Shown piece after piece: positions 1 through 64,000 of a stretch of 64,000 nt of DNA. A program made the translations under genes and the position numbers. The stretch's first letter is position 1. Each line of letters begins with the position of its first letter. The DNA comes from Histomonas meleagridis (taxonomy: Eukaryota > Parabasalia > Tritrichomonadida > Dientamoebidae): contig WSYJ01000186.1 in the NCBI GenBank assembly GCA_020186115.1, positions 3,269,501 to 3,333,500 on the forward strand. The letters are read 5' to 3'. The notes below the pieces were generated by a model. The model was not told where the DNA came from and made no database searches. It saw only the letters and a list, made by a program, of their open reading frames with translations.

Positions 1-1377
1 AGATATTAATTTTGGTAATACCATTATAAGTTTTACATTTGTTTGATCATTGACCAGTTCATCCAATACTTTATCGAAAAGTGCCTGCGCATCGGTTTTT
101 TTAATTATCAAAACCAATTCTTTTTCATTAATTTCATTTTTCGTTAATAAATTTATTACATTATCTAAGTCATAACAATATTTTGTACGGTCAAGTAGGA
201 AATTAAAGATTTTTATGGCTTCTTTTGCCATGTTTTCTGTTTCTGTCTCAATGATTTCAAGTAATTTTTGGATTAATTTATCGATAAAGAATTCATTATC
301 ATCAAATTCGACAAGTTTCTTAATTAAAGCTCGAATGATTTCGAAAAATGAAAATGGTATAGGGATTGCTTTAATAATTTTCTCATAAATTAAGTCAAGC
401 TGTTTCATATAATTAATGTTTTCAATCATTGTTATATAAAAGCGTGAAAAATTTGCTTTTTTTTTGGACATTTCAACTTGATTTGCTATAATTACATTAA
501 TTATTTCTTGTGAAAGTAAATCATTATCAAGTAATATCTTTACGATTGATTCCTTAGATTCAAGTGAACCATTTCTAAATAAAACTTCGAAAAAAATCGG
601 ATTTTGAATCAGTTTAGTAAAACAGTCGCGGAACGTTTCTAATTTGCTATAACCAAATAACAAATCTGTAAAACTATTTTTGCTGGAATTAGCTAATGGG
701 ACAATAAGATTAAATAAACTTTGAAGAAATAATTTATTGGCAGAATGTGAAATTGGTAATGTAATGCGTAAAAGATTTAATGCATTTGATAATATGACAA
801 CTGAATTAATAGGTATCGACTCAAGAACACGAAATGTAATGTCGAAAAAGTTACGTAAAGGAAAATCAGGATCAAGTCGATTAAGATTGGAGCAAATGAT
901 AAGTATAGGAATAAGTTGGTCAAGCGATGTAATGTTAGGCATGTACTCAATGATTAGAGTTGTTCCATGAAGACCAAGAAAGTATTCATAAATTTTAAGA
1001 TTGTTTTTCTTTTGATTTGTTTTCCAGGTACTATAAATTCCAACACCTAAAACTTGAATTAAAACATTAATTGCACTCCAGTCTTTAGATAAAAGACCAT
1101 AAATACCAAGATGAATAAAAAGTTTTTTGTATTTTATTAACAAATTTTGTTGATTTTTGTTAACAATTTTTTTGCTTGTAAGTTCATTAATAATGATTTG
1201 AGGAACCTCTTTTATAAACTGATCTGAAAAAATTGCATATTCTGAAGGTAGGAAACCTGTCTGAGTAATATTATCAATAAAACCCCCTATAACTGAATAG
1301 TAATGTCGTAATTTGTTTACATCATGACAACTTTCTTTTAATGGTGTAATCCATTCATCGAAGGGGTTTTGGTTCAT
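1..1377 (-). CDS. Large helical protein, N-terminal part (cut by the window edge)
   Basis: Read on the minus strand, an ATG at 1377 opens a frame that stays open for about 459 codons to the left edge, so only the N-terminal part is present. It begins MNQNPFDEWITPLKESCHDV and continues as leucine-, isoleucine- and asparagine-rich alpha-helical sequence without obvious motifs, signal peptide or membrane segment. The pattern suggests an armadillo/HEAT-like solenoid. Long solenoids of this kind precede catalytic domains in some trichomonad ubiquitin hydrolases, but the catalytic part, if any, lies outside the window, so no function is assigned. Confidence 0.7.
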   Translation of the reverse strand, partial: MNQNPFDEWITPLKESCHDVNKLRHYYSVIGGFIDNITQTGFLPSEYAIFSDQFIKEVPQIIINELTSKKIVNKNQQNLLIKYKKLFIHLGIYGLLSKDWSAINVLIQVLGVGIYSTWKTNQKKNNLKIYEYFLGLHGTTLIIEYMPNITSLDQLIPILIICSNLNRLDPDFPLRNFFDITFRVLESIPINSVVILSNALNLLRITLPISHSANKLFLQSLFNLIVPLANSSKNSFTDLLFGYSKLETFRDCFTKLIQNPIFFEVLFRNGSLESKESIVKILLDNDLLSQEIINVIIANQVEMSKKKANFSRFYITMIENINYMKQLDLIYEKIIKAIPIPFSFFEIIRALIKKLVEFDDNEFFIDKLIQKLLEIIETETENMAKEAIKIFNFLLDRTKYCYDLDNVINLLTKNEINEKELVLIIKKTDAQALFDKVLDELVNDQTNVKLIMVLPKLIS

Positions 1378-2038
1378 TCTTTAGAATACGTTAAACCTTT
1401 GTAAAGTTTTGAAGTTTTTTTCAAATGTAAGATAACAAAATTTTGCATTACCATTTATGAAAAAATTTCAAATATTGCATATCTATGAGTCAAAGTAAAT
1501 CAGCTAACCATATTTCACACAAAATTGATCGATTTAACTGTTACTTTTTTTTGGGATTTCATTTTATTTCAGTTTACTTTTTTTTTTTTTTTTTTCCACA
1601 TCATTTTTTATTGTTTTTTATTCAAGAAGTAATTTAAATTATTGAAGATGGATACATATTAATTGTCCAATATAATAAATAATTTAAATATTTTTTCAAA
1701 CTAGGAATATTAAAAAGGCTAGAAAATATTTTTTATCTTAATGTAAATTCCTTGGATATCTAAGAAGTAATTTGACTGTATCTATTTGTAGGTACATTTC
1801 TATTGCACAATTATTTGTTTTTCTCGTTGTGTTTTGAATATTTTCAAATTAAGTTTTATATGTTCTTTAAGATTTATTCGAAGTTATTTGGAACCAAAAA
1901 TGTCGTTAATAATCATTAAGTTATAAAACCAAAATAAATGAATTTCATTGCAGTAAAACTAAAAACACATTCATTATACTAAAAACATTATATGTTTTTA
2001 ATGATATATTTTTCTGTAATTGTTTTTTATCGAACATT
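1378..2038. other. Intergenic, no gene seen
   Basis: AT-rich spacer between the 5' end of the left-edge gene and the 3' end of the DnaJ gene. It holds a run of 18 T at 1578-1595 and no open frame with coding character. Confidence 0.6.
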
Positions 2039-2938
2039 TTAGTCAGGCAAGTTTTGCGCTATATTTCTCTTTTGTTCTTCACTCAAATCATGTGGAAATG
2101 CTATGCTAAACTTAAACACAGCATCTCCTCTTCCTCCGCCTTTCCTGGGCATTCCTGCGCCTGTCACTCTGCAGTCTTCGTTCGGCGCAATTACGCTTTT
2201 GCTCTCAAATGTGACCGGTTTCCCATCAACGCCCATTCGCGAAACTTTAAGGCCACAGAGCGCCTGCTTCAACGAAATAACTTCTTCTGTTACAATGTCG
2301 TCGCCAACGCGTTTCCAAATGTCATGCGGCTTTTGTTTGATTACAAATTGTACATCTTGGGGTAACATACCTGGGATTTGATCACCTTCACCATCAAATG
2401 TAATTTTTGTACCTTCCTTCCAACCTGGAACAATGTTAAGGGAGAAAATCTTGGAATCTGGTACACCATTTATTGTACGTGTAAGTTTGAGATTTTTTGT
2501 GCAACCACTATAAAGCTGTTCAAGTGTTAAGCCAATTTCAAGAACGGCTGGTTGAGGCTTTCTTGGCTTGCGATTACGTCCGCGACCAAATGAAAATCCT
2601 CCCATATCACCAAAGCCGCCCATATCTCCAAAACCTCCCATGTTGAAGATATGAGAAAAGATATCTTGAGCGTTGCTGAAGTTAAATGAATAACCATTAC
2701 CGCCAATTCCAGACTTAAGACCTTCTTCACCAAATTGATCGTAAATTTTACGTTTCTCTGGGTCACTAAGAACATCATATGCTTCTGAAACTTCTTGGAA
2801 TTTAGCTTGTGCTTGAGCTTGATTATCTGGATTTTTATCTGGATGCCATTTCATTGCAAGCTTACGATAAGCACTTTTTAATTCTGCTGGAGTAGCATTA
2901 CGAGATACTCCAAGAATCTTATAGTAATCAGCTCCCAT
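2039..2938 (-). CDS. DnaJ/Hsp40 co-chaperone, type II (DNAJB/Sis1-like)
   Basis: This 299-residue cytosolic co-chaperone would stimulate Hsp70 ATPase activity and deliver substrates. Residues 4-70 form a J domain with the HPD tripeptide at residues 32-34. A Gly/Phe-rich linker (about 72-125) contains a tandem GGFGDM repeat. No CxxCxGxG zinc-finger repeats follow, which makes it type II, and the rest is the two beta-sandwich substrate domains plus a short end without a CaaX box. Length is close to Sis1/DNAJB1. The ATG at 2938 begins the J domain directly. It is divergently arranged with the Sec23-like gene (124 bp between starts). The cytosolic Hsp70 at 48.5 kb is the natural partner. Confidence 0.95.
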
Positions 2939-3062
2939 TTTATACCTAAAAGTTGGCTGGATGAAAACCGCTGAAATGAATATTTTACATTTTTTTTCTT
3001 ATTTTTCAAAAATTTCTATGAGTTATATCAAAAAGTAAAAGTGTTAAACTTGTTTACAAGAA

Positions 3063-4709
3063 ATGATTGATTCCTCTTTAAAAATATGGCCAAATAGTAA
3101 AGGACTAGCAGAAGAACTTGGAATAGAAATAATTTTACAAATAAGACCACTTTCAGAGAAACAACAACAACAACATCCCGATGAAAATCCAAAACAGTGT
3201 GCAAATTGCGGTGCTTATTTCACTTCTGTTTTCCTTCAGACATCGAATCCACAATGTCCATTTTGTGGCACTGTTGTGAAAACAGGTATTTCTACAGATT
3301 ATCTTATTGACAATTTTTACATAGATAAGCCACTGCCAGAAACTACTAAACTCTTTGTTGGCTTTGTATTTGACATGGACGCTATTGCAAATACACAAGA
3401 ACGGCTTAAAGAATATTTTTCCGTTGCACTTAATTCTATTTCACAGAATGAACGATTTTTCTGTGCTGTTATCTTTCCAAGATATATTTCCTTTTTGCGT
3501 GTTATTAATGGTAGTGTTAAAGGTATTAATTTCAGTTTTTCTCTTCCATTAAAAACAATTAGCATTGACTTCTCTTTTCTACTTAATGAAGCATATGATG
3601 TTCCTGTCATTCTCAAACATGTTCAAAGCCTTCAATCTTATTCCAATCAAGCCTTACACTCAATTCCAAATCTCTCATTTCTTTTTAACTCTGATTCCAG
3701 TTTCTTTAAAGTGTTAATGTTTTCCAGTAATTCACAACAACAAGGTGACATCACAGCCAATGTATCCGTTGATTGGATTACCTGTACCAAATCATCATCA
3801 CATGATGGTCTTTCGATTAATGTATTAGATTCTCATATATCTAACAATGCGAGCTTACAAGTCACCACATTAGTTCGAAGCTACTTTGATTCTAATGTCA
3901 TCTTTAAGCTTCACACTCGGATTTTCATCGGCAATCAGCTCGATGTAAACCCTTCAAATTTTCACAAAGTTTCAGTACCCAACGGTTATTCCCGTTTAAT
4001 TCGAGTTTCAATGCCCCGCGTATCGTTCAACACAAATGGCGTGCCGATACAAGTTGTATCCAATTTTATATTATTTGAAACCCAACATACACCACATCAA
4101 ATGCGCACAGTTACAAGCAAAGTATTTCCTACATCGCATGATTACTTACCAATTCTTGGCTCGCTTAGTCCAGGAATTTTAAATTTAGGCATTGAAGGTA
4201 TCCGAGAAAAATCGAATTTAATTCCACAATTATTACGTATATATAATAATAAGATATTACCAATCATGGCCGGCAAACGTGATGATGATATCTTCTTCTC
4301 ATTAATTCCACCATTACAAATGTTACTTAAGTTCTCTGTTTCTGCTGCGGTGCCAATGCAAGAAGAATTCATTGTCGATAAAGGAAAAGATTATTTGAGA
4401 TATACGACGGGAGTCTCTTTTTGGGCTTCCCAAAACTTTTTAATTGAGGAATTGGCCTTGTGGCCTTATGAGGTAAACGTCGCTTTGAATAAGCCGCCAA
4501 TTGTCGTAGCGGATTCGTTTTATGAAATTAAAGTGTACGCGAATGAGAACATCGATGATGAGAGTAAACTGGGAAAAGAGCTGAGGAAAAGAAAGTTGCA
4601 TAGGTTCCCAGTGCCAAAAGTGTACGTGGTGAATAGGGAAAAATTCGAATTGGAATGGCCGAAGCAGGAGAACGAATGTAAAACGATAGAATTGATGTTA
4701 AGACAATAA
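3063..4709 (+). CDS. Sec23/Sec24-like zinc-finger protein
   Basis: A 548-residue protein with a treble-cysteine zinc finger near its N-terminus (C46xxC49 and C65xxC68, CANCG...CPFCG), as in Sec23/Sec24 COPII coat subunits. The part after it reads as an alpha/beta trunk-like domain, then beta-sandwich and helical segments in the order expected for that family. Overall similarity is weak: it is shorter than a standard Sec23 (about 760 residues) and shows no clear gelsolin-like end. The best guess is a divergent ER-exit coat protein, peripheral on the cytosolic face of ER membranes. Other zinc-finger plus vWA-like proteins are possible. The stop reads TAAA. Confidence 0.5.
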   Translation: MIDSSLKIWPNSKGLAEELGIEIILQIRPLSEKQQQQHPDENPKQCANCGAYFTSVFLQTSNPQCPFCGTVVKTGISTDYLIDNFYIDKPLPETTKLFVGFVFDMDAIANTQERLKEYFSVALNSISQNERFFCAVIFPRYISFLRVINGSVKGINFSFSLPLKTISIDFSFLLNEAYDVPVILKHVQSLQSYSNQALHSIPNLSFLFNSDSSFFKVLMFSSNSQQQGDITANVSVDWITCTKSSSHDGLSINVLDSHISNNASLQVTTLVRSYFDSNVIFKLHTRIFIGNQLDVNPSNFHKVSVPNGYSRLIRVSMPRVSFNTNGVPIQVVSNFILFETQHTPHQMRTVTSKVFPTSHDYLPILGSLSPGILNLGIEGIREKSNLIPQLLRIYNNKILPIMAGKRDDDIFFSLIPPLQMLLKFSVSAAVPMQEEFIVDKGKDYLRYTTGVSFWASQNFLIEELALWPYEVNVALNKPPIVVADSFYEIKVYANENIDDESKLGKELRKRKLHRFPVPKVYVVNREKFELEWPKQENECKTIELMLRQ

Positions 4710-5056
4710 ATATTTTTATGTTTGTTTGAGTTAATTTTGGTTTTATTTAAAATAAATTTTCAAAATTTTAAGCAAAGTGAGTGACAAATATATAGAACTT
4801 TTCCAAGCTTGCGCAAAATGTTGTGTAATAACTAAATGACGTTTTATATAATACTTTAAGCTAAATTTGTTTTTTTTTTTTTAAAGCTTTAAAATCATAT
4901 AAATAAAGGTATTGAAATATCAGCTGAAGTAATCTGAAACTTTTTGAACATGATTTCAATTAAAAACGATCGAAAGTGCTGTAGCCTTAAAAATGTTTCA
5001 TGAGGAAAAGATTGAAAAAAAATATTTACATAACAAGTAAATTCATTATATAACAT
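4710..5056. other. Intergenic, convergent 3' ends
   Basis: Space between the converging 3' ends of the Sec23-like and SET genes. AT-rich, with a T10 run near 4870; nothing else seen. Confidence 0.6.
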
Positions 5057-6634
5057 TTACCGAATTTCTTGCATTTTCCTCTTGATAATGCAAGCATTAC
5101 AGTTACATTTATTATCCATTTTGAAGTTTTCACCATAAAACAAAGTCAATTCTTCTCCTCTATAAATTTTCCTCAGCGCAAAAATTCCGATTTGTGCAGT
5201 TTCCAATAGCGTCGACAAAATATAAATAGCGTAAGTATTTGGTTGTGAGAATCTTTTATCTCCATCTTTTAGCTCATGCGATTGATTAATAAACCTTCCA
5301 ATGTTACAATCATAAGTTGCATCATAACCATTTTGTGCCGTATAATCATTGAACTCGATTGCGAAGTAATATTCGGGGTTTGAGTCCTTATCAGCAACTA
5401 ATTTCCCTGCGTAAGTTGTAATCAAAGTTCCTATTTCAATGTCTTCTGTAGCATAAACGCCCCAACCTTTACCAGGAGAAAAAAAAAGTTGCAAATGTGG
5501 AAACGGACCTTTTTCTGTTAAACAATACGGACAATTCCGTTTACACGCACAATATTTATTACACTCAACAAGAATTACTGTTGCGCCATCGTTCAATAAA
5601 GTCATATCTTCGATGTTTATACGCGACGTATCTTTATCAGCCCAAATAAATGCGCCGATTTCATTCAAAGAATCTTTTATTGTCCGTCTTACACATTCAA
5701 GACTGTCAAGATTCGAATTGGGACAAAATCCAGAATAATTTTCATCTTCGATTTCAATCGATTCACAGATCGAATCATCAATCCAATGAACTTCGGCAAC
5801 GGAATTCGTTGATAATGTTGGCGGACATGAGCCATTAAATTTGTTTTCCCACTTAAAATGACAATATTTGGTAAGACCGTTTGAGATGTCATCGCCAAAT
5901 GCAATTTCAAAATCACCACATCGAACTCGAGTCCAAAAATTCCCATCGCTTAATGGATATCGTGTGAGATATGATACTAAAACATGGCGAAATTCGAATG
6001 AAAGTGGAAATTGTGGAAGATTATCTTTTCCATAAAATTTAAAGTTAAGTTCATCCTCATTAAATCGACCTTCATCTTCAACATGTCCATCTATGTAATG
6101 CGTGCTGCATTTAAAATATAGTTTTGGAAGAGGAACAGTATGTTCAATTGCTAATTGAAGAAAAGTGGGTGTAATGTTCCATTGAATTGGAGTTTTGTAT
6201 TTGGAATAAACTGGCGCGCGATAATGGCAATCACGTGCGATGGGGAAAAATACATTTGAAAACTTTAATGTTGTATCCTTACGACCAGTACAGACGCAAA
6301 ATGCCATCATTACTTTTTTAGGAAGTTCAGGTGATGGATATTCTAATTTAAGAATTTTGTGTATGGCTAGCATAAAGCCGAATTCTTCAGGTAAAAAGTC
6401 ATCAATAGGATACATTGCTAAAACACGATTACGAAAGAAATAAGGATCAAGCCATGCCGACCGAAAAACATGAACTAAGTTACTGACTGAATTTGGTGGT
6501 ATATCTGGATCATCATAAAAGTATGTTTCAAAATCACCAAAAGGATCCTCAAAAATAACATTGTCATTACAGCAATATCCAAAATAATCTTCTTGTTCAT
6601 GCTCTATTCTGTATCTTCCTTCTTCATTTTCCAT
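5057..6634 (-). CDS. SET-domain protein lysine methyltransferase
   Basis: A 525-residue protein whose C-terminal third is a SET domain. A cysteine cluster (CNKYCACKRNCPYC) stands where a pre-SET would be. Next come GKGWGVYA and TYAG of the SET-N part, the NIGRFINQS cofactor and active-site motif, GEELTLFYG, and a post-SET CNCNAC cluster at the very end. This arrangement matches Suv39/G9a-type histone methyltransferases acting in the nucleus with S-adenosylmethionine. The N-terminal 370 residues are acidic and aromatic-rich and not recognised; there is no chromodomain. The target lysine cannot be told from sequence. The stop reads TAAA. A TTAACGTTCTT element lies 22 nt upstream of the ATG. Confidence 0.88.
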   Translation of the reverse strand: MENEEGRYRIEHEQEDYFGYCCNDNVIFEDPFGDFETYFYDDPDIPPNSVSNLVHVFRSAWLDPYFFRNRVLAMYPIDDFLPEEFGFMLAIHKILKLEYPSPELPKKVMMAFCVCTGRKDTTLKFSNVFFPIARDCHYRAPVYSKYKTPIQWNITPTFLQLAIEHTVPLPKLYFKCSTHYIDGHVEDEGRFNEDELNFKFYGKDNLPQFPLSFEFRHVLVSYLTRYPLSDGNFWTRVRCGDFEIAFGDDISNGLTKYCHFKWENKFNGSCPPTLSTNSVAEVHWIDDSICESIEIEDENYSGFCPNSNLDSLECVRRTIKDSLNEIGAFIWADKDTSRINIEDMTLLNDGATVILVECNKYCACKRNCPYCLTEKGPFPHLQLFFSPGKGWGVYATEDIEIGTLITTYAGKLVADKDSNPEYYFAIEFNDYTAQNGYDATYDCNIGRFINQSHELKDGDKRFSQPNTYAIYILSTLLETAQIGIFALRKIYRGEELTLFYGENFKMDNKCNCNACIIKRKMQEIR

Positions 6635-6655
6635 TAAAAAAACAAATCTGGTAAC

Positions 6656-6666
6656 TTAACGTTCTT
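6656..6666. promoter_or_regulatory. AACGTYYTT-type upstream element (SET gene)
   Basis: The sequence TTAACGTTCTT lies 22 nt upstream of the SET gene ATG, inverted relative to the gene. It matches elements at 12105, 42594, 48393 and 52805. Role as promoter element is inferred from recurrence. Confidence 0.35.
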
Positions 6667-6752
6667 CCATTAGAATATAATAAACGGTCTCTTAACGTAC
6701 AGATGTTTTTTCCTGATTCAATGCAAGTACTTGATTTTTCATTATAAACAAT

Positions 6753-7318
6753 TTATGTTTTAAAGAAAAGTTTAATGCAGATTTTAAAAAAAATAAATAT
6801 TCTTTCTGTTTTTTTATTTAGTTTTTTTATACCTTTGAATACTGCCACATCAAAAACTTGTTTTACACAATCATTCGACAATGCTGAGCGTTCTACATAA
6901 TCAAATGCATTAATTTCTCGTGCCATATTTATTAATTCATCTTTACGAATGCATTGATCTGGGAGTATGAATTTTTTTAAATCTGATTTTGTACCAACAA
7001 GAAGAATTTCAGAGCTCTTCAAGTTCTTTTTGATTTCAGGATAGCACTTTGTTTTACATCTTTCAAGAGATGATCTATCTACAATTGAAAAACAAAGTAT
7101 AAAAATATATGTTTTCAGAAATAAAATTGCACCAAATTCTGCCATATCCAGCACGGTATAATATGAAATAAAATAATACAATTTATCATTGATTTTAATT
7201 CCTTTAAGGTCACAAGCTACTTCTGGAATATACCTTGTGGGAAATTCATTACAACAGAACCTGTAAATCAAAGAAGTTTTTCGTGTGTAATTATATCCAA
7301 TAAAAAGGCTAAAGCTGA
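6753..7318 (-). pseudogene. Decayed Rho-family small GTPase
   Basis: Reading minus from about 7318, the frame gives an N-terminal segment ending in RKTSLIYRFCCNEFPTRY that aligns with the Rho/Rac P-loop and switch I region. It is followed by FILCFSIVDRSSLE, PEIKKNL, LLVGTKSDL (G4 region, TKSD in place of TQID) and YVERSAL (G5). The second P-loop glycine is replaced by arginine (GYNYTRKT against GxxxxGKT), the switch II DTAGQE has become DMAEFG, there is no CaaX prenylation box, and no in-frame ATG lies between the domain and the upstream TGA. The simplest reading is a relic unable to bind nucleotide normally. A functional GTP-independent Rho-like protein with a missed N-terminal exon is the alternative. 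Confidence 0.65.
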
Positions 7319-7402
7319 CTATTGTGGGTTCATGAAGCCGTCACTTTTCAAAGATTATTTTTTCAATTCAAAAAAGCCGACCAAAATTATTGTTTAAATA
7401 AG

Positions 7403-8419
7403 ATGGATAAAAAAAATGATAACTTCATTGCAACACTTTGTAAACTTGAGCAAATCATATTTAACCTAAGGAAAGAAGATCTTATGGTGTCAATTGAACA
7501 AACAATGAAATTATATGATTCAAATTTTTCATACTCATATAATTCAATTATTAGTAATTTAATTTATTCTGCATTTTATGCACAAAAATATTCAAGTGAT
7601 TTGTATTTAAATTATTTAGAAGCTTTTCAAACAAAAGAAGAAGAATTTTTTAAGGAGAAAATAAATATTATTAAAAATTTTTGTAATTATTTATGTAAGA
7701 TTAAATCACAAGAATCATATTATTTAATTGAAAGAATGATTGAAAAAAATTTAATTAGTTCAAATGTTACTAAATTCATCAATTCTAAATATTTTGCACA
7801 TTATAAAACAGAATCAGAAAACAAAACAAATTATGATGCTAAAGAAGATTATTTTCATGAAAATTATGAAGAGCTTTCAAAGAATGATTTTGAACTTCAT
7901 AAGCAATTCATCAAAGAAGGACATAATCCAAATGAAATAGCAAAAATAATTCGAAATGATGAATTAGAAAAACTTCAAGAAATGTCATCACAAACAAATT
8001 TTTATTTTAATCAAGAAATAAAACCATCAATTTATGAAAGATGTGATTTTATAAATCAAAAAAATGTTACATTAATTGATTATGCAGCATTTTTTGGATC
8101 AGTTAAATGTTTTAAATATTTACTTATGAATGGTGCAAAAGTAATAAATGCAGGTAAATATGCAGTTGCAGGTGGAAATGAAGAAATCATTCATTTATGT
8201 GAACAAAATCATTCTTCATTTTTTAAAGCATATGAAACAGCAATTGAATTCCATCAAAATGATATTTTTAAATATATTTATGAAAACAAATTAGAAAAAT
8301 TGGATGGAAACATAAATAGTTTGGCACAATTTTGTATTAATAATAATTATGAAATACTTTCTTTTTTGGAAGAAGAAGGTATGAAAATAAATGATTCTAT
8401 CTTTAATGAAACAGCTTAA
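7403..8419 (+). CDS. Ankyrin protein, DUF3447-like N-terminal part
   Basis: The ATG at 7403 opens a 338-codon frame with the layout of the large trichomonad ankyrin family: an alpha-helical N-terminal region, then degenerate ankyrin units (TLIDYAAFFGSVKCFKYLLM, AVAGGNEEIIHLCEQ) as in DUF3447. The frame ends at a TAA (8417-8419) that falls inside an ankyrin unit (NETA-stop-IGNLLLVKHFF). The same frame then runs open to 8597 and encodes a proper repeat ending GIDLNHKDV. One nonsense codon therefore separates this part from the array that follows, so the gene is either disrupted, read through, or mis-sequenced here. Partner proteins are unknown. Confidence 0.7.
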   Translation: MDKKNDNFIATLCKLEQIIFNLRKEDLMVSIEQTMKLYDSNFSYSYNSIISNLIYSAFYAQKYSSDLYLNYLEAFQTKEEEFFKEKINIIKNFCNYLCKIKSQESYYLIERMIEKNLISSNVTKFINSKYFAHYKTESENKTNYDAKEDYFHENYEELSKNDFELHKQFIKEGHNPNEIAKIIRNDELEKLQEMSSQTNFYFNQEIKPSIYERCDFINQKNVTLIDYAAFFGSVKCFKYLLMNGAKVINAGKYAVAGGNEEIIHLCEQNHSSFFKAYETAIEFHQNDIFKYIYENKLEKLDGNINSLAQFCINNNYEILSFLEEEGMKINDSIFNETA

Positions 8420-10646
8420 ATTGGGAATTTACTTCTTGTTAAACACTTCTTTCAAAATTATCAATTTCCAAAAAATATTTTATATATGACATTACTATCA
8501 GACAATACTGAACTTGTTAAATATATTTTAGGTCAAGATGGAATTGATTTAAATCATAAAGATGTTTATTTGATTTATATAGAGTTAATTTTTATAAAAT
8601 GAAATTTCAAAATTATATTTGGAAATTATTCAAGTTATTTAAAACAGCACTTATTTATGTATCTGAAAATGGTAATCAAAAAATGGTAGAATTACTTCTT
8701 GAACAAAAAGGAATTGATGTTAATGCAAAAAATATTTATTTGTTTAATTTTATGTTTATTATAATTCCTTCGTGTTTGAAAATAATATTTAGTAATCATA
8801 TTTATTAATTTGGACAGCATTTATGTTTGCAACTGATAAAAATCACATCGAAATAGTTAAGACATTTCTTGGAAATGAAGAAATTGATATAAACGGCGCA
8901 GATATTAATTTATTTTGCTTAATATTTATTTTAATAATTTAACATTTGAAAATAATATTTGGAATATATTTAAAATATTTAGAACAGTACTTATGAAAGC
9001 ATGTGAAAATGGTAATATCGAAATGGTTAAATTGTTTTTGGAACAAAAAGGAATTGATATTAATGCAAAAGATATTTAATTATATGATTGAAAGTTTATT
9101 TTAATAATTTATTGTTTAAAATTTATATTAGGAAATTATTTAAATTATTTTATACAGCACTTATGTATGCATCTATGAATTGTCATGCAGAAATAGTTAA
9201 ATTACTTCTTGAACAAAAAGGAATTGATATTAGAGCCAAAAATATTTGTTTATTTTATATAGTATTTATTTCAAAAACTTTATGCTTCATAACATAATTT
9301 GGAAATAATTCAATTTGTTTAAAACTGCATTTGAGTATGGAATGGAAAAAGGATGTGAAAAAATTACTGAATACCTTATTAATCAATATGTAATTGATAC
9401 CAATGTGCAAAATATTCTTTTATTTTATTTGAAATTTGTTTTAACAAATTTGTAATTATTAAAAATATTTGGTACAATACTTATTTTTGCATGTAAAAAA
9501 AATTGTTTCGATTTAGCTCAAGTACTTCTTCAACAAAAAAAATTTGATATTAACACTAAAGATATTTATTCATATAATTTAAAATTTGTAATAATAATAT
9601 AATGTTTTAAAATATTATTTGGAAATTTTCAAATATACTTGAAACAGCACTTGTGTTATCATCTAAAAATGGTTATATAGAAATAGTTAAATTACTTCTT
9701 GAACACGAAGGAATTGATATTAATGCCAAAGATTTTTATTTGTTTTATTTGATATTTATTTTAATAATTTAATATTTCAAAATAATATTTGGAAATGATT
9801 TAAATTGTTTGATACAGCACTTATGTATGCATCTAGAAATGACAACATAGAAATAGTTAAATTACTTCTTGAACAAGAAGGAATTGATATTAATGCTAAA
9901 GATATTTATTTGTTTTAAATAGAATTTATTTTAATAATTTTATATTTCAAAATAATATTTGGAAATTATTTAAATTATTTTGGACAGCACTTATTAGAGC
10001 ATCTTTAAATGGTCATACAGAAATAGTTAAATTACTTCTTGAACAAAAAGGAATTGATATTAATGCTAAAGATATTTATTTGGTTTATTTAAAATTTATT
10101 TTAATAATTTGATATTTCAAAATAATATTTGGAAATAATTCAAATTATTTAAAACAGCACTTGTTAGAGCATCTGAAGAAGGTTATATAGAAATAGTCAA
10201 ATTACTTCTTGAACAAAAAGGAATAGATATAAATGTAAAAGATATTTATTTATTTTGTTTAAATTTTATTTTGATAATTTAAGGTTTCAATATAATATTT
10301 GGAAATTAATTAAATCATTTAAAACTGCACTTATTTTAGCATCAGCAAATAATCTTATAAAAATAGTTAAATTACTTCTTGAACACGAAGGAATTGATGC
10401 TAATGTAGAAGATATTTATTTGTTTTATTTGATATTTATTTTAATAATTTAATATTTCAAAATAATATTTGGAAATTAATTAAATAATTTAAAACTGCGC
10501 TTATCATTGCATATAAAAAAGGTTATATAGAAATAGTTAAATTACTTCTTGAACATGAAGAAATTGATGCTAATGTAAAATGTATTTATTTGTTTTATTT
10601 GATATTTATTTTAATAATTTAATATTTCAAAATAATATTTGGAAAC
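8420..10646 (+). repeat. Ankyrin array 1: units of 93 nt with 77-nt spacers
   Basis: After the first unit (ending 8566), twelve more ankyrin units start at 8644, 8814, 8984, 9154, 9324, 9474, 9644, 9814, 9984, 10154, 10324 and 10494. Each is 93 nt from the Thr codon of TALMYAS to the Ile codon of INAKDI, and none contains a stop. They are separated by 77-nt AT-rich spacers, except the one at 9417-9473, which is 57 nt. The period of 170 nt shifts frame at every unit. The spacers contain stops in all frames but share a 3' part resembling TTTGGAAATTATT. The array breaks off at about 10646 within a spacer, with no clean C-terminus. Confidence 0.85.
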
Positions 10647-10924
10647 CACGCCTAAAAGTACATTTTATATTTGCAATTTATATTAATTTTCATTAAAACT
10701 CATAAAAGCATGAATAAAAATTCAATTCCCTTCGACTTATATAAAAATCCATTCTCTTTTTAGTTTAAAATGGCTCAAAAAAATCATTTGTATATCAAAT
10801 TTTTTGTAATATTGGTTGAAATTAATAAAGCATATTACAAACATATTATTCTATATCTTAATGAAAAAAATATTTTTTTTATTAATTTACATTCTTTAAA
10901 ACAATTATGTATACATTACATTTA
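10647..10924. other. Intergenic
   Basis: AT-rich spacer between the truncated ankyrin array and the 3' end of the LRR gene; nothing recognisable. Confidence 0.5.
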
Positions 10925-12052
10925 TTAATATTCCGACTCTTCACTTGTATCATCGAATTCTAATTCAGTTTCTTCGTCTTCCTCTATAAATTCATCACTT
11001 TCAATTCTTTCTTTCACTTCTTCTTCTTCTTCTTCCTCATTCCCTATTACAATTTCTTCGTCATTATCATCTTCAGCATTTTCTTCTTTTTTATGTATTT
11101 TCGTCTTTTCCAATATTTTAATTAGCTCATTATCATTTATTGTACTTTCCACACCTAAAAACTCAACTACCGAATTACGTAATATTGTATATCCTCTTTC
11201 TTCATCATCATTAGTCTTTTTATCATCTCTAATTATATTGCCAGTTTCAATTGATGAAAGAATTTCTTCGTTTTGAAGTAAATCATTTCCATATTCATTA
11301 AGCATGGCTTCATACATGTCAACAGATTTACTTCCCGTTTGAAGGGATTGTAATTGGGCTGCAAGCAAATTAATGATGTCTTGTTGGCGATTAATAAGTG
11401 AATCGACTTCGTTGATATGTTTCGTAGTTTTGTTTTTGGAAATAGTCTCATTGTGAAGTGATGCTGATGAGTGAAATTTTCGAAGAAATTGGAGAATTTG
11501 TGCACGACTTTGACCTAAGGATCGGAGGAGTCGAACAATTCGAACTGATGGAGGATCATGTGAATGAAGAGATGTGATATGAAGATATCGATCATATTCT
11601 GCATTTGTCTGAGAAGTGGATTTTTCATGAAAAGAAAAGTTACACCGTGGAACCCAGCCATTGGTTAGAAGATTACGTATAAGATCTGGTGAACCAAAAG
11701 TCGGTGGTAATTGATCTGAAGGAGATACTTTAACTCCATTGATATACTCAAGATCCGAATTACATAGAATAAGAAGAAGTGAGCGGAAATTTGGTATAAG
11801 AGAAATTGGTGTATCAATAAGAGATATCGTTTTGAGATTTTTAAGTGTAGGAAAACCTAAAAATGAGCAAATTGGATTGCGGTCTAAATAAAGGGCTTCT
11901 AAGGTGTCTAATGGTTCTAAACCTAAAAAATCAACAAGTTTATTATCTTCAAGATGAATTTGTTCTGTAGTTGTAGAAATATCAATATCAAAGAAGCTTT
12001 TAATTTCTTGGTGCTTTTTGCTCATTTTTGCTCCATTTTTTTGTCCTTTCAT
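10925..12052 (-). CDS. Leucine-rich repeat protein with acidic tail
   Basis: From the ATG at 12052 (a second one at 12025 begins MSKKHQEIK) the protein has about 375 residues. It starts with SDS22/U2A'-type leucine-rich repeats (IHLEDNKLVDFLGLEPL, LEALYLDRNPIC, LKTISLIDTPIS) capped by an LRRCT-like segment (LEYINGVKV). A helical middle region follows (INRQQDIINLLAAQLQSL, probable coiled coil), and the last 70 residues are strongly acidic (EEEEEEEVKERIE, EEDEETELEFDD). Such proteins act as scaffolds, often in the nucleus or at basal bodies; the partner is not deducible. It is divergent to the ARM-like gene, with only 66 bp between the two start codons. Confidence 0.75.
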   Translation of the reverse strand: MKGQKNGAKMSKKHQEIKSFFDIDISTTTEQIHLEDNKLVDFLGLEPLDTLEALYLDRNPICSFLGFPTLKNLKTISLIDTPISLIPNFRSLLLILCNSDLEYINGVKVSPSDQLPPTFGSPDLIRNLLTNGWVPRCNFSFHEKSTSQTNAEYDRYLHITSLHSHDPPSVRIVRLLRSLGQSRAQILQFLRKFHSSASLHNETISKNKTTKHINEVDSLINRQQDIINLLAAQLQSLQTGSKSVDMYEAMLNEYGNDLLQNEEILSSIETGNIIRDDKKTNDDEERGYTILRNSVVEFLGVESTINDNELIKILEKTKIHKKEENAEDDNDEEIVIGNEEEEEEEVKERIESDEFIEEDEETELEFDDTSEESEY

Positions 12053-12104
12053 ATAAAAAATAATGGACTGCTGATAAACGGTTTTTGACAAAACTTTCGG
12101 CGCG

Positions 12105-12115
12105 TTAACGTCTTT
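12105..12115 (+). promoter_or_regulatory. AACGTYYTT-type element in a divergent promoter
   Basis: TTAACGTCTTT ends three nucleotides before the ATG of the ARM-like gene, inside the 66-bp gap shared with the divergent LRR gene. It overlaps a CG-rich near-palindrome (CGCGTTAACG). Its position suggests a shared promoter or an initiation region with a very short leader. Confidence 0.4.
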
Positions 12116-12118
12116 GTA

Positions 12119-13474
12119 ATGGCGGAGTACAAAAAATCTTCTTTAACTCCACATGATTTTTTATCATTACCAAATAAAAAGGAAGAGAAGATATATTTTT
12201 TGAATGATGTAAAAATGGTGTTTCTACCCTTAAATCATTTTCAGCCAATTATTTCATTAATGAAAGCTCTCAATGAAAATGAATCAGCAACCTTGGAAAA
12301 GAATTTAAAAATAATTGCTAAACGTCTTGAATCAATACCATTACCTAATCCTGATGATTTGCTTTCCACTCCTCTCTTAGAAATTCTCATACAAATCATT
12401 TCTAACCCACTATGTGACGCATCTGTACGAATCCCTTCACTCAAAATCATCCTATTTTTGACACTTTCTGATAATAATTCTGAATCATTATATACAAATG
12501 ACTTAATTGATTTAATAACCCAATTTATTCGTCAAAACCTCTCATTCCAACCATTAAAATTTTTAACAAATTGTTCAGAAATGTCAAAAATTTGTTTTAT
12601 GATTCTATCCAATTTACTCACTCCACAACTTCTTATTCATTTAATAAACAATGATATTATCGGAATTACAGTACATTCGCTATTTAATTCTTCGTCATAC
12701 AATGCGAGTGAATCAATTCTTCACTTGATAAAAAAAATGATTTATATATCTAAAACAATTCCAGACTTTGATTTTTCTTCATTATCACAACTTACAGAAG
12801 ACATTTCACGTTTTTTAATTATTCAATCAAATTTACAATCTGCTTTTTGTGATGTATATTATGAATTAATTAATATTCCAGACTGTTTCCAACGTGCATT
12901 AAATTGTAACATACCAAATATGCTTATGGCAAATATTAGCGCTTATTCTTTTGTAAGTTTTATGAAACTAATTAATTATTTTTGCTTTCAAGGAATTGTT
13001 CAAGTCTTTGATTTAGATGAATTTAAAAATAAAATAATTTCATTTTGTTGTATAACTGATGAGATTGGACTTAAACAAATTGCTGAGTTTTTTGAGTTTT
13101 GTATAAATTTTGATTTGGGTTATTTGTCTCACGAATTAATGGGTGTGGTAAATAGTGGAAACTTTCAGAAAAAAGTAGTTGCTTGCGAAATATTCTGTAA
13201 TCATTTTAATGACTTCTTAAGTGCACTTCAAATGGATATAACTCATGAAGTTGTAATGGTTTTAATGGATATTGTTTGTGAACTTCCTACAGAAAATGTG
13301 TTAATGTGTTTAAGAACAATTGATTTTTTCTTTGATAATTATCCTGAAGATGCTAAAGAATGCGGAGATAAAGCATCGTTCGAGTTGGATTTAGAATTAT
13401 TAAATTCTTTTAATAACGATGAAATAACTGAAGTGGCAAATGCTATAAATGCAAAAATTATGATGATGAGCTAA
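12119..13474 (+). CDS. Armadillo/HEAT-like helical protein
   Basis: A 451-residue all-helical protein with regularly spaced leucine-rich helices (LLEILIQIISNPLCDASVRI, LIDLITQFIRQ, MICFMILSNLL-like segments) and no membrane span or catalytic motif. The architecture resembles PSMD5/Hsm3-type or other ARM-repeat chaperones and adaptors, but no diagnostic residue supports a specific name. It lies 45 bp upstream of the CEP76-like gene on the same strand. The stop reads TAAA. Confidence 0.65.
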   Translation: MAEYKKSSLTPHDFLSLPNKKEEKIYFLNDVKMVFLPLNHFQPIISLMKALNENESATLEKNLKIIAKRLESIPLPNPDDLLSTPLLEILIQIISNPLCDASVRIPSLKIILFLTLSDNNSESLYTNDLIDLITQFIRQNLSFQPLKFLTNCSEMSKICFMILSNLLTPQLLIHLINNDIIGITVHSLFNSSSYNASESILHLIKKMIYISKTIPDFDFSSLSQLTEDISRFLIIQSNLQSAFCDVYYELINIPDCFQRALNCNIPNMLMANISAYSFVSFMKLINYFCFQGIVQVFDLDEFKNKIISFCCITDEIGLKQIAEFFEFCINFDLGYLSHELMGVVNSGNFQKKVVACEIFCNHFNDFLSALQMDITHEVVMVLMDIVCELPTENVLMCLRTIDFFFDNYPEDAKECGDKASFELDLELLNSFNNDEITEVANAINAKIMMMS

Positions 13475-13519
13475 AGAAGTATTGTAAGTAAGATAAATAA
13501 ATGTTTTTATAAGCAATTT

Positions 13520-15229
13520 ATGATTGTTTTTTATACGAAAGATAAAGAAAAAAAAGAGTTTTGCAAAGAAAAAAAATTAAACGTACTCTCAATGCAACTT
13601 GATTGTAACATTGATGACGAATCGAAAATAAGAATACGTGAATTCTTTAAACAGAAAGATCCTCATGAATATATTCGTGAATTTTTATCTAAATATCTTT
13701 ATACAAATAATTCTCCTCAAAAAGAAAATCAAATGCCTTCTTTATTTCAACCAAACCCAAAGCCATCAAATCGCATGCCAATATCTAATACAAATGAATC
13801 AACATCCATTCCATCACTTCGGGTTGAATTTACTAAGGGATCTTCATTTGATGATTTCAGTGGTATTACTTCTACATATTTTTGTTTTGATTTTGAAGTC
13901 CTTGGTAAGCATCATTTTGTTAAACATATTTCAGCATGTCAAAATCCAATTATTGGTCAAACAATAATTTCTCCAATTCCCTCAGATAATATTGAATATC
14001 TTCTTACAACGCCCATTCGAATTTCTGTTTCCACAGAATCACCAAATCGTCGCTTTATTGGGTTTTCTACAATTAGTTGGAATCACATTCTTTCAAATAG
14101 AACTGAGAGTTCTTCCGATATTATTAGCTCACAGGGAGATGTTGTTGGTGTTGTTGATTACACACTTACTTTGAATAATATTGATTATCGTTTACTTATT
14201 AAACATCTTGAAAACATATCTGATAATAACAGCAGTAATCAAACCTTATCAGATTTTCGCAAGTGGTATCGAGAATTAAAACAACATGTCAACATTGAAA
14301 TGATAAATATATCCTTATTGAATTCCATAACACCAATGTATTCTCGAAAGCTTATAACGCCAGGACATTGTTTTCGTTATGTTTGTTTATTTGATAACAT
14401 TTGTTCACCAAAAGGTTCATCAATAATTCCAAATTGGGCTGTTATTGGTTCAAAATTTGGAGATGAAACCGAGAAATTAAATGTACTTGTATCATTTCTT
14501 AGAGGTTTTAATTTACGAAGTTTTGTTGTAGTTGCAAAACCTCATTCATTTGCTGTCTCTCTATCGTTCACGCCGCCGGTTATTTTTGATGTAAACAATA
14601 GAAATTTTGGCAAAAACATTCCAAAAGAAACAGAACATATTTCTTATTTATATAATGAAGAAATGATTTGTGTAAATCTTTGTCCTGATGAAAGTATTGA
14701 TTGGGATATTGATAACCCAATAAAATGGAAAACTTTTCATGTTCAAAAGGACGTTAATGTATTTGAACTTAAATCAGATGAATCTGAAAAAAGAAATGAA
14801 AGCGAAATAGAAATACAATTAATGCGAATGATTGAATTACATCGCACATCTGTTGGATTAACCACCAAATGGAACCAAAAATTACATTCATTACTTTTAC
14901 CAATTGTCGATTCATATGAACAAGAAAAAATAAATGGAAGTAATTTAGGTATATATTCGTTTGCTTCAGATGCAATTCGAAAATCTATTAAGCAATTTCA
15001 TGCATTTCGAGCCGCGCCTGCATTTGTTAATAGTGATAACAGTAATGACATTTTTAAGGCGATTGTAAAGACAAAATGCGGTTTGGAAATTATGGGATCA
15101 AAAGATGATGATGAGATGTTTGCGATTGTTGTTAAGTGTAACTATTATCCATGTGGCGCGGTGGCAACTTGGGTTATACTTGGGATAGATTCAGTTTCTC
15201 CATTACATACCGAAAAATCTACAAAATGA
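13520..15229 (+). CDS. CEP76-like centrosomal/basal-body protein
   Basis: The 569-residue protein shows the CEP76 order: a beta-rich C2-like domain (about 95-230), a degenerate transglutaminase/peptidase-like domain (GDETEKLNVLVSFLRGFNLR, then FVVVAKPHSFAVSL in place of the active VGTKAKGVPHAWV segment), and the family C-terminal block (EIEIQLMRMIELHRT, then GLTTKWNQKL, SYEQEK and CGAVATWVIL). In animals CEP76 limits centriole reduplication. A flagellated parabasalid would have it at basal bodies. The peptidase-like cysteine and histidine are not conserved, as is also the rule in CEP76, so a structural role is expected. Confidence 0.75.
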   Translation: MIVFYTKDKEKKEFCKEKKLNVLSMQLDCNIDDESKIRIREFFKQKDPHEYIREFLSKYLYTNNSPQKENQMPSLFQPNPKPSNRMPISNTNESTSIPSLRVEFTKGSSFDDFSGITSTYFCFDFEVLGKHHFVKHISACQNPIIGQTIISPIPSDNIEYLLTTPIRISVSTESPNRRFIGFSTISWNHILSNRTESSSDIISSQGDVVGVVDYTLTLNNIDYRLLIKHLENISDNNSSNQTLSDFRKWYRELKQHVNIEMINISLLNSITPMYSRKLITPGHCFRYVCLFDNICSPKGSSIIPNWAVIGSKFGDETEKLNVLVSFLRGFNLRSFVVVAKPHSFAVSLSFTPPVIFDVNNRNFGKNIPKETEHISYLYNEEMICVNLCPDESIDWDIDNPIKWKTFHVQKDVNVFELKSDESEKRNESEIEIQLMRMIELHRTSVGLTTKWNQKLHSLLLPIVDSYEQEKINGSNLGIYSFASDAIRKSIKQFHAFRAAPAFVNSDNSNDIFKAIVKTKCGLEIMGSKDDDEMFAIVVKCNYYPCGAVATWVILGIDSVSPLHTEKSTK

Positions 15230-15626
15230 AATATTTGTATTTAAAAATTGTTTTCTTTTTATGTTATATAAAAATATTGTTATATGTTTGATTTGTTAAG
15301 AGATTTAAACTTATTTTTCTTTTTTGTGAATATCTGCTTTTTATTTTTGAAAGTTATATAAAATTTCGATGAATTGGAAGATCCACAAAAAATAATTGAC
15401 GAAATGTTCAATCTAAAGCAATCAAAAATTAATAAATTATATACATTTTCAAAGGAGTTGAAATTACTATTTTTTTAATGTTACTTTCTTTCAAAAGTAT
15501 GATTAAAATAAAAAACAAAATTTGATAGTTCCCCAAAATTATCAATTGAAAACCATAAAGCATTTACGCTTTGAGTTTTCAAGTGTGAAATTGTTATTTT
15601 AACAATATAGTGATTTTATTTCGTTG
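15230..15626. other. Intergenic with a short possible coding relic
   Basis: Mostly AT-rich. From about 15362 to 15478 (+) a short frame reads NFDELEDPQKIIDEMFNLKQ and onward, ending at TAA. It has coding-like composition but no start codon. It may be a relic or an unplaced small exon. Low confidence. Confidence 0.3.
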
Positions 15627-16367
15627 ATGGATCTTTCTTGGAACTTCTATATTGATGAAAATGAAGATCCTCAACTTCCTCTTGAAACAGATTTATTACC
15701 TTCTTCAATACGTGATATGATTACTGATAATAATAGGTTTCATTTATCTTTAATGAATAAAAATGTATCCAATATTATTCATAGACAACTAAGTGATGGA
15801 GATAATGTATCACAAATTTTTATGCAAAAAGAAAACATCTTTATCATCGACATAAAACAATATGTCCTTATTAAATGTCATCAAAACAAAATAAAAGTTT
15901 TTGTTAATGGAAGTAAGTTACAGCTTAACATTGGTGATATTGTTTTAACAGAAGCTGATAGAGGTTATGATATTGGTCAAATTATAAGCATTGATATTAT
16001 TCCATCCAAAAGAGATATAAATAATGCTAAAACCATACTCAGAAAAGCAACACAAGCAGAAATATTAAAGATCAAAAGCCAAAGAGAAAAAGAAATCCAA
16101 GCTAAAGAAATATGTCAAATGAAAGCAGATGAATTAAATTTACAAATGAAAATTACATCAACTGAACTTCAGTTTGATGAAAAAAAGTTAACCGTTTATT
16201 TTTCAGCAGAAAAATATGTTGATTTTAGAAATCTAGTTCATTCTTTATTTAGATACTTCGGGATTCGAATTTGGATGGTTTGGCTTGATGGACAAGAGCC
16301 TGTTAAAGATGTTTTTACACATGGAACAAAAAAAAGTTTTTCAAAACAACGAAAGGAAATCAAATGA
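15627..16367 (+). CDS. PSP1-domain protein
   Basis: ATG at 15627 gives 246 residues. The second half is a PSP1 C-terminal domain: GDIVLTEADRGYDIGQIISID, then ILRKATQAEILKIKSQREKE, QMKADELNLQMKITSTELQF and KKLTVYFSAEKYVDFRNLV. PSP1 proteins are known from yeast suppressors of polymerase alpha, kinetoplastid RNA-binding complexes and bacterial YaaT; the shared biochemical role is unclear but nucleic-acid-linked. The N-terminal 90 residues are not recognised. It is isolated from neighbours by AT-rich spacers of 400-500 bp. Confidence 0.85.
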   Translation: MDLSWNFYIDENEDPQLPLETDLLPSSIRDMITDNNRFHLSLMNKNVSNIIHRQLSDGDNVSQIFMQKENIFIIDIKQYVLIKCHQNKIKVFVNGSKLQLNIGDIVLTEADRGYDIGQIISIDIIPSKRDINNAKTILRKATQAEILKIKSQREKEIQAKEICQMKADELNLQMKITSTELQFDEKKLTVYFSAEKYVDFRNLVHSLFRYFGIRIWMVWLDGQEPVKDVFTHGTKKSFSKQRKEIK

Positions 16368-16862
16368 AGAATTAACTTCTTTATAGAATGGACTTTATGA
16401 AAAATAGCATGGATAGAAGCTTCGATAATGGTTAAATAGATTTTTTTTGGCAAATTTTTTTCGTGTTAATCAGTACGCAAATTTTTGAGAAGTTTTCACG
16501 TTTTTGTGAAGTTAGTTTTGATGGTTTTATGAACGTTCTTCTCAAACTTTTGATTAATTGTAAAGTTTTAGCGTTCCTATAATATATTTCAAAAATATTG
16601 AATCAAAAAAGTGTATTTTATGATCATTTATTTCATTCAAATCTCATTAAGTTTTGTGAGAAGAAAGAAAACATGAATATCTCTATGATATAATTTTTTT
16701 ATAAGAATTAACAAAGAATTTATTTTATCTTCATGATATAATAAATAAATATAGACACATGTATCAAAATAATCAATTTTGATGGTGTATTGATAATTTC
16801 ATCTATCACATATTTTCAGTACAATACAATTTCGATAAGTTTACAAAGCGGTTTTTTATAGG
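16368..16862. other. Intergenic, nothing seen
   Basis: AT-rich spacer between the PSP1 and RasGEF genes without a coding-like frame. Confidence 0.6.
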
Positions 16863-18476
16863 ATGGACACAAGATTTCAGGAACCTACAGTCCAAATATT
16901 TAATATCGAAAATGACGTCAAGCCAGAAGCAGCAATTAAAACCAGAGCTAGATCTAATGCAATAACAAAAAAGAAAGACACAAAAATCACATGTCATAAA
17001 AAGAAAAAGAGGCACTCCGGAAGTCGGAAAAGTGTAACAATTCCCTCCTCGAATTATTCAGAATCGGAAATTTCTATTTTAACTCCTCCATCTCATCAAA
17101 CAATCCTTCCAATTATCTCAAACAAAACATCAGATGATTCATCAGGAGATAGCCAAATTGGTATATTATTATTTAAGGACAAATTATTAACAATTATAGA
17201 TTCATTTAATGTCACACAAAAAGAACTTGATGAACTCCTTCCTATCAACACACAAGCATTTCCTTATCCACCTGAAATTTCATTTGACTCAGATAATACT
17301 ATAATTAGTGCTACTTTCACTCAACTCATAATTGCTTTAACAGATCCCAATAAAACAGATGTTGATTTCCAGAACAATTTTCTTATTTCATTTCCATCTT
17401 ATTCCGAACCAAAGAAAGTTCTTGCTGCTTTATATCTACGTTTTTTCATCAACATTCATCATCCAGATTCTAATATCAAAGACAAAAGTTATCTTTCTCT
17501 TGTTCAGAACCGTATTATTAGAATAATGTCTAAATGGATGTCGTCGTTCCAATCACACTTCACAGATCCGATGATTTTATCGTTTGACAAGTTCCTTGAT
17601 GCGATTTCAGATAACAAGTCGCTTGCAGTCCAGCACCAAATTATTCAAAATGCCTTAAAGAGGCTTCGTGGTGAACGCCAACGTTCAATTGTATATCGCG
17701 ACGTTGACCCACCACCAATGAAACTCCCCAAAACTCCAGAACGAGATTGGATTATTGTAAATATTCCTCCTGAAGAACTTGCTCGTCAAGTTACACTACT
17801 TCACTCATCTTTTTACAGAGCTATTGAACCAGGAGAAATCTTGTCTTCCATTTGGGGTTCAAAAATGAATTATTCTAATAATTCAAATTTCAAAAAACTT
17901 ATAAATCACTTTGATTCCTTCTCAACTATTGTTGTAGTTTCAATCCTTTCTTATGAAGAGACTCGAGAGCGCGCAGAAATTCATTCATTTTGGATTGATG
18001 TTTGCAAATATTGTCGTCGCCTTAATAATTTCCACGCATTGTTTAGTGTTATTACCGGACTTCAACACCCGGCTATCAAACGCCTTAAGGAAACAGTTGA
18101 GTTATCTCTTAAATCAAAATCGAAAAGAAAAACATTTTTCGAACAAGCAATAGCTCTATGTAGTAATGACGACAACTATGGAAACTATCGAAATGCGCTT
18201 ACAACAGTACAACAACCATGCATTCCTTTTGTGGGATGCTTTCAACGAGATCTGATTTATATTCATGAGATGAGTCCTGACATCATAAATGGGATGATAA
18301 ACCTACACAAGTGTAATGAAGCCGTAAAAGTCCTCGTAAAAATGTCCGAGTTTCAATCTTGTACATATCCATTTCAATCTCATCCAAAGATACAAGAAAT
18401 AATAACAAAGATACCAAACGAAATAAAGAATGAAACGCTAATGAGAATATCTATGCAAAGAGAGGCAAAGAAATGA
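16863..18476 (+). CDS. Ras guanine-nucleotide exchange factor (CDC25-homology type)
   Basis: A 537-residue protein. A basic, serine-rich N-terminus is followed by a RasGEF_N (REM) region at about 150-255, with FTQLIIALTDPNKTDVDFQN and FLISFPSYSEPKKVLAALYL. The catalytic RasGEF domain spans about 310-525: PPEELARQVTLLHSSFYRAI, FSTIVVVSILSYEETRERAE, a CRRLNNFHALFSVITGL segment (the family's NFN/SAV helix), and PCIPFVGCFQRDLIYI (family PCVPFLGxYLxDL). It would load GTP on a Ras/Rap-type GTPase at membranes. No other signalling domain is seen. Typical trichomonad RasGEFs have the same plain REM+GEF layout. Confidence 0.9.
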   Translation: MDTRFQEPTVQIFNIENDVKPEAAIKTRARSNAITKKKDTKITCHKKKKRHSGSRKSVTIPSSNYSESEISILTPPSHQTILPIISNKTSDDSSGDSQIGILLFKDKLLTIIDSFNVTQKELDELLPINTQAFPYPPEISFDSDNTIISATFTQLIIALTDPNKTDVDFQNNFLISFPSYSEPKKVLAALYLRFFINIHHPDSNIKDKSYLSLVQNRIIRIMSKWMSSFQSHFTDPMILSFDKFLDAISDNKSLAVQHQIIQNALKRLRGERQRSIVYRDVDPPPMKLPKTPERDWIIVNIPPEELARQVTLLHSSFYRAIEPGEILSSIWGSKMNYSNNSNFKKLINHFDSFSTIVVVSILSYEETRERAEIHSFWIDVCKYCRRLNNFHALFSVITGLQHPAIKRLKETVELSLKSKSKRKTFFEQAIALCSNDDNYGNYRNALTTVQQPCIPFVGCFQRDLIYIHEMSPDIINGMINLHKCNEAVKVLVKMSEFQSCTYPFQSHPKIQEIITKIPNEIKNETLMRISMQREAKK

Positions 18477-18696
18477 ATATAGATTTATAGATAAAGTAAA
18501 TAATAGAAAACGAATGAAATTTCACCTTTTTAGTAAACGGATTAGTAGTGAAAAAGTTTATCAAATTTTGACAAAATTTACATGTAATTGAATGGTTTAT
18601 TGCTTTGGAACTTTTGCCACATTTGAGTCTGCCGATAAGCATTTACATAGTCACTTTTACACTTTTTGTACGAATAACCGCTAGATAAAAAAGTAA

Positions 18697-20643
18697 ATGA
18701 ACAGAAGTACGTTAAACAGATCACTTTTACGAGAGTTTCCAGTGGAAATTATCTCAAATTCTCGTATCGGAAAGAAAAAAAATCGTAACATAACCGATAT
18801 TTTTAATACTTTACAAAAAATGCTGTTCGAAAAAATATCACTAAACGACACATGGAATGATTATTCTGTTCAAACAAGTTTAGAAGAGTCAATGAAGTCT
18901 GTTGAGCAGATTTTATTAAAATTTGAAAAATCATCATTAATTAAAAAAAGTGATATTTTTTTTCTAAATAAAGAAAAATACAAAATACGCTATTACCCAA
19001 TTAACTACAACAAAAACCAGCAAGTGAAGTTTTACAACAATCCATTTATTTCATGTTATAATACCATCCGCTATATGTTCCATATAACAACTTCTTTTGT
19101 TTTGATAACTGGCGTTAAAAACGAAGATCCAAGTGATTTGTATTCTACTGTATCATCCATTATCCAATCAATTGATTTTCTATATCCAATTTTTATTAGA
19201 ATTCCTCCTAAATTCACAAAAACATTTATAGGAATTCTTCATAACAAAAACACGTACATCCATTATAATAGCCATACTCTCTGGGATTTGCCACTTAATT
19301 ATCATATATCCAAAAACGCACTTAATCTTTTTTCCACTACCTTTTCTACGTCCACACATCCAATCATTAGCAAGCGTTATTACTCCACAATATGTGATTT
19401 TTCTACCGAACATATTATCAATAAATTTTATTGCATAATTTCCACTGATCCAGTACACCAGATCCAAATATTTTCTCATTTTCCTCCACAGTATTCACTT
19501 CCATTGAACAGTAACATCACTTTTCTCAAAGCAAATTTTTCTCTTAAATGTTCACATCGTACACTTCTTCATGCATTTCTTAAACATTTCCAACAAATTT
19601 CCAATCAAAATTCATTCCAACGGTGCGCTGACATTGACATTATTAACACCTGCTCAACCACAATTTCCAAACTTTTCCAAAACGGAACACAAAAATCGAT
19701 TCTTTTATTATTCATTATAAAGTGCATCAAACTCAAAAGCGAATTATATTTTTCTGAACTCTGGATGCAATTTTGTTGCGAGATGCGAAAGTATTCTGAA
19801 AAACATTTAAACATTCCAACGATCGAATCCACGAAACCAAATTTTGGAAAATGTCTTATTCAGCAGAAACTTGAAGTTATAAATTATTGTAATAGTAATC
19901 AAAAAGAACTTTGTATATCATTTGATGACTTCCAAACACTTATCCAACTATATGAAGCTTCGAATGATGAAAACACTGGATGTAAAATCAAGCAATATAA
20001 CAACGAAACATTAAAATATAAAACAGCAAAAGAATTTTCCGAAAGTTTAAACGTTGACTTAAAATTATCCGAAAAAATATTTTCTCTCAAAAATTCGAAC
20101 TTTCAACTCGATGAAGAATTACAACGTGAACTTGCATTGGATTATTTGGAAAGAATGTCTCCAATCGAAGTGTTCTCTCAATTAATACCTTTGGCATTTG
20201 ATCATATCATCGAAAAGGTAAAATCGAAAACTTGTTTTAAGTCTAACGTCGCAAAGGAATCATTCGACGCGATATTAAAGTTAAAACAAAACACAAACTT
20301 CGAATCGATTAATTCTTGTTTGGACTTGTGTAGATGTATCGAAAAGAATGTGCACGCGATTGAGGTTGTGAATTCATTCGCGAAAAAGTTTAATGATAAC
20401 TTCGACGTAATTGATACACTAATGAAGAATAAGGAAATGAGATTGGAGGGAATGAGTACGAAAAATGTAATGAAAATGCTGCTGAACGAGGAAGAAATAA
20501 TTGGAATAAGTGAGGAAAGAAATGATTACATTATAACTGATGAAATTAATGGAGGATCGTGCTATATGTTCTTGTCGCAGGAATCAAACGATGAATACGA
20601 AAGATGTATCGTGGCAACATCTCTCGAAGAAAAGGTAATGTAA
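18697..20643 (+). CDS. Rab3GAP catalytic-subunit-like protein
   Basis: 648 residues, shorter than animal RAB3GAP1 (about 980). Best-matching blocks are LYFSELWMQFCCEMRKYSE, then IQQKLEVINYCNSNQKE (family LWQEFVLEMR, LLHQKLQMLNCC), and a C-terminal helical region (ALDYLERMSPIEVFSQLIPL, then AFDHIIEKV). The N-terminal half has family-like spacing of FVLITGVKNED and FIRIPPKFTKTFIGI. The family CSLEDFVRWYSPRDW block is missing, shortened to an unrelated FDDFQTLIQLYEAS stretch. Rab3GAP works as GAP for Rab3 and GEF for Rab18 with a non-catalytic subunit. This protein may keep a scaffold role without GAP activity. Confidence 0.6.
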   Translation: MNRSTLNRSLLREFPVEIISNSRIGKKKNRNITDIFNTLQKMLFEKISLNDTWNDYSVQTSLEESMKSVEQILLKFEKSSLIKKSDIFFLNKEKYKIRYYPINYNKNQQVKFYNNPFISCYNTIRYMFHITTSFVLITGVKNEDPSDLYSTVSSIIQSIDFLYPIFIRIPPKFTKTFIGILHNKNTYIHYNSHTLWDLPLNYHISKNALNLFSTTFSTSTHPIISKRYYSTICDFSTEHIINKFYCIISTDPVHQIQIFSHFPPQYSLPLNSNITFLKANFSLKCSHRTLLHAFLKHFQQISNQNSFQRCADIDIINTCSTTISKLFQNGTQKSILLLFIIKCIKLKSELYFSELWMQFCCEMRKYSEKHLNIPTIESTKPNFGKCLIQQKLEVINYCNSNQKELCISFDDFQTLIQLYEASNDENTGCKIKQYNNETLKYKTAKEFSESLNVDLKLSEKIFSLKNSNFQLDEELQRELALDYLERMSPIEVFSQLIPLAFDHIIEKVKSKTCFKSNVAKESFDAILKLKQNTNFESINSCLDLCRCIEKNVHAIEVVNSFAKKFNDNFDVIDTLMKNKEMRLEGMSTKNVMKMLLNEEEIIGISEERNDYIITDEINGGSCYMFLSQESNDEYERCIVATSLEEKVM

Positions 20644-21133
20644 GTAAAGATATATGTGTTTTATATTTTGAAAAATGTTTAATTTCTTTATGGAAATTTA
20701 AAAATAAATGATTAATAATAAAGATCGCGATCTAAATGGGTCTAAGCATAAGTGATGGAATTTAAGAATTAAACAAAAATATCTTAATTAATAAACAATA
20801 TTTTTAAAAATTTTCAATATATTTATCATGAAAATTGCTATATAATTTTATATTAAAATATTATATATGGAATTTAAAGAGAGATTCATAAAATTGGGGA
20901 AATCGATTATTTATAAATTCAGCTTTTTCCTTCTTGTTCCAGTATATTTATCTGAACTTTTTTGCAAATATTAACTTCAATCGTTGAATCATTTCTATTA
21001 TTTTGAATGTACTCCATGTGTACCCAATAAGCCATGTTCACTTTCCAGTTATTGTAATTAAATTACTTCTTTAGTTTACATGTCGCACGTTATAAATTTC
21101 AAAATCACTTTTCAAATTCATTCAATTGTTTAC
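20644..21133. other. Intergenic, convergent 3' ends
   Basis: AT-rich space between the Rab3GAP-like (+) and fimbrin (-) 3' ends; nothing recognisable. Confidence 0.6.
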
Positions 21134-22979
21134 TTACTGTTCAGCAATAGCCATCAATGATGCGTAAACAGTCATAACCATTTCAGGAACATGTTCAACG
21201 ATATCTTCTGGGAGTGCGTAAACTGTGCCACCGAACTTACGTACCATTGACAACACGTACTTGGCGTTACGTGCCATCATCTCTGGTTCGCCTGAACTGT
21301 CGTAGATTGACCAGTCGACTGTCTCTGGCTTGAGGACGTCGATGAGTGTCAAGATTGGCTTAGAGTCGGAGATTGCGTCGTCCTTGAACGACTTGATTTC
21401 GCACTTTCCGGCTGTCTTCTCGTTGGCCCATGCGACGATTTGCTCATCCTTGATCTTAGCGCCGCCGCCGAGCTTCTTGAATGTCTTCAAGTAGTCGTAT
21501 CTCATCATTTGCCACATGACGGCTAAGATCAACTTAGTGTTTCCATCATTGATATCTGCGCCGGAGATGTTGACAACTGATAAGCCGAGTGTCTCCTTGC
21601 AGATCTTGACAACGTAGTCGTTGTTCTGCACTGCCTTGAATTTGTTCATCTTTTGTGTGGCGACTTGCTTCCAGTTGACGCATCCTGGCTCGAGCTTGTC
21701 AAGCATTTGGAGCAAGACAAGTCCGTCCTTGACGCCGTCAGCGAGGTTGGAAACGAACGGATCAACGCCGCATGAGTTCATCCAGAGGCAGAATTGACGT
21801 TCGATACGTGTGCCTTGTGCAGCGAATAATGCTTCATCGAGTTGTGCGAGTTCTGCTTCGGATAATGGCTCAAGTCCTGGACGTGTGTTGAAGATGTTGG
21901 CAACAAATGCAAGGTTAAGCTTTGGATGGCCACGAACAATTTCACGTGGTGTAACGAACTTGCGGCATTCGATCTTGTCGGCTTCTTGGAGCATTAATTC
22001 GGCACGTTCGGAAAGATCGCTCTCGCGCATTGGGGCCATTGTGCAGCATTCTGGTGCGATTTGCTTGAGAACTGTGGTGAGGATTTCGGAGTCGGAGAGA
22101 TCCTTTGTGAAGTTGGTTGCACGGCGTTGGCTTCCAGCATTTTCAAGGTGATAGTTCAACCAACGAAGAAGAATTTCTTCTGGCTTAAGCTTGAGGAGGT
22201 CTTCGATTGTTTCTCCTGGCTTAAGAAGACGGAAAAGTTCTGGGTGAACTGTAAGTTGGATATCCTTGAGAAGTGATTCACGGATAAGTTGCCATGTAAG
22301 ACCAAGAACAAGATGTGGAACACCTTCGCGGATATCGTGTGGACCAATGTTAACTGTTGACATACCAATGGACTTGGCAGGAATTGATGGCAAGTGTGCA
22401 GTTTTCAAGGATCTTGTATTGGTTAAGTTTTGGTGGAAGAGCAATAACTTTGTCATGGATTGTGTCTGGAGCAGCAAGGTTAACAAGCTTGCACATAAGG
22501 ATACCATCTTGAACGGCTGTGAAGAGAGCATCACCTTCTGGATCAATTGGGAGGATGTGTTGAAGGGCTGGATCTTCACCAAGTTCTTGGTTAAGATAGT
22601 TAACAAAACCAGTAACTTCTTCTTGTGGATATGCGTGTTCACCACGGGCACCAGCTGCCTTGATAAGGTTTTGTTGCTTCTTAAGACCTTCACTAAGTTT
22701 GGATGATGCACCACTTTCCTTTTCTTTGATGAAGATTGTAAGGAATTCACCAAAGTCAATAAGGCCATCACCATCGATATCTACTTCTTCGATGTACTTC
22801 TTAACTTCGTCACGTGTAGCTGGAACTTGGATAGACTTGAAGAGAGCCATGATTTCGGTGATTCCTAATTTTCCAGAATCATCAGCATCAAGGCTGTTGA
22901 AGTGCTGGGAATACATGAGAATTTCATCAGGTGTGAGTTGTGGGTACTTTGGGATATACTCGTTTGCGTTAACAGGCAT
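21134..22979 (-). CDS. Fimbrin/plastin actin-bundling protein, one-base frameshift
   Basis: From the ATG at 22979 two EF-hands come first (DADDSGKLGITE and DIDGDGLIDFGE loops), then four calponin-homology domains in the plastin order. Recognisable pieces are QHILPIDPEGDALF, GILMCKLVNLAAPDTI, NIGPHDIREGVPHLVLGLTW, NDGNTKLILAVMWQMMRYDY and a C-terminal CH domain ending MVMTVYASLMAIAEQ. Total length is about 615 residues, normal for fimbrin. It bundles F-actin in the cortex under calcium control. The frame breaks at about 22380, where one extra G:C in CAGGAATT separates ENCTLAINS from AKSIGMSTVNIG. Codons are GC-rich and biased as in a highly expressed gene, so an assembly or sequencing error is more likely than a pseudogene. 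Confidence 0.9.
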
Positions 22980-23439
22980 GAAAAGTGAAGTGATTTTGTC
23001 CGAGGCAAAATGTCCTAAGTTGGCGGTTTGTGATATGAAAGCAAAATACAAATTTTCTTTTATAATTTTCATATTATTATGAAATATTATGAAATAATCA
23101 ATAAATATCAATATAAAATATAAAAATAGAATCTGATAGCTTATATATGTTAATAATGAGAAAGAATTTATGTTCAAAAGATTATCGCCCGGTTATTAAC
23201 AAAATGGCACATTTTTCAGTAAAATCATACAAAAATGGTAAAAACCGGGAAAATGACACTTTTTAATAATCACAGAATCAATCAACACATAAACTTAAAA
23301 ATATCTATAAAAATTTTGGTAATGTACAATGTATTTTGTTATCTTTCATTATAAAGATACCAAAATTGAGATCGTTGAAGGAAGTAAAAGTGGTTCTCAA
23401 ACAATTTGATCTTAAATGCCTTTCAATGACTGTTCCTAA
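22980..23439. other. Upstream region of fimbrin
   Basis: Holds the fimbrin 5' flank (an in-frame upstream ATG at about 23072 could extend it) and the decayed end of ankyrin remnant 2b. Nothing else seen. Confidence 0.5.
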
Positions 23440-23789
23440 ATATTACTATTTAACATATGTTATAACAAATACTTATGAATTGTTCAAGAAGTAATTTAAC
23501 GATTTCTATATAATCACTTACAGATGCCCACATAGGCGCTGTTTGAGATATTTAAAATATATTACAAATATTATTTTTAAATATAAAATTATTAAAATAA
23601 AAATTAAATATTATTCATAAATATCTTTAGCATTAATATCAATTCCTTCTTGTTCAAGAAGTAAATTAAATATATCTATATGACCTTTGTAAGATGCAAA
23701 CATAAGTGCTGTTGCAAATAATTTAAACAATTTCCAAATTTTATTTTGAAATTTCATAATATCAAAATAAATTTTAAATAAAACTATAA
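23440..23789 (-). pseudogene. Two-unit ankyrin array remnant
   Basis: Reading minus, a spacer-like segment leads into a full 93-nt ankyrin unit at 23712-23620 (TALMFASYKGHIDIFNLLL), then exactly 77 nt of spacer (23619-23543), then a second unit starting 23542 (TAPMWASVSDYIEIVKLLL) that decays after LLLEQ. There is no N-terminal part. It is probably a broken duplicate of the neighbouring array at 24.5-25.9 kb. Confidence 0.7.
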
Positions 23790-24475
23790 TTTCTTTAAAT
23801 GTTGTGTTGTGTGGTTGTGAAATTGATCCTTTTTAACAATCTTTAAAGTTGTGTGAATACCAATGAAAATAATGCAATATTGTATGCGTTAAACCATAAA
23901 AAAAAAATAAAATACTTATCCCAAGGAAGTATCTGATTCTTCACAAAAAACCAATGAATTTTGTGGAATGGAAAATAATGGAACACATAAAAAGAAAGAA
24001 TTTATCACACTACATCATGAGAATATTTATCATCTTGAGCTGTCCTATCACATGTACGAAGATTTCCATGTTCGAACACATTTAATTTTTATTTTCCATT
24101 TTATTTCTTTTTAACATTATAAGAAATAATTTTAATATTAAAAACTCAAGATATTTAAATTTTCTTTTATAATATTATTATGTTAGATTATTAAGAAATT
24201 ATTATGGAAACAATTTAGTAGATGAAGAAGATTTTAAATGAGAAAAAAATTGAAAATAAGTGAAATTAAGCACAAACCATCGGAAAAAGACAATAAATCG
24301 ACATTATAACGATTATCATCAATTTAAAATTTTACATCAAATTCAAATACTCGAAATCTATCAGAAGAAATTCAGAAATACATAATATTTGGAATAAATA
24401 GCTATAGTATATTATTGTATGAAGAAATCTTATGAAAAATGCTGAGTCGGAACTGCTCTCATATAAATTTTTATT
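23790..24475. other. Intergenic, nothing seen
   Basis: AT-rich, between the ankyrin remnant and the C-terminus of the ankyrin gene on the same strand; no coding-like frame. Confidence 0.5.
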
Positions 24476-25930
24476 TTATCTTTTTATGATTTCGTCGCAT
24501 TTTTTGTGTTCGATTTTGTCAGCAAATAACCGAATTATGTCTGCGTTTTTGTGTTTGTATGCGTAAATAAGCGCTGTTCTTTACGATTTAAATAATTTCC
24601 AAATATTATTTTGAAATATCAAATGATTAAAATAAATTTCAAATAAAACAAATAAATATCTTTGGCATCAATATCAATTCCTTCTTGATCAAGAAGTAAT
24701 TTAACTATTTCTGTATAACAATATTTAGATGCAATTATAAGTGCTGCATCAAATAATTCAAAGAATTCCCAAATATTATTTGAAAATAATAGATGATCGA
24801 AATAAATTTTATTTTTAGCATTAATCTCAATTCCTTCTCGTTCAAGAAGTAATTTAACTATTTCTATATTACCATTTTTAGATGCAAACATAAGTGCTGT
24901 ATTAAATAATTTAAATAATTTCCAAGTTTTATTTTGAGGTATCATATCATAAAAATAAATTCTAAATATTATAAATAAATATCTTTAGCATTAATCTCAA
25001 TTCCTTCTCGTTCAAGAAGTATTTTAACTATATCTGTATGACCTTTGTAAGATGCAAACATAAGTGCTGTTGCAAATAATTTCATTAATTTCCAAATTAT
25101 ATATTGAAATAATAAATTATCATAATAAATGTCAAATCAAACAAATAAATATCTTTAGCATTAATATCAATTCCTTCTTGCTCAAGAAGTAATTTAACTA
25201 TATCTGTATGACCTTTGTAAGATGCAAACATAAGTGCTGTTGTAAATAATTTGATTAATTTTTAAATTATATATTGAAATAATAAATCATTAAAATATAT
25301 ATCAAATAAAACATATAAATATTTTTAGCATTAATATCAATTCCTTTTTGTTCAAGAAGTAATTTAACTATATCTGTATGACCTTTGTAAGATGCAAGCA
25401 TAAGTGTTGTAAATAATTAAAATAATTTCCAAATATTATTTTTATCTTTCAAATTATTTAAATAAATATGAAAACAAACATATAAATATCTTTAGCATTA
25501 ATATCAATTCCATTTTTTTCAAGAAGTAACTTCACTATTTCTGTATGACCATTTATAGATGCAAAAATAAGTGCTGTTCGAAAATATTTGAGAAATTTCC
25601 AGATATTATTTTGAAATTTTATATGATTAAAACAACGATGAAATTAAACATATTAATATTTTTAGCATTAACATCAATTCCTTCTTGTTCAAGAAGTACT
25701 TTTATTAATTCTATATGACCTTTACGTGTTGCCCAATGAAGCGCTGTTTCAATCATTGATGATGAACACCAAAAAAAATTATCAAACATCAAATAGTCAT
25801 AAGAAACATATTTCTCATTAATTTTAAAGATATTTTTTTCGATTTGCCACTTGATAAATAATGAAAATTCTTTATAGTATTGCTTTTGACTCATTTTTGT
25901 GAAGTACTTTAGAACACAAACAACTGGCAT
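24476..25930 (-). CDS. Ankyrin repeat protein with 77-nt spacers (locus 2)
   Basis: ATG at 25930 begins an N-terminal region (KMSQKQYYKEFSLFIKWQIE) leading in frame into the first ankyrin unit at 25747. Units of 93 nt then start at 25577, 25410, 25240, 25070, 24900, 24747 and 24577. The last runs into a distinct tail (ADKIEHKKCDEIIKR) and a TAA at 24478-24476, so this copy has both a start and a natural C-terminus. Spacers are 77 nt (five), 74 nt (25484-25411) and 60 nt (24807-24748). The 60-nt one is open and in frame, adding a linker that contains SNNIWEFFELFD. All units are stop-free. Continuous translation needs removal of the other spacers. Confidence 0.7.
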
Positions 25931-27591
25931 TTTTTAATGCTACTTTTTACTTCAAAAAGTTAAAACTGTAGGCACATATGGTGACTCTTTAAATTCTTTC
26001 TCATTTTTTTTTAAAACACATGTGTTTGTTCATAAACATGATCACGCTCTGGAATCATAAACATCGAAGAGTGCAACTAAAACGGTCTCCAGGAAATTTT
26101 GCTTGTATGAATAAATATCATTAACTGTTTATTTTCGAAGTTGAAATGGGTACATCCTTCTTAAATTATAATTTTTTATTGTTTCTTGAAATATTTTGAT
26201 TTTTGGTGAAATATCGTAGATATTGATTTAATAATGAAATTCTATGGAACAATTTTTATGAAAATTTTAATTTCATACATGATTTTCAAAGAAAATTAAT
26301 TTAATATTTGGTCGTTCATGAGTTTTATTCGTTTGTATATCAATTGACTCATTTTTTCAAATTTTAATATTATATTTAACATTTCATATCTGATTGATTT
26401 CCAATGTTTGAGCTCATGATTGATCTTATTTTTCGAGTTAAATATGTTTGAAATCGAAACTTACGATCAATATGCACAGAAAATACCCTTAAAAGTTAAA
26501 ATGAAAAAATTGGCTTTTGAATATATTTATCTAGTAATTATATTAATTTATTCCAATCTACAAATTATAAAATAAATTGCATATTTATTTATATAATAAT
26601 AAATGAATTAAATATAAGTGTTGTTAAAAACGATTTTGAAATTTGTATTTGAAATTTTTATCATTATATCTCTCTATTGCTTTATTTTTATTATTTTGTT
26701 AAATAGGTACATATAATTTATTGCATTTTTATGTTATTACATTAATAGAGAATAGAGTTTTCTCTATTCATTTTTGATTTGATTCTTTTGAAATTGAATC
26801 AAACAAAATCGTTTTAAAATCGATTTTGTGGTGTATTTATTCAGATAAATCTGATGTATTCGATTAATTTCTATTTAATTTTTTATCATTTTGTTCAAAT
26901 TATTAAAAATTTTAGCATAATAACATTTCTACCAATAGAGTTCTACAATTTATAACTTATTTCATTCTCGATTCTGGTTGGTTTAAAAAAGTGTTATGTT
27001 GTTTATTTACTACATATCTGGAAGAAGTATATACCTTACCACATGGGTGTGAAGTTATCAATTAATTGTTTTTATGCATATAACAATAAAATTAAGGACA
27101 AGCTATATATCAGTTGCGAAAATATTCAAAAAACATCTAAAAATTTAATAAAGAAGAAATCATATATTTATATTAGATTAATTTTATGATTAATTTTCAT
27201 ACAATGAGGATATCCTCACTAATTTTAATAGTATGCTTCAACTTTGTAACGAAATACCAAAAAAGAGTTAAAAATGTTATCATTGGCTTTGTTTGCTATG
27301 CAAAAAAGTTTGCCAAAGAACATGTCCTTTCGCATAAGACATGATACAAAGGGCTTATTTTAGACAATATTTAAAAAGAAAATAATGATTAAGATAAACT
27401 TTTGTTTAAGATTGATTCAATGTGCATTAATTTTTTTAAGAATGAAAGTTGAAATCTAACATAAAATATACATATTTTGGAATGTAATTTTAAAGGAATA
27501 TGTCAAAACAAACGTAAAAGATTGAAAAAAATTTTTACAGAAACTAAATTTGGTTCGGTATTTCACATCACATATCTTGCTAAAAAAAAAA
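25931..27591. other. Long AT-rich intergenic region
   Basis: About 1.66 kb between the divergent ankyrin (locus 2) and DOCK-like genes. I find no coding-like frame or structured RNA; only short inverted repeats such as GAGGATATCCTC near 27207. Confidence 0.5.
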
Positions 27592-30500
27592 ATGGAAAAT
27601 ACAGAACCAATTTTATCTGTAGTAAGAACGCAAGATAACCCAATCGGAAGAGGGATCTCACGTGATTTCACTGAGAATCCATTTGTAAGTCCTCTTTTTT
27701 CAACACAGACATTTCAATATACTCTGTCTATTCCTCCACCACCAACATTACCTTTCCCAAAAAAGATATCTAATGATTATGACATTCCAGAAGGGAACAG
27801 TGAAATGGCAAATAATATTGAAAAACAAGCAATTCAACAATTTCTTCAAAGATCTGAAAAAAGGGATGAAGAAACAATGACTTTTTCATTTTCAACAATT
27901 TCATCCGTATGTAAATCACAAGTTCCATGGAAATTTGGAATTAAATCCCCACCAATTGGTTATTCATTACCACTTAAATACCTTCAAGTCAAACTTAAAA
28001 GCATGTCATATGCAAATCAAAAATCTGATATCACTGATTTTCAAGGCACATTATTTTTATATGCATCAAAACGTCATCAATATTTATCAGAATCCCTTCG
28101 ATTTACACGAACTCTTAATTCCACTGTATTTGAGCATACAAGTACTGATACATGTTATTTTGAAGTTCAACCACCTTCTGAAGACATATATTTAGTATGT
28201 GTTTTAATGCATCAAAGTGCTTATTCCCTTGATAATTTTCTTAAAGCATTAACCGGAGAAAGGCCAATTCCTCAACAACAATTTGCTTCTGTTATTCCAT
28301 TTGCTTTTTCATACATTCCACTTTATTCACTTTTTACAAAATCGGGTGAAGTTGACTTAACGTTCCCCGTCTGGATCAAGTATTCATCATCAGAGCATTT
28401 CAAATATATTGGATGCGAAGTTACTCCTCCGGAAGTTCAAACATTACCTATAAACTCATCAGTAAATTTGGTAGTTATGACCGATAAAGAAATTCCAATA
28501 AACTTATCTCAAACAGGTGAAATTCAAATGCCAAAATCCCCTATAATGGCGTTATCCGTACCATTCTTATTACATCCGAAGCCTTCTATAATGCTTAGTG
28601 GAATTCATATGAAATTTAACTCATTACCAAAATGTGAATTTTTATACTTTAAAGTATTCTACTGTGAAGACCCACGTGATCCTGTCAATCCAACTGGTAT
28701 GAAAGTCTTCTTACCGAAGAATGATGATGGAAGTTCTTCAAACTGTTTCACATCAAAGCCGATACCAGTTTCAAAGAAGCCCATTTTCACAGACTGTGTT
28801 CGTATGGTTCTTGATAAACCATTGAAATCCACTTCACATTTAGTAATTCATATAAATTCAATACAAAAATCCGGTTTGTCAACTTTACGCATCGTCATTG
28901 TACCACTTATCATTGAAAATAATCCTATTCAAACATCAACGCAAACATATACAATGATATCATCAAAACGTTTAAAGCCAAACGAATATTTATCTAAATT
29001 AAATGCGAATGGAAAGAAATCACTTAAAATGAATATTGATACAACTTCAATTTTCTTTGTACCAAAGACATTAAACACATTATCAAATGCTATCGTACCA
29101 CAACAAATTAATCTTAAGGAAATACTTGAAGTCCCTGTTAAAACAATTCGCCAACAATTTATACCAATTTCATCCAAACTTTTATCATTATCATCATCGA
29201 CATCATTACAAGCATTAATTGAAATATATCAATATTGTAAATCAGAGATCGTTAAACATCAATTTAAGAATTGGTTATATCATGTCTTTAATCCAATTGA
29301 AACGAAACATAACTTTTTATATTCATATACAAGTTCTATTGAGAAATTAATTCAAGAAAGTTTAACAAAAGATAACAACTTATTACCAACAATCATTGAT
29401 TTCTTTGAATTCATAATTGATATCTTTCTAATAAGTTATGTCCATGAAACAGAAGAATATAATCCGACGAATTTATATAATTTTTTGAAACAAATTTCAA
29501 ATATTATATGTTTTTATATCCAAAAAGATCAAACACAAATCATCAAGAAAATTAGTAAATTATTAGGATCAACATTAGTTATATTATTTAGTTTTTCATC
29601 GGAGACATTTTTACCAATAATAGCAAATCATTTACGAACATTATTACGTATTAAAACAAATCAAATTTCAGTTCTCACAGCATTTTTCTCATTTTTAACT
29701 CCATTTACATCATATCCTCCATTTATTTTATTATTAATTAAACAATTACCAGTTGAACCATTAAAGAAACGAATGTTTTCACCATTCCAACCAATAATAT
29801 CATTATTCGAATTAGGTTTTTCACGTGCAATGACATTAAAAAATGGATCTTTATATATGTTTGCATCTGAGTTTTTAACGAAGTTATGTTTACCACTAGA
29901 AACAGAAGATGATGAACCATTAAATTATCGAATTGCTTATGCATTATTTCCATTTTTAGATTTGTTTTCATATTATTATAAGTCAAATATACCAGAAGAA
30001 GCGAAATTCGAATTAATTCCATCGATATTATTAATCATTGGTTATTCGCCATCACAATTATTACGGAATTATTTCTCATCGACTGATTTATTCTTTCAAG
30101 TCCAATTTATCGAATTTATTGAAAGCGCATGTGATATATGTATTAATCGATTAACATTACAAAAGTTTTCGAACATTAATAATTTATTTGTCGAAATGAC
30201 GCAACGAATTTTACGTTTTTTACGATGTACTATTTATGAATTAAAGAATTCCATTTCTAATATCATCAATTTATTATTTAAATTAACAAATAATAAACAT
30301 CAATCATTACAAAATTATCCATTAATATTTGATATCTTTGTAAAGATAATTAATAAATATCCAATCAATAGAGAATACATAAATGAATTTGTTAAAATGT
30401 TTATATCGAAATATCATATAACAAAATGTTTTAGCATAAGTTCATTTATAATATTCTTTCGAAAAGATTATTTAACACGGAAAAACGTAATCATTTCAAC

Positions 30501-31962
30501 AGTCCAATTTTTAGATTCTTTCATTTCAGTGATTCAAGAAGAATCATCAAATGACATTAACATATTTAAAGAATCTGTTAAACAAATCCAACGAAGTGTT
30601 AAATATTATCATGACAAAACTTTCAAACAAAAATTATGCGATCGATTATCAGCTGCGTTATCTAATGCAGAAATCATTGAGAAACTTAAAAACTCTCAAT
30701 TCCCACCCGACATAAAATGTTTTTACATTATGCAATTGGCTGATCAAAGTAAGAACTTCCCTTCAATGAGAGTTCGTTGGCTAAAAGAAATCGTAAAAAT
30801 TAACGCAGAAAACAAATGGTTTGTCTCTGCTTACGTTGCACAGTTACATATTTGTTCATTAACTTCAACGATTTTAAGATATTATAAAACAAAAAATGAA
30901 AACACAGAAAATACATCAACAAAACTTGTAATGGTACAACCTTTGACGAACTCAAAACAACAAATTTTGTCAAGCGAGTCATTCACTTTCTTCCCGCCTG
31001 TAATGATCGAAAATAATATAAACTTCGAATACATTTCTGACGATTTCAGATTTTTATCGGCTGATTTTAATATGGAATTCTTGAAATCGTCACTAAAAAA
31101 TGCTTTAGAATTCGCATTAAAGGCTAAAATGTATTACGACGCTCGTTGCGTTTTATCACTATTACTTAGAATAGCTTTAAATGAAGCAAATTTAGAGGAT
31201 TTGACAAATATTTCAAATCAATTGTCCGAAGTTTTCAAAGAAATGAAAGCAAATTACTCGTTAACGGTCGACTCGCCTTTGCACTTTTACCTGAAAAATA
31301 AACGGATTTATTGCCTCGATCATGAACTGAACCAAAACGGTTTCGTGCCACTTGTCAAAATTGAAGGCGAACTGAATTCAGTTGAATTCCCACACACTTT
31401 TTCAATGTTCAGAACGGTTGTTAAGAAATCGCAATTGGAAGTTTCTTCATTAAATGAGAAAGAAATTACGATAAATAATTATAAAACGAAAGAAAGCTTA
31501 CCATCATATTCAATGTTCTCGGAAGTTGAACAAGAGAAAACTCAAAAACTTTCAATTATTGATTATCTGAATTTCGAAGAAAAAATTACATTTGCTAAAA
31601 TTAGAAAAGTGTTATCCGAATATGAAGGATTTTTGCCGAATACTTTGAAGAATAGACAAAGTAAAGGAGAATTCCAATTTGAATTAAATCGAATTGGATT
31701 TTTGTTGCATTCTTCTTTGAATGGAGATAACTCGTATCTGTTTTTGTTGCTGTTAATATCAAAGAAATTCGATAAGGAATCGGTGATAAAGAATGCAAAA
31801 GAATTCAAATTATTAATTAAACGATTGTTGGTTACTTACTCGGAAATAGCCAACTTTACGAGGGACGAAACGCATATGGACTACGCTCAAAAGTTTAACA
31901 ATACATATAATTCTTTTGTGGAGTTCTTCGATATCGATAAAGATAATAATGAGGAAAATTAA
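27592..31962 (+). CDS. DOCK-family guanine-nucleotide exchange factor-like protein
   Basis: ATG at 27592 gives about 1,456 residues. Around residues 235-470 lies a C2/DHR-1-like beta-sandwich (IPFAFSYIPLYSLF, STLRIVIVPLIIENN). A long ARM-like helical middle follows. The C-terminal part resembles the DHR-2 entry of DOCK proteins (SMRVRWLKEIVKINAENKWF then VSAYVAQLHICSL, like the family WLxxLAxxHxExGNxxEAAxC). DOCK proteins activate Rac/Cdc42 GTPases and drive actin remodelling and phagocytosis. The protein ends soon after FVEFFD. The usual DHR-2 nucleotide-sensor valine loop is not obvious, so exchange activity is uncertain. Confidence 0.65.
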   Translation: MENTEPILSVVRTQDNPIGRGISRDFTENPFVSPLFSTQTFQYTLSIPPPPTLPFPKKISNDYDIPEGNSEMANNIEKQAIQQFLQRSEKRDEETMTFSFSTISSVCKSQVPWKFGIKSPPIGYSLPLKYLQVKLKSMSYANQKSDITDFQGTLFLYASKRHQYLSESLRFTRTLNSTVFEHTSTDTCYFEVQPPSEDIYLVCVLMHQSAYSLDNFLKALTGERPIPQQQFASVIPFAFSYIPLYSLFTKSGEVDLTFPVWIKYSSSEHFKYIGCEVTPPEVQTLPINSSVNLVVMTDKEIPINLSQTGEIQMPKSPIMALSVPFLLHPKPSIMLSGIHMKFNSLPKCEFLYFKVFYCEDPRDPVNPTGMKVFLPKNDDGSSSNCFTSKPIPVSKKPIFTDCVRMVLDKPLKSTSHLVIHINSIQKSGLSTLRIVIVPLIIENNPIQTSTQTYTMISSKRLKPNEYLSKLNANGKKSLKMNIDTTSIFFVPKTLNTLSNAIVPQQINLKEILEVPVKTIRQQFIPISSKLLSLSSSTSLQALIEIYQYCKSEIVKHQFKNWLYHVFNPIETKHNFLYSYTSSIEKLIQESLTKDNNLLPTIIDFFEFIIDIFLISYVHETEEYNPTNLYNFLKQISNIICFYIQKDQTQIIKKISKLLGSTLVILFSFSSETFLPIIANHLRTLLRIKTNQISVLTAFFSFLTPFTSYPPFILLLIKQLPVEPLKKRMFSPFQPIISLFELGFSRAMTLKNGSLYMFASEFLTKLCLPLETEDDEPLNYRIAYALFPFLDLFSYYYKSNIPEEAKFELIPSILLIIGYSPSQLLRNYFSSTDLFFQVQFIEFIESACDICINRLTLQKFSNINNLFVEMTQRILRFLRCTIYELKNSISNIINLLFKLTNNKHQSLQNYPLIFDIFVKIINKYPINREYINEFVKMFISKYHITKCFSISSFIIFFRKDYLTRKNVIISTVQFLDSFISVIQEESSNDINIFKESVKQIQRSVKYYHDKTFKQKLCDRLSAALSNAEIIEKLKNSQFPPDIKCFYIMQLADQSKNFPSMRVRWLKEIVKINAENKWFVSAYVAQLHICSLTSTILRYYKTKNENTENTSTKLVMVQPLTNSKQQILSSESFTFFPPVMIENNINFEYISDDFRFLSADFNMEFLKSSLKNALEFALKAKMYYDARCVLSLLLRIALNEANLEDLTNISNQLSEVFKEMKANYSLTVDSPLHFYLKNKRIYCLDHELNQNGFVPLVKIEGELNSVEFPHTFSMFRTVVKKSQLEVSSLNEKEITINNYKTKESLPSYSMFSEVEQEKTQKLSIIDYLNFEEKITFAKIRKVLSEYEGFLPNTLKNRQSKGEFQFELNRIGFLLHSSLNGDNSYLFLLLLISKKFDKESVIKNAKEFKLLIKRLLVTYSEIANFTRDETHMDYAQKFNNTYNSFVEFFDIDKDNNEEN

Positions 31963-32163
31963 TAATTCGTAAACTGTTTATAAAAAATATTTTTACCCTT
32001 GAAAAATATTACTTCGTAAATATTTTTATGTTTTTATGTTTTTCCAACATTTTTGCACCAAAAATTCGTAACGGACAAATCAGCACTTTTATTCAAAAGT
32101 GGTCTGATTTTGTATTGTTTATTAATCAAACCGTTTGTCACTTCATCAGACCAAATAAATCAA

Positions 32164-33498
32164 ATGCGAATTCATTCTCGTACACCAACGCCAACAAGAG
32201 AGTATAGAGAAATAAGGGGCAAATCAAAAGCTTTCCATTACAAGTTCGTTTCGCTTTTATTTATTGTTAACCTTGGCGTAACGTTTTACATTTGCCAATT
32301 TTTCCTTTCAAAAACAATAAAAATGACGATATTAGAATGCATTAGAGGAGTTTTTAGGACAGATTACTTGTCGTTTATACCTCCATATATTCAACAATCA
32401 ATCAAATTTTCACTTATTGTCACAATTTTTGCAAACTTAGCTCACTTGGCTTATTGCATTTTGTTGCCTTCTTTGTACATTAAGCTTAGCGTTGCAATTA
32501 ACTTTGTATCAATTATAATATCTTTCATTTCTTCTTTGTATATTCTGATTTCTGGACAAGTTCCATGGTATTATGCAATTTTCCCAGTCATACTTTTCTT
32601 TTCATCAATATTCTATTATCGCCGCATAAAGAAAATCATTCCATTTGCAACAGCACTCATTCGAGAATCTAGTCGTATCCTCATACATAACATTTCTATA
32701 GTATTCATTGAAATTTGCAGTGGTGCATTAACACTTGTTTTATGGCTTCTTTTTGTTGTCGTAAGTTATTTAATAATAAATTCCGATATCGAACATTCCA
32801 CTGCTTTTGTTTTCTATCTTTTGGCTTCATTCTCTTGGATCACAAATACTCTTTCTTACATTGGTTACACCACAATCACTGGAATTGTTGGAAATGAAAC
32901 ATTTGATGACGCTAATATCATATCCCCACTTAAAGCATTTTTCTACTCGATCACATATAACCTTGGAAGCAATGCTCTCTCCGCTGCAATCCGTACTGTT
33001 CTTTTTATAACTGATTTTGTTGTTGACATCAAATCAGAAAAAAACGATAAGAAAGAGTCACTTTTGGTTAAAGTACTCAAATTCGTTATCGACATACTTC
33101 GAAAGCTTCATGAATACTTTGCTCGTTATGCGCTCATTTATGTTGGAGTTTATAGTATCCCATACATCCAAGCATGTAAGAAGTGGGGAAAGAAAGGTTT
33201 TGGTGAAAGAATTCGTATGTCAAATTATTTCGAAGTTGTATCATCTGCATTGAGACATAACTACACACTTGTAATAGCTGCAACATGTATTGCTGTCTAC
33301 TTTGCATATTATGGAAAAGGTTCGGAATTATATACAAGATTAGGATGTGTATTAACTTTAATGACTATCTTCCAATTCTTGTTTTCATCAATCACCGCGA
33401 TAACTGACACACTGATTCTTTGCTATTTCGATCACCCATCACTCCTTAGAAATAAGCATCCAGAAGTTGCAAAAGCAATCAGAGGTGTTAGTTTGTAA
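32164..33498 (+). CDS. CTL/SLC44 (Pns1) choline-transporter-like membrane protein
   Basis: ATG at 32164 gives 444 residues with about ten hydrophobic spans. Family landmarks are YAIFPVILFFSSIFYYRRIK, a GIVGNETFDDANIISPLKAF loop, NLGSNALSAAIRT (family NLGSIAFGSLI), FARYALIYVGVYS, WGKKGFGER and a terminal DTLILCYFDHPSLLRNKHPE. The normal family size is 500-700 residues; the large extracellular loop after the first span is absent. It is probably located in the plasma or an internal membrane. Choline transport is shown for some family members only. Confidence 0.8.
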   Translation: MRIHSRTPTPTREYREIRGKSKAFHYKFVSLLFIVNLGVTFYICQFFLSKTIKMTILECIRGVFRTDYLSFIPPYIQQSIKFSLIVTIFANLAHLAYCILLPSLYIKLSVAINFVSIIISFISSLYILISGQVPWYYAIFPVILFFSSIFYYRRIKKIIPFATALIRESSRILIHNISIVFIEICSGALTLVLWLLFVVVSYLIINSDIEHSTAFVFYLLASFSWITNTLSYIGYTTITGIVGNETFDDANIISPLKAFFYSITYNLGSNALSAAIRTVLFITDFVVDIKSEKNDKKESLLVKVLKFVIDILRKLHEYFARYALIYVGVYSIPYIQACKKWGKKGFGERIRMSNYFEVVSSALRHNYTLVIAATCIAVYFAYYGKGSELYTRLGCVLTLMTIFQFLFSSITAITDTLILCYFDHPSLLRNKHPEVAKAIRGVSL

Positions 33499-33791
33499 GT
33501 TTCATATGGCTAAAAGTTTGTTTTTTGGTATATTTGTTTTTAGAAAAATTTGATAATTAAGAATTAATGTTTAAATGCAACAAAAGTTAAAGGAACAACA
33601 AATATACTTTAAGGCTCGTGTTTTTGGTAAGGTTGGTAAAGAAACTTTGGCTTGTAAGGCACATGATGATAATCATTCGATGTTCACAAAGGGGTTTGAA
33701 CCATTCAAATATTTTTGAATAGTTTACTTGTATCGTGAAATAATGCATATAAAAAGTTGCCATTCAAACCTTTGGCCAATCAAATCTGAAA
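33499..33791. other. Short intergenic region
   Basis: 293 bp between the CTL-like and epsin genes; contains the epsin 5' flank, nothing else noted. Confidence 0.5.
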
Positions 33792-35060
33792 ATGTCTGAT
33801 ATGTGGCGCTGGGCTAAGGAGAAAATGAGATCAACACAATACATCTTATCAGGTCGAACAGACAATGAAAAGCTTGTTCTTGAAGCTACAAATGATGAAA
33901 AGTGGGGACCTTCAAATTCCCAAATGCAAGAAATTGCACGCTTGACATTTAATTATAGTGCATGTGATGAGGTTAAGAAAGTTATTTGGGAGCGTTTAAG
34001 TGATCCCGAAATAAGACATGTTCAAAAAACACTCATTCTTTTGGAATATCTATTAAGAAATGGTCACACTTCATTTAGATCAGAAGCTAAGAGCATGTCT
34101 GGAATTCTCCAATCACTTTCATATTCTCAAAAGTATAGTGTTGGTGAAGAAGCTCAATTAGAAGCTGTTGTACGCAAAAAGTCAAAAGATATTTTGACCA
34201 TGGCAAATGATAACGAAATATATGAAGCAGAAAGAGCAAAGGCTTCAAAACTCAAGTCTAAAGTGACTTCTTTCGGTAATGATGGCGGATATGGATATGG
34301 CGGTTATAACTCAGGTTACAGCTCCTCAAATTATGGGTCATCAAATTACTCAAGCAGCCATGGAAATTACGAAAGCAATACAAGATCTGCTCCTAAAGCA
34401 CAAAATACAAAAAATGATGACGAATATGAATATGAATATGATGACGAACCACCAGCCCAAAACCAAAAACAAAGCACTCCATCGCAGCCTGTCAACAATA
34501 GCTCGACTCAATCACGACCAAATAATTCATCATTATTACCACCTCCTCCAGGCAAACCAATGAACCATGCCAAGGCTCCAATGGTACAACAACAGCCATT
34601 TGATCCATTTGGAAATAGCAATCAATCATTTGATCCGTTTTCTGAAATGTCATCATCCAATAATAAGCCGCCACAGAACCAACCTAACAATGACCCACTC
34701 CTCGACATATTTGGCCCAAGCACTCCAGCTCCCACTCCTAACAATCAGTCGAATACAAATAATAGTAATAATCAATTTGATGATCTATTGAACTTAACTT
34801 CACCGCAGCCACAAACTCAACAGCCACCTCAGCAGCAACAAGTAAATCTGCTTGACGACTTTTTGGGGCCTACTACATCGGCTTCAAATAATGTTCAATC
34901 ACAATCACAACCACAGCCACAGCCACAGACGAAAAAGTCGAACATGTTATCCGAGTTTTCGGACGTAATCGACTTTGATAATTTGGTTGGAAACCAGAAA
35001 AACTATGGAAAGGCGCAGACAACACGTGGAAGCGGTACTGCATTAGGAGGCAATTTCTAG
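33792..35060 (+). CDS. Epsin (ENTH-domain clathrin adaptor)
   Basis: 422 residues. The N-terminal ENTH domain (about 15-145) has NEKLVLEATNDEKWGPSNSQ, SDPEIRHVQKTLILLEYLL and NGHTSF, and should bind phosphoinositides and curve membranes. The rest is an unstructured Gly/Tyr/Ser- then Gln/Asn/Pro-rich tail. It carries DPF motifs (PFDPFGN, SFDPFSEM) for AP-2-type appendage binding and acidic LLDIFG/LLDDFLG clathrin-box-like motifs. No ubiquitin-interacting motif is evident. It acts in endocytosis or trans-Golgi traffic. Usual length for protist epsins. Confidence 0.92.
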   Translation: MSDMWRWAKEKMRSTQYILSGRTDNEKLVLEATNDEKWGPSNSQMQEIARLTFNYSACDEVKKVIWERLSDPEIRHVQKTLILLEYLLRNGHTSFRSEAKSMSGILQSLSYSQKYSVGEEAQLEAVVRKKSKDILTMANDNEIYEAERAKASKLKSKVTSFGNDGGYGYGGYNSGYSSSNYGSSNYSSSHGNYESNTRSAPKAQNTKNDDEYEYEYDDEPPAQNQKQSTPSQPVNNSSTQSRPNNSSLLPPPPGKPMNHAKAPMVQQQPFDPFGNSNQSFDPFSEMSSSNNKPPQNQPNNDPLLDIFGPSTPAPTPNNQSNTNNSNNQFDDLLNLTSPQPQTQQPPQQQQVNLLDDFLGPTTSASNNVQSQSQPQPQPQTKKSNMLSEFSDVIDFDNLVGNQKNYGKAQTTRGSGTALGGNF

Positions 35061-36822
35061 TGAATAAAACTTTCTTTTGGTATAATTTTCCAATTTGTTA
35101 TTGACTAAAATTACTTTGAGTGAAACGGATTTTTTTTCCAATTTCATTTTTTATGAGATAAGTTCATTAATCAATAAGTTATGAGATGGAAATATGGTAA
35201 ATTATAACAGCGTTTCATCATAGGAGAAAAAAATGTTATTTTATCGAATCAAAATTGCTGTCATGGACAGACTTATGAAATCATACACATTATTTAGCAC
35301 ACAACTTTGAGGAAAAAACATAACGGTTCGAGCTATATTATCGAAAAGGAAATTAACCTCTGTGGTAAAGTTACCTGTCTTGCAACTGACGTTCCAGCGT
35401 ACGATTACTGGACGAGGATTTCTGTTCAATTGAATATTCCACTTTTTGAATGAGTTGTAAAATCAGTGTTTGGATAACTTCGATTGAAACAATTTGTATG
35501 GTAAAGATTTTGACTTTGTCATTCTTTAACATTTTGGATTTTCTGAGTTCACTTTCTACTTGGCATAATTCCATAATAACAAATGAATCAACAAGTATAT
35601 TCATATTATAACTATAGGGAATCATGTATTCCACAAAATTTCCACAATTTTGAATTTCAAAATAATCAGATTGATTTTTAACGTTTTCTTTAATATCAAT
35701 TTATGGAACATAACCAAATTGGTTACCCTAAGGAAGAAAATAATAATTACATCGATAAAATCACAAATTTTTTCATACAGAAGAGAGAAAAAAAGAAGCA
35801 CGGTAAAAAAAATCATCAGTGTAATAAATAAATAGACTTTAAATCGCACATATTTAGGTTGTTAGTTTTTTATTACATTGTTTATTTCTTCGATTCTTTC
35901 GATCCCCACACGAATTCATAGTTCTACTTTTCATAGACTATATGGAATTCAATATTTGTTGAAAATTCAATGATATATAAAATCTGAATTCTGATAGTTT
36001 CATAGACGTCAGATAGCGTCAGACCTTTGAATTTATTTGGTATTCGTCGACAGATATGTTACGCAACTGTGAAGAAGGAATATTCATCGATCAATTGTGA
36101 TACCAAATTAATGTTGAAGATGTAAATAATGAAATAAATGAAGGTTTTTAACGTTATACCCTAACTAAACCTATAATCACGTCCCATCATCATGAGCCAT
36201 TCGACTTTTTCAATTGTATCGTTTTTGGTTTCTCATTTCTCCAAAAGTGACTTCGATTCGCAACAGTAAACAAACACTTCACTTCTCACTTTTTGAACTG
36301 TCATATTTTGTGTTTCAGTCGACTATGGTTTAATTTGAATGATGATAAACTGAGGATGGTTGGCAGTCAACTTGTCGGTTAAATCATGATTCAAAATCAA
36401 TTTTGAGGGATTCAAGCACTGAATCTTTTGATAATACGATGCGTAAATCATTCAAAATTTCACAAATTTGATCCTACAAGATTCCAATATATTTTCTCAT
36501 GATTTCACAATGGCTTATCTTTATAATACCAGATTTATGTCTGTGTGACATTCCGACTCTATCTCCATTTCTAACGAATTATTATCAGCAAAAAGTTCAA
36601 ATCTTGACAAAGATAATTGATAATTCACATCATACTTACCAAAATACAATATGCTCTTCTATATTGGACCATCCCTCTGCTCTGCAAAATGTATCAAATG
36701 TGTTTAATTCTTTTTTAGACATCAATAACCTAATGATTTTAATTGTATTTTTTGTTATTATCTCATTTCTCAATAAAGTTAAATATATTTCCTTAAATTC
36801 ATGTATCAGGTACATTAAAAAC
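35061..36822. other. Intergenic region with weak coding traces
   Basis: About 1.76 kb. Two short minus-strand frames (35634-35371 and 35429-35241) overlap in a way that could be a frameshifted relic, but I recognise neither. From 36499 a plus-strand frame stays open into the BspA-like gene (see the finding on N-terminal extensions). Confidence 0.4.
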
Positions 36823-38790
36823 ATGGATAAAAAATTTGCTCTTATAATTTTTGTTTTATTTTTTGCACATTCAATAGAAGGATTTTCCTCCGAAACTTCA
36901 ACACTTACTATTACTAATTCCCAAGAATTAAGTGATAGATCACAATACAAAAGTTTAGCACAGCATGTTATAATTGACGGCGAAGTCACATCAATTCCAT
37001 CTTCAGCTTTTGCTGGTTGGACAAGTTTAATAACAGCTGAAATTGGAAATAGCATCTTAACGATTGGAGGCACTGCTTTTAGTGAATGTACAAATTTAGA
37101 ATCGGTTACACTTGGGAAAAATGTTCAAAAAATTTCTAGTCATGCTTTTCAAGGATGTTATAAATTGGGCAGTATGACATTTCCAGCTTCAGTTACATCA
37201 ATTGAAGATAGTCTTTTTATAAATTGTCAAAACATTCAGTTTTTAAAAGTCGCTGAAGGCAATCAATTTTATAGTAATTTAAACAATGATGATGTTGTTT
37301 ATGATAAAAGTTTCCAAACCCTTTTGTTCTATCCATCTGCCAAACAATCCACTGCATATAAAATTCCATCAACAGTTACTTCAATTTATTCATGCGCATT
37401 TCATTCATCGAAATATTTAGTTGAAATTAGTGGTGGTGAAAATGTTATAAGTATTGGAACTTATGCATTATGCTTTTGCAGAAGTCTAATTTCATTTATC
37501 ATTCCAGATGGATTGACTTCAGTTCCGAGTGGTCTATTTTCAGGATGCACAAGTTTAACGACTGTTTGTATCGGTAAACATATAAAAGAGATAGAAGCAT
37601 ATTCATTCAATTTGTGTACTGGTCTGAAATGCCTATACTTTTTTGGTGATACAGAGCCAACTATTAATGAAAATGCTTTTTATTCTTCAATTGATATTGA
37701 AGTTATGGTATTCGTGCAATATCAGAGTAGCAAATTTGGAAGATTTAAAGTAACTACGACAATATTATCAGAGTGTATGTCACCATCAAATATATTTACT
37801 CAGTCGAATACATTCACTAAGTCAAACGTGTTTACTAGATCAAATACATTCACTAAGTCAAGTGCATTTACAAAATCAAATACATTTACTAAGTCAAGTG
37901 CATTTACTAAGTCGAATACATTCACTAAGTCAAACGTATTTACTAGATCAAATACATTTACTAAGTCAAGTGCATTTACAAAATCAAATACATTTACTAA
38001 GTCAAGTGCATTTACTAAGTCGAATACATTCACTAAGTCAAACGTATTTACTAGATCAAATACATTCACTAAGTCAAGTGCATTTACAAAATCAAATACA
38101 TTTACTAAGTCAAGTGCATTTACTAAGTCAAGTGCATTTACAAGATCAAATACATTCACTAAGTCAAGTGCATTTACTAAATCAAATACATTTACTAAGT
38201 CAAGTGCATTTACTAGCTCAAATACATTTTCTCAAAGTAGCACATTCACTAAATCAAATACATTCACTAAGTCAAGCACATATATAAATAAGAATTCGAA
38301 TGAATTTTATACATCATATTCAATAACTTTACGAATTTCCTTATCATTTACAGAAACCATTATGAATTATTCATTTGTTTCAAACACTTATATTGTTTCG
38401 ATGTTATCATCATCCATCATATATCTAAATACAGAATTCGTATATTACAATTATACAATCCTTCGGTATTCAACATATTTTAGTTTCTACTCTGATTTCT
38501 TTATAATTATTAACCAAAATGAGCAAGACAATAATAACCAAAGTAAATCAAACACAACAATCATCATCATAGTATGCGTTGTAGTAGTTGTTGTTTTAAT
38601 TATAATTCTTATTGTCGTTTTTCTTATTCGTTTTCGTGGCAAAAAAGAAAATATGGATAACGCCGAATCTGATCAATATAATAACGAAGATAAAGGCGTT
38701 GATACATATTCTGTTGTTACAAATATATCAAATATTGACGAGGATCCATTTGCTGAAGATTTCAAGGAGGAGCATTTTGTTAATATTTAA
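36823..38790 (+). CDS. BspA-like leucine-rich surface protein 1
   Basis: The ATG at 36823 starts a signal peptide (MDKKFALIIFVLFFAHSIEG). LRR_5/BspA repeats follow (IPSSAFAGWTSLITAEIGN, FSECTNLESVTLGKNV, SCAFHSSKYLVEI), then about 27 six-residue repeats of the FTKSNT/FTKSSA type (37795-38280), a stalk, a membrane helix (about 38560-38635) and a basic then acidic cytoplasmic tail ending FAEDFKEEHFVNI. Trichomonad BspA-like proteins are surface-exposed and implicated in adhesion and host or bacterial interaction. The frame is open 108 codons further upstream (from 36499). The stop reads TAAA. Confidence 0.88.
   Translation: MDKKFALIIFVLFFAHSIEGFSSETSTLTITNSQELSDRSQYKSLAQHVIIDGEVTSIPSSAFAGWTSLITAEIGNSILTIGGTAFSECTNLESVTLGKNVQKISSHAFQGCYKLGSMTFPASVTSIEDSLFINCQNIQFLKVAEGNQFYSNLNNDDVVYDKSFQTLLFYPSAKQSTAYKIPSTVTSIYSCAFHSSKYLVEISGGENVISIGTYALCFCRSLISFIIPDGLTSVPSGLFSGCTSLTTVCIGKHIKEIEAYSFNLCTGLKCLYFFGDTEPTINENAFYSSIDIEVMVFVQYQSSKFGRFKVTTTILSECMSPSNIFTQSNTFTKSNVFTRSNTFTKSSAFTKSNTFTKSSAFTKSNTFTKSNVFTRSNTFTKSSAFTKSNTFTKSSAFTKSNTFTKSNVFTRSNTFTKSSAFTKSNTFTKSSAFTKSSAFTRSNTFTKSSAFTKSNTFTKSSAFTSSNTFSQSSTFTKSNTFTKSSTYINKNSNEFYTSYSITLRISLSFTETIMNYSFVSNTYIVSMLSSSIIYLNTEFVYYNYTILRYSTYFSFYSDFFIIINQNEQDNNNQSKSNTTIIIIVCVVVVVVLIIILIVVFLIRFRGKKENMDNAESDQYNNEDKGVDTYSVVTNISNIDEDPFAEDFKEEHFVNI
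37795..38285 (+). repeat. 18-nt tandem repeat in BspA-like gene 1
   Basis: About 27 copies of an 18-nt unit encoding FTKSNT, FTKSSA or FTRSNT, arranged in higher-order blocks (Asn-Val / Asn-Thr / Ser-Ala order repeats). Codons vary at third positions. The minus strand is also open here (FDLVNALDLVNV), which is a by-product of the repeat. Confidence 0.9.
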
Positions 38791-39249
38791 ATAGGTTTTA
38801 GTTTCTTTAACTCTCAGAGCAAATATTAGTTTAAACTTAATGTTTGCCAAACTTAGTGCCATAATAATAAATAAAAATTTATATATTAGTATAACTATTT
38901 TTTATATGATATATATTATTTTAAACTTCTTTGTGTTAATGTGAAAATTTTTTATTACTTAATACATATAAACACTAATTTATCAAATAGCTAAACAATT
39001 TATATACACAATACAATAATAATTATAATTTTTTATTATTATTTTTGTATTTCATGAAAATATTGTCATTGATCCATTAGAATTCCAAAAATTATTTAGA
39101 TATTTAATAAATCGAGAAAAATGATATATTAATATACATAACGTAACGAAATTGCAAAAAGATTTAAACAACATAAATATCATTGGCAACAATCCACACA
39201 TTTTCTCCTGTACATAATATAAAAAAATATTAGAATTTATATTTATTAT
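38791..39249. other. Intergenic, convergent 3' ends
   Basis: Very AT-rich gap between BspA-like gene 1 and MTR4; nothing recognisable. Confidence 0.6.
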
Positions 39250-42105
39250 TTACAAATAAAGTGAAGCTGTTGATATTATACCTCTTTTGATTAAGTTTGA
39301 CGCATCCAAAAACTTCTTTTCTTGTTCGGTATGTTGATTATTATTCAAAATGGTGGAAGCCTTCGCCATTTGGTTGATTAGCTCGTCCAATCTCTTCATT
39401 GTTCTAATGATTGAACCTTCGAATTCGTTTTCGTTAGATTTCATCAAATCCGAAAACGATATTCCATTTACCCAATCCAACGCAATGTTAATGAAAGATG
39501 TATTAAATTCTCGTTTAAATTTTTCCACATCGATATCAACTCCACATTCCAAAGAAATTGTTGCAGTGTTTTGTATCACTTTCTGTAATTGTTTCCAATA
39601 CGGAATAATTTTATCAGGAAGTTCAAGTGTACTATCCGAATTATTTTCATTTACATTATCACAGACAAATGTTGTAAGTATTGCAGCGATATATTGTGGT
39701 GTTAATTCATTAAAGAATCCATTTAATAATAACTCAGTTAATATAATTTCATTCGCACTATTAATTGTTGATGCAACTCTTCCTTTAAGTGTAACATTAC
39801 CTTCATTATCGATAAAATCAAGTCGGATTAAAACTGATCGCATTGCTTCTAAATCATTTTGATTAACTAAATGACGCATTGATTCGATTTTCGCTGTTAA
39901 TCGATCAGATTCTTCAATATAACTTCGCTTAATTTTATATTTGTTAATTGCATTAATATCAATTTCTCCTAATGTTTGAAGTGTATTCGTAAGTCGATCA
40001 TATTGTTTTTTGTTTTGTTCATATTCTTCTTTCTCGATTTTAATATATTGAAGTGGTTCATAAACAAGAATTCCTTCTTTTTCAAGCTTGTTAACACTTC
40101 GCATTACACGCGCAAGAAATTCATTACTGATCGAATCGAATGATATTTCTAATTGATACGTTGATACTTGTTCGATATCTTGAATTGGTATTTTAATAAG
40201 ATATGGCTTCCGAAACGTTGCTAAAGAACTTGGAACAATTCGATGATCTCCAGTTTCTTCAGCATATGTAATTATTATCATATCATCGTTTTTCTTTTGT
40301 GGCGCAGATGCTATTACGCCCCAACCAAATGATTTAACTTTTAATATTCGTCCAGGTTGAATAAGTGGTTTAATATTAGAATAATCTGTTTCAATTCGAC
40401 GCATGTTTTGTTCGAGTACATTGATTTCATCTTCAAGTTTAACAGCTTTCTCTGTTAATTCGGCATTTGTTAACATAATGGCGTCAGCTGCTTCAAGCAT
40501 TTCATCACGTTTAGATATCAGTTTTGGAAGTTCTCGAATCATTTGGAACTGATGGAATGATTTACGCATTAATTCTTTTGGCGATAAAAATGATGTAATC
40601 ATTAAGTTAAGAAGCATGTTATAAGTAACTCGAAACTCACTATTAAGTGGTTGTGCAGAAGAAGTCATTAAAGCACGAAGTTCAGGCGGAGCTGTTTCAC
40701 CAGTATAATTTATTGCAACTGCACCAAACTTATCACGATTGCGTCGACCAGCTCTACCACTCATTTGGATGAATTCGCCACTATAAATAAGACGACGTTC
40801 ATTCCCATCGAATTTATACAAATCATTAAATATGACTGATTTGGCAGGCATGTTAAGACCCATCGAAAATGTCTCTGTGGCAAATAATACTTTGATTAAT
40901 CCTTGCCCAAATAAAATTTCGACAATCTCTTTCATTAATGGCATTAAGCCGCCATGATGAACTCCGATGCCGCGTAAAGCTAATTGAAGCGTGGTTTGGA
41001 TTTGAGGTAAACCACGATCGCATTCATCAAGCTTATAAAGAGCATTCTCAAAGATAAGATTAACTTGAGCTTTTTCTTCTTCACGATTAAATGAGCGACC
41101 GTTAAAGGCTTCATGTATTTTGTTGCAGTCTCTACGTGAAAAAACGAAGACAATAAGGGGATACAACTGACTTTCCATCATCTGTGTAACAACTTGACAT
41201 GTATGGGCATGGATGAACTTTTTTGAAGGCTTGCTTTTTTGTGGGCCAGATAAAGATTTAACTGGTGCACCATGAAGTGTGGTTGTTGGGCCATTTATTG
41301 AAACTTGTGATGTAGCAATCTCAAATGCATTATCAACTATGTCCCCATCAGAATTTCTTACAAGATATAACTTGGGTGATCCAAGAGGTGAAATAAAATA
41401 TTGAAGAGGAACAGGCCTATGTTCAGTGTAAACAACATGACATGTTTGCTTGTGAAGATCTGCAATCCATTCACTGAATTCTCGTGCATTTGGAATGGTG
41501 GCTGATAAGAAAACAAACCGAATTTTATCAGGCAAAAGAATAATAGACTCTTCCCAAACAACGCCACGTGCTGGGTCCTTCATATAGTGAACTTCATCAT
41601 ATATAACCCATGATAATGTATTTATTAACTCATCACCTGAGAAAAGCATCATTCTGAGAATTTCTGTTGTCATTACAAGGCAAGATGCTGATGGGTTTAT
41701 GGTAACGTCACCAGTCATTAAACCAACATCATGAAAATCATTAAGTAAATCTTGATATTTCTGATTTGAAAGTGCTTTGATGGGAGATGTATACACTACA
41801 CGAGAATTGTTTTTTAAAGCAAGTGCAATTGCATATTGTGCAATCGCTGTTTTTCCTGCTGACGTATGTGCAGATACAAGAACTGATTCGTTTTTATGAA
41901 CGCAACTAACAGCGCATTTCTGGAACTCATCAAGTTCAAAGCCATAATTGAATGCAAGTTCTTCTGGAAATTCTGGATTTTCTATTGATGCAGTCCCATC
42001 TGGAAGAGCTGCAAAATGAAGAACATTATCACCATCACTTTCAAATTGAATTGTATTAACATTAGGTGTATAATCGATTAATTCATCTGGTAGGGGCTGA
42101 AACAT
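39250..42105 (-). CDS. MTR4: MTR4-type DExH RNA helicase (exosome cofactor)
   Basis: 951 residues, slightly shorter than human MTR4. The helicase core has Walker A AHTSAGKT, SPIKALSNQKYQDL, GLMTGDVTINPSASCLVMTT, a DEVH box (WVIYDEVHYM), FLSATIPNAREFSEWI and QMSGRAGRR. A central arch/KOW region (GRILKVKSFGWGVIASAPQ) follows, and the protein ends with the family signature KRGIISTASLYL. MTR4 unwinds RNA for the nuclear exosome in rRNA processing and RNA decay. The arch distinguishes it from Ski2 less than the ends do, but motif wording fits MTR4 best. The stop reads TAAA. It is divergent to the Cdc25-like gene, 564 bp apart. Confidence 0.95.
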   Translation of the reverse strand: MFQPLPDELIDYTPNVNTIQFESDGDNVLHFAALPDGTASIENPEFPEELAFNYGFELDEFQKCAVSCVHKNESVLVSAHTSAGKTAIAQYAIALALKNNSRVVYTSPIKALSNQKYQDLLNDFHDVGLMTGDVTINPSASCLVMTTEILRMMLFSGDELINTLSWVIYDEVHYMKDPARGVVWEESIILLPDKIRFVFLSATIPNAREFSEWIADLHKQTCHVVYTEHRPVPLQYFISPLGSPKLYLVRNSDGDIVDNAFEIATSQVSINGPTTTLHGAPVKSLSGPQKSKPSKKFIHAHTCQVVTQMMESQLYPLIVFVFSRRDCNKIHEAFNGRSFNREEEKAQVNLIFENALYKLDECDRGLPQIQTTLQLALRGIGVHHGGLMPLMKEIVEILFGQGLIKVLFATETFSMGLNMPAKSVIFNDLYKFDGNERRLIYSGEFIQMSGRAGRRNRDKFGAVAINYTGETAPPELRALMTSSAQPLNSEFRVTYNMLLNLMITSFLSPKELMRKSFHQFQMIRELPKLISKRDEMLEAADAIMLTNAELTEKAVKLEDEINVLEQNMRRIETDYSNIKPLIQPGRILKVKSFGWGVIASAPQKKNDDMIIITYAEETGDHRIVPSSLATFRKPYLIKIPIQDIEQVSTYQLEISFDSISNEFLARVMRSVNKLEKEGILVYEPLQYIKIEKEEYEQNKKQYDRLTNTLQTLGEIDINAINKYKIKRSYIEESDRLTAKIESMRHLVNQNDLEAMRSVLIRLDFIDNEGNVTLKGRVASTINSANEIILTELLLNGFFNELTPQYIAAILTTFVCDNVNENNSDSTLELPDKIIPYWKQLQKVIQNTATISLECGVDIDVEKFKREFNTSFINIALDWVNGISFSDLMKSNENEFEGSIIRTMKRLDELINQMAKASTILNNNQHTEQEKKFLDASNLIKRGIISTASLYL

Positions 42106-42669
42106 GTTTTGCTAAAATTTATATTGAATATTTAACTGGTCGACCATAGTTTTCCAAAATTTTCTTTATCAAGTTCACTTCTTACCATAATGAATGGTTG
42201 AATATTATATATAAACATTATATGTTTTTGTGGTAAGATACAAAACTCTAAAGATTTTCATTTTCAAAAAAATTGAATAATCGAAATGAGTTTTTTACAT
42301 AAAAAAAAATGGTCAAAAATATAATGATTTTACATAGAACTGTTTTCATTAATATATTGAACATATTAATATTTATTCAGAAATTTATCTTAAATTTGAT
42401 AATTCAAATGTCTTTAATTTATAAAATATGATAAAATGATATTATCTCAAAACATTAAGAAGTATAACTGGTATTTATGAAGAAATATTTTTTGTTTTGT
42501 ATGCTGAAAAAGAAAATGACGCTCGAAGTCGATTTATAAAAGTGGTTACAGCATAGAAATACCAGCGGTTTGACGATATCGGTTTTCTCTCTATTAACGT
42601 CTTTCTTCACTGAATTTGTATACAAAACTGATTTACGTTAAGACCTGTACGTTAAAACAGAATTCATTC
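42106..42669. other. Divergent promoter region, MTR4 / Cdc25-like
   Basis: Contains three TTAACG cores near the Cdc25-like start: TTAACGTCTTT at 42594-42604 and two inverted copies (ACGTTAAG near 42635 and ACGTTAAA near 42650). No gene seen. Confidence 0.5.
42594..42604 (+). promoter_or_regulatory. AACGTYYTT-type element (Cdc25-like gene)
   Basis: TTAACGTCTTT, 66 nt upstream of the ATG at 42670, identical to the element at 12105 and 52805. Confidence 0.4.
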
Positions 42670-43419
42670 ATGCTGACAGCACAAAGGAGCCAATCCACAA
42701 TCACATGCATTCCTTCTCTTTTCCCTCTTCCTGACCTCGAGGATTTTGATGATTCGCCTATGGCACCTTCAAAAGAAATAGCATCATCTCCAGATCCAAA
42801 GAAAATGTTGGTTCTTCCAATTCTACCACGTAACTCAACAATCCCACGAGTGTCACCTTCAGTGGTTGCTGATGTGTTGTCTCACAAATATGATAAATTT
42901 TTTGATTATATTTATATAGTTGACTGTCGCTATGAATATGAATATATTGGCGGGCACATTAAAAATGCAATCCATAACAAATCACTAGGAGATCTTAAAA
43001 TGCTCTTCTTTGAGAAGCCATTGAAAAAATGTTTGATCATTTTTCATTGTGAGTTTTCTAAAAATAGAGGCAAGAGTGTTGCTGAAATTTTTAGGAACAC
43101 CGACCGTAACATTAACAGGGATGTACATCCATTTTTATTTTATCCAGATGTATATATTCTTGAAGGTGGTTACAACAAATTTTATAAGAAATACCCACAC
43201 TTATGCGATGGTGGATATGTAAAAATGCATGATAAAAAATATAAAGAAAATGGTGAATTAGGTCATTCAACATCATCATTCAGAGCTCAAGTTAACGAAA
43301 AGTTTTTGAGAATCCCGCTTGAAGAAAAGGCTAAAAATAGGTCAGCATCACTTTGTAATTCACCACGCCCTTGCAAAACGAGGAAATTTGTACTTTCTCC
43401 GATGGCAAAAAATTTTTGA
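42670..43419 (+). CDS. Cdc25-like dual-specificity phosphatase
   Basis: ATG at 42670 gives 249 residues. A rhodanese-fold catalytic domain starts with YIVDCRYEYEYIGGHIKNA. The active-site loop HCEFSKNRG has Cys127 and Arg133 and matches the Cdc25 signature HCEFSxxRG. YILEGGYNKFYKKYPHLC follows, also Cdc25-typical. Cdc25 removes inhibitory phosphates from cyclin-dependent kinases at mitotic entry. The N-terminal part is short and proline/serine-rich, and the basic C-terminus (RPCKTRKFVLSPMAKNF) could carry CDK sites. Confidence 0.9.
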   Translation: MLTAQRSQSTITCIPSLFPLPDLEDFDDSPMAPSKEIASSPDPKKMLVLPILPRNSTIPRVSPSVVADVLSHKYDKFFDYIYIVDCRYEYEYIGGHIKNAIHNKSLGDLKMLFFEKPLKKCLIIFHCEFSKNRGKSVAEIFRNTDRNINRDVHPFLFYPDVYILEGGYNKFYKKYPHLCDGGYVKMHDKKYKENGELGHSTSSFRAQVNEKFLRIPLEEKAKNRSASLCNSPRPCKTRKFVLSPMAKNF

Positions 43420-44087
43420 TTTAATAAACGTTACTATGTGTGAACCACCCCTAGCACTTTTTGTTGGCTTGAAATCTAAAACCGCCTTTCCGATAGGAAA
43501 TTTTGTTTCAAGACCATAATATCGGCCCAAAAAAGTGACTATACAAACGTGCTACTTATGAAAGAAATTGTTGTTTTTTGTCATACAAAAATGAAAAAAC
43601 AAAACCTTTAATGAAGGAAACTGAGTCAGAAGAATTAGGAAACAAAAACAATACAAATTAATACAACAATCAAATAATTTGTTATTAATGAAATATGGCT
43701 TTGAAACAAAATATTAATGTTGATAAACAATGAAAACAAATTCAGTCTCAGAATATAAGAATATAAATTAAAAACATTTTTTATTATGAGAATAAAAGTA
43801 ATTAAATTCTGATCAAATAAAATTTCACTCACCATTGATTGAAAACCTTTCAACCTTTCTAGCGAATCAACTTTGTAAGTTGCGAGTACAGTTAGGGATT
43901 TAAACGTGTCCCCAGGAATCAAAGCAGTCCCACACGTTAAAATACGTTAATAAATAATCTTTAATAAAGCCTCATTTTTCTGAATGTCAACATTAACACC
44001 AGCAATGCCACTAGATGAAATTAAACAAAAATGAGATACTATTGGTATTTCTCAAAAACTCGATTATTATTATAGAATACTGACTTT
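43420..44087. other. Intergenic with a possible coding fragment
   Basis: On the minus strand around 43935-43830 a short frame reads LIPGDTFKSLTVLATYKVDS and on, with coding-like composition, but it soon runs into AT-rich sequence. I do not recognise it; it may be a gene relic next to the transposase relic. Confidence 0.3.
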
Positions 44088-45421
44088 ATGAACTTAGAAT
44101 ATAAAAATCATCAGCTTTGTTTTTTCTACAAATATGCATCTGAATTTGATGATGTTACTTTCACTTTTAATCGACTAGCATTCGTCTTTAATATGTGCCG
44201 TAAAACGGTATCTAGAAGTATCTCAAACGGCACACAAGATTCAAAACTTTTAGGTTCACATAGAGCATTAGATGAAGATAAAGGAGAAATAATTGTTCAA
44301 GCAATGAGTGATTCATCTGATGTGGGTCATGCAATGATCTGAAAACAGTTATTATCTTCTATCAAAGAAAAATTTGATTTATCTGTAACGAAGGGATAAA
44401 TAAATTAATTTTATCTTAAAAATAGAGATAAAATTAAAAAATGTATATCACTTTATCAAGAGAACACAAGAATGACAGTTCCTAGAGAGCATTTAAGAGA
44501 ACACTTCCAAAACATGCATTAACATGTGGATGGAATGTTAACAGAATTAGTTTTTACTTTAGATCATATAGGAACTTCATTTTGGGGAGATCGAAAACCG
44601 GAGAAAGTTTCTGTTGATGCTAAAACTAATCCAAACAATGTTCATCATTTATCAACAAGAAAAGTAACTAATGTGACACTCCTTACATGTGTTTCAGCAG
44701 CAGGTGATGCTCTTACTTCCATGTTGATACAAAAACACTTATATGATGATGATTTATAAATAAACGGTTTACGACAAGATGAAGATGTAATGATTCGTAT
44801 TCAAAATCCACTCTACGTTGATTCTGTGTGATTTGATGAATATATTCATATATTGTATTGATTCCATATATCAAATGTGTATAGGAAAAATATGAAGTTG
44901 AAAAGTATGGAGCGATTTTATTAATGAATTCTTCTGGTGCGCATTGTAACGTTGATATTCTGAAAGTTTTGAAAAAAAATTGTTTTATATTTTTTTTCCA
45001 TAGCACAAGCCTTTTCCAAGCCCTTGCTTTGTCATTATTTGGCGTTTTTAAAAAAATCAAAAATACTGTTAAAGATGAAGAAAGTCACAAAATGGTATAA
45101 AATGCAATTATCGTTATATTGAAGGCAAGCGAGCAGACCACAACATCATTTAACATTCGTGGGGCTTTCAGATTAGCAGGAATAATTACTAATACTGTTG
45201 ATGGTAAGAGAGTTGTTGAATTTGTTGCCCAAGAGCTGGTTTCGAATCCGGGATTTCATGAACTTTGGAATTTTAATATAAAAATCGATGAAGTCAAAAA
45301 GAAAAAGCAACACAAATTCGGCATCGTGAATTCTGAATACCTTCCACCTGGTTGTACTTTAATTAGCAACGAAACTCCAAAATATGAAGATGAAGATGAA
45401 TTAAATCAACTTTTGCAATAA
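44088..45421 (+). pseudogene. Decayed pogo/DDE-type transposase
   Basis: Pieces in several frames line up as one transposase: an HTH-like N-terminal piece from 44088 (FNMCRKTVSRSISNGT), a DDE catalytic-core entry at 44526-44759 (FTLDHIGTSFWGDRK, then TLLTCVSAAGDALTSMLI), a middle part broken by several stops (44760-45118), and a C-terminal piece 45119-45421 (NIRGAFRLAGIITNT). The second catalytic position appears as LLMNSSGAHC, asparagine where aspartate is expected. Stops, frameshifts and this change mean it is inactive. I did not find flanking inverted repeats by eye. Confidence 0.75.
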
Positions 45422-45828
45422 AAATTAAATTGCACTTTTTTATTTATCTATATGAGATATCATGATTTAAATGAATATTTATACTCAAAAGAATAATCTA
45501 AATTATTTATATGAATATGAATTATTAACCCCAATGAATAAATGAGATATTTATGTTTGTTTCAAAAATTTCTTACATCTACGTGTAAACGTATGAAACG
45601 ACTTTAATTTATGGGACACGTTTAAAATCGTAACTGTAAAACTTATCGCTCATTCGAAAATAAATCAGTTAATTTAGTCAATTCATTTTGAATAGTTTAT
45701 ATTAATTATTTCCTAACTTTTTGATAACCTGACAAATAACTCATTTCCCAATAATTCCACTCGTCCCAATTAATTTCATAATTATTATAATCAGAAATAA
45801 AATAACAAATGTTTCTCTTCCATTATTT
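45422..45828. other. Intergenic, nothing seen
   Basis: AT-rich flank between the transposase relic and BspA-like gene 2. Confidence 0.5.
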
Positions 45829-47982
45829 ATGCAAAATCAAAATTATAAATTAAAACAAATTTTTATACATTTAAATCATTTCACTCAAAAATATGATATA
45901 ACTGATAAATTTAATTTCAATCATCCAAAGGATTTAAGGTGTTTTACGTCATTGTGTATTAATATGATAAAACAAATAATTTTTTACGAATATATATTTT
46001 TTCAAACAAGTTTGCCTTCTAGTATTTCTTTGAATCACAACAACTTATATAGATTAAAGCTTTATTATTTTAACTCTAAAATTTCACATCTGAATAAATT
46101 TATTCTCTTATTATTTGATTTTCTCAATAAATATATACAAAATAGAAATTTAAATGATATAATATATTTTAAATGTTTTTTTAATTTAATTTTTTTGTTA
46201 ATAACAAACATTTTATTCATTTGGTATAATAAACATAATAAAATCTTTGTTAATATAAATAAAAATCTATTTCCATTTATATTTTCTATTTTTATTTCAC
46301 AAGCATTTTCATTGATATGGAATGAAGATACAAAAACACTTACAATAGAAGGTGAAGATCAAATTCTTCAGGAAAAAATACAAATTTATAAAGACATTGC
46401 AGAAAATATTATTATTTCAGATGGAATCGCCAAAATACCAAACAATGCATTTGCTAATTGGGAATCTCTTTTAACAATTCAACTTAGTAATACAATTACG
46501 TCAATTGATAGCTTTGCATTTTCTCAGTGTAAAAATCTGATAAATGTTACAATTCCTAATTCAGTCAGATTAATAGGAACTTACGGATTTGATCAATGTT
46601 CAAATTTAAAAATTATTATAATTCCGAATTCAGTTACAGCACTTGGAGCAAATACATTTAGGGAATGTATTAATTTAGAAAGAGTTGAAATTTATGGAAA
46701 TATTCTGCTGATTGACATGAATGCATTTTATAACTGTACAAAAATGAATTATATATTGCTTCCAAACACAATTACATATGTTGGTGCATATTCATTTCAA
46801 GAATGTTCAAGCTTAATAACTATTAATCTTGGCGAAAATATTGAAACTATTGAGTATTGTGCATTTCGATCATGTTCTCATTTAGAAACAATTATTATTG
46901 GTGACAAATTAAAAACTATTAATGGGTATGCATTTAGTCTATGTTCAAATTTAAATAATTTCACGATTCCAAAATCAGTTACAACACTTGGTTATAATGC
47001 ATTTGAACAATGTATTAAATTAAAAACTGTTGAAATTTATGGAAATATTCAGCAAATTGAACATAATACATTTTATAATTGTAAAGAACTTAAATGTATA
47101 TATTATTATGGAGAAAATGAACCAGATATTGGAACTGATGCATTTGAAAACATTTCAACAGATACAGTTATGGTCACAACATCTTATACAAGTGAATCAT
47201 TTGGTGAACTTAAAATCAGCAAAATTCCAATTGATGAATGTCTCCCACCAACATCTACATTTACAAAATCAAATACATATTCTCAAAGTAATACATATTC
47301 TCAATCAAATACATATTCACAGTCAAATACATATTCTCAATCAAATACATATTCTCAATCAAATACATATTCTCAATCAAATACATATTCTCAATCAAAT
47401 ACATATTCTCAATCAAATACATATACTCAATCAAATACATATACTCAATCAAATACATATTCACAGTCAAATACATATTCTCAATCAAATACATATTCTC
47501 AATCAAATACATTTGTTTATATAAATCCATTAATGGCTTCAACGCATTCGTTTTCATTAATTTTTGCAATATCAATCACTCAATCATTGAGTATTTTAAA
47601 GATTTCATACACCAATACATTTGTTATTTCGTATTTCTCTTCAAGTATTTATTACGTTGCGACAAACTTCATAAGTTATATGTTCGTATTTAATCAATTT
47701 TCGACTTATGTCAGTTATTACTCAAATTTTGTATTTTATTCCCAAGCACAAACTGAAGCTGACCCAGAAAGTATTTCTAAGACAGCACTTGTTTCAATTA
47801 TTTGCTTAGCCGTTTTTATAATACTTTTAATTGTTGGAATTGTTATCTTTTTGTTCAATCATAAAACAGTTAAACATTCGACAAAAGAAACAGAATCAGA
47901 AGAATTCGATAAAACAGAAACGAATCAAATTGATACAACAATCAAAGAATTCGTTAAAAATGAAAAAGATCAGTGGATATGA
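45829..47982 (+). CDS. BspA-like leucine-rich surface protein 2
   Basis: The open frame from the ATG at 45829 has 717 residues. About 150 hydrophobic N-terminal residues precede the ectodomain. BspA/LRR_5 repeats run from about 46400 to 47200 (FSQCKNLINVTIPNSVRLIG, FDQCSNLKIIIIPNSV), then a six-residue repeat NTYSQS (47265-47515), a stalk, a membrane helix (ALVSIICLAVFIILLIVGIV) and an acidic cytoplasmic tail. The signal-peptide Met of paralogue 1 aligns with an Ile here (INKNLFPFIFSIFISQAFS), so the start must be further upstream if the gene is active. Role is surface adhesion or recognition, as for the family. Confidence 0.85.
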   Translation: MQNQNYKLKQIFIHLNHFTQKYDITDKFNFNHPKDLRCFTSLCINMIKQIIFYEYIFFQTSLPSSISLNHNNLYRLKLYYFNSKISHLNKFILLLFDFLNKYIQNRNLNDIIYFKCFFNLIFLLITNILFIWYNKHNKIFVNINKNLFPFIFSIFISQAFSLIWNEDTKTLTIEGEDQILQEKIQIYKDIAENIIISDGIAKIPNNAFANWESLLTIQLSNTITSIDSFAFSQCKNLINVTIPNSVRLIGTYGFDQCSNLKIIIIPNSVTALGANTFRECINLERVEIYGNILLIDMNAFYNCTKMNYILLPNTITYVGAYSFQECSSLITINLGENIETIEYCAFRSCSHLETIIIGDKLKTINGYAFSLCSNLNNFTIPKSVTTLGYNAFEQCIKLKTVEIYGNIQQIEHNTFYNCKELKCIYYYGENEPDIGTDAFENISTDTVMVTTSYTSESFGELKISKIPIDECLPPTSTFTKSNTYSQSNTYSQSNTYSQSNTYSQSNTYSQSNTYSQSNTYSQSNTYSQSNTYTQSNTYTQSNTYSQSNTYSQSNTYSQSNTFVYINPLMASTHSFSLIFAISITQSLSILKISYTNTFVISYFSSSIYYVATNFISYMFVFNQFSTYVSYYSNFVFYSQAQTEADPESISKTALVSIICLAVFIILLIVGIVIFLFNHKTVKHSTKETESEEFDKTETNQIDTTIKEFVKNEKDQWI
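47258..47515 (+). repeat. 18-nt tandem repeat in BspA-like gene 2
   Basis: About 14 copies of an 18-nt unit encoding NTYSQS (two copies NTYTQS). It is more homogeneous than the repeat of paralogue 1, suggesting recent expansion. Confidence 0.9.
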
Positions 47983-48496
47983 AACAAAATAACTGATAGC
48001 GAAAACAAATGAAATATTTTGATTTAAATAAAAATCGTTTCGGAGTTAAAAGTTTAGAAATAATTTTGTTATTTAAATTGTTTTTGTGAAATTTATTATT
48101 TTTAAAATCAAACAATTAATCGAATGAGAATTTTTTAATATTTTATGATAAAAAAGTTTTCGGAGGTAATACTTTGATTTCACCATTTTGATTAATATAT
48201 CTTTATGATTTATATCAAATAAACCATTTGATAATGTTGGTTTTTTCCCTTCTACTTAGTAATTATATTGGAGAACTTTAGTATCTTTTTTTTTATCTTT
48301 TAGGGAAAGTTATTTGTCTTCATGAAGGAATTTTATCTAAATTTTAGACCGTTATCATTAAACTTTCTATGAAATTCCATTTGACCTTTTTATTAAACGT
48401 TCTTATAGAAATTTCAATGCTTTAAATGGTCGAATATTTAAATTGAATCATTAAATGCTCAACCAAAAAATGCCTTCATAACATCATTTTTTTATT
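47983..48496. other. Upstream region of Hsp70
   Basis: AT-rich 5' flank; contains the TTAAACGTTCTT element at 48393-48404. No gene. Confidence 0.5.
48393..48404 (+). promoter_or_regulatory. AACGTYYTT-type element (Hsp70)
   Basis: TTAAACGTTCTT, 93 nt upstream of the Hsp70 ATG. It shares AACGTTCTT with the element before the SET gene. Confidence 0.35.
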
Positions 48497-50440
48497 ATGT
48501 CAGCTATAGGTATTGATTTAGGTACAACATACAGTTGCGTTGGTGTTTTTAGACACAATCGTGTTGATATTATAGCAAATGATATGGGTAATCGTACAAC
48601 ACCATCTTATGTTGCATTTACAGAAGATGAAAGACTTGTTGGTGATGCTGCAAAGAACCAAGCAGCCATGAATCCAACAAACACAGTATTTGATGCCAAG
48701 CGTATGATTGGCCGTAAATTTAGTGATCCAGTTGTTCAAAAAGATATGCAACATTGGCCATTCAAAGTTGTTCGTGGTGAAGCAGATCGTCCAAGAATTC
48801 AAGTTCAATGGAAAGGCGAAACGAAACAATTTTATCCTGAAGAAATTTCAGCTATGGTTTTGGGTAAAATGAAAGAAATTGCAGAAAGTCAACTTACAGA
48901 CAAAGTCAAAGATGCAGTTATTACAGTTCCAGCATATTTCAATGATGGCCAGCGTCAAGCCACAAAAGACGCCGGTGTCATAGCCGGATTAAATGTATTA
49001 CGTATTATTAATGAGCCAACAGCCGCCGCAATTGCGTTTGGTCTTAATGAAAAATCCGATAAAGAGCGTCATGTTTTAATATTTGATCTTGGCGGCGGTA
49101 CATTTGATGTTTCATTACTTGATATCGATGGCGGCATGTTCGAAGTTCGTGCCACAGCAGGTGATACACATCTTGGCGGCGAAGACTTTGATAATCGTAT
49201 GGTTAATTACTTTGCAGATCGATTCCAGAAGAAGTTCAAATGTGATTTAAGGCAATCGCCACGTGCATTACGTACATTACGAACAGCATGCGAACGAGCT
49301 AAGCGAACATTATCCACAGCCACATCCGCATCAATTGTTTGCGATTCATTATATGAAGGCCACGACTTCATGGATAACATTTCACGTGCAATGTTCGAGA
49401 ACTTAAATGATGAGTTATTCAGATCGACGATGACACCAGTTGCACAAGTATTAAGGGATGCGAACATGTCGAAGTCAGACGTCACCGATATAGTTTTAGT
49501 TGGAGGTTCATCACGTATTCCACGTGTCCAACAATTGTTACAAGACTTCTTCAATGGCAAGCAGCCATGCCGTGGTGTTGATCCGGATGAAGCAGTTGCA
49601 TATGGGGCAGCAGTCCAAGCAGCAATTATCAAAGGCGATACATCAGATACAGTGAAAGATATTTTATTATTAGATGTTGCACCACTTTCATTAGGTATCG
49701 AAACAGCTGGCGGAATGATGACAGTGCTCATTCCACGTAACACGACAATTCCAGCGAAGAAGTCAAATGTCTTCACGACATTCTCAGATAACCAGCCCGC
49801 AGTTACAATCAAAGTTTATGAAGGAGAACGTTCTCGAACATGCGACAACAACTTACTTGGCACATTTGATTTAACAGGTATTCCGCCAGCACCACGCGGC
49901 GTACCACAGATTGAAGTTACATTCGATGTTAACGCAGATGGTATTATGAACGTTTCGGCACAAGATAAGTCGACAGGCAACGTGAAGAAGATCACGATTA
50001 AGAATGAGAAAGGACGTCTTTCACAAGCAGATATCGACAAAATGGTTGCAGACGCAGAGAAGTACAAAGCACAAGATGAAGAAGTGCGTAAGAAAGTGGA
50101 AGCGAAGAACGCACTCGAAGGATACTGCTTCGGCGTACGCAACTCATTAAATCAAGAGCAGTTCGCTAACGCATTGTCACAATCAGACAAGGACACAATC
50201 AACAAGGAAATCAATGACACGCTCGCATGGATCGAGTCTAACCAAGACGCAGACGTCGCAACAATCGAAGCGAAGCAGAAGGAACTCGAAGGCAAACTGA
50301 TGCCAATTATGCAATCAGCTTATCAACATGCAGCAGGAGGCGCACAAGGCGGAATGCCAGGCGCGAACATGCAAGGAGGAAGTGGACCATCAGCAAACAG
50401 TGGACATTCATCAGGACCACGCGTTGAAGAAGTCGATTAA
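48497..50440 (+). CDS. Cytosolic Hsp70
   Basis: 647 residues with all Hsp70 signatures: [15 protein letters not shown] at the N-terminus, [30 protein letters not shown], the interdomain linker [15 protein letters not shown], and a Gly-rich tail ending in EEVD. The EEVD end marks the cytosolic/nuclear form that binds TPR and type II J proteins such as the DnaJ at 2 kb. Codon use shifts to GC-richer third positions in the 3' half, a mark of high expression. The stop reads TAAA. Confidence 0.98.
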
Positions 50441-51109
50441 ATGAATAAAATGTGATACAATGAATAATTTTCATTTTTAATCCATTTAATAACACAAAAT
50501 GATTATTTGCATAATTTAACTTAATAGAAATTATGTAATAAAAAAAGTAAATCATTTGCTTTCCATATAGGATAAATCTTGAGTGTAAATGAAGTAAAAG
50601 AATCTAGGTTTAGTAGTGCATACATCCCAATTAGAAGTTAGAAATCATTATTAAACTATAGATTTAATCAGTACTTATAAACGTCTTTCTTTTTTTTAGT
50701 GCTTATATTTTTATATATTTGCTATCATTTTTTTTTTATTAATAAACCAATTTTTATTATTAAGATGAATACCATTTTATTCTGATTTTATTTGAAATAA
50801 GAAAACAAAATTAAACATGTTTAACTTAGTTAAGATAATTAATTCATTTATATGAATTTTTTATTATATTTGATGATAAATCTTTAAAAAATTTATTATT
50901 TCACCTAGAACATGTATCAAAAAAGAATTTGATATTATTTGCAGTCATTTCTATCAAAAATACCAAACAACAAGAAACCGAAACACACAAAAATCAAAAC
51001 TGTACAAATTGTATCGAATATAATGAAAAAGTGGAAGAATTCATAATTTTACTTCAGTTTTTAAATTTACGATAGATCATTTCACTTTTAACGAAAAAAC
51101 ACCTTTCAC
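50441..51109. other. Intergenic, nothing seen
   Basis: AT-rich; contains AAACGTCTTTC at 50679-50689, more than 400 nt from the next ATG, so its meaning is unclear. Confidence 0.5.
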
Positions 51110-51547
51110 ATGTTATGCTGGATTGTATTAGCGAGATCCTCAAAGATTGAGACAGAATTCACTGTCAAATATACTGCATCTTGTCCTCTCTCACCAGAAT
51201 CTTTTATGATTATTGATGATGGTGCAAAGATTATTAAACCATCAAGAAAAGGTCAAACATACGTTCGCCTTCATCCAGGGAAACATGACATTTTCATTAC
51301 ACATCCATGGTGCAGGTTTTACACAGTTTCTTTAAATCTAAGCGAAGATGGATCATTTGAAGCTATATCAAACTCAACAAAAATCACAAAATATCCTATC
51401 AGAATAAGCCATCAACAATCCATAGACGATGATCCAATGACAGGATTAATTAAATCACCCATTGTAATTGTAGCTATTATCATATTTGTAGGTATTCGCC
51501 AGATCAAAGGACACTTATTTAAATCCAAGGTCATCGAGAAAATATAA
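51110..51547 (+). CDS. EMC7-like ER membrane complex subunit
   Basis: 145 residues. A small beta-sandwich domain (SFMIIDDGAKIIKPSRKGQT, then YVRLHPGKHDIFITHPWCRF) is followed by KYPIRISH and a C-terminal membrane span (SPIVIVAIIIFVGI). EMC7 has the same order: beta-sandwich, PYPLxM, membrane span near the end. In that complex it sits in the ER membrane and helps insertion of membrane proteins. The N-terminal signal peptide is short and weak (MLCWIVLARSS). Identification rests on fold-like pattern only. Confidence 0.5.
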   Translation: MLCWIVLARSSKIETEFTVKYTASCPLSPESFMIIDDGAKIIKPSRKGQTYVRLHPGKHDIFITHPWCRFYTVSLNLSEDGSFEAISNSTKITKYPIRISHQQSIDDDPMTGLIKSPIVIVAIIIFVGIRQIKGHLFKSKVIEKI

Positions 51548-52029
51548 AAATCAATAATTTCTTGGTATTTAATCATCAAACAATTACAGAATTCCTTAAA
51601 ATCAAAGAATATTTGTTTCAATGAAAGGGTATTTAAGAAAACTTTTTTAACCGGATCCAAAATTCTACATGCAAACTTTTGCTCAAATGGAATTTTCATA
51701 TGAAATCTAATAAAATTTTTTAAATATTTTAATATCACATGCAACTTTTTTTTAATGAATGGCCTTCTTGTTTTACTGTATATGTACACAAAGTTTCAAC
51801 ATCTTATAATGTATTTTCTATTTGATTTTTTGTAAAAAGATTCAATCAGCATTTGCAACAAAAGCAATATCATATTGTTAAAATTTAATATACACGAAAA
51901 ATCAATTTAGTAATATCATATTTTCAGGAGCAAATGAGAAATAAATTTCAAATCTTTGATGACATGAAATTAATTGTCGTGAAAATTTTCATATGATATC
52001 AAAACAAACAATTAAGACCTAGAAATGGT
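51548..52029. other. Intergenic, convergent 3' ends
   Basis: AT-rich, nothing recognisable. Confidence 0.6.
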
Positions 52030-52707
52030 TTAGCTATGAGTGAGAACTGTTGTGGATGTTCTCATTGGATCAGGAACATTTGGCATAAATTGAGTCTGGA
52101 TAACATTAAGTGCATCATTCATGAGGTTGGTGCACTTACCATGGCAAATTGGAGCTGGTTTCCTTCCGTCAAGTTCCCATAGTTTGCCATCTTTTTGAAT
52201 AAATGTAATAAAATGATTCATGTCGTATTCTTCAATAATTGGTGTAGTATCTTCAGTTGCAGCATCTTCGTGAAGATCTTGAATTTCTTCGTTTCCTTCA
52301 ATGTAATCAGCTCTTTGAGCTGGGCTCATTGATTTTGCAACTTCGAAAAACTTAGCAAGCCATGAACCTTCAACAATTTTGAGCTTATCTAAGTTGTTAG
52401 CAATACTGTGAATAACAGCAATGGTTCCACAAGCATTAGGTAAAGTCTGAATTGTAAACCATGGATCATCTGGTTGTATTTCTCTTTCTTCCATAAAACG
52501 TGTTTCAAGAGGACCATCCTCTTCTCCGACTGGGTATAGGAATATTACAGAAAAAACTGGTTGTGGTATGAATTCAAGCATTTCTGGTTCAAATGAAAAA
52601 ATTTCGCTGAACTGAAAACATGATTCGTCTAAACCAATTTCTATTGCAAAGTCGGTAAGACTTTCTGGATCATTTGAGAGTGCAGTAAGAACTCCTTCTT
52701 CGCTCAT
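52030..52707 (-). CDS. Ubiquitin C-terminal hydrolase (UCH, peptidase C12)
   Basis: 225 residues, the normal size of UCHL1/UCHL3. The catalytic set is complete: Gln87 (oxyanion hole) and Cys93 in FTIQTLPNACGTIA, His165 in MNHFITF and Asp180 in LWELDGRK. It trims small adducts and propeptides from the ubiquitin C-terminus in the cytosol. The crossover loop (about 135-160, acidic) is present. It lacks the extension of UCH37/BAP1. The stop reads TAAA. Confidence 0.95.
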   Translation of the reverse strand: MSEEGVLTALSNDPESLTDFAIEIGLDESCFQFSEIFSFEPEMLEFIPQPVFSVIFLYPVGEEDGPLETRFMEEREIQPDDPWFTIQTLPNACGTIAVIHSIANNLDKLKIVEGSWLAKFFEVAKSMSPAQRADYIEGNEEIQDLHEDAATEDTTPIIEEYDMNHFITFIQKDGKLWELDGRKPAPICHGKCTNLMNDALNVIQTQFMPNVPDPMRTSTTVLTHS

Positions 52708-52804
52708 TACCTTTTTAATCGGATTTTATTGAAAAATTGAATTAAAATTTTGGTAAAATTGACAAAAAGTGACATATATTCAATCTTTCTTAAAGTCAAG
52801 TGAC

Positions 52805-52815
52805 TTAACGTCTTT
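52805..52815. promoter_or_regulatory. AACGTYYTT-type element (UCH gene)
   Basis: TTAACGTCTTT, 98 nt upstream of the UCH ATG and inverted relative to it; identical to 12105 and 42594. Confidence 0.35.
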
Positions 52816-53111
52816 TTTCGACTTGGCAAGTCCTTTTTATTATGGATGTTGAATGGCCTTATAACATAAGAATAATATTTTTTTTCGAGAAAAAGATTAT
52901 TCGAGAAAATGCAAAAACATGATTAACGCAATTAAGAATAACTAATTCAACAAAATTATTACCTTTTTAACATAACAAATTTTTGATGCTCTCAATTGAT
53001 AATTAATAAGTGAAGAAATATTTGTTACTCTGTTAAATTCTAGATTAAATTTCATTAATGATCGTGTATAAAAAAGGATTTCTAGAAATTATCTTCAGAA
53101 CAAACAACTTT

Positions 53112-53157
53112 AACGGTTTTGTTCGGTAAAATTGAACACAAAGTCGATAAAACCGTT
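53112..53157. promoter_or_regulatory. Inverted repeat with TAACGG cores
   Basis: AACGGTTTT (53112-53120) and AAAACCGTT (53149-53157) form a perfect 9-bp inverted repeat with a 28-nt gap. TAACGG matches the general Myb recognition element, and Myb proteins regulate transcription in Trichomonas. It lies 210 nt upstream of the BspA-like gene 3 start. Function inferred. Confidence 0.3.
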
Positions 53158-53370
53158 TCATTTCTATATGTTTTGACGGTTAGAATATAATGCGATGGGA
53201 AAGGGTGCGCTCAAAAGTCAGCTTCAAGTAGATTACATCACGTGATACAAACCGCAAAATTAAGCAATCGTGATCCCCTATTCGTAACGGTCGCGTATTT
53301 TCAAAATCGAGTTTTACTATGTTATATTGCAAAAAAATTTTCAATAATCAGCTCTTTTTAAAGAAACGCT

Positions 53371-55260
53371 ATGTCCTTCTTCTTAGTTGCTTCCATATTT
53401 TTCATTATTCCAGCTTTATCTTCTGCATTTATAGTCCATAAACCAACTAATTTTACAATTAAACATCAACTTCTTGCTAAGTTCAACAAAGAAATGAAAA
53501 ACATTCGCGCACATAATGTTGGTGCAGTTTATCAAGAAAAATATTCTCAACATAATAAAAATTCTAAAACATCTTTTTACAATGTTCTTTTTTTTTCAGC
53601 AAAATCAAATCAAATACATAATGAGCAAGGATACAAATTGTCTTCCAGATATTTTTTTTCATTGGTATATTCTTTTAAGTCAATTTTAACATGTTATAAA
53701 AGTTTTTCTATTTTTTTGAATATTTTTGAAAAATGTTTTCATTTTTTATTTGTTTTAATTATAATTTTTTATATAAAAAGAAATATTTTTATTTACAAAC
53801 GAATAACAAGAATAAACAACTTCGGAATTTGTTTTTTATAATTTTTATTGTTAACAGCATCGAAACTTATCATTCAAATAATAAAACACTTATTATTAAT
53901 GAAGATAATGATTTTGATACCGAAGAAAAGAAAGAAGCAGAATATGTTTATATATATTGTGAAACAGGGGAAATTCCTAGAAGAGCATTTTTTGAATGTA
54001 CTTTTCTTATTGCAGTTTATATCGGAAATTTCATACAAACCATTGGAGTTGAAGCGTTTATGTATTGCTATAATTTAACAACAGTTCTCAATGGCAACAA
54101 TGTTACAACAATTCAAAATTATGCATTTTGATATTGCAATTTAAATAATATTGTAATCCCTAATACAGTCACATCAATTGGAAACTCAGCATTTTTTAAT
54201 TGTATATCATGAAGTAGTATTACTATACCAAGTTCTGTTACATCAATCGGAAACTCAGCATTTTCTAATTGTTATAATTTAAGCGATATTACACTTAGTG
54301 AAAATATTACATCTATTAATAGTTCTGTTTTCAGTTCATGCACGAATTTATTTAATATTACACTTCCGAAATCAGTTAAAATTTATGAAGATAGTTCATT
54401 TTGGAATTGTACATCACTCCATACAATTTTTCTTAGCGAAAATATCAAAGAAATTAAAAATCGTGCGTTTCAATCATGTACAAATCTTCAATGTATTTAT
54501 TTTAGTGGCGAAACAGAACCAACAATTGACTCCGGTGCATTTCCTGATGTGCCTGCGAAAACTGTTATGACACCAGGTTCATATAATAGCACGAAATTTG
54601 GTGTATTTAATGTATCTAAAGGATCAATCATTTCATCATGTCTTCCAGCCACAGAAACATATACCAAATCAAATACATTTGCAAAATCAAATTTGTTTGT
54701 AAGGTCAAATGCATTTTCTAACACATTTACAAAATCAAATACTTATAACACTTTTGTTGTAACATTTACAAATTCTTTTTCTGCTTTAACTATTTCTCAT
54801 TCGTTTACTTTAATATATTCATTCTCCAATACTCAAACAATAAGTATTTTTAATTCTTTCCCATCGAATTCTTATTCTATTTCTAATATAAATTCAATTT
54901 TCGCATATGTTATAAATGAATTTATTTATTATAATTATACAATTGTTGTTTATTCGACTTATTATAGTTTTTATTCGAATTTTTATACTATTTTTTATAT
55001 AAATGACGTTGATAAAAATGATAACACGAATATTATAATCATTGTATGCGTTGTTATTGTCATCGTAATTATTGTTGTTGTGTTACTTGTTATATTATTA
55101 ATTCGATTACGTAATAAAAAACAAATCAGCAATGCAGAATCAAATGATGTGAAAGAAGAAAAAGAAAATGAAACAATTACAACATTTTCATCCGAAGAAC
55201 ATTGAAGATGATCCATTCGCAAATGATTTCAAGGAAGATAACTTTATTGAACAAATTTAA
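53371..55260 (+). pseudogene. BspA-like surface protein 3, disrupted
   Basis: All parts of the family are present but broken: an N-terminal hydrophobic region from 53371, BspA repeats (about 54000-54520), a very short SNTFAKSN-type repeat, a stalk, a membrane helix (IIIIVCVVIVIVIIVVVLLV) and a tail. The frame shifts between the N-terminal part (stop at 53841) and the ectodomain. Two in-frame TGA codons fall inside repeats (54129-54131, and in NCIS-stop-SSITIP near 54210). A second shift near 55200 moves the conserved tail DDPFANDFKEDNFIEQI out of frame. Multiple lesions mark a pseudogene of the 36.8-kb paralogue type. Confidence 0.85.
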
Positions 55261-55638
55261 TTTTAATATTAAATCTAATAAGTAAAAGTTCGGTTTAAGT
55301 TTTTTGTACCTTTTAAAATAGAATCTCATATGTGAATTTGAGTGGTAGTACTGTGATGTTTTGGAAAGCTTTCCAAGCAGTATTGCTTTGGGAAAATACT
55401 TTTGTTTAGGTAAAGATTTTTAAATGCATATTCTTTATTTGGGTAATTCATTTTCATCAGGAAATACTTAATGACATTAAGTAGATTTTTACCAATATTA
55501 TTCACATGAAATCTTACCTTAATAATATAAGATGGAACTAATGCCAAAAAACTTTTTCATGGTAATATATTTATAAAAATTTATAATAAAAAAAAAAAAT
55601 GATTTTCTAAAATTATTTTAAATGAAACACTTTAATAT
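55261..55638. other. Intergenic, convergent 3' ends
   Basis: AT-rich; nothing recognisable. Confidence 0.5.
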
Positions 55639-56481
55639 TTAACTATCAATTGCATCAGCTTCAAATGCAGCGAAGTTTCGTCTGATTCTGTAATATTTAT
55701 TCTTTTGCTCAAGAGTTGGAAACTCGAAGTTATCCACAATTTCCTCCTCTTTCCCGAAGACAAGGCTTGAAAACTCATCCAACTGATCATTTGCTACTGC
55801 CTCCTTGAACATAATGAAAAGCGAATCTTTGATATCGACAAAAGTTAGCGATCTGATGAATTTAAGACATTCGAAATATTTCCCATTTGAAGTAAATAGA
55901 CGAATAATTACTTTGAGCTGGGAAATGTCTTGGCATTGGAAACCTGAAAAGTAATAATATTGTAAGGCTGCTGTGAACATTTTAAATTCAACTAAATTAT
56001 CAATAATATTAAACTTAATTTCAGGAGAAACGGCATTTATGAATAGGTTTGAGATGTCGTTGGGTGAAAATATTCTGTTGTCAATTTGATAACAGGAATA
56101 AACAAATGAAATTATTTTGGATGGAATTAATGTAATAACACCAAAATCATAAACATTTCCGATCTGAAAGTTTGGCATCATGTTGAATGAGTCAATAAGA
56201 AAATAAAGAACAATACATTTTGAATAAAATGAACGAAGAGATTTATCATTCATAAGTTGAATAACTTTGTCTTTATCACTTAGTGGATATTCGTCAATTG
56301 GATAATTTGCTTGTTCGCAAAACAGTTCTATAAGAAGATGTGAATTTGGATATTCTTCTGCATTCTTATCAATTCTATTCTTTGAAATATCAATAAGTTG
56401 ATCCATTTGACCAAAAACAGAAGAAAAATTATATTCTTCCAAGTATGAATCAATGATTTGATTAAGTTCTTCTTCTTCCAT
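55639..56481 (-). CDS. Small helical protein, function unknown
   Basis: 280 residues, all-helical and acidic at the start (MEEEELNQIIDSYLEEYNFS). The helix pairs of the second half (FKMFTAALQYYYFSGFQCQD, ISQLKVIIRLFTSNGKYFEC) recall ELYS-like or Nup helical-solenoid domains, but no decisive motif is seen. No membrane span or catalytic motif. It is divergent to the eS1 gene with 102 bp between the start codons, and a GGCGTTAAG core lies at 56526-56534 in that gap. Confidence 0.65.
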   Translation of the reverse strand: MEEEELNQIIDSYLEEYNFSSVFGQMDQLIDISKNRIDKNAEEYPNSHLLIELFCEQANYPIDEYPLSDKDKVIQLMNDKSLRSFYSKCIVLYFLIDSFNMMPNFQIGNVYDFGVITLIPSKIISFVYSCYQIDNRIFSPNDISNLFINAVSPEIKFNIIDNLVEFKMFTAALQYYYFSGFQCQDISQLKVIIRLFTSNGKYFECLKFIRSLTFVDIKDSLFIMFKEAVANDQLDEFSSLVFGKEEEIVDNFEFPTLEQKNKYYRIRRNFAAFEADAIDS

Positions 56482-56583
56482 TCGAAAGCCTTATTTAATT
56501 GACAGCACATGTTAAAAAATTGACTGGCGTTAAGTTTGCTTTTAAAACAACGATACGACGGTTATGGTCCAACCTTTTGGAAA

Positions 56584-57339
56584 ATGGGTAAAGCTCAACA
56601 GAAAGGCAAGGCCTCAAAGAAGATCAAGCAAGATACCTTCCTCAAGAAGGAATGGCGCCATGTTTTCGTTCCAGGATTCTTTTCAAAACGTGATATTGGA
56701 TTCACAGTTTCACACAAATGCGCTCGTGGTAAGACACCTGCCGATTACCTCAACAACCGTGTGTTCGAACTCTCCCATGGTGATCTTGTTGACGAACAAT
56801 CTCATGCATACCGTCTCTTCAGCTGGAAATCAGTTGATGTTCAAAACAATGACGTCTTAACTGTTTTTGCCGGAATGAGACTTACTAACGACAAACTTTC
56901 TTCTCTCCTCCGTAAGTACCGCACACTCATCAATGCTCAAGTTGATGTTCGTACAGCTGATGGTTACATTCTTCGCGCTTTCAGCATCGGTTTCACCAAG
57001 AAATTAAATCCAAACAAGAAGGCATGCTATGCTCAACAATCTAAGAAGCGTGAGATCAGAGATGCTTGCATTGCCATCATGAAGGAGACAATCGAAAAGT
57101 CAACAATCCCAGAACTGTGTCAAACAATTGTCAACGAAACAATTGAAAAGGCCATTGTTGAAAAATGCAAGACCATCATGCAAGTTGATAATGTTTATGT
57201 CACAAAGATCAAAGTCATCAAGGCACCAACATTCACTGGTGATGAACTTAAGAAGCTCCACCAAGGCCGTGCTGTTACAAAGGCTGCTGAAGTTGCACGC
57301 CCTGTTGAAGAAGAAGCCAAAACCGAAGAAACCAAGTAA
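56584..57339 (+). CDS. RPS3A: 40S ribosomal protein eS1 (RPS3A)
   Basis: ATG at 56584 gives 251 residues collinear with eS1: basic N-terminus, KKEWRHVFVPGFF, NNRVFELSHGDL, SWKSVDVQNNDVLTVFAGMR, ADGYILRAFSIGFTKK and IMKETIEKSTIPELCQTIV, with an acidic-lysine tail. It lies on the platform side of the small subunit near the mRNA exit. Codon bias is strong, as expected for a ribosomal protein. The frame extends upstream without an ATG, so 56584 is the start. The stop reads TAAA. Confidence 0.96.
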   Translation: MGKAQQKGKASKKIKQDTFLKKEWRHVFVPGFFSKRDIGFTVSHKCARGKTPADYLNNRVFELSHGDLVDEQSHAYRLFSWKSVDVQNNDVLTVFAGMRLTNDKLSSLLRKYRTLINAQVDVRTADGYILRAFSIGFTKKLNPNKKACYAQQSKKREIRDACIAIMKETIEKSTIPELCQTIVNETIEKAIVEKCKTIMQVDNVYVTKIKVIKAPTFTGDELKKLHQGRAVTKAAEVARPVEEEAKTEETK

Positions 57340-57435
57340 AAAATTTGCTTGTTGAAAATCATTCAAAAAGTGAAAACGTAAAAAAATTGGTTATTTCGGA
57401 TTTCGAACCATGTCCACTTAGTTTTTTTTAGTTAA

Positions 57436-58740
57436 ATGTGCGACTTTTTTTCAGTTTCTTGTGTTTCACTCCCTTTAAATTTTGTTGTATTATTAAACTC
57501 AAAGTCAATCAAAAAAATTGGTCTTAAAAAAAATGGATATGCTTTGATCAAAGGAAAAAACGAACAAATTTCAATATTTAAAGTTATTAAAGATAGTGAA
57601 TGCAAGCCATATGAAATTAAAGTTCCACTGTCAGCACAGATTACATTGGGACTTTCTCCAAAGGATGAAATTCCAATACTTCCATTTGATGGAGAAGATC
57701 ATTGTGATGCTATTAAGGTAGCTCCTTTATTTCGTAGTCATCGAAAAGAAGAATTCAAATCACAAGTTATAGATTTTTTTACACAAACATCTCAACCAGT
57801 AACAATAGATTCTATTTTCCTCCTAAAAATAGGTAATCAAGAAAAGCCATTTAAAATTATTAGTAGCTTACCAACCGATCGCTCTTTCACTAGTTCCACA
57901 ACTAAATTATATTTCACACCTGAACCAGGGCCAATTCTTGATTCACCAATAATTCCTCAAATTTTTTCTAATTTAACATATGACGAAACCACCAAAGACT
58001 TTATTAACTCATATATTTTTAATCAATATAAATATCCACGACTTTTAGCACAAATGCGCATTAATACATCCATTGGTATTCTTGTATATGGAGAATCCGG
58101 AAGTGGTAAGACCAGTCTTTTATCATCAATTTCAACTTCTCTTAAATGTCCTTCAATATACTGTGATTGTCATCAACTTAAATCACTTAAAATTGAAGAA
58201 TTTTACGAAAACATAAATAAAGTTTTTGATTTTTATACTGATCATCCACCGTGTTTGATCATGGTTGACAATCTACAAGAGATTGTGATCAAATTAAAAA
58301 ATGCGAAAACAATTGAAGATAGAAAGAAGACCGTTTATTTGCTTGAAAAAGTCGAAAACTGCCTCAAAAAAGCAGGCGTGATTTTGATTGGGACAATTGA
58401 GTCATTAGATGATATTGACAAGCGATTCTTAAGAGATGGAAGATTTGGTTATGAAGTAGAACTTAAACAGCCATCTACAAAAGAAACAAAAGAATTAATT
58501 AAAAATTATACTTCTGGAATGTTTATAACTGAAGAAGACTTAAATGAAATTGTTTCTAAATTCGCGAACACAATGACAACAAAAGAGATAATGGAATTAT
58601 GTAGAGAATCTGTTTCAAATTTGGTTGAAGATGTAACAGGTAGTCATGGAATGCATGTAAGTGATCGATTAATGGCTGATGCACTTGGTACTAAGATGCA
58701 TCCAATTGATTTCGGGATAAAAACAAAAAAGGATAAATAA
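57436..58740 (+). CDS. Divergent Cdc48-like AAA protein with one ATPase domain
   Basis: 434 residues. The first 150 resemble the Cdc48/NSF/PEX1 N-terminal domain (double-psi barrel: LGLSPKDEIPI, AIKVAPLF). One AAA domain follows, with Walker A GESGSGKT at 219-226. The Walker B region reads CLIMVDNLQ, with Asn279 in place of the catalytic glutamate. The sensor and arginine-finger region has GTIESLDDIDKRFLRDGRF, matching the family GRF. A C-terminal four-helix lid follows. No second AAA ring is present. It could bind ATP but should hydrolyse it poorly, suggesting a regulatory or substrate-holding partner of true Cdc48. Confidence 0.75.
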   Translation: MCDFFSVSCVSLPLNFVVLLNSKSIKKIGLKKNGYALIKGKNEQISIFKVIKDSECKPYEIKVPLSAQITLGLSPKDEIPILPFDGEDHCDAIKVAPLFRSHRKEEFKSQVIDFFTQTSQPVTIDSIFLLKIGNQEKPFKIISSLPTDRSFTSSTTKLYFTPEPGPILDSPIIPQIFSNLTYDETTKDFINSYIFNQYKYPRLLAQMRINTSIGILVYGESGSGKTSLLSSISTSLKCPSIYCDCHQLKSLKIEEFYENINKVFDFYTDHPPCLIMVDNLQEIVIKLKNAKTIEDRKKTVYLLEKVENCLKKAGVILIGTIESLDDIDKRFLRDGRFGYEVELKQPSTKETKELIKNYTSGMFITEEDLNEIVSKFANTMTTKEIMELCRESVSNLVEDVTGSHGMHVSDRLMADALGTKMHPIDFGIKTKKDK

Positions 58741-58929
58741 ATGTTGTTTATTAATTTTTATGAGAAGATGCTTCCGATTGTGTTTTTTTGATTTGGGTAT
58801 TGACTTCACATGTTTCCTAAAGCTCTGAAAAGTGGATAAAACCGTCGAACGTTGTGTGAAAAAATCAAAGACGATAATTGAAATTCAATGAAAATTTGGA
58901 AAATTTGTCGGTTGATCTGACAAACTCCA

Positions 58930-60114
58930 ATGGAAGGAGACAACAACAACACAGAACAAAATCAACCTGAAGAAGTGACATCCACACAACAAAATCAACC
59001 TGAAGAAGTGACATCCACACAACAAAATCAACCTGAAGAAGTGACATCCACACAACAAAATCAACCTGAAGAAGTAACATCTACAGAACCAACACCAAAT
59101 ACTGGTGGTACAGAACAACCACCAAATATTAACGAAGAATCAATTGAGACAAGGGATCCAACTCCTGACAATGACACACTTGAATCAAATGAAGCAGTTG
59201 AACCAACGTATACATATATTGATCCAGAACAACCAAATCAACAAGAAGATCAAAATGAAGTTGAAGGAGAGCCAGTAGAACCTGTGATGCCAACTGATGC
59301 TGTTGTACCACCAACTCCATTACGACCACCACCTTTTGATATGGGTCCACCACCAGCTACAAGTTATACAATGGTTAGTCCACTTATTGTAGACACCAGT
59401 GAACGTAGGCGAATGGATGGTTACAATCTTTACAACGTCATTTATCATACAGATGTTGGACCATCTAATTGGCATACTACACCATGTGATTATACTCCCA
59501 ATTCCAACAGTTTCTGGGAAATGTTCGAAATATTTCGTACAGCACTTATGTTAGCTTCTCTAAATAATCGAATAGAATCAATTAAATTACTCCTTGAGCA
59601 AAAAGCAATTGATGTTAATGCTAAAGATATTCATTTGTTTGACATAAAATTTATTTCAATAATTTGAAGTTTTGCTAAAATTTTTAAATTTTTTTCAAAA
59701 TCGATAAAACAGCTCTGATATTGGCATCTTCACGTGGTCATATAGATGCAGTTAAATTACTTCTAAAAAGAGAAGGAATTGACGTTAATGCTGTAGATGT
59801 TTATTTGTTTTATGTAAATTTAATTTTGATAATTTTTTATTTCAAAATCATGTATAAGATTTATTCAAATTGTTTAATACAGCGCTCATGGAAGCAGTAA
59901 AATCGGGTTATACCGAAATCGTTAAATTACTTCTGGAACAAAATGGAATAGATATTAATGCTAAAAATATAATTTTATTTTGTTTTGGTTTTATTTTTGC
60001 ATTTTTATGTTTTTAAATTTTGTTTGGAAATTGTTCAAATTATTTAAATCAGCTCTTATGATCGCTTCTGCTTCAGGTTTTACAGAAATAGTCAAATTAC
60101 TTGAACAAAAATAA
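58930..60114 (+). CDS. Ankyrin protein with Gln/Glu/Pro-rich N-terminus and 77-nt spacers (locus 3)
   Basis: ATG at 58930 starts an unstructured N-terminus with four exact-type 11-residue repeats (QNQPEEVTSTQ, 58950-59085), then an acidic and proline-rich stretch. It runs in frame through NSFWEMFEIFRTALMLAS into the first ankyrin unit at 59539. Units start at 59539, 59709, 59879 and 60049, with three spacers of exactly 77 nt (59632, 59802, 59972). The last unit ends ASGFTEIVKLLEQK-stop at 60114. Without spacer removal the frame ends at 59667 after one repeat. Expected role is protein-protein scaffolding; the partner is unknown. Confidence 0.7.
58950..59085 (+). repeat. 33-nt tandem repeat
   Basis: Four near-identical 33-nt copies encoding QNQPEEVTSTQ at the N-terminus of ankyrin locus 3; only a few bases differ, so expansion is recent. 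Confidence 0.9.
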
Positions 60115-61143
60115 TTCAAATTTCATGAATATTATAAACACTAGATACATTTTATTTTCATGGAATAAAATTGCTCCATATAATGAAGGTAAAACTAAAT
60201 TTAAAATTTTAGGAATTTTTTTTCCAATGACGTTTACAAATATATTCGTTCATTAGTGTCTAGCTGAATATTACATTTGTGGGAAAACTAGCTGGCAACT
60301 TTTTTCAAATGTTTAAAGATTTGATATCCAACATCTTAGAAGAAAAATGGTTTTTCCAATGAATGTTAAATCAAAAGAATATGGTTCTAAACCCACATAT
60401 GGCACAGATCTAAGATTAGTAAAGATCGATTCATATTAAACTGTTATTATACAAATTCATTCATATGAATAGAATCCTATTTTGTAATTCATTTTGGTTA
60501 TCCATGTGAACAATTATTAATACTTGTAACATATATAATATTATATATTTAAAACAACTTTTTATTTTTTCAAATTTCAGATGCACATTAAAATTTTATT
60601 GTTCATCAGTGACAAATCACAATAAATATTAACCATAATAAATTAAAATTAATTTCATTTAAAATTAGCTTAAAGTTAAACATTTACTAACAATTCGTTA
60701 CTATATCTTTTTCCTTACGAAATATTGCCAATACTAGTATTGGCATAATCGTTATTAAGAATTTCCATATTTTAGCGAAAATTTTTAGATTTATGTGAAC
60801 AAATTTTATACACATATGGATCTTAATTATAACAATTATAAATGTTATTTCATTTCAGCATATGCTGATTGTAAAAACATATTTAAAATGAAATTTATTA
60901 AATCGAAACAAAGAAATAGTTTTTATCGAGGATAGACAAAAAAAAATTATTCAAAATTTTTGATGTCTTTTCTATTTTTCTATAAATTTAGCAAGTTAAC
61001 AATTTGAATATCTAAAAAGTGCCATACCGCCATTATTTTGAATTATTTAACGTCCAATTATATTGAAATGAAGAAGAAGGAAGATTTCTCTTGGCGCGAT
61101 ATTTATTCACTTCATTTTTTATTAATAAATAATTGAACAAAAT
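60115..61143. other. Intergenic, nothing coding
   Basis: About 1 kb, very AT-rich. Near the 3' end, TTAACGTCCAA at 61047-61057 (90 nt before the reductase ATG) is a variant of the AACGTYYTT element. Confidence 0.5.
61047..61057 (+). promoter_or_regulatory. Variant AACGTYY element (ribonucleotide reductase)
   Basis: TTAACGTCCAA; keeps the TTAACGTC core of the elements at 12105, 42594 and 52805. Confidence 0.25.
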
Positions 61144-62992
61144 ATGAGTACAACTAAGAATATGAAGAATATTGAAGGTATTAATACTACATTAAATTTT
61201 ACTAGTAATGCCATGAAAGTATTAAAAGCGCGATATCTTCAACAAGATGAAAACAATGAAATCATTGAAACCCCAGAAGAAATGTTTCAACGAGTAGCCA
61301 AATGTTTAGCATCAGTTGAAAAAGATGAAGAAAAAAATGGAGTCGAATTTTTTAGTGAAGTTATGACAAATTTTGAATTTATTCCAGCAGGACGTACATT
61401 AGCCAATGCAGGTGCCAAGACAGCACTTATTTCTAATTGTGTTGTTTTACATATGGAAGATTCTTTAGATAGTATTTTTGATACACTTAAAGAAGCAGCA
61501 CTTCTTCAACAAGCAGGTTCAGGTATTGGATTTCCATTTCATCTTCTTCGACCAGCAGGATTTAAATGTAAACGAACACTTGGTTCATCAAGTGGACCAT
61601 TATCATTTTTACGAATTTATTCAGAAGCATTTCGAATAGTTCAACAACATGGTCGTCATGGAGCTAATATGGCTTTAATGCGTGTTGATCATCCCGATAT
61701 TTTAGAATTTATTGAAGCCAAAGCTAAAGAAGGTACATATGAGAATTTTAATTTTTCAGTTGGACTTACTGATGAATTTATGGAACGAGTTATTAATAAT
61801 GATCCAACACCATGGTTATGTACATGGAATGGTGAAAAGATGAAACCACGATATATTACACGTGATGCAGCAGGACGTATTACAGATATTACAGAAGCTG
61901 ATATTTCAGCGCCAGAAATTATGGATGAAATTATTTATAGTGCATGGCGTAATGGTGAACCAGGATGTATTTTTCTTGATACAGTTAATAAGACTAATCC
62001 ATTACCAGGTCTTGGGCCTATTGAATGTTGTAATCCATGTGGAGAACAATATCTTCATTCAGGTGATGCATGTAATTTAGGATCAATTAATTTAGAAAAA
62101 TTTGTTAATTCAGATCGTACATTAAATGAAGAAAAATTAAAAGAAGTTACACGTATAGCAGTTCGAATGTTAGATAATGTAGTAGATTTAACACAATTTC
62201 CAGTAGAACGTGTTAATACTATGTTTAAAAATAATAGACGTATTGGTTTAGGTATTATGGGTTTAGCAGATATGTTATTTTTTAATGAAATTACCATATA
62301 ATTCAGAAGAAGGACGAAAAGTAGCTACACGAGCTATGGAAATTATTCAAGAAACATCTATTGATGAATCAATTAAACTTGGAGCTGAAAAAGGTAATTT
62401 CCCAAACTTTGATAAAAGTATTTGGTGTAAGAAATATGCGACGATGCGAAATGCATCATTAACTAATGTAGCACCTACTGGTTCTACATCTATGTTAATG
62501 GATGTTTCATCAGGTGTTGAACCATATTTTGCATTAGCATATCGACGATGTAATTGTTTAGCAGGTGAAATGAAACCATTTGTTAACAAACATTTAAAGA
62601 AAGCACTTAAAGAAAATAATTGTTATTCTAAAGAAATTATGGAACAAATCCTTCAAACAGGTACATTAAGGAATGTTATCGGAGTTCCAGAAGAAGTTAA
62701 AAAAGTATTTGTTACATCATTGGATATTTCACCTAAAGATCATATTAATATGCAAAGTGAAATTCAAAAATATACATGTAACGCGATTTCTAAAACAGTT
62801 AATTTTGAACAAGATGCAACAGAAGATATGGTTCGAGAAGGATTTATCGAAGGATGGAAATTGGGTTGTAAAGGTTTAACAGTTTATCGAAATGGTTCAA
62901 GACAATATCAAGTTCTTGAAACTAAAGCACAAAGTAATGAAGCTGTGAAAACTTTTGTCGATACTTGTAAAGATGGTAAATGTGATATTTAA
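61144..62992 (+). CDS. Class II (adenosylcobalamin-dependent) ribonucleotide reductase, one-base frameshift
   Basis: The two frames 61144-62301 and 62285-62992 together give about 615 residues collinear with NrdJ_Z-type reductases. Landmarks are an N-terminal NCVVLHMEDSLDSIFDTL, QQAGSGIGFPF, TLGSSSGPLSF, QHGRHGANMALM, the radical-site motif NPCGEQ, NRRIGLGIMGLADM, VAPTGSTSM, LGCKGLTVYRNGSRQ, and a C-terminal cysteine pair (TCKDGKCDI) for re-reduction. It would make deoxyribonucleotides without oxygen, using B12. The frame breaks in a T6 run at 62278-62283; one T fewer makes it continuous. Bacterial-type sequence suggests lateral transfer, yet it has host-like AT-rich codons. The stop reads TAAA. 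Confidence 0.9.
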
Positions 62993-63018
62993 ATAAAATA
63001 AAAAATTTTTTATTATTC

Positions 63019-63174
63019 TTATTTAAGATTTTCAATATATCTTGAACACTTCAATTGTATTTCTGTCTCTACAATTTCATTTTCATCTTCTGCTTCTATA
63101 TATATTAATGAATCTTTTCCAATAACATTTTTTATTTCTTTTTTCAGAACCAGCATTGAAGATCCATGTAACAT
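63019..63174 (-). CDS. Small ORF of unknown function or gene relic
   Basis: 51 codons from the ATG at 63174 (MLHGSSMLVLKKEIKNVIGK and on), with coding-like composition and a TAAA-type stop context downstream. The same frame is open upstream of an in-frame TGA (SNLRNIPLLVQLKD-stop), hinting at a longer broken gene. Not recognised. Confidence 0.35.
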   Translation of the reverse strand: MLHGSSMLVLKKEIKNVIGKDSLIYIEAEDENEIVETEIQLKCSRYIENLK

Positions 63175-63397
63175 TCAATCTTTTAACTGTACAAGAAGAG
63201 GTATATTTCTTAAATTACTATTTTTATAAAGAAATCATTGTAATAAATCACATAACGACACTTTATTATGATAAGATCATCAAGTAATCTTTCATACATA
63301 CTTTCCCTTTCTGCTATTTTTTCCAACCAAAACATGCTTTCATACATAAACACAAAAACAATACTCAGACAGTTACTTTCATATGGAAAATCATGAA

Positions 63398-63552
63398 AAG
63401 CGCGGTGATTAGTTCAACATAAGTAAGTCCGTCGGGAGACCATTTTTAAAATAAAAATCAAATTGTTTGCAGGCCTGCCTGAAGGCCACAACGTGGCGTC
63501 CTCTGACCGTCTTTTGGCTCAAGTTGCGCTGACTGAAGCAGTGCGGGAATTG
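63398..63552 (+). ncRNA. Candidate structured RNA, SRP-Alu-like 5' part
   Basis: A GC-rich island inside very AT-rich intergenic DNA, without a coding frame. The 5' part has GCGCGGTG (63400-63407), GTAAGTC (63423-63429) and TCGGGAG (63432-63438) in the order and spacing of the SRP RNA Alu domain (GCGCGGUG, UGUAGUC, UCGGGAG). The 3' part contains hairpins GCCAC-AAC-GTGGC (63485-63497) and a 6-bp stem with a 7-nt loop (63526-63544). The S-domain GNAR tetraloop and AGCAGG bulge are not clear, so SRP RNA is a hypothesis. Confidence 0.4.
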
Positions 63553-63814
63553 AAAAAAAAAAATTATTTGCTTCTAAGTTTTCTATTCGACTATGGGCTT
63601 GTTAAATAATGTTTTTATGCATCACAAAAAATCTTCTTTGACTTTTATGGAATCCAAACGATTTTTGCCATCAAAATGTGAATGTTTTATTAATTAAGTA
63701 TTTAAAGATAAAAATCTTTTCAACAATTCATTCAATTTTCACGTTAAAATAAATACTAATTCAAACTTATATTTTATTCATGAACAAAAGGGTTAAAATG
63801 CTGAAAAATTTATG
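63553..63814. other. Intergenic
   Basis: AT-rich, between the candidate RNA and the right-edge gene; nothing recognisable. Confidence 0.5.
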
Positions 63815-64000
63815 TCACTTCAACAGTGAAGTCCCATTCTTTGTGATAAAATCTTTCAACAATTTTGATGTCGGGAATTGTAACAAAGCAGCCTGAAGTA
63901 AAGCTGTTTTATTTTGATGATCGCACAAGTTTGCAAGAATTACAGCCCTTTCTACGAGCATTTCTTCCTTTGGATTTACAGAAAGTGCCTTCATAACCGT
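63815..64000 (-). CDS. C-terminal end of a helical protein (cut by the window edge)
   Basis: From the right edge, the minus frame reads TVMKALSVNPKEEMLVERAV, ILANLCDHQNKTALLQAALL and ends SLLK at a TGA (63815-63817). 61 codons are visible. Helical, armadillo-like repeats (VERAVILANLCDHQNK); the product is not identifiable from this part. Confidence 0.6.
   Translation of the reverse strand, partial: TVMKALSVNPKEEMLVERAVILANLCDHQNKTALLQAALLQFPTSKLLKDFITKNGTSLLK

What the first reader, a model, noticed from the sequence alone, without database searches (positions are those of the whole stretch)
8420..10646. Ankyrin units separated by non-coding spacers of constant length (array 1)
Thirteen ankyrin units without any stop codon alternate with twelve spacers, eleven of exactly 77 nt and one of 57 nt (9417-9473). 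Unit plus spacer is 170 nt, not a multiple of three, so every unit lies in a different frame from the next. Units have diverged strongly (for example TAFEYGMEKGCEKITEYL at 9324 against TALMYASRNDNIEIVKLL at 9814) while staying open, which means selection on protein. A continuous protein therefore needs the spacer, or part of it, to be removed or skipped at each junction. No GT...AG is conserved: several spacers lack GT near the 5' end, and those before 9324 and 9474 lack AG at the 3' end. That does not fit the known Trichomonas intron consensus. It could be a new fixed-length intron class, another RNA-processing or translational bypass, or a peculiar satellite-like decay.
Basis: partly seen in the sequence, partly recalled or inferred. 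Interest (0 to 1): 0.92.

Follow-up and report, generated by a model that had tools for sequence, protein, structure and literature searches.

The report
Seventeen-base inserts between single codons
In the poultry parasite Histomonas, ankyrin genes are cut up by identical-length 17-base inserts placed between single codons, so the cell must somehow skip or remove many tiny pieces to make the protein, in a way not matching any intron type known to us.

Summary
The array is real and one of many in Histomonas meleagridis. The 77-nt "spacers" are not uniform non-coding DNA: each is four 17-nt inserts interleaved with three single codons, D [17] x [17] x [17] G [17] x-T-A-L. Joined, the codons spell the ordinary ankyrin loop D-x-x-G-x-T. 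The 57-nt spacer is three inserts and two codons.

Four tests support this. Module-frame stops are 4 against 143.5 expected. Two of the single codons have 0 stops against 8.6 and 8.2 expected. Single-codon amino acids fit loops of uninterrupted ankyrin genes only at the predicted register (+1.96 bits per codon, negative at 20 shifts). In 27 other ankyrin loci extra spacing is quantised in 17 nt (26 of 39 spaced pairs, P=2e-15).

Inserts mostly begin purine-TTT and end TTT; none of 47 ends in AG. I infer removal from RNA by an unknown splicing-like activity; this is not shown. Translational bypass and non-expression remain open. Against strong protein selection, dN/dS is near 1 and no better than in shifted frames, and this copy has a stop in its first exon.

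The parts
7403..8419 (+). First exon region of the array-1 gene: N-terminal DUF3447/ankyrin-like ORF (338 aa), closed by an in-frame TAA at 8417-8419; the same place is open in ten paralogues
   Evidence: ORF list; Pfam DUF3447 5.6e-07; open at that place in L009, L010, L011, L012, L013, L016, L017, L021, L023, L028 (read by eye)
8471..8563 (+). Ankyrin module 1 (31 codons, ending in the D codon), followed by insert block 1
8564..8640 (+). Insert block 1: [17] AGA(R) [17] GAA(E) [17] GGA(G) [17]
8641..8733 (+). Ankyrin module 2
8734..8810 (+). Insert block 2: [17] TAT(Y) [17] CGT(R) [17] AGT(S) [17]
8811..8903 (+). Ankyrin module 3
8904..8980 (+). Insert block 3: N, N, G single codons
8981..9073 (+). 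Ankyrin module 4
9074..9150 (+). Insert block 4: K, I, G single codons; the TAA at 9077-9079 lies inside the first 17-nt insert, not in a codon
9151..9243 (+). Ankyrin module 5
9244..9320 (+). Insert block 5: S, Y, G single codons
9321..9413 (+). Ankyrin module 6
9414..9470 (+). Short insert block 6 (57 nt): [17] GAA(E) [17] TGT(C) [17], i.e. three inserts and two codons
9471..9563 (+). Ankyrin module 7
9564..9640 (+). Insert block 7: K, N, G single codons
9641..9733 (+). Ankyrin module 8
9734..9810 (+). Insert block 8: D, N, G single codons
9811..9903 (+). Ankyrin module 9
9904..9980 (+). Insert block 9: R, Y, G single codons
9981..10073 (+). Ankyrin module 10
10074..10150 (+). Insert block 10: K, D, G single codons
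10151..10243 (+). Ankyrin module 11
10244..10320 (+). Insert block 11: K, K, G single codons
10321..10413 (+). Ankyrin module 12
10414..10490 (+). Insert block 12: D, N, G single codons
10491..10583 (+). Ankyrin module 13 (last)
10584..10655 (+). Terminal block: three 17-nt inserts with D, N, G codons, then a three-codon tail and an in-register TAA at 10653-10655 (cut by eye from the sequence; a stop within four codons is not rare by chance here)
24488..25750 (-). Array 2, same architecture: eight modules; six 77-nt blocks, one 57-nt block (24751-24807)
59536..60114 (+). Array 3, same architecture: four modules, three 77-nt blocks, first module in frame with a different N-terminal ORF (58930 on); last module ends LLEQK-stop

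Best explanation
Each junction is a run of 17-nt, T-rich inserts (mostly purine-TTT ... TTT) placed between successive codons of the ankyrin beta-turn D-x-x-G-x-T, so that the turn is carried by single-codon coding pieces (shown at DNA level by independent tests). All coding pieces are decoded into one long ankyrin protein (inferred from stop avoidance and loop spelling). The 17-nt inserts are removed from the RNA before translation by a splicing-like activity that uses the insert ends and/or a fixed 17-nt span rather than GT-AG and a CTAAC branch site (inferred, not shown; machinery unknown). The arrays grew by duplication of 170-nt module-plus-block units and of 20-nt codon-plus-insert units (inferred from the 150/170/190-nt spacings).
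For: Coding-frame stops 4 vs 143.5 expected in 282 modules (3 vs 59.1 in 106 non-redundant), other frames at expectation. At the first and second predicted single codons 0 stops vs 8.6 and 8.2 expected in 252 blocks (0 vs 5.9 and 3.2 in 84 non-redundant; the Gly codon has no expected stops and tells nothing); in the non-redundant set every other triplet position with an expectation of 3 or more shows stops. Amino-acid fit to 64 uninterrupted loops from the same genome: +1.96 bits per codon at register 0, negative at all 20 other registers tested. Inter-repeat spacing in 27 other ankyrin loci: 26 of 39 spaced pairs (110-175 nt) at 99/102+17k, expected 4.7, P=2e-15; other quanta from 10 to 30 reach P=0.1 at best. 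Decompositions give loops such as D-S|A|G|Y-T and D-N|E-G|L-T. First base purine in 45 of 47 selected inserts. In 16 of 26 locus-strand groups the last listed module runs into a stop. Reading the whole spacer with at most one slip is blocked by stops in 38 of 111 non-redundant spacers.
Against: No RNA, peptide or ribosome data were available. dN/dS in modules is near 1 (0.92 for 268 nearest pairs; shifted-frame controls 0.71 and 1.10 with 146 pairs each), so purifying selection on the protein is not shown that way. The window's own gene has an in-frame TAA in its first exon. Of roughly 300 non-terminal modules 15 have a length not divisible by three, 7 of them in the 40-unit array L015. 13 of 39 spaced pairs are off the 17 grid, 7 of these by one base, and inserts of 18 and 19 nt occur. 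A conventional spliceosome would hardly handle 17-nt introns next to 3-nt exons. The best covarying column pairs do not form a helix.
Confidence: 0.62

Rival explanations
1. Translational bypassing: the mRNA keeps the inserts and ribosomes hop 17 nt after each codon, as on a smaller scale in T4 gene 60 or mitochondrial byps elements.
For: Fixed length and placement between codons fit a ribosome-level ruler; inserts lack spliceosomal signals.
Against: Known bypassing re-pairs matched take-off and landing codons (recalled); here the take-off codon varies freely while the last triplet of the insert is mostly TTT. The array-1 protein would need about 50 hops.
Confidence: 0.12
2. A special case inside the best explanation (its odds are part of the 0.62): spliceosomal removal of ultrashort introns that have lost GT-AG, by a relaxed tiny-intron spliceosome (Stentor-like size).
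For: An open frame of 2333 aa carries the Prp8 U6-binding domain, a U6 candidate scores just under cut-off, candidate 23-25 nt GTATGT..CTAAC..CAG introns exist (count no higher than its reversed control). Three of 47 inserts hold CTAA, one of them GTTTTTTTCTAATATTT. Stentor introns are 15-16 nt (PMC9505925, passages).
Against: None of 47 ends in AG; 19 of 47 start with G; 44 of 47 lack CTAA; exons of 3 nt.
Confidence: 0.3
3. Only the first exon, ending in the hydrophobic read-through tail, is translated; later modules are silent, a pseudogene array or a store for gene conversion.
For: First ORFs end in similar tails; the two annotated Histomonas homologues stop at or before the first junction; dN/dS near 1.
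Against: Stops nearly absent in later modules and absent in the single codons; terminal stops in 16 of 26 groups. A silent store would not need single codons between inserts in loop order.
Confidence: 0.15
4. Programmed DNA elimination: the inserts are removed from DNA in some life stage, like ciliate internal eliminated sequences.
For: Precise short AT-rich inserts between coding pieces.
Against: No constant terminal direct repeat or TA boundary seen in the inserts; the sequenced genome holds them; no such process is known to me in parabasalids (recalled, not searched).
Confidence: 0.03

Closest known systems
Trichomonas vaginalis / T. stableri spliceosomal introns, types A and B (PMC12316389; passages seen)
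   Same: Intervening sequences in a parabasalid; type B is tiny and T-rich (23-25 nt in T. vaginalis).
   Different: Those have GT-AG and a fused ACTAA/CTAA 3' motif, at most two per gene; here 17 nt, no AG end, dozens per gene, 3-nt exons.
Stentor coeruleus 15-16 nt introns (PMC9505925; passages seen)
   Same: Near-constant ultrashort length.
   Different: Most Stentor introns are GU-AG, with the branch A at a fixed position.
Euglenid nonconventional introns (PMC4770533; passages seen)
   Same: Non-canonical borders, unknown removal mechanism.
   Different: Variable length, tens of bases to over a kilobase, and pairing ends; here fixed 17 nt, no supported pairing in whole spacers.
Translational bypass elements: T4 gene 60, Magnusiomyces byps (recalled; only search listing seen)
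   Same: Sequence skipped between codons.
   Different: Matched take-off and landing codons; longer gaps; not seen here.
Trichomonad DUF3447/ankyrin gene family (PF11929, PF00023)
   Same: Same N-terminal domain and repeats; T. foetus and T. musculus homologues found.
   Different: The T. foetus protein P0021 holds several uninterrupted repeats, but it and T. musculus P0027 also end in short hydrophobic tails at a loop; without their DNA I cannot tell whether those are inserts.

Membership tests
Spliceosomal intron (trichomonad type) | GT at the 5' end and AG at the 3' end | tested here: not met
   Insert logos: 5' mostly purine-TTT, 3' TTT; G first in 19 of 47, none of 47 ends AG
Spliceosomal intron (trichomonad type) | CTAA branch motif fused to the 3' end | tested here: not met
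   CTAA in 3 of 47 inserts (one search list); one strict trichomonad pattern has no match genome-wide; candidate canonical introns with CTAAC exist elsewhere
Spliceosomal intron (trichomonad type) | Removed in RNA by the spliceosome | not testable with these tools
   No RNA data; Prp8 domain present, U6 candidate below cut-off
Euglenid nonconventional intron | Paired intron ends / conserved fold | tested here: inconclusive
   No supporting covariation in 66 non-redundant 74-nt spacers taken as one block; single inserts not folded
Euglenid nonconventional intron | Variable length, tens of bases to over a kilobase | tested here: not met
   17-nt quantum
Translational bypass element | Matched take-off and landing codons | tested here: not met
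   Take-off codon variable, terminal triplet mostly TTT
Translational bypass element | Insert kept in mRNA | not testable with these tools
   No RNA data
Ankyrin repeat protein | Match to Pfam ankyrin models above cut-off | tested here: met
   PF00023 above cut-off in ORFs of arrays 2 and 3, PF13637 in the first exon of array 1; the 60-aa piece 8420-8599 alone had no match
DUF3447 family | PF11929 above cut-off in the first exon | tested here: met
   29.8 bits vs 26.9

The most novel reading that the evidence does not exclude
A new class of intervening sequence: exactly 17 nt, purine-UUU...UUU, without GT-AG, inserted between consecutive codons so that exons of one codon exist by the hundred in the loci read and probably by the thousand in the genome, removed by a machinery that measures length; it has spread through the ankyrin genes of a parabasalid and perhaps of unnamed relatives.
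Probability: 0.55. Interest if true: 0.97.

Novelty: categorically new. Interest (0 to 1): 0.92.

Why it matters
If the inserts are removed, a eukaryote has an intron-like system with coding exons as short as one codon and a fixed 17-nt size, outside GT-AG splicing. It would bear on how splicing or decoding can work and on how introns arise and multiply by duplication, and it would mean that a very large ankyrin gene family of Histomonas is mis-annotated: the two annotated homologues seen stop at or before the first junction. It is directly testable with long cDNA reads.

Tried and rejected
One intron of 68-77 nt per junction: rejected, because the codons interleaved in the block avoid stops and spell the loop.

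Frameshift translation of the spacer: reading through with at most one slip is blocked by stops in 38 of 111 non-redundant spacers (26 of 85 with length 2 mod 3, 9 of 19 with 0, 3 of 7 with 1). For the last 17-mer alone a one-slip path is open in 110 of 111, so that test alone does not exclude slippage there.

Conserved RNA hairpin around TTTGG: suspected by eye, no covariation. TTTGG turned out to be the end of insert 3 plus the Gly codon.

Trichomonas-type introns: one strict pattern 0 matches; a looser pattern 11 matches against 13 in its reversed control, but 10 of the 11 are 23-25 nt where 19-43 was allowed.

17-nt inserts in non-ankyrin genes: none recognised by eye among 38 long-ORF pairs of the 249 kb examined, which include ankyrin pairs (offsets 1: 16, 2: 12, 0: 10). 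This is a weak test.

U1 by Rfam: nothing found, but the control also found nothing. Rfam on the window: 0 matches at gathering score.

dN/dS did not show purifying selection.

Literature: the ten searches listed no paper on these inserts by title or abstract; the library misses most subscription papers and all bioRxiv-only preprints.

Full report
Source. The window lies on contig C120 of a 43.3 Mb genome. C120 is 3,384,422 bp, the largest contig reported for the virulent Histomonas meleagridis strain, and C63 is 673,467 bp, its reported N50 (PMC8529796, passages seen). That paper reports at most one intron per gene (573 introns, 11,119 genes).

Observation. Two more arrays of the same design lie in the window, at 24488-25750 (-) and 59536-60114 (+). 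The design is genome-wide: a 340-base query gave 219 matches with 40 of 1,799 first-look candidates scored, and DUF3447 gave 1,695 candidates, of which 150 were scored and 150 matches reported. I fetched 20 loci of 8-10 kb, chosen from the best matches. With the window, a profile made from five window units found 329 units in 26 locus-strand groups.

Coding part. Over 282 ungapped modules there are 4 coding-frame stops, against 143.5 expected if columns were independent; in 106 non-redundant modules 3 against 59.1. The other two frames show 520 vs 545.6 and 1558 vs 1511.9. Second codon positions vary less (0.21) than first (0.35) and third (0.31). Against strong selection, Nei-Gojobori dN/dS has medians of 0.79-1.24 by distance bin (one bin of two pairs at 2.83) and is 0.92 for 268 nearest pairs; the same sum in shifted frames gives 0.71 and 1.10, so it does not tell the frames apart. 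In 16 of 26 groups the last listed module runs into a stop.

Finding the 17-nt unit. Of 296 spacers, 252 are 74 nt by the first measure (77 from D to x), with minor classes at 54 (7), 57 (7), 75 (11) and 94 (2) among others. In other ankyrin genes (L031, L032, L038) a spacer of only 17 nt lies between the loop Gly (or its counterpart) and the next residue. Twenty-seven other loci, L029-L055, were fetched for their ankyrin hits. There the repeat-to-repeat spacing is mostly 99 or 102 nt when uninterrupted. Of 39 spaced pairs between 110 and 175 nt, 26 sit on 99/102 plus a multiple of 17, where 4.7 are expected (P=2e-15); with stricter score cut-offs 24 of 34 and 20 of 29. Other quanta from 10 to 30 reach P=0.1 at best. 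Of the 13 off the grid, 7 are off by one base. These loci were chosen for strong ankyrin hits, so the share of interrupted junctions is not a genome estimate, and the weakest pairs include chance hits.

Anatomy. Cutting spacers into 17-mers and codons gives, for example, D-S|A|G|Y-T in L033 and D-N|E-G|L-T in L042; two pairs gave no decomposition and several off-grid pairs gave poor ones. The window blocks read D|R|E|G|K, N|Y|R|S|W, D|N|N|G|R and so on. All 23 window blocks (21 of 77 nt, 2 of 57 nt), cut at fixed positions, have no stop in a single codon. The 57-nt block is three inserts and two codons. Steps of 20 nt (54/74/94) are one codon plus one insert. The TAA after module 4 lies in an insert.

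Tests of the anatomy. (1) Stops: in 252 blocks the first and second single codons have 0 stops against 8.6 and 8.2 expected; in 84 non-redundant blocks 0 against 5.9 and 3.2. The Gly codon has no expected stops. In the non-redundant set all other triplet positions with an expectation of 3 or more have stops, near expectation. (2) Spelling: scored against 64 distinct loops from uninterrupted repeats, the three codons of 95 non-redundant blocks give +1.96 bits per codon in register and -0.4 to -4.0 at every shift from -10 to +10. (3) Insert ends: in 47 inserts selected from on-grid junctions (54 less 7 near-copies of the main family; low-scoring parses excluded) base 1 is A or G in 45, bases 2-4 and 15-17 are T in 40-44. 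The selection used a profile from the main family, so end frequencies are somewhat favoured.

Mechanism. Reading straight through with at most one slip is blocked by stops in 38 of 111 non-redundant spacers, so I infer removal or skipping. None of the 47 inserts ends in AG and 3 hold CTAA. Yet an open frame of 2333 aa with the Prp8 U6-binding domain is present, a U6 candidate scores 43.7 against a cut-off of 44, and 10 of 11 matches to a loose canonical pattern are 23-25 nt long like Trichomonas type B introns (its reversed control gave 13 matches, so the count alone is not evidence). I therefore favour RNA removal by a splicing-like activity of unknown nature. The step from DNA anatomy to RNA removal is inference.

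Relatives. A homology search with one first exon found 28 proteins. The two Histomonas records stop at or before the first junction. Nine metagenome-derived relatives at 37-53% identity (P0005, P0007, P0008, P0010, P0012, P0015, P0016, P0017, P0019, by eye) run into insert-like hydrophobic tails near the last Asn/Asp, which suggests that inserts exist beyond this strain. T. foetus P0021 and T. musculus P0027 also end in short hydrophobic tails at a loop. No DNA of these was available, so this is a lead only.

Limits. No RNA, protein or ribosome evidence. The window's own copy has a nonsense codon in its first exon, so this gene may be dead while its kind is not. Of roughly 300 non-terminal modules 15 have a length not divisible by three, 7 of them in L015. 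Inserts of 18 and 19 nt occur. I did not find inserts outside ankyrin genes, but the test was weak.

Noticed in passing
window 61144-62992 (+) and 21134-23177 (-): A ribonucleotide-reductase-like and a fimbrin-like ORF (names by eye, recalled motifs) are each split by a one-base frame offset; assembly slip or real frameshift.
   Followed up: partly
window 8417-8419: In-frame TAA in the first exon of the array-1 gene at a place open in ten paralogues; the copy may be a pseudogene.
   Followed up: partly
genome matches (e.g. C2:301878, C8:470311, C107:137946): Candidate canonical tiny introns of 23-25 nt, GTATGT..CTAAC..CAG, resembling Trichomonas type B introns.
   Followed up: no
L015 (1474-8108, minus orientation): A 40-unit array with many one-base indels in both modules and inserts; likely decaying or homopolymer errors.
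   Followed up: no
window 23453-23715 (-): A further two-module remnant of the same design, about 770 bases beyond array 2.
   Followed up: no
L038, L043, L050: Inserts of 19 (L038) or 18 nt instead of 17 at the same loop position.
   Followed up: no
window 58930-59535: Array 3 is fused to an N-terminus with a 33-nt tandem repeat (58950-59089) instead of the DUF3447 front, so the array occurs behind different gene fronts.
   Followed up: no
P0021 and P0027: Tritrichomonas homologues end in short hydrophobic tails right at an ankyrin loop, as would be expected if their genes also carried inserts.
   Followed up: no
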